A DNA stretch of 24,454 bases, taken from IMG/VR virus record IMGVR_UViG_3300042197_000120, positions 1-24,454 of that record; one strand, 5' to 3'. Position 1 is the first letter of the stretch. The number at the start of each line of letters is the position of its first letter. A program made the translations under genes and the position numbers. The notes under the pieces were generated by a model. The model worked only from the letters and a program-made list of their open reading frames with translations. It searched no databases and had not been told where the DNA came from. This stretch comes from a virus. Below, in pieces: positions 1 through 24,454 of the stretch.

Positions 1-2615
1 GTAAATGTAAATTCTTCAAGTTCTTTATAAGATTTGAAAGGGCGAGCAGCAATATATTTAGCAGCAATATTATTAGAAATAAACTTAATTCCAGTTAACC
101 CAAACCTTATACCTTTGCCTTCAATTTTAAAATCAAAGTCAGAATCGTTAATATGTGGAAGTTTAACAGATATCCCCATACGCTTTGCTTCAATTAGATA
201 CTCTGTTCTACCATCTTTATCTTTTTCATTTTTAAGAAGAGCAAACATAAACTCAAGAGGGTAGTAATATTTTAACCACGCTGTCCAGTACGAGAGAGTA
301 GAGTAAGCAACTGCGTGGCTCTTGTTAAACGAGTACCCCGCATGCGCTTCGAAATCATGCCATAGATCACGAGCCTGATTAGGAGCAATATAGGCAGAAG
401 CGCCAGCAATAAAACGCTCTTTATAAATATCGAACTCTTTCGCATCTTTCTTCTTTCCAATAATTTTACGAACCTTGTCAGCATCAGACATTGACATGCC
501 ACCTAAGTGAACGCAAGCCTGCATAACCTGTTCCTGGTATAGGATACACCCATATGTATCATCTGTAAATTCTTTCATAATCTGATGGATATATGACACA
601 TTTTGCTTACCATGTTTACGAGCAATATAATCTTTACCAATAGTATTCATGGCTCCTGGACGGACTAGAGCGTTAGAGGCTGCTAGTTCGTTAAAGTTCT
701 TTACACCCATCTTAACTAAAAGGTTTGTATATGGTGTTGCTTCACATTGGAATACGCCCTTTGTGTACCCGTCAGAAAGCATCTCATAAACCTTTGGATC
801 TGCCATATCAAGTGATAATAAGTCAATTTCTTGATAGTGATTTTCTTTAATCATTGCAACTGCATCTTGGATTACACTAAGAGTTTTTAACCCAAGCGCA
901 TCAATTTTAATAAGACCAATTTTTTCAGCCTCTTCCATATCAACTCCAACAACTGGAATTCTTTCATCTGAGCCAGGAGAAGAGCGAGTCTCTAATGGAG
1001 CGTATCTAAAAATTGGATTTTTACTAGTAACAACACCAGCAGCATGAATACCAGTTCCTCTGATACGACCACGTAGTTGTTCTCCATATATTTCTACTTC
1101 TGGATATTTCTCACGAAACTCTAGCGTTGTTTTTGAAGTGCAATACTCATCCCATGTATCAACTAGTTTTAAAACCTTGTTAACATCTGTTAAAGGTATA
1201 TCCAATACTCGTGCAACATCTCTTACTACGCCCTTGTCTTTAAACTGCAAAAAGGTAGCAATAGATGCAACGTGTCTATACTGTCTAACTAAATAATCTT
1301 TTACTTCGTCACGGCGTGTATCTTGAATATCTGTGTCAATATCTGGGAAGTCATTACGTTCTGGGTTAATAAAACGGAAAAACAAAAGACCGTGTTCTAT
1401 TGGATCAATTGTTGTAATACCAAGTAAATAACAAACCAAAGAGCCAGCAGAAGATCCACGTCCTGGACCAACTAAAATATTTTCTTTCTTTGCCCAATTT
1501 ATCATATTGCTTACTACAAGAAAGTATGGTGCAAACTTTTTATCTTTAATAATTGATAACTCTTCATCAAGTCTTTGCTCATATATATCATTGCCAAGCC
1601 AATTAGAGTTAAGTCTTTTTTCTTCAAGACCTGCAAGTGCTAGGTTTGCTAACTCTTGATCTGGATCTTTATATTGAACTGGAAGAAGATTTAATCCATC
1701 TTGAATATTATAGTCTTCTACTGTATCTGCTAGTAGTAATGTGTTTGAATAAATGTCTTCTCTATCAATACCCTGCTTTTGCATAGCAGTCTTTATTTCA
1801 TCATAAGATAATAAATGTATGTCAAATTTATTGAATGTAATGTCTCTATCTTTACCATAGAGATAGTCAAGTCTATCCATCATAGAAGAATGTTTTGTAG
1901 ACTTTGCATAAGTTATATCTTTTTGAATTTTAGCATGTGTATTTAATAAAAGTTTAAACTCTTGAACTTCTTTTTGTGATGGATCAACATGATGACAATC
2001 TGGCGTAACAACTACTTTTATACCAAACTCATCTGCAAGTTCAATTAAATATTTATTGATTTCAGGAGTATTATGTGGCATAACCTCGACATAGTAGTCG
2101 CTACCAAAGTTATCTTTAAACCATTGAAGATGCTTCTTTGCAAGTGCAAATTCTTGTTCTTCTAATGCCTTAACAAGAACACTACTTGGACAGGCAGATG
2201 TAACAATAATTCCTTCTTTATATTTTTGTAGTATTGCAAAATCAAACCTTGGCTTTTTAAAGAATCCATCAGTCCATGCAATCTCACTAATTTTATTAAG
2301 ATTTTCTAAACCTTTTTGGTTCTTGGCTAGAAGGATAATGTGGTTATAGACAAGATCTTGTTGACCTTCCCTTTCAGACTTATCTCTTTTATCAGATATG
2401 TCTGCACACATGTATCCTTCTAAGCCAAGGATAGGCTTTACATTATTTGCTTTTGCAATACGGTGCAGTTCCCTATGCCCAGATAAAGTACCGTGGTCAG
2501 TGATTGCTATTGCTGGCATCCCTAACTCAACTGCACGGTTCACATATTCTTCTGGAGTAGCAACACCATCAAATAATGAATAGTGTGTATGTAAATGTAA
2601 GCCTACGTAATTCAT
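1..2615 (-). CDS. dnaE: DNA polymerase III alpha subunit (DnaE-type), 3' end outside window
   Basis: Replicative C-family DNA polymerase. The frame is open from the ATG at 2615 to the window edge (871 codons). An N-terminal PHP domain begins HLHTHYSLFDG (H7, H9, D16) and continues with ITDHG (D40, H41), E66 and a later PDCHH segment, so the metal-binding residues look kept. The polymerase core has GPGRGSSAGS at residues 383-392, PDIDTD at 424-429 (candidate catalytic D425 and D427) and KIDALGLKT with D572, matching the third catalytic aspartate of E. coli DnaE (D555). The helix-hairpin-helix and C-terminal domains would lie beyond the edge; family members are usually 1000-1200 residues. The start lies 1 base after the stop of the ssDNA-binding protein gene, with a weak ribosome site, suggesting translational coupling. 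A retained PHP metal site could provide proofreading; that is inference. Confidence 0.96.
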   Translation of the reverse strand, partial: MNYVGLHLHTHYSLFDGVATPEEYVNRAVELGMPAIAITDHGTLSGHRELHRIAKANNVKPILGLEGYMCADISDKRDKSEREGQQDLVYNHIILLAKNQKGLENLNKISEIAWTDGFFKKPRFDFAILQKYKEGIIVTSACPSSVLVKALEEQEFALAKKHLQWFKDNFGSDYYVEVMPHNTPEINKYLIELADEFGIKVVVTPDCHHVDPSQKEVQEFKLLLNTHAKIQKDITYAKSTKHSSMMDRLDYLYGKDRDITFNKFDIHLLSYDEIKTAMQKQGIDREDIYSNTLLLADTVEDYNIQDGLNLLPVQYKDPDQELANLALAGLEEKRLNSNWLGNDIYEQRLDEELSIIKDKKFAPYFLVVSNMINWAKKENILVGPGRGSSAGSLVCYLLGITTIDPIEHGLLFFRFINPERNDFPDIDTDIQDTRRDEVKDYLVRQYRHVASIATFLQFKDKGVVRDVARVLDIPLTDVNKVLKLVDTWDEYCTSKTTLEFREKYPEVEIYGEQLRGRIRGTGIHAAGVVTSKNPIFRYAPLETRSSPGSDERIPVVGVDMEEAEKIGLIKIDALGLKTLSVIQDAVAMIKENHYQEIDLLSLDMADPKVYEMLSDGYTKGVFQCEATPYTNLLVKMGVKNFNELAASNALVRPGAMNTIGKDYIARKHGKQNVSYIHQIMKEFTDDTYGCILYQEQVMQACVHLGGMSMSDADKVRKIIGKKKDAKEFDIYKERFIAGASAYIAPNQARDLWHDFEAHAGYSFNKSHAVAYSTLSYWTAWLKYYYPLEFMFALLKNEKDKDGRTEYLIEAKRMGISVKLPHINDSDFDFKIEGKGIRFGLTGIKFISNNIAAKYIAARPFKSYKELEEFTF

Positions 2616-2616
2616 C

Positions 2617-3273
2617 TTACCAATCTGTGTTGGTAGCAGATGAAGATGTTGGACCGTCAAAGCCTAAATAGAATGCCTCTTGTTCAGCATAAGGAATTTT
2701 CTTTAATGCTAACTCAAGTGGATAAGGCTTAATTGCTGACCAGTCAAATGGCTCTGTGTCTGGTGCACCTGGAATGGTTGTGTAACTTGTTTCAGTACCC
2801 TGACCATTACGCTTTACTTTCCAGACTACGTTTGATATGCTACCTGTTTCAAGTGCATACTCACGAATTGTGTTGAATGCTGATTGCTTGCTTACACCCA
2901 TTGACCAAATAGCCACATATGGTGCTTCAATGCCGTCGTCGACTAGAACGTTGCAATAGAAACGAAGACGTGCTCTCCAGCCAGCCTTTGGATCTTTACG
3001 GTGCATCTCTTCTGCCCAGTCACGACCTTCTGTTTCCATTGTGTCTACAGCCTTGCGCTTGTAGTCCTTTGGATTTGTGTGTTCTTTTACAACTAGAGCA
3101 AGACCACGATCTGCGCTATAGTTTGCAGAGTCTTCATCTAGTTCCTCAATGAAACGGATTTTTACTGATTGACCATCGGCAAGTTTTAACCATCTTACCT
3201 TTGGAGAGTTTTCATCATATTTTGGTTTGTCGAGCAGGGCATTAATATTTTTGAGTCCCTTTACTACGCTCAT
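2617..3273 (-). CDS. probable single-stranded DNA-binding protein
   Basis: 218 residues, no clear catalytic motif. The segment KVRWLKLADGQSVKIRFIEE (residues 25-44) and the following basic, aromatic-rich stretch resemble the beta-strand start of OB-fold phage ssDNA-binding proteins of the T4 gp32/T7 gp2.5 functional class. The C-terminus is Ser/Asp-containing and ends in an aromatic residue (NTDW), as protein-interaction tails of such proteins often do. The gene sits between primase and DNA polymerase and has its own strong promoter and a strong ribosome site (AGAAGGAGA, about 5 bases before the ATG), consistent with a protein needed in high amount. The role is inferred mainly from position and composition; a recombination mediator or other replication accessory protein is possible. 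Confidence 0.65.
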   Translation of the reverse strand: MSVVKGLKNINALLDKPKYDENSPKVRWLKLADGQSVKIRFIEELDEDSANYSADRGLALVVKEHTNPKDYKRKAVDTMETEGRDWAEEMHRKDPKAGWRARLRFYCNVLVDDGIEAPYVAIWSMGVSKQSAFNTIREYALETGSISNVVWKVKRNGQGTETSYTTIPGAPDTEPFDWSAIKPYPLELALKKIPYAEQEAFYLGFDGPTSSSATNTDW

Positions 3274-3297
3274 ATTTTTCTCCTTCTGTTTGTTATT

Positions 3298-4221
3298 TTA
3301 GTTTAGCATAGACGATATAGATTTGTCAAACTGAAACTCAATGCTTTTAATTGCATCATCATCCATATCTCCTATGTCCTTATATTTTTTATCTATGTTG
3401 ATTACGCTAACCAATGATCCAAGTTTTTCAATTAACTTGTCTCTCATTATTGATCCAGCCTCATCATTGTCTGCAACAAGCACAACGCTATTGAAGTACT
3501 TTTCTAACAACTTAATCTGTGATGCAGATACGTTAGCCCCCAGTGTTGCAACTGCTGGGAATCCTACTTGGTCTAGTCTGATTGCATCAAAAGATGATTC
3601 AACAACATACACTAGACTAGATGTTTTAACTCTATGCAAATTAAATAATATTTTACCCTTTGGAAGTCCTGGAGTATTTTTAAACTCTTTGCCTTCAACT
3701 GATCTACCAACAAACCCAAGAGTCATTCCGTCTGGAGAATGAACTGGTATAGTAACCATATCTTGTTTTTCAGAGTATCCCAAAGAAAACTTTTTTACTG
3801 AGTCTTCTGTTATAAGTCTATTAGAATAATATCTCATTGCTCTTGGAGATTCTAGGGCTTGATTGTTTAATCTTTTAATTAATACCTCATCATATTGAAT
3901 AAAATCTGGTGGTGCATACATTGTTTTATTAATTACATTTTCAATGTTTGTTTCTGTCTCTTTGCTTTTTATATAACGTGCTGCCTCAAAGTATGTTCTG
4001 CCAGTAACAAACATAACAAACTCTTCAAGATTTTTTGTAATTTGACATCCAAAGCAAAAGAACAAACCACTATCCTTGGCAATTTCTGCAGCAGGAGTTC
4101 TTGTATTATTATGATATGGGCAATAAATAATAAAGTCATTACCAAACTCTGCCTCTATATCAATTCCTGCACCATTTAAAACTCTCTGAATTTGTTCTTT
4201 GCTATAAATATTATTTGCCAT
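3298..4221 (-). CDS. dnaG: DNA primase, CHC2 zinc finger plus TOPRIM
   Basis: Synthesises RNA primers for the replication fork. The N-terminal CHC2-type zinc-binding site is C34, H37, C56, C59 (CPYH and CFGC). A TOPRIM fold follows, with the acidic motif VVESSFDAI (E208) and DNDEAG (D251, D253) as metal-binding residues. At 307 residues it is shorter than cellular DnaG (about 600), lacking a C-terminal helicase-interaction domain of the usual size. The start at 4221 (MANNIYSKEQ) is chosen because AAGGA lies 8 bases upstream. A longer frame adds 12 residues but reaches further into the helicase gene and lacks this site. It overlaps the helicase end by 11 bases, so the two are probably translationally coupled and form a split primase-helicase pair. 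Confidence 0.92.
   Translation of the reverse strand: MANNIYSKEQIQRVLNGAGIDIEAEFGNDFIIYCPYHNNTRTPAAEIAKDSGLFFCFGCQITKNLEEFVMFVTGRTYFEAARYIKSKETETNIENVINKTMYAPPDFIQYDEVLIKRLNNQALESPRAMRYYSNRLITEDSVKKFSLGYSEKQDMVTIPVHSPDGMTLGFVGRSVEGKEFKNTPGLPKGKILFNLHRVKTSSLVYVVESSFDAIRLDQVGFPAVATLGANVSASQIKLLEKYFNSVVLVADNDEAGSIMRDKLIEKLGSLVSVINIDKKYKDIGDMDDDAIKSIEFQFDKSISSMLN
3300..3329 (-). promoter_or_regulatory. strong sigma70-like promoter for ssDNA-binding protein and dnaE
   Basis: Perfect -35 TTGACA (3324-3329), 18-base spacer, extended -10 TGC-TAAACT (-10 at 3300-3305). It lies entirely inside the last codons of the primase gene. The expected transcript start is near 3293, leaving a short leader with the AGAAGGAGA ribosome site. 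The extended -10 block CTATGCTA is shared with the promoter before the short tail chaperone at 20689-20717. Confidence 0.7.
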
Positions 4222-5434
4222 CTTCGTAATCCTTATATCTGTAATAACCCTTATCAAAATCTACCTGTACTAAAAAGTCTCCCATAAATCCATTTCTATT
4301 TTTTCTAAATACGCACTCAATAATATCACTATTAGTTGCACGACCTAATGCCATAACCCAGTCAGCATCATAAGCAATCTGTCTAGACCACGCAGTTTGA
4401 CCAAGTGTTGGCGCACTGCTTAAATCTTTTACATCATCAGGAGTGGCGGAAGAAATAGCAATAATAGGAACCTCTTCGCTAATAGCCATAAGTTTAAGTT
4501 CTCTTGAAAGGTTTTTCATACGTACCGTTTCATTATCAGACTTTTGATTTGGAGACATAAGTTGTAAATAATCTACAATAACAAAGTCTGGTTTGTATTG
4601 ATCTATCTTTCCACGAACTACAGACGGATTAACCTCTCCGCCATTGTCATTTGAAATAATGTGAAACTCTGGCTTTCCTGCCACTTTATTAGCATGCCAA
4701 TTCTTTAACATATCAAGTTCTACTTCACCATTACTTAATTTACGATGAGACCAAACACCTTCACCCATAATTGCAAATACACGATTACGAACTTCAGTCT
4801 CAGACATTTCTAAAGAAATTACTAATGGAGACTTGCCTTGCTTCCATGCTTGTACTGCAAAATAAAGAGCAAGCCAAGACTTACCAATTCCTGGATAGGC
4901 TAAAAAGACACCAAGTTGTCCTGGCATAATTCCAGAAGGTAGGTAATTATCAAAACCTGGCAAACCTGTTTTAATTCCAACTTGACCAGTTAATTTTTGT
5001 TCTTGAATTTTTTCAAAATATGCAAGGGCAGAATCAAGATCTGTAGCATCAATATCACGAATAGCAGAAGTATTTTTCTTTAGTTCAGAGGTCTTTGTAA
5101 TAAGCCCATTGAGTGCCTCTGTGCCATTGCCACCCTGAACCTCACCTGCTGCTGTCCTTAGAATGTCTTTTAGGCTATCGTTTAAGTATTCTGTTTGTAA
5201 CTCTTCAAGATGATGCTTTGTTGCTCCAATACCCTCGACTGGAACAAAGTCTCTAAACTTTTCTACAACTAAAGATGCTGGTGGAATAGATCCATTGTTG
5301 TCAAAATATAAACGAATAAAGTTCCAGACATCATTATGGGTTCTAAGAAGATTTTCTACGTTGGCTTGTAACAATACATGCATTTGTTTATCTTGTAATA
5401 CCGCTGAAATAACTTTTGCTTCTGTATTATTCAC
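4211..5434 (-). CDS. dnaB: replicative DNA helicase, DnaB family
   Basis: Hexameric fork helicase. 407 residues: a small helical N-terminal domain (about 1-110, starting NNTEAKVISAVLQDK), a linker, then a RecA-like motor. Walker A is AYPGIGKS (K185) and Walker B is VIVDYLQLM (D288). The helix SLEMSETEVRNRV and the segment RMKNLSRELKLMA are typical of DnaB-type motors. The start is GTG at 5434, supported by AGAAGGTGG about 5 bases upstream; it overlaps the preceding small gene by 8 bases (GTGAATAA). The primase gene follows with an overlap, so the helicase and primase are made together. Slightly shorter than bacterial DnaB (about 450-470). Confidence 0.93.
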   Translation of the reverse strand: MNNTEAKVISAVLQDKQMHVLLQANVENLLRTHNDVWNFIRLYFDNNGSIPPASLVVEKFRDFVPVEGIGATKHHLEELQTEYLNDSLKDILRTAAGEVQGGNGTEALNGLITKTSELKKNTSAIRDIDATDLDSALAYFEKIQEQKLTGQVGIKTGLPGFDNYLPSGIMPGQLGVFLAYPGIGKSWLALYFAVQAWKQGKSPLVISLEMSETEVRNRVFAIMGEGVWSHRKLSNGEVELDMLKNWHANKVAGKPEFHIISNDNGGEVNPSVVRGKIDQYKPDFVIVDYLQLMSPNQKSDNETVRMKNLSRELKLMAISEEVPIIAISSATPDDVKDLSSAPTLGQTAWSRQIAYDADWVMALGRATNSDIIECVFRKNRNGFMGDFLVQVDFDKGYYRYKDYEDGK

Positions 5435-5735
5435 TTAACCACCTTCTTGCTAGTTTTCTTCTCTCTGTTCTTTCTTTAATATCTTGCTCTACATCTAGTT
5501 TACCATTAAGAATTTTTTCTGCGTTATAAGCAAAATAGTTCCAACTTGGTTCTTGGGCAATACTAAAATAATATTCAAGTAAATCATAACAAGCAGAAAT
5601 GCCATATGACTGTATAAGAGAGTCAGCGGACCACTGCTCTACATTTAAATTTAAAGATGGCTTTTGCTGATACTTTGCAGTATGCAACTTGCTATATCTA
5701 CTAAGCAAAGCCATACGGTCTTTGCGTTCAGCCAT
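5427..5735 (-). CDS. small replication-cluster protein, possible helicase loader
   Basis: 102 residues, helical and charged, ending RRKLARRWLSE. I do not recognise a firm family. The segment PSWNYFAYNAEKILNGK (residues about 63-79) is loosely like the C-terminal part of DnaD-type primosome proteins, where a tryptophan-aromatic motif precedes an Ile-Leu helix. It lies directly upstream of and overlaps the helicase gene, a usual place for a phage helicase loader. Its ATG overlaps the preceding stop codon by 1 base (TAATG) and the ribosome site is weak, suggesting coupling. Loader function is inference from position only. Confidence 0.75.
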   Translation of the reverse strand: MAERKDRMALLSRYSKLHTAKYQQKPSLNLNVEQWSADSLIQSYGISACYDLLEYYFSIAQEPSWNYFAYNAEKILNGKLDVEQDIKERTERRKLARRWLSE

Positions 5736-5947
5736 TATTCTAGTTCAGCAGCCTCTGATTGAGCCTCTTTAATTTTTTCTGTTAGTTTATCTTCGACAAA
5801 CTTGTATACTCTCTCAAAAGCCTGCTCTGTGTTTTCACCTTCACGCTTAGAGTCAACTACGCCAAGATCAAGCCTTAATGACTGAAAATTGCCTAAGTTA
5901 AGAGTATATCCAAGTGTTATTGATACCTTTGTATTTTCGTTTTCCAT
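5735..5947 (-). CDS. small conserved-looking phage protein of unknown function
   Basis: 70 residues from the ATG at 5947 (MENENTKVSITLGYTLNLG). That start has an AGGTGG ribosome site just upstream. A longer frame opening at a TTG (5986) has no such support and would overlap the MerR-like gene. The N-terminal half alternates hydrophobic and polar residues as in a beta-hairpin (VSITLGYTLNLGNFQSLRLDLGV split around residues 8-30). The C-terminal half is a charged amphipathic helix (EQAFERVYKFVEDKL). No catalytic motif is visible. It is the third gene of the replication cluster and is 1-base overlapped with the next gene. Confidence 0.75.
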   Translation of the reverse strand: MENENTKVSITLGYTLNLGNFQSLRLDLGVVDSKREGENTEQAFERVYKFVEDKLTEKIKEAQSEAAELE

Positions 5948-5967
5948 TACCCCACCTATTCTTGAAT

Positions 5968-6510
5968 TTAAATATTCTCTGACCAAACAGGAATAAATCT
6001 TCCATCTTCAGTCTTCGTATATGTAAGTATACCGTCACCCATTCGCCTTGTCAACTCCTGGCTTGTAGGAATACTATTATTTGTTATTAATCCGTCTTTT
6101 CTGGGCTGCCCCATATGTCTAGATCCCAGTATAGCACGAATCTCCCTTATGTGATCTTCTGAATAATAAGATCTTATTTGCCAACCTCTTTGCCCATTTA
6201 ATCTTGCTCCAATTGGTGGTGGTATAATTCCATTTTTAATTAATTTTGGCATATACTTTCGATGACGATTAACTAATTTAGAAGTCTCTGCAACTGTATA
6301 TGCCCTTTGTCTATTTTTTCTAAAATCTGTACGAAGACAAGTTTCAAGTCTATCTTTGGTAATATTATAAAACGTAACCATTCCAGTAGAACGAGAACTG
6401 TGATATAGACGCACCAAGTCTCCGTTTAAAAACCAGAGTTTTTTACTACCCCTTATTACAGGGTCGTTATTGTATTGCTGGCTCTGGATTTTTCCCTTTG
6501 CAGTATCCAT
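5968..6510 (-). CDS. MerR-like helix-turn-helix DNA-binding protein
   Basis: 180 residues. A winged-helix/MerR-type domain lies at about 70-128: AYTVAETSKLVNRHRKYMPK forms the helix-turn-helix, followed by a turn (NGIIPPPIG), a wing and YYSEDHIREIRAIL. The N-terminal 70 residues are basic with LVRLYHSSRSTGMVTFYNI, likely a beta-rich region. The C-terminal part LTYTKTEDGRFIPVWSE is distinctive but unassigned. No effector-binding domain of a metal or drug MerR regulator is present. It could be a phage transcription regulator or an origin-binding protein; position at the head of the replication genes fits either. The ATG has AAGG just upstream and starts 55 bases inside the zinc-ribbon gene. Confidence 0.82.
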   Translation of the reverse strand: MDTAKGKIQSQQYNNDPVIRGSKKLWFLNGDLVRLYHSSRSTGMVTFYNITKDRLETCLRTDFRKNRQRAYTVAETSKLVNRHRKYMPKLIKNGIIPPPIGARLNGQRGWQIRSYYSEDHIREIRAILGSRHMGQPRKDGLITNNSIPTSQELTRRMGDGILTYTKTEDGRFIPVWSENI

Positions 6511-6647
6511 CTACCTTGCCCACTTTCTGATGGAGGATGAAAAAAATTACGTGAACCGCATAACATACAAAATGTTTCTAAATGATCTACACTGCTATAT
6601 TGTCTATCGACAAACATACGACCATTACATTTTTTACAAAAAATCAT
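6456..6647 (-). CDS. small zinc-ribbon protein
   Basis: 63 residues with two Cys pairs, C4/C7 and C27/C30 (FCKKC and FCMLC), forming a probable zinc ribbon, then HPPSESGQGRWIL and a basic tail. The ribosome site AAGGCGAGG precedes the ATG. It overlaps the MerR-like gene by 55 bases in a different frame, and both reading frames look genuine. It is the first gene after the tail genes. Zinc ribbons of this size in phages are usually nucleic-acid or protein-binding accessory factors; the partner is unknown. Confidence 0.8.
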   Translation of the reverse strand: MIFCKKCNGRMFVDRQYSSVDHLETFCMLCGSRNFFHPPSESGQGRWILQREKSRASNTITTL

Positions 6648-6662
6648 GCCTCGCCTTTATTT

Positions 6663-7106
6663 TTAATTTGGAATGCCAATAATTATTAAATTAACTGCTA
6701 AAGATAAATCACCAGAAGCACCGAATCTAACAACTCCTTCTACTTTTGATGTTGTTACTGTTTTTAAAATAACGCTAACATTTTGTCCAGCAGGAGTATT
6801 TCCAATGTTTACTGGAGTTGCTGTGGCTATTGGTTGATATTTAAAGTCACTAGGAAAATCATAGGAAAAAGATTTTTCAGATGCTGCAGTAACAGTAGAG
6901 TTGTTTGCTACCTCTACATAACCACCTATCATGCGAACTTCAGATGTCTTTACGCTTTGTTTTCCAGCACTAACTGTATCAACTGTTGTATAGTTGTAAG
7001 TTGCTGAAGAAACTTCTGTAGATAACTGATTTACTGTATCAACTAACTTATAGATATATGGAACATCTAAAGGTTGACCACGTTCTGGTAACGGTACTTT
7101 TGCCAT
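6663..7106 (-). CDS. minor tail/virion protein
   Basis: 147 residues. The N-terminus PERGQPLDVPYIYKLVDTVN is short and helical, after which the protein is rich in Val, Thr, Ser and Gly in strand-like pattern, as in tail or fibre accessory proteins. No enzyme motif. The ATG at 7106 has a near-perfect ribosome site (TAGGAGG, 5 bases upstream). Last gene of the tail series; a promoter-like element overlaps the end of the preceding gene. Assigned as structural by context and composition. Confidence 0.7.
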   Translation of the reverse strand: MAKVPLPERGQPLDVPYIYKLVDTVNQLSTEVSSATYNYTTVDTVSAGKQSVKTSEVRMIGGYVEVANNSTVTAASEKSFSYDFPSDFKYQPIATATPVNIGNTPAGQNVSVILKTVTTSKVEGVVRFGASGDLSLAVNLIIIGIPN

Positions 7107-7131
7107 TTATTCCTCCTATTTAATTATACCA
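7107..7131 (-). promoter_or_regulatory. possible extended -10 promoter and strong RBS before the last tail gene
   Basis: TGG-TATAAT (-10 at 7123-7128) with no good -35 at normal spacing (best is about 3 of 6 matches). AGGAGG follows about 15 bases later. The -10 overlaps the stop codon of the preceding gene. It could be chance in AT-rich DNA. Confidence 0.35.
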
Positions 7132-7540
7132 AAGACTCTACGCCAGAGTCGAAGATAACTAATGATTCTTTTACTTGTTTTATTGATGACGCTATTTGTA
7201 TTTTTACATGAACTGACGTTGTTCCTGTATTTAAAAATGAGTATGTGTGAGTTGGGCTTGTTCCGTGATAAGCAAAAGATCCAGAATCAAACTTTACAAA
7301 TATATCATATGCTGGTCTATTTAATTCGTCATCCCAAACAGCGGTAATTATAGATTCAGTTATTGACAAAGCACCATTAACTGCTTCTGTAGGAACCGCA
7401 TTTGTAACAAATGTTGGAGACCAATGAGATGTTCTGTTTTTATCTTCAGAAATGATTCTATATCTTACAACATACCCTGCGGTTTCTGAGTCAACTGGTG
7501 GCAAAGATTCTTTTGGAACAATTGCTTTTTTAACAGCCAT
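7124..7540 (-). CDS. minor tail protein with fibronectin-III-like region
   Basis: 138 residues. The segment AGYVVRYRIISEDKNRTSHW (about 21-40) and the later ITAVWDDELNRPAYDIFVKF resemble the strands of a fibronectin type III-like fold (aromatic before the charged loop, Trp and Tyr core). Such domains are common on exposed siphophage tail-tip proteins and probably bind host surface sugars or stabilise the tip. The start overlaps the preceding stop by 1 base (TAATG). Confidence 0.7.
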   Translation of the reverse strand: MAVKKAIVPKESLPPVDSETAGYVVRYRIISEDKNRTSHWSPTFVTNAVPTEAVNGALSITESIITAVWDDELNRPAYDIFVKFDSGSFAYHGTSPTHTYSFLNTGTTSVHVKIQIASSIKQVKESLVIFDSGVESLV

Positions 7541-8697
7541 TAGGTTACACCAATTGAAAATCTAAACTCAACATAGTTGCTAGTATTAGGAGACTTAACA
7601 ATTGTTTCTGCATTGTCATTTTTAATAATTGAATATCCTGTTAAGCCATAAAGTGGATTAACTGTAGCAATGTTTTCTAGTCTCATTGCATCTAAGGCTA
7701 TATAATAATCTTGTGAAGGAACTCCACCGTCAATAACACAAGCATAAATTTTTACAACTGTTACAGCATCCCAAGTAAAGTTTGCACTTGTATAAAGTTC
7801 TTGTAATTGTTTTGAAATTACAAAATATCTATTTGCTTCAAAATCTGCAATAGAGTTTTCTAGATTGCCAGAACTGCCATGATTAAGTTCTGCTTCAAAC
7901 CTTGCAAACTCTCCAGTAGTCGTGTCTGTTGATGCAAAGTCAACTAAAATTCTAATTGTTTCTGGAATTGCACTAGAGTTTCCAGTTTTACTTACTAAAG
8001 AAAATGCTAGCCTAAGTTCATCTATAGGAGAGTTTCTAGTAAAGTCAATATTTGCTCCAGTTAAATGAATATGATTTGATCCTTCTTCAATTACAAAGTG
8101 ATCAAGAGTTGGACCACTTTCCTCACTTAATGTAAGATCTGAGTCATCTCCTTGAATTAAAATTACATTGTTTAAAAACCTACATCTTTCGTATCTGTTT
8201 GCACGAGAAGATTTATAAAAAATTGCGTTATCTGCGTTTGTTTGAAAAACAGCATCTGCTACTGCAATAACATTATCATCTTCTGGATCATCTAACGGTG
8301 CTGTAACAGTATCAATTGCTGTTGCTGCAGAAGCGGTATGATGTTGCCAGTTTTCTCCAGTAGTAAATGCAAACACTGTCTTGCTATCATAAGCGCCAGC
8401 AGATGGGTTTGAGCCTGCAGAGTATAGCCCTACCTCAGATATTTCGTATCTTTCTTCTGTTGGTAATTCTGCTGTTAAGACTATTTTATTTATACCGCCC
8501 TCATTTACGAAGCCTCTAGATGAGATTGGAACACGAAACATTTCAAAATCAAGATTTTCTTTTGTTGCAAAGTTATCTGCTACATCACCAGTTTCTAGCG
8601 GGGTAGGACCACAACCAACAGCCAAAAATGAAGCATAGGCAGGGGCTTGACCAAGCATATACTTACCAATAATAGTCTTACCAGTGTTAGTTATCAA
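7540..8697 (-). CDS. tail fibre or minor tail protein
   Basis: 385 residues. The N-terminus ITNTGKTIIGKYMLGQ, followed by SFLAVGCGPTPLE and YEISEVGLYS, has the look of the virion-attachment region of phage minor tail/fibre proteins. The rest (about 150-385) is beta-rich, with segments such as RILVDFASTDTTTGEFARFE and YYIALDAMRLEN resembling a carbohydrate-binding jelly roll. The start is TTG at 8697, overlapping the preceding TGA by 3 bases; the alternative Met14 would remove the conserved-looking N-terminus. Receptor binding is inference. Confidence 0.78.
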   Translation of the reverse strand: MITNTGKTIIGKYMLGQAPAYASFLAVGCGPTPLETGDVADNFATKENLDFEMFRVPISSRGFVNEGGINKIVLTAELPTEERYEISEVGLYSAGSNPSAGAYDSKTVFAFTTGENWQHHTASAATAIDTVTAPLDDPEDDNVIAVADAVFQTNADNAIFYKSSRANRYERCRFLNNVILIQGDDSDLTLSEESGPTLDHFVIEEGSNHIHLTGANIDFTRNSPIDELRLAFSLVSKTGNSSAIPETIRILVDFASTDTTTGEFARFEAELNHGSSGNLENSIADFEANRYFVISKQLQELYTSANFTWDAVTVVKIYACVIDGGVPSQDYYIALDAMRLENIATVNPLYGLTGYSIIKNDNAETIVKSPNTSNYVEFRFSIGVT

Positions 8698-9479
8698 GAG
8701 GTTATTTCTCCAAATTCCGCTTCATATATTGTACCACTTGTAGTAATTTCTACCTCAATTTGTTCATCAGTTTCAAGATTAATAGCCTCAATAATCATAT
8801 TTCCTGTATTATCATCTAAATAAACATGCGCTCCGTTTGGACCAGTCCCAGGTTGAGGCACTTTGTTTTCAAGTTTTATAGAAAAGTTTGCAAAATATTT
8901 ATCTGATGTAGACTGAAGACTAACAATGTTATTAGGATTATATTGTTGCTGTATTGATGATAAATTTTTTATAGGCTGATAAGAAACTTGTTGCCCATTT
9001 ACAATATCATTACGAGCAATATTTATTAATTCATGCCCACCAATGTTTTCAAAAATAAGGTCTGTCATTACTTCAATTGGGGTGCCTTCATCATCAAATA
9101 AAACAGTATCTATTGGTGCAGTTTTAACTGGTGGTGGCGCTGGCTGTGATACTACGGGGGCTAAGGTTGTTGGGGTTGTTGCTGGAGTCATTGGCTCTGG
9201 ATCTACAAATGCACCAGCAAGTGGTGATTCATTATTGTTATTAACACTTGTGTTGTTTGTTGTAACAGGGTTTTCAATTCTGGTTATAGTTGCTGTAGCA
9301 AGTGCGGCTGTTGCTTTATTTAATGCTGTGTTGGCATTGGCAATTGCTTTTTTACTTGCATTTGGATTGCTTAAAACTTTATCTAATTTAGCCATTGCTG
9401 CATCAAGATTTGCATTTGCCTGTTCAAATGTTTGTGCTGCTGGCTTAGCAGATTCTGTAAATGCTCCATACCAACTCAC
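8694..9479 (-). CDS. minor tail protein with helical stalk and Pro/Thr linker
   Basis: 261 residues in three parts. Residues about 10-62 are an Ala/Asn-rich amphipathic helix (coiled-coil-like). Residues 68-122 are a low-complexity Asn, Thr and Pro linker (for example TPATTPTTLAP and QPAPPP). Residues 123-261 are a beta-rich domain. This looks like an adaptor or spacer between the tail tip and distal fibres. The start is GTG at 9479 with GGAGG about 7 bases upstream, immediately after the stop of the large hub gene. Confidence 0.72.
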   Translation of the reverse strand: MSWYGAFTESAKPAAQTFEQANANLDAAMAKLDKVLSNPNASKKAIANANTALNKATAALATATITRIENPVTTNNTSVNNNNESPLAGAFVDPEPMTPATTPTTLAPVVSQPAPPPVKTAPIDTVLFDDEGTPIEVMTDLIFENIGGHELINIARNDIVNGQQVSYQPIKNLSSIQQQYNPNNIVSLQSTSDKYFANFSIKLENKVPQPGTGPNGAHVYLDDNTGNMIIEAINLETDEQIEVEITTSGTIYEAEFGEITS

Positions 9480-9480
9480 G

Positions 9481-12400
9481 TTATACCTCCGCCAAATATG
9501 TTGTCATACTTGGTCCATTATTTCCTCTAGAGTATTCAATATTATATACTACAAATCTACTTGAGTCTGAAGCAACAAGATCTAGTCCAGAAGAATCTTT
9601 GTAGTCAATTGTAACAATATCTCCCAGTTGCATTGTTGGGATTGAGAATAAATTTACCCCTACAGATTTTTTAGGATGCATAACTTTATTAATAATCCAG
9701 CCCATTAATGCTTGAGCGTCATCATCTGTTTGAATATATATGCTATCAATTGAAAATTCATTTTTTCCATATATCATTCTGCTTTGTCTAATTTCATCAT
9801 ATTTTGCTTTTTCTACAAGAGGTGAAAATATTAATGAACTGCCTTGGAATTCTGGGTCAGACAAATTACCACGTTTTTTAAAATATTCGTCAACAGTTAG
9901 TTCGTGAGTTGTGTCTTGTGTAAATGTTACACCTTGAATTCTTAAAAAGTTTCCACTAGTTTCATCAAGACTTAAAGCAGTGTCTGTAGCGTTAAATATT
10001 AAAAACTCTGCACCATATGAATCTGCTATAAATCCAGAAGTTGTATATCCTTTAATTCTATTAAATGTTGGAGAAAGTTGAGCATAAAGAGCAGGGTATG
10101 CACGATCATACTTAACATCAAAGTATGCACACTCACGCATAATAGAGCCAAACTCTTCAAAGTACATATTATATTTTGGAGGCTCTTGTGCACTAATTCC
10201 AGATAGGTGTGTTGCTTGCACAACTCCACTCATTGCATATTTTCTAAATGACTCGTTTGCATTAATCTTGCCTTCTGATAACGCCGAAGCAAGAGTTTCT
10301 CCTACTGTAAACACGGTATTTTGAGAATAGTTTTCAGATAGTGCATAAATATTTTCAAACATGCACCTAGATGATCCACGAGTAAACAAAGCCATATTGT
10401 TATAAATTGGAAGTGGATCTGTGTCGTCAACAACCTTAACTAATTTATTATTAATATATAAATAAAATCTTCTTACTTTACCAATGTCTTCATACTCTAC
10501 TGATAAATCATAAACCGTTGGATTTTCCTCTCCAGCCATTCTGTATTGACCAGTAAATCGACCATCATCAACAAGAATCTTAGAAAGCCCTCCCCAAAGT
10601 TTAATTGGTATAGCATTATTGTTTGAAGAATCTTTTTTAACTTTATAAAAAAGAATATTATTAATTGACTTTTCTGCATTACCTTTTGTATCAAGTTTAA
10701 GGTAAGAGTTAATATTATCTTCTGTTAATGCAACGATTTCAAAATAATATCCATTATTTGTTTCTGGATTAAGCAATACAGCAATACCACCAGAACCACC
10801 ACCAATGCTAACCGTTTGATCTGGTTGAGTGCCAGATGTTTGATAATAGGTTGTACTACCAATTGGAGTTTGTGTTCTACTTGTATTATTTTCTATTTTT
10901 CCTATAATCCTAAGTCTAGTTCCAAAATGCCTATATGCGTTATCTAAATTTTTATAAACATATGAAACAAAATTTAGTGGAACCTCTGTGGTCTTAAATG
11001 ATGGACCATTCATTACAAAAGCAGATGACTGAATAGTTCCAGATTGCGTTGACTTTAAATTGTTTACCTGAGTTTCTGTTAAATAATTTGTAGCCATAAA
11101 GTTTTTAATTATTCCATTACGAGTGGTCTGTCTTGCTAATACATTATTAACTCCAGCAGCCCCAGTTGTAGTGGATGGATAGGTTACATCTTCATCTAAT
11201 TGAGTTGTAAATAAATATTGAGATTGCATATCTAAGCCACGAATATAGTCATTGTTAGACCAGTATGTATCTATTCCTGCTGTATGTGATGTTATAGTTG
11301 TTCCAAATTGTCCACGTCCATGGTCAACTACCGCTCCATTTTGCAATCTAGTTATTCCGTCAACAGTTTCATAGTATGGTGTTGCATATATTCTAACTAA
11401 GCCTGTTGGATATATTTTTCCATTAAATGGCAATGATGAAAAATAACTTTGATATTCTTGATTGCTGCTAATGTAAACATTTCCAGTTCCAGTTATATTA
11501 AACTGCACCGCATCATATCTAATAATTTCTCCATTAGAATAAAAATATCCTTGATATCTAGTAAGCCAATAAACATTTTCCCCAAGGTCAAGAACATTAT
11601 TTGTTAGTACATGATTAACAACTGTAGGGGCTGAAGAGGTAAGATCAGAATTTAGTGGCATAGCGCCTAAAACATAGTTGCTTTGATTTGCTGCAACTTC
11701 ATTAATGGTTTTTGTATTTTCTGTTCCAGATACTTCCCAAAGTAAAGATGGCTTATAAATCCAGGACTTATCTTGATCAATCATACTTGATTGTTTTATT
11801 GAACCATAAGATCTTTGAATATATCTAGTTGTATAGTTAATCTTTCCATCATTATAAATTTTCTTATCTTTTGATGCTATAGAAATAATATTTGGTAAAT
11901 TGCCAGATGTAGAATTTTCAATAACTCCTGTATCTGTTTGACCTGTTGATCCAGACAATACAAAATCTGTGCTTCTTTGATCTGATGTTGGCATTAAATA
12001 ATCTTTACTCATTACGATAAAATTATTATACTCATCAAAAAACATTGCTGTTTGTGTAGCAAGTGCTAATTGATTTAACACTTGAGCAACGTTTTGATCT
12101 GGTGCAACAAAGAAAAATGGTATTACTGGATCAGATTCGCCATCAACTCTTCTAAATACATAGTTGCTAAAACCAATATAGTCAAGTAAGGTTGTTATTG
12201 CATAACTTAAAGATGCTTGAGTTGTTAATAATCTTGGGGCTGGCATTGATTCTAAAAAGAAAAAGAAATCTCTAAGATCTATTGATAATGTCCCACCTGT
12301 AATATCTGCTTGTGGAAAACCTTCTGAATATAGTGTTTTAATAGGAATGTAATAGTCAAACCCTTCAACATCAAGGACAATTTCATAAAATGTAAATTTA

Positions 12401-13791
12401 ATATTTTTTCTAACATAATCTGCAATAATGCTAGTAAAGTTTTGATCATTAAATGCTTGATCATCATCAAATAAAGATAATTGACCATTAGATGCAAGTA
12501 ACTGTCCTACTGGAAGAGATGTAATCCCTATATCAGATAATGTTTTTGTAATTTTGTAATCAATGACCTTATCAGAAATATCAACTACTAGTCTTGGAGA
12601 CATTTCAATTAAGTCAAAAGTAGAGTCAGCCTTATTCATAACATCTACAACAATTCTAATTCCATCAAGATAAGCAAAGTCACGATATGTTACTCCCCCC
12701 TCTGTATCGTTTTCAAACGATGCTGGAGAGGTTAAATCAGTTATAAAGTTAGTATTTAGATCAATTGTTTCAGATCCTAATTGCCATCCATACTCTGGTG
12801 AAAATGTTGCATAATCTCCATTGGTCCAGATGTACATTGTTCCTCTGTCCCCTGCGTTTTCTATTACGAGATATGCATATCCTTCAACATTTGATTCTGG
12901 TAGTAAAGTGTCTGAAGAAAGAGTATCAGCAAATACAAAAATTGAGCGGTACTCTTCTGGAATAATTAAGCCATATTCTAACTCTACATATCCATCTGAT
13001 CCAATAATAGGTTCTCCAGACGCAAGAGTATCGTTTTCTCTAAATGTATATGCGTCTACCCATTGATTGTTTTTAAGATACTGAATCTTCCATCTAGCAG
13101 GAGTTGTTCTATTTGTATCTCCATATAGCGGGTCTGGTATAGACCCTGTGCTTGTTGCAAATGGTCCAAGATCTACATCTCCAACATTTGTTTGCATTTT
13201 TACAACAAGCCTATTTGCTGGCACACTTTCTTTGTAAACAACAAATGGAACTGCATCATCAATGTAATGCAAGTCATTAGATACAATACTTGCAATTCCT
13301 CGTTCAATATTATTTTCTGTTCTATAAGATGTCCAATATCTAAATTGATCATATCTAGATGGCATATAATATCTTGGTCTTTGTGCCATAGATGCACCAG
13401 AGTTTGCAAAAAATCTATTATTAAAAAATGCTGCCTTGTTAATTCCAGATCTTGGTCTAAACGGATTTAAGCAATCTTCTAAAGAATAAATAAGTTTTAG
13501 TTTATCTTTTGTTAATGTGAAACTTTGTGGAGTATTATTATCTTCAAAGCCACCATCAACAACAACGTCTGCATCTGTGGCTCCAGTATAATAGTTGCCA
13601 GCATCTAGCGAGTCAAAATCATTTGGCAAGGTAAAGTATTGAGATGTATTATCTGTTGGGCGATACCTATAATTACCAAGTTTAAATATGTTATCTGGCA
13701 TATTCATGTTCCACTCAGCCAAAACCAATGACTGTAATTTAACAGTTGCCGATGTTTCTAGATGTGTCTTTAATTCTTGTCCTTCAAACAC
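9481..13791 (-). CDS. large tail hub/tip protein (Tal-like) with LamG-like region
   Basis: 1436 residues, the main tail-tip protein. Around residues 570-610 the segment DQNVAQVLNQLALATQTAMF resembles gp27/Tal-type hub domains, and the C-terminus (QLGDIVTIDYKDSSGLDL, then YNIEYSRGNNGPSMTTYL) is typical of tail-hub proteins. Residues about 1010-1150, including LYINNKLVKVVDD and MALFTRGSSRCMFENIYAL, look like a concanavalin/LamG-type sugar-binding domain inserted before the hub C-terminus. No lysozyme or peptidase motif is seen. The start is GTG at 13791 with AGAGGT about 6 bases upstream, 1 base after the preceding gene. It follows the Dit-like gene, the usual order in siphoviruses. Confidence 0.85.
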   Translation of the reverse strand: MFEGQELKTHLETSATVKLQSLVLAEWNMNMPDNIFKLGNYRYRPTDNTSQYFTLPNDFDSLDAGNYYTGATDADVVVDGGFEDNNTPQSFTLTKDKLKLIYSLEDCLNPFRPRSGINKAAFFNNRFFANSGASMAQRPRYYMPSRYDQFRYWTSYRTENNIERGIASIVSNDLHYIDDAVPFVVYKESVPANRLVVKMQTNVGDVDLGPFATSTGSIPDPLYGDTNRTTPARWKIQYLKNNQWVDAYTFRENDTLASGEPIIGSDGYVELEYGLIIPEEYRSIFVFADTLSSDTLLPESNVEGYAYLVIENAGDRGTMYIWTNGDYATFSPEYGWQLGSETIDLNTNFITDLTSPASFENDTEGGVTYRDFAYLDGIRIVVDVMNKADSTFDLIEMSPRLVVDISDKVIDYKITKTLSDIGITSLPVGQLLASNGQLSLFDDDQAFNDQNFTSIIADYVRKNIKFTFYEIVLDVEGFDYYIPIKTLYSEGFPQADITGGTLSIDLRDFFFFLESMPAPRLLTTQASLSYAITTLLDYIGFSNYVFRRVDGESDPVIPFFFVAPDQNVAQVLNQLALATQTAMFFDEYNNFIVMSKDYLMPTSDQRSTDFVLSGSTGQTDTGVIENSTSGNLPNIISIASKDKKIYNDGKINYTTRYIQRSYGSIKQSSMIDQDKSWIYKPSLLWEVSGTENTKTINEVAANQSNYVLGAMPLNSDLTSSAPTVVNHVLTNNVLDLGENVYWLTRYQGYFYSNGEIIRYDAVQFNITGTGNVYISSNQEYQSYFSSLPFNGKIYPTGLVRIYATPYYETVDGITRLQNGAVVDHGRGQFGTTITSHTAGIDTYWSNNDYIRGLDMQSQYLFTTQLDEDVTYPSTTTGAAGVNNVLARQTTRNGIIKNFMATNYLTETQVNNLKSTQSGTIQSSAFVMNGPSFKTTEVPLNFVSYVYKNLDNAYRHFGTRLRIIGKIENNTSRTQTPIGSTTYYQTSGTQPDQTVSIGGGSGGIAVLLNPETNNGYYFEIVALTEDNINSYLKLDTKGNAEKSINNILFYKVKKDSSNNNAIPIKLWGGLSKILVDDGRFTGQYRMAGEENPTVYDLSVEYEDIGKVRRFYLYINNKLVKVVDDTDPLPIYNNMALFTRGSSRCMFENIYALSENYSQNTVFTVGETLASALSEGKINANESFRKYAMSGVVQATHLSGISAQEPPKYNMYFEEFGSIMRECAYFDVKYDRAYPALYAQLSPTFNRIKGYTTSGFIADSYGAEFLIFNATDTALSLDETSGNFLRIQGVTFTQDTTHELTVDEYFKKRGNLSDPEFQGSSLIFSPLVEKAKYDEIRQSRMIYGKNEFSIDSIYIQTDDDAQALMGWIINKVMHPKKSVGVNLFSIPTMQLGDIVTIDYKDSSGLDLVASDSSRFVVYNIEYSRGNNGPSMTTYLAEV

Positions 13792-13792
13792 T

Positions 13793-14440
13793 CTAGACCT
13801 CTTCCAGTGTTACCGATATATTCCAAAGATCATGATTGGTGCCACCACGCTTTACAATAGAATAATTAAAGTCAGAAATATAAACTTGCATTATTTGATT
13901 GTATTGTGCTAGATGTCCATATGAAGCATCTGTAATTTCTCCATCAACTGGAAAGTTACTGTACTTATCATATGCCAAATACATCCAAAATGGACCTTGA
14001 TGGTTTTCATACCAAGAAAGTAATTCTACTCCACCTGCACCACCATCTGATGTAAACTCTCCAGTTGTATTTTTATAGTCTGAAGTTCCAGTAGAATTAA
14101 AAGCAGCATCTTGATAATATGCTCTTGATGGCAAATTATTCCAAGATACAGACATATTTAATTTATCTGCAATATGATAAGATCTCATTCTGCCGTTTAT
14201 TGTTCTTTGGCGTTGCTCAATTCTAACTGGTGTAAATTGTAACTCTCCACGATTATGATCAGAAAGTATTAGGAACTGGTCTATTAGGCTATCAGCAGTG
14301 CCTTCTGGGACTGTAGCGCCTATTTCAAACCCTGTTGGTACATAAAGACCACTTACAAGTGTTCCTGCGTTCTCAGACCATAATAGGGCTTGTGGTCTTT
14401 GATACCTACGTCTACCCGTCATATATGCAGCGGTAGCCAT
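13793..14440 (-). CDS. distal tail protein (Dit-like)
   Basis: 215 residues directly after the tape measure and before the large hub protein, the normal place of the distal tail protein that joins tube to tip. The sequence is beta-rich with a basic N-terminus (TGRRRYQRPQALLW) and a C-terminal strand IVKRGGTNHDLWNISVTLEE resembling the ending strands of tail-tube-like folds. Family is not recognised with certainty; assignment is mainly by position. AGGGGAC precedes the ATG, which overlaps the tape measure stop by 1 base. Confidence 0.72.
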   Translation of the reverse strand: MATAAYMTGRRRYQRPQALLWSENAGTLVSGLYVPTGFEIGATVPEGTADSLIDQFLILSDHNRGELQFTPVRIEQRQRTINGRMRSYHIADKLNMSVSWNNLPSRAYYQDAAFNSTGTSDYKNTTGEFTSDGGAGGVELLSWYENHQGPFWMYLAYDKYSNFPVDGEITDASYGHLAQYNQIMQVYISDFNYSIVKRGGTNHDLWNISVTLEEV

Positions 14441-17400
14441 TATCTTTGTCCCCTAATTCTTTGATTATCAATGTACTTAATCTGTCCAATTACTGCTCTT
14501 GCAATATCGTTTGGATTAGCATTTGATTGTGGTACGTTAATTCCCACATTATAATTATACACGCTACGAGAGTTGTCATTAACAGATGTTACTGCTCCAA
14601 TACCCGCACCTTGACCATTATATGATGATCCTATCATTGATGGGTATTTAGACTCATTTAGCATTGACAATAATGGACCAAACTCTTGGCTAGCCTTTTT
14701 ATTTATTACAAACTCTCCAGGAGTTAACATTGCTGGTACTGTATCAGAACCCATTCTTCCACCAGCAGCAAAATATTTAGGAACTACGCCACCCATATTC
14801 ATAGGCTTTATTTTTCCACCATACATTTTAAATTTATCAAAAAATGAAGTTGAAGTACTAGTTTTAACCGTAGGAGTTGCTTTAGTAGGATCAAGAAGCG
14901 GAGCACTTGTTGTTCCTGTAACATAATTTGTTGTTATTGTAATTGTTTTATTTTTAATTGCATCCCAGTCTTTAAAAATTTGTGAAGTTAGAGCACTTGC
15001 TTTCTTTAAACCTACTTCAGTTAAATCAATAGCAGAGTTTGCGGCTTCAACTCTTACTTTAACAGCATCCCATTCAGTTTGTGTTTTTCCAAGATACTTA
15101 ATACCATTAACAAGTGAGTCTGTTGTTTTATTATAGTTATCAAGGATTTGTTTTGTATCATCAACAATTTTTTGATTTGGAACTATTGATGCTTGTTTAA
15201 TATCATATATTTTTTGTTCAATTAAATAGTTTTTATCTTGAAGTGTTGTAATATCATTTTGCAAGGTTTTTCTTTGTTGTTCAAGAAGAAATGTTTGTTG
15301 ACCAATTTGATATGTACGAGCCTCAATTTGATCTTTTGTCATTCCACCAGCAGTAACTCCAGCAAGTGCTTGTTGACGTGAAGTCTCAAGTGCCTTTGTT
15401 TGTTGATCTATTCTGGATGCTGCAGCCTGTGCTCTTGCATCTTGCACTGCCGCTGCTGCCGCAGCAATATCTCCAGATGTTAATGCATCAGCAATTGTTA
15501 GTCTTGATTTTTCTTGATTTGCAATTTCTTGATTTACAGAAGATATTTTTTCAAGTGCTTGAATTTGTTTATCGTATTGATCATTAATTGCACCTTCTTG
15601 ACGACGAATAATGTCAAGATTATTATTTAATATTGCTGACTCATCTTGTAATTTTTGAATTGGTCTGTCAAATTCAAGTTCAATTCTACGATTTAACAAA
15701 TCAATAGATCTTTGATTTGTATCTATTACTGATTGCTCTGCATCAATTCTTTTTTGTGCTGCATCTATTGCGCCTTGTGCAGTATCAATTTGAGCCTGAT
15801 ATAAGTCTGCTTGAGATTTTCTATTTTGTCTTAATAGTGCTTCTTGAGCATTAAAGAAATTATTAATTGTAGAAAGGTTTTTATCTGCTATTTGTCTGGC
15901 AGTTTCTTTTTGTCCAGTTCCAGTTCCAGTTTCAGTTCCGATAAGTTTTGCTAGTGTTTCTTTTGCAAGTTTTGCTTTTGCAATTGCTCTATTTAAATAC
16001 GCATTTACTCTGCCTTGAGCACGCTGAGCACCACCCTCTGTACTTTTAATAAGTAATTGATCTAGCATTTCTTGTGTTATATACACACCAAGCATTGTTG
16101 CTTCTAATACTCTAAATTGTGTATCCATATCTTTAATGTTGGCTGCTGCTTTTGCAATTTCTGATGGCATAGTTTTTAGCATTTCTGAAAGCACCATCAT
16201 TCCTTGTGCTTTTGGCATTTGCTTTATGCTATTAGAAATTTGATTAAAAGATTCAGTAAATTGATCTGCATTAATTTTTCCAGTTGTTAATTGTGTTTCT
16301 ATTCCCATAAAAAAACTTGAAAAAACTTGAGAAGCAGAAAATAATTTTTGTTTTAATTCGTCAGACGCTTCTCCTATTTCAACTATTTCTCCAGTTGCCA
16401 TAGATCTAACTTTAGTTGTTTTATAACCTTTAGCAAAGGCAAAATTAAAATCATTAACTAATTTAGTTGCTGCATCTTTTAAACCAGCCTGTCCTTCTTT
16501 AGTTGTTAAGTCAATACTATTAACATTAAAAGAAACGTCTAATCTTCCAGCCTCTTGCTGTAATGCATAGATATAATTTTGAATTGCTTCTTTTGTTGCT
16601 CCTTGACCAGCAAGCCTTATTGATAAAGATTTAAATATTAATTCTGCTTGTTCTTTTGTTGCTGCACTTAAACCTTTAACTTGATTTTGAAATTCTTTAT
16701 CTTCTTTAAGTGTTTTTGTTAATTGTTCAACTTGTTGGCTTTGAACTGGAGAAAGTCCAGAAACTTGTGGTTTTGCAAACTCTAAATTACTTTTTACTGG
16801 AGTAAAATTAAGAATTCCTCCAAGTTTTTCTATTTGCTTTGATGTTAAATTAGCAGCCCTACCAACACCCTCAATTGCCATTCTTTCTTTTTCTCTAGCA
16901 TTGTTAATTAATTTAATTATGCCAACTCCTGCGGCAAGTGCTGCTGTAAATGCTAATGCTGGTCCTGGCTTTAATGCAAATAAAAATGTTTTAAATTTAT
17001 TTGGCAATATGTTTAAGATAGTTGAAAGTGCAAAAGCAACTCCACTAAGTTGAAAAACAATACTTGAAAGTTTTCCTAAATTACCACCAGCCATAGATGC
17101 TATTCCAGCAATAGATGTAAGAGCAAACGTTCCACCCATAAGTTTATTATTAAAAGAGGTTAATCTTTGATTAGATTGTTGAATATTTCTTGCTTGCTCT
17201 TTAACTTTATTATTAATTTCTGGACTCATTGGGGCATTTGCTGCTACCATTCCAAGAGGAACTGGTGCACCCTGTGGTCTTGTTGCAACTCTTCTTCCTC
17301 TTTGTGTACCGCCAACTGCAGCGTTAGAAAGATTGGTGCCTGCTTTTGCTACATCATCTTGTCTATCAGCCATTCCAACTTCAAGACCACGAGCAATATC

Positions 17401-20316
17401 TTGACCAATTCTTATTGTTTTTTTAGATGGAGATTCTGTTCCTGCTGCTTGTGCCGTCTTACTTATTGCCATTTGTGCTAAAGATTGAGAACGATTGATA
17501 ACTTGTTTTTCTAATTTTGCAACTTTTCTTTCTACTGTTTTAGCAGCATTAATATCTTTTGCTGGATCATATGTTCTTGATCCTAAAGTTTCATAGTAGT
17601 TTCCAGATAATCTAACTCCAAGACCAGCGGCTGCTGCTTGTCCTTGATATCCTGGGTCTGTCATTCCAACCTGTTGTAATACTTGAGCAGACCTTCTAGT
17701 TGTTGGATGTATTCCTTGTTTAAGTTTATTTAATTCTTCAGCAACTTCTTGAACAGACATATTTAATGTTTGTGCTGCTTTATCAATATGTTGTTTATTA
17801 AAGTTTTCAACTATTGTATTGCTTTGTTGAATAGTGTTAACGTATGCATTAACATATCCAAGATCAGCCTGTAGATTTGAAGCCATCCAGTTTTTAATAT
17901 TAACTTGTTCTTTACCAACCATCATTGAGGTTACATCTGGAACAATATGAGAGGCTTGCTTTCTCTTTAAATTACCAAGTTTTTCATTAACCTTTTGAAC
18001 ATCTGATACTGTTGCGTTTAATATTTGAGATGCTGTTTGTTCAACTGCTGCAAGTTCTGCTGGTAGAGTTTCCCAACTCATTGCTCCAGTTTGTTTAGCC
18101 ACTGCATATGGTGCTCTAAATAAGCCTAAACTTTTTTTAATGTCTCCAAGAGGTAAGCCATCTTTGAATCCAGGAATATTGTCTGCAATCATTCCATTAA
18201 TTAATGGAGCATATTTTTGTGCCATCTTTGAAGGAATAACTGCTTCTCCTGGAGACAGCATTGCTGGAACTATATCTCCTGCACCTTTTGGTCCTGGAAC
18301 ACTTACAATACCGCTTGCTAATTTTCTACCGCCTCTTGGTGGCAACATCATGCCAGGATTATTAAGCATGAATGCATTACCTGCTCTAGTAGCACTTTGA
18401 TATGCAGCGATTAATTGTTGAAGTGCTGCCGTTTCAGCAGTAAATTGTTGTGTTAATTTTGCATGTGATTGATCTAATGAATGTGCTGCAGCGGCTGCTT
18501 CAAGTTGTTCAGTATTTAAATATTGTGTTTGTTCTCCAAGTATTTGTGATTGACCAGTTAGCCTTAAATATCCTTGACGCAAAATCATTGCGCCCTTCAT
18601 TGCATTTGCAAGTGCGTTGGCAAGCAAACCAAATGTCATTAAGAATATTGGTCCAATTGCACCTACTGCAACAGTTAATACTGTAATTAATCTTTTAGTT
18701 CCATCTGAAAGGTTTCCAAATTTTTCTAATACGCCACCAACAAATTCTACAATTGGTGTTGCTGCTTCTAAAAATGCTTGTCCAACTGGAATAAGTGCAA
18801 ACTTAAGATCTTCAACACTTTTTCTAAATCTATTCATTGCAGAATCTGCAGTCATTCCTAATTCTTGTTCAGACAATGAAGAAAGTTCTTCAACTGAGGC
18901 ATTTGCTAAATCAAGAACACGAGAGGCTTGATTGCCGTCTCTAGCAACGTTAGCAAATAATGTTGATAAACGAGCAAACTGGAACTTACCAAACATTTGC
19001 TCAATTGCTCTTGCTCTAGCAAGTGGATCTAGTGCATTTAGTGCTTCAGCAAAATCAACTACCGTTGCTTTCAAATCACCTTTATTTTTTTCTACAATTG
19101 CTGTTGCATTAATACCAAAACTAGCAAGCATATCTGATGCTTTTTTAGTTGGGTTAATTAATGCTGCAAGACCAGATTTAAGTGCGTTAGCACCTTCTGA
19201 TGCATTGATGCCGCCTTCTTTTAATGCTGCAATAAAGAATGTTAAATCTTTTACATCTCCACCAAGTTGTTGAATAACTGGTGCTACTTTTGGAATAGCG
19301 GTAGTAATGTCATCAAGAGATACAACAGTCTGGTTTTCTACTGCGTTTAAGAAGTTGATAGAATCTGCAAGACTTTCAGATGACATACCAAAAGCATTTT
19401 GTAATGAAATTGTTGTTTCAAGTGCCTTTTGACTATCAATCTGACCAAGAATAGAAAGTCGTGTTGCTTCTGTAGTTTGACGTTGTAAGTCTAGTCCTTG
19501 AAAGCCTGCTGCTGCTGCTTCTGCCGCTAAACCAACTGTAGTAGAAACCGCTACACCATATTTAGTAAACTGTCTGCCAAGTTCTGTAACATCATCTAAT
19601 GCTTGTTGAGTCTCAGCCTTTGGGGTAAATAAATCTCCATAAACTTTTCTAAATTTAAGCGCTTGGGCTTCCATATCCATAAAGGTTTTTGTAGCGGTAG
19701 ACCCAACAATAGAAAGCGGTATTGTAAAACCAACCATAAGTTGGCGACCAGCCCACTGTGTATTTTTACCAAAGTTTAAAAGGTTGGTAGTGCCTTGTTT
19801 CATTAATTGATTAAATAATGCTTGTTTCTGCGCTGCTATGGCTGTTCTTGTACCATAGTCTTGCATGTTAAGAGCGGTAGGTCTAACAGCAATTGCTTCC
19901 ATTGCTCCACTGGCATTACGACCCATTTTAATATATTGGGTTTGTAATGTTTTTACACGTTCTTCGGCTACCTTGCCAATTGTGTCAAATTCTGACCTAA
20001 ACAATCTGCCAAATGTTTTTGTAGATGCACCAGCATAGCGGAAGTACTCCCGCATTGAAAATTTATTTTTTTCTAAAGAGTTAGTAAAAGACTCTGCGCT
20101 TGTTCTTACGGTCCGAAGTTCTGCAGAAAAAGCACCAATTGAGTTGATACTACCAAGTAAATTTTTCTGCAGAGACTTCTGAGCGATTGCTGCTGATTCG
20201 CTGGACCTAGCAATAGAAGAGTGAAACTGAGATATCTGTCTCTGTAAAGCCTTTAGTTGTGCTAATGCTTCCGACGTATCTATACTTACGCCAATATTAG
20301 CATTAACATCAGCCAT
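14440..20316 (-). CDS. tail tape measure protein
   Basis: 1958 residues, by far the longest gene. It sets tail length; at about 0.15 nm per residue the tail would be near 290 nm. A TP901-type domain lies at about 180-460 (GRQLMVGFTIPLSIVGSTAT, later FFIAALKEGGINASEGANAL). Hydrophobic segments occur at about 540-575 and 1060-1140 and could enter the host membrane during DNA delivery. Long Gln/Asp-rich coiled coil spans about 1490-1710. A VPAML[ST]PGE motif occurs twice, near residues 679-690 and 1856-1868, each next to a Gly-rich stretch. No peptidase or lysozyme domain is evident. The ATG has AGAAGGTG about 7 bases upstream. Confidence 0.96.
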   Translation of the reverse strand: MADVNANIGVSIDTSEALAQLKALQRQISQFHSSIARSSESAAIAQKSLQKNLLGSINSIGAFSAELRTVRTSAESFTNSLEKNKFSMREYFRYAGASTKTFGRLFRSEFDTIGKVAEERVKTLQTQYIKMGRNASGAMEAIAVRPTALNMQDYGTRTAIAAQKQALFNQLMKQGTTNLLNFGKNTQWAGRQLMVGFTIPLSIVGSTATKTFMDMEAQALKFRKVYGDLFTPKAETQQALDDVTELGRQFTKYGVAVSTTVGLAAEAAAAGFQGLDLQRQTTEATRLSILGQIDSQKALETTISLQNAFGMSSESLADSINFLNAVENQTVVSLDDITTAIPKVAPVIQQLGGDVKDLTFFIAALKEGGINASEGANALKSGLAALINPTKKASDMLASFGINATAIVEKNKGDLKATVVDFAEALNALDPLARARAIEQMFGKFQFARLSTLFANVARDGNQASRVLDLANASVEELSSLSEQELGMTADSAMNRFRKSVEDLKFALIPVGQAFLEAATPIVEFVGGVLEKFGNLSDGTKRLITVLTVAVGAIGPIFLMTFGLLANALANAMKGAMILRQGYLRLTGQSQILGEQTQYLNTEQLEAAAAAHSLDQSHAKLTQQFTAETAALQQLIAAYQSATRAGNAFMLNNPGMMLPPRGGRKLASGIVSVPGPKGAGDIVPAMLSPGEAVIPSKMAQKYAPLINGMIADNIPGFKDGLPLGDIKKSLGLFRAPYAVAKQTGAMSWETLPAELAAVEQTASQILNATVSDVQKVNEKLGNLKRKQASHIVPDVTSMMVGKEQVNIKNWMASNLQADLGYVNAYVNTIQQSNTIVENFNKQHIDKAAQTLNMSVQEVAEELNKLKQGIHPTTRRSAQVLQQVGMTDPGYQGQAAAAGLGVRLSGNYYETLGSRTYDPAKDINAAKTVERKVAKLEKQVINRSQSLAQMAISKTAQAAGTESPSKKTIRIGQDIARGLEVGMADRQDDVAKAGTNLSNAAVGGTQRGRRVATRPQGAPVPLGMVAANAPMSPEINNKVKEQARNIQQSNQRLTSFNNKLMGGTFALTSIAGIASMAGGNLGKLSSIVFQLSGVAFALSTILNILPNKFKTFLFALKPGPALAFTAALAAGVGIIKLINNAREKERMAIEGVGRAANLTSKQIEKLGGILNFTPVKSNLEFAKPQVSGLSPVQSQQVEQLTKTLKEDKEFQNQVKGLSAATKEQAELIFKSLSIRLAGQGATKEAIQNYIYALQQEAGRLDVSFNVNSIDLTTKEGQAGLKDAATKLVNDFNFAFAKGYKTTKVRSMATGEIVEIGEASDELKQKLFSASQVFSSFFMGIETQLTTGKINADQFTESFNQISNSIKQMPKAQGMMVLSEMLKTMPSEIAKAAANIKDMDTQFRVLEATMLGVYITQEMLDQLLIKSTEGGAQRAQGRVNAYLNRAIAKAKLAKETLAKLIGTETGTGTGQKETARQIADKNLSTINNFFNAQEALLRQNRKSQADLYQAQIDTAQGAIDAAQKRIDAEQSVIDTNQRSIDLLNRRIELEFDRPIQKLQDESAILNNNLDIIRRQEGAINDQYDKQIQALEKISSVNQEIANQEKSRLTIADALTSGDIAAAAAAVQDARAQAAASRIDQQTKALETSRQQALAGVTAGGMTKDQIEARTYQIGQQTFLLEQQRKTLQNDITTLQDKNYLIEQKIYDIKQASIVPNQKIVDDTKQILDNYNKTTDSLVNGIKYLGKTQTEWDAVKVRVEAANSAIDLTEVGLKKASALTSQIFKDWDAIKNKTITITTNYVTGTTSAPLLDPTKATPTVKTSTSTSFFDKFKMYGGKIKPMNMGGVVPKYFAAGGRMGSDTVPAMLTPGEFVINKKASQEFGPLLSMLNESKYPSMIGSSYNGQGAGIGAVTSVNDNSRSVYNYNVGINVPQSNANPNDIARAVIGQIKYIDNQRIRGQR

Positions 20317-20341
20317 GTATCACACCTTCTTTAATATGTAG

Positions 20342-20665
20342 TTATTCCTGTGGATTAAGAATGTCTGTAACAGATGACAGATTAATGCCAGATGCTGCTT
20401 CAACAATTTTATACACAGTTGGAAGATCAAGAAGATCTTCTAATTTTTGAATGTCTCCAGCCAATTCTGGCTTGTATTGCTCCATAGCAATTTGTACACA
20501 TTCAACTAACAGAGTCATTGATTTCTCATTGTCCTCTGCAACCTTAGCCACCCCTTCAAACTTCTTCATAAACGGACGAAGAAGAGAGATTTTTAACGGG
20601 CGAACTGTTATTTTTGTTCCATCAATAAGGGTGACTTGGTCAGCCTCATGCACGGTTGTCGCCAT
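20342..20665 (-). CDS. tail assembly chaperone, short form
   Basis: 107 residues, lying between the long chaperone and the tape measure, where lambda G-type chaperones sit. It is a clear paralogue of the long chaperone: shared MATT, DGT, PLKI, LR-FM, LVECV, PT-YKI and SGI/AGI blocks, about 40% identity by eye over 98 residues. It stops after the shared domain (ILNPQE). Only 25 bases separate it from the tape measure, so there is no downstream frame into which a frameshift could extend it. It has its own strong promoter and AGGAGG ribosome site. Known chaperones coat the tape measure and recruit tail tube subunits; that role is by family position. Confidence 0.83.
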   Translation of the reverse strand: MATTVHEADQVTLIDGTKITVRPLKISLLRPFMKKFEGVAKVAEDNEKSMTLLVECVQIAMEQYKPELAGDIQKLEDLLDLPTVYKIVEAASGINLSSVTDILNPQE

Positions 20666-20688
20666 ATTTCCTCCTATAGGTTATGTCA

Positions 20689-20717
20689 ATTATAGCATAG
20701 GAAGGCTATTTTGTTAG
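20689..20717 (-). promoter_or_regulatory. promoter for short chaperone and tape measure
   Basis: Extended -10 TGC-TATAAT (-10 at 20689-20694, 6 of 6) with -35 CTAACA (20712-20717, 4 of 6) at 17-base spacing. The -35 overlaps the end of the long chaperone gene. The block CTATGCTA is identical to that in the 3300-3329 promoter. AGGAGG follows within 20 bases. Confidence 0.65.
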
Positions 20718-21401
20718 GTCTTCGTAATCCAATCCCATACCAATACCAAACCCTACTTTTTGAGCATTTGGACCCTGCAATGCTAAAACATCATTTGAAT
20801 CTTTTGTTTGACCACCACTAAAGACTCTGGCTTTCATGTCTTCCCATTCTTTTTGACCACGACTTTTATCTGACTGCTCGTCTAAATCTACACCCTGAAT
20901 TGCTGCTAAAAACTTTTTTTCAGTATAGTCTAACTCTCTACTTACTTCAAGTGTTGCTATTAATTCAGGCATTGAAAGAGATTTTTCTAGTTCCTGATAA
21001 TCTTTCCAAATACCCAACAAAAATACTTCAGATTCTAATTTTGCAAGATCTAGGCTTTCCCAGGTTTGACCACTATCAAGGGCTTGTTCTTTAACTGGTT
21101 CTTGAGATTTTTTATTAATACGAATACCAGCAGATGTGTCCAAAATCTTATAAATTGTTGGCATATCTATATTATCTTCAATCTGTTCTACCGTGCCAGA
21201 TATTTTAGGATAGTACTGCTTCATGCAGATTCTAACACATTCTACTAAAACTGCTATTGCTTCATCATCATTTTTTGTATTTTTAATATTTTCAAAGGCA
21301 TCCATAAACTCACGTAAATACTTGATCTTTAATGGTACTATTTCTAATTCAGTACCGTCAAATAAATATACAATTTGACTGTTATATATTGTGGTTGCCA
21401 T
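20706..21401 (-). CDS. tail assembly chaperone, long form
   Basis: 231 residues from the ATG at 21401. That start aligns exactly with the short paralogue (both MATT) and has GGA upstream; an earlier GTG at 21419 is less likely. Residues 1-95 match the short chaperone. Residues about 100-231 are an acidic, helical extension with MPELIATLEVSRELDYTEKK (split) and FLAAIQGVDLDE, then a Gly-rich end. This resembles the lambda GT arrangement (G domain plus T extension), but encoded in one continuous frame. It follows the terminator after the major tail gene. An A6 run at 21108-21113 marks the junction between shared and unique parts. Confidence 0.83.
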   Translation of the reverse strand: MATTIYNSQIVYLFDGTELEIVPLKIKYLREFMDAFENIKNTKNDDEAIAVLVECVRICMKQYYPKISGTVEQIEDNIDMPTIYKILDTSAGIRINKKSQEPVKEQALDSGQTWESLDLAKLESEVFLLGIWKDYQELEKSLSMPELIATLEVSRELDYTEKKFLAAIQGVDLDEQSDKSRGQKEWEDMKARVFSGGQTKDSNDVLALQGPNAQKVGFGIGMGLDYEDLTK

Positions 21402-21409
21402 AGAATTCC

Positions 21410-21438
21410 ATTTTACCACAAACAGCCTTAATACACAA
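21410..21438 (-). promoter_or_regulatory. possible promoter for long chaperone, near-leaderless
   Basis: Extended -10 TGG-TAAAAT (-10 at 21410-21415), 17-base spacer, weak -35 TTGTGT (21433-21438, 3 of 6) that overlaps the T-run of the terminator. The ATG follows the -10 by 8 bases, so a transcript starting here would have almost no leader. Confidence 0.35.
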
Positions 21439-21467
21439 AAAAACCCACTTCCGAAGAAATGGGTTTT
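21437..21467 (-). terminator. intrinsic terminator with cUUCGg tetraloop after major tail gene
   Basis: Minus-strand RNA forms a 12-bp stem (arms 21456-21467 and 21440-21451, one G-U pair) closed by C(UUCG)G, followed by a run of 7 U (21437-21443, partly in the stem). On the plus strand the G-U pair becomes a C-A mismatch, so the element is built for minus-strand transcripts. It lies 16 bases past the major tail stop codon. Confidence 0.85.
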
Positions 21468-21483
21468 AATGTTTTAGAACTGA

Positions 21484-22122
21484 TTAGGAAAGTGTATCTC
21501 CGAAAGTACGATCTACGATCTTTCCATATGATCCAGAAGTATCTTCTGGTAGTAGACGGAATGAAACTTCAAACATTGAAGGCTCATCACGCTTTGCTGA
21601 AACTGTTACGTTTTCGATTGACAAAGCACGGTATGCTGTGTAAACACGTTCTACGTCTGCAGAGGTAGCACAGTCACCTGTACCTGGACCTACTGCAACA
21701 ATTCCACGCTCTACTGGACATTCACCTAGTTCACCTGCAGAAAGGTTAAGAATCCGTCCTGAGTGAGTAGCCTTGTTTCCAGTTAATTGTGCATCAGTAA
21801 ACGCTAATGCAAGAAGCAAGTTTTCTAGGGTTGCTTCAGCAAAAGCGGTTGCAAGATTAACCTGCATGCCTTGCTTATAAAGTTTTGCAACGTCAAGAAT
21901 TTGATCAACCTGTACTTCACCGAAGTCTGGTTGGAACTGTAATTCTAGACCGTTCATTGTGTAACCTACGTTAGTATAGTCTGCATCGTCAGCAAGTGTT
22001 TCTCTGAATGATACTTCAGTACTAAAGTTTTCCAAAGTGCTTGGAGTTAGCGTTGTGTCTGCAACGAAAAGTGCTGCTGCACCAACGATAATATTGGTCG
22101 AACTTCCACGGCTATATGGCAT
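21484..22122 (-). CDS. major tail (tube) protein
   Basis: 212 residues. Position before chaperones and tape measure, and the fold-like pattern (N-terminal MPYSRGSSTNIIVGAAALFV, GLELQFQPDFGEVQVDQILD, ending VSFRLLPEDTSGSYGKIVDR), fit a siphophage tail tube protein that polymerises around the tape measure. The ribosome site is strong (AAAGAGGTG, 6 bases before the ATG) in a 77-base leader, and a terminator follows closely, as expected for an abundant protein made from its own short message or an attenuated long one. Confidence 0.87.
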   Translation of the reverse strand: MPYSRGSSTNIIVGAAALFVADTTLTPSTLENFSTEVSFRETLADDADYTNVGYTMNGLELQFQPDFGEVQVDQILDVAKLYKQGMQVNLATAFAEATLENLLLALAFTDAQLTGNKATHSGRILNLSAGELGECPVERGIVAVGPGTGDCATSADVERVYTAYRALSIENVTVSAKRDEPSMFEVSFRLLPEDTSGSYGKIVDRTFGDTLS

Positions 22123-22199
22123 TTATTCACCTCTTTCATAAGAATAGATATTAAGTTGTATGGCGTTTGTGTTTCCTCAGTACTAATTATAAAGCCTTT
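22123..22199 (-). promoter_or_regulatory. leader of major tail gene with possible promoter
   Basis: This 77-base gap is the largest in the window. It holds a TATAAT at 22186-22191, but the -35 region at 16-18 base spacing matches poorly (about 2 of 6) and there is no TG extension. A strong ribosome site, AAAGAGGTG, precedes the ATG. No convincing hairpin. Confidence 0.35.
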
Positions 22200-22772
22200 T
22201 TATGAGTATCTTTGGGATGCCGCATCTATTGTGTGATAGTCGTATTCAATCACGAGTTTGTTTAAAAACAAGGTTCTGGCTGATGCTAACTCTGCTATAT
22301 CTCTTGACTCGTCCGCCTGATATACCTTTATATTATGGAAATATACGTTTGGGGTTATTGTTTGATCGTTTTCATCTTTTATCTCATTTGTCGCTACCCA
22401 GGAATTTAGGTCTTGGGCTGCTGCGTCTTCTCTATCAAGGCACTCGATAATTACTCTGGTAGTATCAAACAGTTTTGAAAGGTTTGGACCATAAATAAAG
22501 TAAACTAACTGCTCTCTTTTATTTCTATAGAATGGGGTAGGTCTAAATCTAATAAGTCTATCAAACATAATAACTACACCATCTGGATTATTACGAATAT
22601 ATAAACTATCGTTATAAACATCTTCTATGTTCATTGGGCTTTGTGCAGGGAAAAATGGTTGAAATGGATTAGGTCCTGTTGGCATTAGCCCAAACTCTTG
22701 AAGTTCGCTATTGATAAAAGCATTTAAGAATGTTGGCGGGAAGCCAGTCTGAGTAGATACATTAAGGGTCAT
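22200..22772 (-). CDS. probable tail terminator/completion protein
   Basis: 190 residues just upstream of the major tail gene, the usual place of the tail terminator that caps the tube and joins it to the head. The segment VIMFDRLIRFRPTPFYRNKR and later FLNKLVIEYDYHTID show mixed alpha/beta pattern consistent with such proteins, but no diagnostic motif is seen. Starts 4 bases after the previous gene with a weak ribosome site, suggesting coupling. Confidence 0.7.
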   Translation of the reverse strand: MTLNVSTQTGFPPTFLNAFINSELQEFGLMPTGPNPFQPFFPAQSPMNIEDVYNDSLYIRNNPDGVVIMFDRLIRFRPTPFYRNKREQLVYFIYGPNLSKLFDTTRVIIECLDREDAAAQDLNSWVATNEIKDENDQTITPNVYFHNIKVYQADESRDIAELASARTLFLNKLVIEYDYHTIDAASQRYS

Positions 22773-22776
22773 AAGA

Positions 22777-23454
22777 CTATTCTACACTAATCTTTGCATT
22801 GGCAATCCATTTAAATCCAGTCTCTACGCCCTTTGATTTACCGCTCTTAGATCCAGCCCTAATGTTTTTCTTAAATAGTGTTGGCTTTTTAATATAGTCG
22901 TATATTCCACTAGCACGTAAAAATGACTGTTTAAAATATCTAAGCATAAACTCATCTACTGTTCTTTCAAATGATCCTTGAACAAAATCTCCTCCAGGAT
23001 TTCTAACTGTTACAGATTTTTTAGTAAATATTGTTTCGCCACCTTGACTAAATGCAAGCACAGATGATCTTTTAGGTGTAATGGTTACTGGAGTTCCTTC
23101 TTCCATAATTTTTGCTTTATTATAAAATGGAACATTAGAGTCTTCTTTAACAGTTCTTGATTGTCTAAATTTTGAATTTACAGTTAATCCAAGATTACTT
23201 ACGGTATAGTCAATATCAAATAATCTCGCATTTGGACTACCTGTTTGATACCATTCATATACGTGGTGTAGTGCTTGTGGGTTACCTCTTGCAGAAACGT
23301 CTACATAAGCAGCCAAAGCCTGGATTGTTCCAGCACCAAGGTTTTGTAAAAAGATTTTTTTACCTTTTTGAACTCCATCTAAAAATCCAAAAGCATATTG
23401 GACAATGTTGTTCATTTGCTTGTCAAAACTTTGTGTATTAGTTCTGACTATCAT
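22777..23454 (-). CDS. HK97 gp10-like neck/tail completion protein
   Basis: 225 residues. The N-terminal helix (FDKQMNNIVQYAFGFLDGVQ), an Ala-rich helix and VSARGNPQALHHVYEWYQTG, then a basic C-terminus (KKNIRAGSKSGKSKG) resemble gp10-like neck proteins, in which a helix pair precedes a beta region. It is third in the head-tail joining series. Its ATG overlaps the preceding stop by 1 base, with AGGCG upstream. Precise role is by position. Confidence 0.7.
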   Translation of the reverse strand: MIVRTNTQSFDKQMNNIVQYAFGFLDGVQKGKKIFLQNLGAGTIQALAAYVDVSARGNPQALHHVYEWYQTGSPNARLFDIDYTVSNLGLTVNSKFRQSRTVKEDSNVPFYNKAKIMEEGTPVTITPKRSSVLAFSQGGETIFTKKSVTVRNPGGDFVQGSFERTVDEFMLRYFKQSFLRASGIYDYIKKPTLFKKNIRAGSKSGKSKGVETGFKWIANAKISVE

Positions 23455-23903
23455 TAATCGCCTACAGTCTGATTCTCTGTCCTACGTAATACCAGTTTAT
23501 AATATTCTACTGATTTAAATGGTCCAGTAAATGGTTCTACTGTTGCTACTTCATAAATTGTTCCACGACCAGCCCTTGGTCCTGCTGTTTCTCTGTATAG
23601 CAAACTATCATCTTCAAAACGAATGTTTGTTACTAAGATATTAGTAACCGCATTGTCTGCATTTGTTGAGGATGTTCTTGGATCAGACTTAACTCTAGCA
23701 ATAAGTTTGTTTTCATATTGTAAAAATACTTCTGGTTTTAAGTCTTCTGATCCCGCTCCACCAACTGGAGTTGCGTTACATACAATGGTTCTATCATAAA
23801 CCCAATCTTTCGTTGCTTGACCATATTGAGTCTGTTTAATAATAGGATGATAAACATCAGCCTTCATAGGGTATAAAAAGTCTGTTGTTTCACAGGTTGT
23901 CAT
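23454..23903 (-). CDS. head-closure-like connector protein
   Basis: 149 residues. Beta-rich with KADVYHPIIKQTQYGQATKD and a C-terminal IYEVATVEPFTGPFKSVEYY / KLVLRR, the pattern of SPP1 gp16-type stopper or head-closure proteins (a small barrel with a Y-G-Q turn). Located between the adaptor and gp10-like genes, matching the usual order. GGAG about 8 bases before the ATG; the ATG overlaps the preceding stop by 1 base. Confidence 0.7.
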   Translation of the reverse strand: MTTCETTDFLYPMKADVYHPIIKQTQYGQATKDWVYDRTIVCNATPVGGAGSEDLKPEVFLQYENKLIARVKSDPRTSSTNADNAVTNILVTNIRFEDDSLLYRETAGPRAGRGTIYEVATVEPFTGPFKSVEYYKLVLRRTENQTVGD

Positions 23904-24454
23904 TATAAGACTCCTGGACGTATAATCGTTTCTTTATATTTGTCTAGTATTTTATCTACTAATATATTCCCAGTGCCTTCTGTAAATCCTTTGCCATATT
24001 CAATTTTAAACTGATCTGTGCTATAGTTTTTAACATATCTCTTGTAATAATCTAATCTACCACACTTAATATCATCTATTAACATTAATGTTGCATCTTG
24101 AATATCGTAAGGAACAACTTTATATCCTGTTTCTGCTAGAATTATATAGTCTGCACCTTCTGAAAATGCAACACCTGGAACAACAGTCTGAGTGTTTCCG
24201 CTATCTTCTGTATCAAACAAACTCATAGAATCAGATATGCCCAAAGGTATACGAGAGTATCGTCTCTCTGCACGGTTTATAGAGTCAACGTTTTCAAGTG
24301 GATCCTTAGTAATTGCTGTTTTATCTTTAGTTATAAAGAAGGTATAATCTGTTAAGGCTGGACCTTCTGCGTCATCTATATCATATACAAGTTCTGCATT
24401 TTCATATATCTTTAAAAGTTTATGTGTTTTTTTCCAAAGCGGTAGATAGTCATT
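23903..24454 (-). CDS. head-tail adaptor (gp6-like), 5' end outside window
   Basis: The frame is open from the right window edge to the stop at 23903 (183 codons visible), so the true start lies outside. An in-frame TTG at 24244 is not a convincing start because the protein-like sequence continues above it (for example YLPLWKKTHKLLKIYENAEL). The segment VPYDIQDATLMLIDDIKCGR followed by LDYYKRYVKNYSTDQFKIEY is the helical pattern of HK97 gp6/SPP1 gp15-type adaptors that dock on the portal. It heads the joining gene series in this window. Confidence 0.75.
   Translation of the reverse strand, partial: NDYLPLWKKTHKLLKIYENAELVYDIDDAEGPALTDYTFFITKDKTAITKDPLENVDSINRAERRYSRIPLGISDSMSLFDTEDSGNTQTVVPGVAFSEGADYIILAETGYKVVPYDIQDATLMLIDDIKCGRLDYYKRYVKNYSTDQFKIEYGKGFTEGTGNILVDKILDKYKETIIRPGVL

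Follow-up and report, generated by a model that had tools for sequence, protein, structure and literature searches.

The window analyzed here, meaning the whole 24,454-nucleotide stretch of DNA, is a 24-kb fragment, the viral record IMGVR_UViG_3300042197_000120. On its minus strand, a major tail protein gene is followed in order by an intrinsic terminator, a long gene, a short gene, and the tape measure gene (Table 1). The long and short genes are separated by 40 nt. Only 25 nt lie between the short-gene stop and the tape measure start, so the short gene has no downstream frame into which to slip, in agreement with the original prediction. The major tail protein gene shares both its position and the name of its profile ("protein with Ig domain") with the annotated major tail protein of phage BillNye, and a tape measure is annotated at the same place in Stanwilliamsviridae. 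Directly beyond the tail genes lie genes for a DNA polymerase III alpha subunit with PHP, NTPase, and finger domains, which runs off the window edge, and for a DnaB-like helicase.

Table 1. Features of the locus and of its surroundings in the window.
Feature	Coordinates	Strand	Details
Major tail protein gene	21484..22122	-	212 aa; phrog_2175, E = 7e-33; upstream neighbor of long gene
Intrinsic terminator past major tail protein gene	21440..21467	-	12-bp stem, UUCG loop, T run
Extended -10 promoter of long gene	21410..21418	-	TGGTAAAAT; 8 nt to ATG; predicted leaderless mRNA
Long tail assembly chaperone gene	20706..21401	-	231 aa; G domain and in-frame T domain
T domain of long gene	20706..21065	-	Residues 113-231; phrog_10474; aligns to -1-frame ORFs of Braelyn and BillNye
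Extended -10 promoter of short gene	20689..20697	-	TGCTATAAT; predicted, leadered
Shine-Dalgarno AGGAGG of short gene	20670..20675	-	Median anti-SD energy of short genes -10.2 kcal/mol
Short tail assembly chaperone gene	20342..20665	-	107 aa; G domain only
Tape measure protein gene	14440..20316	-	1958 aa; downstream neighbor; by position and length
Further extended -10, then AGGAGG	7123-7131	-	TGGTATAAT; upstream of gene 6663-7106
DnaB-like helicase gene	4211-5434	-	
DNA polymerase III alpha subunit gene	3-2660	-	

The long and short proteins both begin with MATT and align by BLASTP over 97 residues with 43% identity and 73% positives (E = 4e-31). A search of the whole window record with the short protein returned matches at these two genes only. 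The two N-terminal domains hit one shared profile, phrog_10504 (E = 2e-23 and 1e-20), and the extension of the long gene, about 133 aa, matches a separate profile, phrog_10474 (E = 1e-15). No Pfam family was found for either protein. The original prediction of two complete genes that share an N-terminal domain, the upstream one alone carrying an in-frame extension of some 130 residues, is thus upheld with exact coordinates, and the profile comparison proposed for both proteins gave significant matches.

Encoded between the major tail protein and tape measure genes, as G/GT-type tail assembly chaperones are, the pair also has the G/GT layout: a short and a long product, a common N-terminal (G) domain, and an extra C-terminal (T) domain on the long one. 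The good profile matches are to unnamed PHROGs, while the named chaperone profile is matched weakly (best E = 0.001). AlphaFold2 models were obtained for the long (78.7 pLDDT) and short (66.1 pLDDT) proteins. Searched against BFVD with Foldseek, the long model matches an uncultured phage chaperone (E = 4.5e-4), the GT protein of N15 (E = 7.7e-3, probability 0.93), and the frameshift chaperone of Enterococcus phage EfaCPT1 (probability 0.98). Profile and fold searches of the PDB returned nothing significant; the short model, at 66 pLDDT, gave a weak full-length match to the HK97 chaperone 2ob9 (E = 6.7, TM 0.44). The place of the two genes, the domain that they share, and their homology to frameshift chaperones of annotated phages (described below) identify the pair as a short G-like and a long GT-like tail assembly chaperone of an actinobacterial phage related to Stanwilliamsviridae.

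Six scans of IMG/VR fetched 309 loci with both a long and a short gene, corresponding to 197 distinct sequences, so the survey of related phages proposed at the outset recovered the same pair widely. The T domain is in frame with G in the window and in all 309 of these duplicated-type relatives. A single-G frameshift form was found in 154 loci, a count that takes in annotated phages, and there T is always in the -1 frame. None of the loci surveyed mixes the two states, and differently centered viral scans yielded no intermediates, whether a fused gene without a short one or a frameshift gene with an extra G. Twenty further loci are incomplete places, most of them starting or ending at a contig edge beside the genes; in one of the twenty (L166), G is diverged and was missed by the search. 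Among 15 records of 86 to 125 kb, the 10 of the duplicated type have exactly two G domains and one T domain each, and the 5 of the frameshift type exactly one of each. Recurrence of the pair in so many fetched loci shows that it is neither chance nor a sequencing error, and a contig error or a single-phage oddity is ruled out by the 197 distinct loci. WhiB is encoded in 14 of the 15 long records, and in control genomes it was matched only in Corynebacterium, which makes Actinobacteria the very likely hosts. No prophage or host copies were matched in host genome contigs. From these sequences, the duplicated pair is seen to be a property of a large family of freshwater viruses whose predicted hosts are actinobacteria.

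A tblastn search of annotated phages returned 130 records, 127 of which are Streptomyces phages. Those whose taxonomy was read belong to Stanwilliamsviridae and have a single G open reading frame (ORF), with the T ORF lying in the -1 frame. T-domain homologues, with the same neighboring genes, are present in Braelyn, BillNye, Yaboi, and Stigma and in the Rhodococcus phages NiceHouse and Francesca, and G-domain homologues of the window pair are found in the Streptomyces phages among these. A joined CDS is annotated at the G-T junction in Yaboi, Stigma, NiceHouse, and Francesca, and in Braelyn and BillNye the -1-frame ORF can be aligned to the T domain of the window. Sister freshwater phages also have the frameshift form, with a single G gene and T in the -1 frame. 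A slippery heptamer is present in 91 of 101 distinct frameshift junctions (C CCA AAY in 90, GGGAAAA in 1) versus 18 of 169 distinct junctions of the long gene, only 1 of the 18 being CCCAAAT. That one is the basal long gene L160, which keeps AAC CCA AAT in the zero frame; its neighbor L159 has AAC CCC AAA A at the junction. A vestige of the slippery site (C CCA AAT, CCCCAAAA) is thus kept in zero frame in basal long genes. The tail of some short genes (GAT GCA AAC) likewise resembles the region of the frameshift peptide (GAC CCA AAC).

An unrooted FastTree phylogeny of the G domain separates the frameshift, long, and short sequences as exact bipartitions (support 0.95, 0.65, and 0.98, respectively). 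When the T-domain tree is rooted on the frameshift phages of Rhodococcus, duplicated-type T domains are monophyletic (97.7/100) and fall beside the T domains of freshwater frameshift phages (88.6/97), within frameshift diversity. A tree that unites every frameshift T domain outside Rhodococcus, Streptomyces and freshwater alike, in one clade was not rejected by an approximately unbiased (AU) test; the duplicated clade is flanked by frameshift phages in that tree also. The ratio dN/dS is alike at 0.12 to 0.13 in the G and T domains of the long gene and in the short gene, and such equal, low values indicate that both genes do selected work. Because duplicated T domains fall among frameshift lineages and the G domains form three clades, the simplest account is one old duplication that replaced the frameshift. 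By sequence comparison, an ancestral single gene with a programmed -1 frameshift duplicated once, one copy becoming an in-frame G-T fusion that lost the slippery site and the other keeping G only, with both retained under purifying selection since. The proposal that gene duplication replaced the frameshift, made initially from the window alone, is supported by homologues with a single G and a -1-frame T, by the slippery heptamer in 91 of 101 of their junctions, and by the nesting in the tree.

The two genes have different start signals. Upstream of the long gene, the terminator past the major tail protein gene has a fold of -19.3 kcal/mol (z = -5.7), and a terminator (stem of at least 8 bp and a T run) is present in 89% of 158 distinct duplicated-type upstream regions versus 2% of shuffles, with 97 distinct stems represented. 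A TGN plus -10 element precedes the long gene in 96% of 91 nonredundant relatives compared with 7% in shuffles, and in 84 of the 91 the extended -10 ends 6 to 9 nt from the start. The long gene is without a Shine-Dalgarno sequence, its median anti-SD energy of -2.8 kcal/mol comparing with about -3 for shuffles. A TA-like signal (TANNNT) some 10 to 12 bp before the start codon is an accepted mark of leaderless genes, which are frequent in Actinobacteria (PMC3160421). The long gene has TANNNT at the expected distance and lacks a Shine-Dalgarno sequence, and its mRNA is predicted from these signals to be leaderless. Of the long genes, 90% carry this leaderless signal; four neighboring gene starts, the short genes, and the frameshift-type G genes all lack it.

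The short gene, on the other hand, has a median anti-SD energy of -10.2 kcal/mol, against the values above for the long gene and for shuffles, and in 80 of 85 nonredundant relatives a TATAAT lies 23 to 36 nt before its start. Frameshift-type G genes similarly have a leadered promoter and a strong Shine-Dalgarno sequence, and a promoter and terminator also precede G in several Stanwilliamsviridae and Rhodococcus frameshift relatives. Judged by this resemblance, the ancestral start signals seem to have passed to the short copy, the long copy appearing to have new ones. The terminator, the separate promoters, and the predicted leaderless start are additions to the original prediction, and together they suggest how the ratio of the two forms is now set.

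In lambda, the G domains of G and GT coat the tape measure protein and T recruits the tail tube protein. By analogy, both forms here would bind along the tape measure protein through their G domains, leaving the few T domains to bring in the tail tube protein. The terminator may isolate the long gene from transcription of the major tail protein gene. The long form would be scarce, transcribed as a leaderless mRNA off a weaker extended -10 promoter of its own. The short form would be in excess, owing to a strong promoter and a strong Shine-Dalgarno sequence, both similar to those of the ancestral G gene. With the one expressed weakly from a leaderless mRNA and the other strongly from a leadered mRNA, a lambda-like ratio could be reproduced, and the strength of transcription and initiation would have taken over from frameshift efficiency in setting the excess. 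Lambda makes about 30 copies of G for each GT, a ratio that is important for assembly (PMC5009743). Transcription of the long gene may continue into the short one, in which case promoter strength would map only roughly to the ratio here. Taken as a whole, the best explanation is probably that duplication replaced the frameshift and that transcription and translation initiation now set the ratio.

Other explanations share parts of this evidence. Both forms could come from two genes yet be made mainly off one upstream transcript, the extra promoters serving timing rather than the ratio. The genes are only 40 nt apart, nothing terminator-like was found between them, and leaderless mRNAs can be well translated in actinobacteria, all of which would fit such a transcript; the conserved terminator before the long gene (89% versus 2% in shuffles), the conservation of both promoters, and the strong contrast in Shine-Dalgarno sequences make it unlikely. 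Still less probable is an origin of the short gene in another phage rather than by duplication in place. Although roughly the same distance separates the long, short, and frameshift G clades in the unrooted tree (34 to 43% identity), as such an acquisition would allow, the long and short proteins are nearest each other, their genes are adjacent, and MATT begins both. Moreover, the two genes always occur together, no phage with the short type alone having been found among the loci surveyed.

A further possibility is continued frameshifting in the long gene, which would then yield a short form of its own, the separate short gene having taken another role. Codons 96 to 99 of the window long gene, AAT AAA AAA TCT, place an A6 run at the G-T junction that could, from its sequence, permit low-level slippage. 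Such a run is present in 43% of distinct long junctions, and the short protein sits on a long stem branch in the G tree, as might be expected had its role changed. The run is not conserved, however, and was rejected as a working slip site for that reason, and canonical heptamers are as rare in long junctions (18/169) as they are common in the frameshift relatives (91/101). The short gene, for its part, is always present and always G-like, is under equal constraint, and has the strongest start signals. We consider slippage in the long gene very improbable, on a par with acquisition of the short gene. On balance, we lean toward a broader form of the duplication reading, in which a whole lineage of actinobacterial siphophages would have exchanged recoding for duplication with divided start signals: the rare long form from a leaderless mRNA, the abundant short form from a promoter and Shine-Dalgarno sequence resembling those of the ancestral gene, and the ratio from transcription and initiation.

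Few recoding events in phages are as conserved as the G/GT frameshift, which is rarely lost. The locus described here shares with lambda G/GT and other siphophage -1 frameshift chaperones the order of major tail protein, G, T, and tape measure, as well as the shared N-terminal domain. It differs in having two genes, an in-frame T, no slippery site, and separate promoters; a T in the -1 frame with a slippery site in the overlap, the mark of programmed -1 frameshifting, is not found in the duplicated type. The Stanwilliamsviridae and Rhodococcus phages, in contrast, have one G gene, a -1-frame T, and a slippery site. The arrangement had been thought undescribed, which does not hold in general: some T4-like phages are reported to have one short gene and one long fusion gene without a frameshift (PMC10885494, citing Vladimirov et al. 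2022). As described in that citing paper, these split chaperones resemble the present pair in being a short and a fusion gene, but they are from contractile-tailed phages of another lineage. In some EA subclusters of Microbacterium phages, chaperone ORFs are reported as separately expressed with no evident frameshift while sister subclusters frameshift (PMC7302621); these are separate ORFs as here, though not stated to be short-plus-fusion paralogues. A limited search of open-access literature found no account of such a pair in long-tailed phages of actinobacteria, with a different start signal for each gene and one of the starts predicted to be leaderless. By sequence comparison, we regard the present case as an independent occurrence in long-tailed actinobacterial phages whose sister groups keep the ancestral frameshift.

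Set against its closest relatives, the family illustrates the loss of a recoding trick that is otherwise nearly universal. Related phages carry duplicated and frameshifting versions of one homologous locus, with a slippery vestige in basal members, and with both versions available one can ask directly whether the ratio alone matters. The phages also provide pairs in which leaderless and leadered mRNAs appear to set stoichiometry. For annotators, such gene pairs are a warning against forcing a frameshift onto them.

Start codons also vary among these genes. TTG is the start codon in 12 of 16 nonredundant frameshift-type G genes despite a near-perfect Shine-Dalgarno sequence (L180-L252, L333-L405), whereas in the duplicated type both the long and the short genes use ATG. 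Elsewhere in the window, a further extended -10 followed by AGGAGG precedes another gene (Table 1), suggesting several internal promoters among the late genes.
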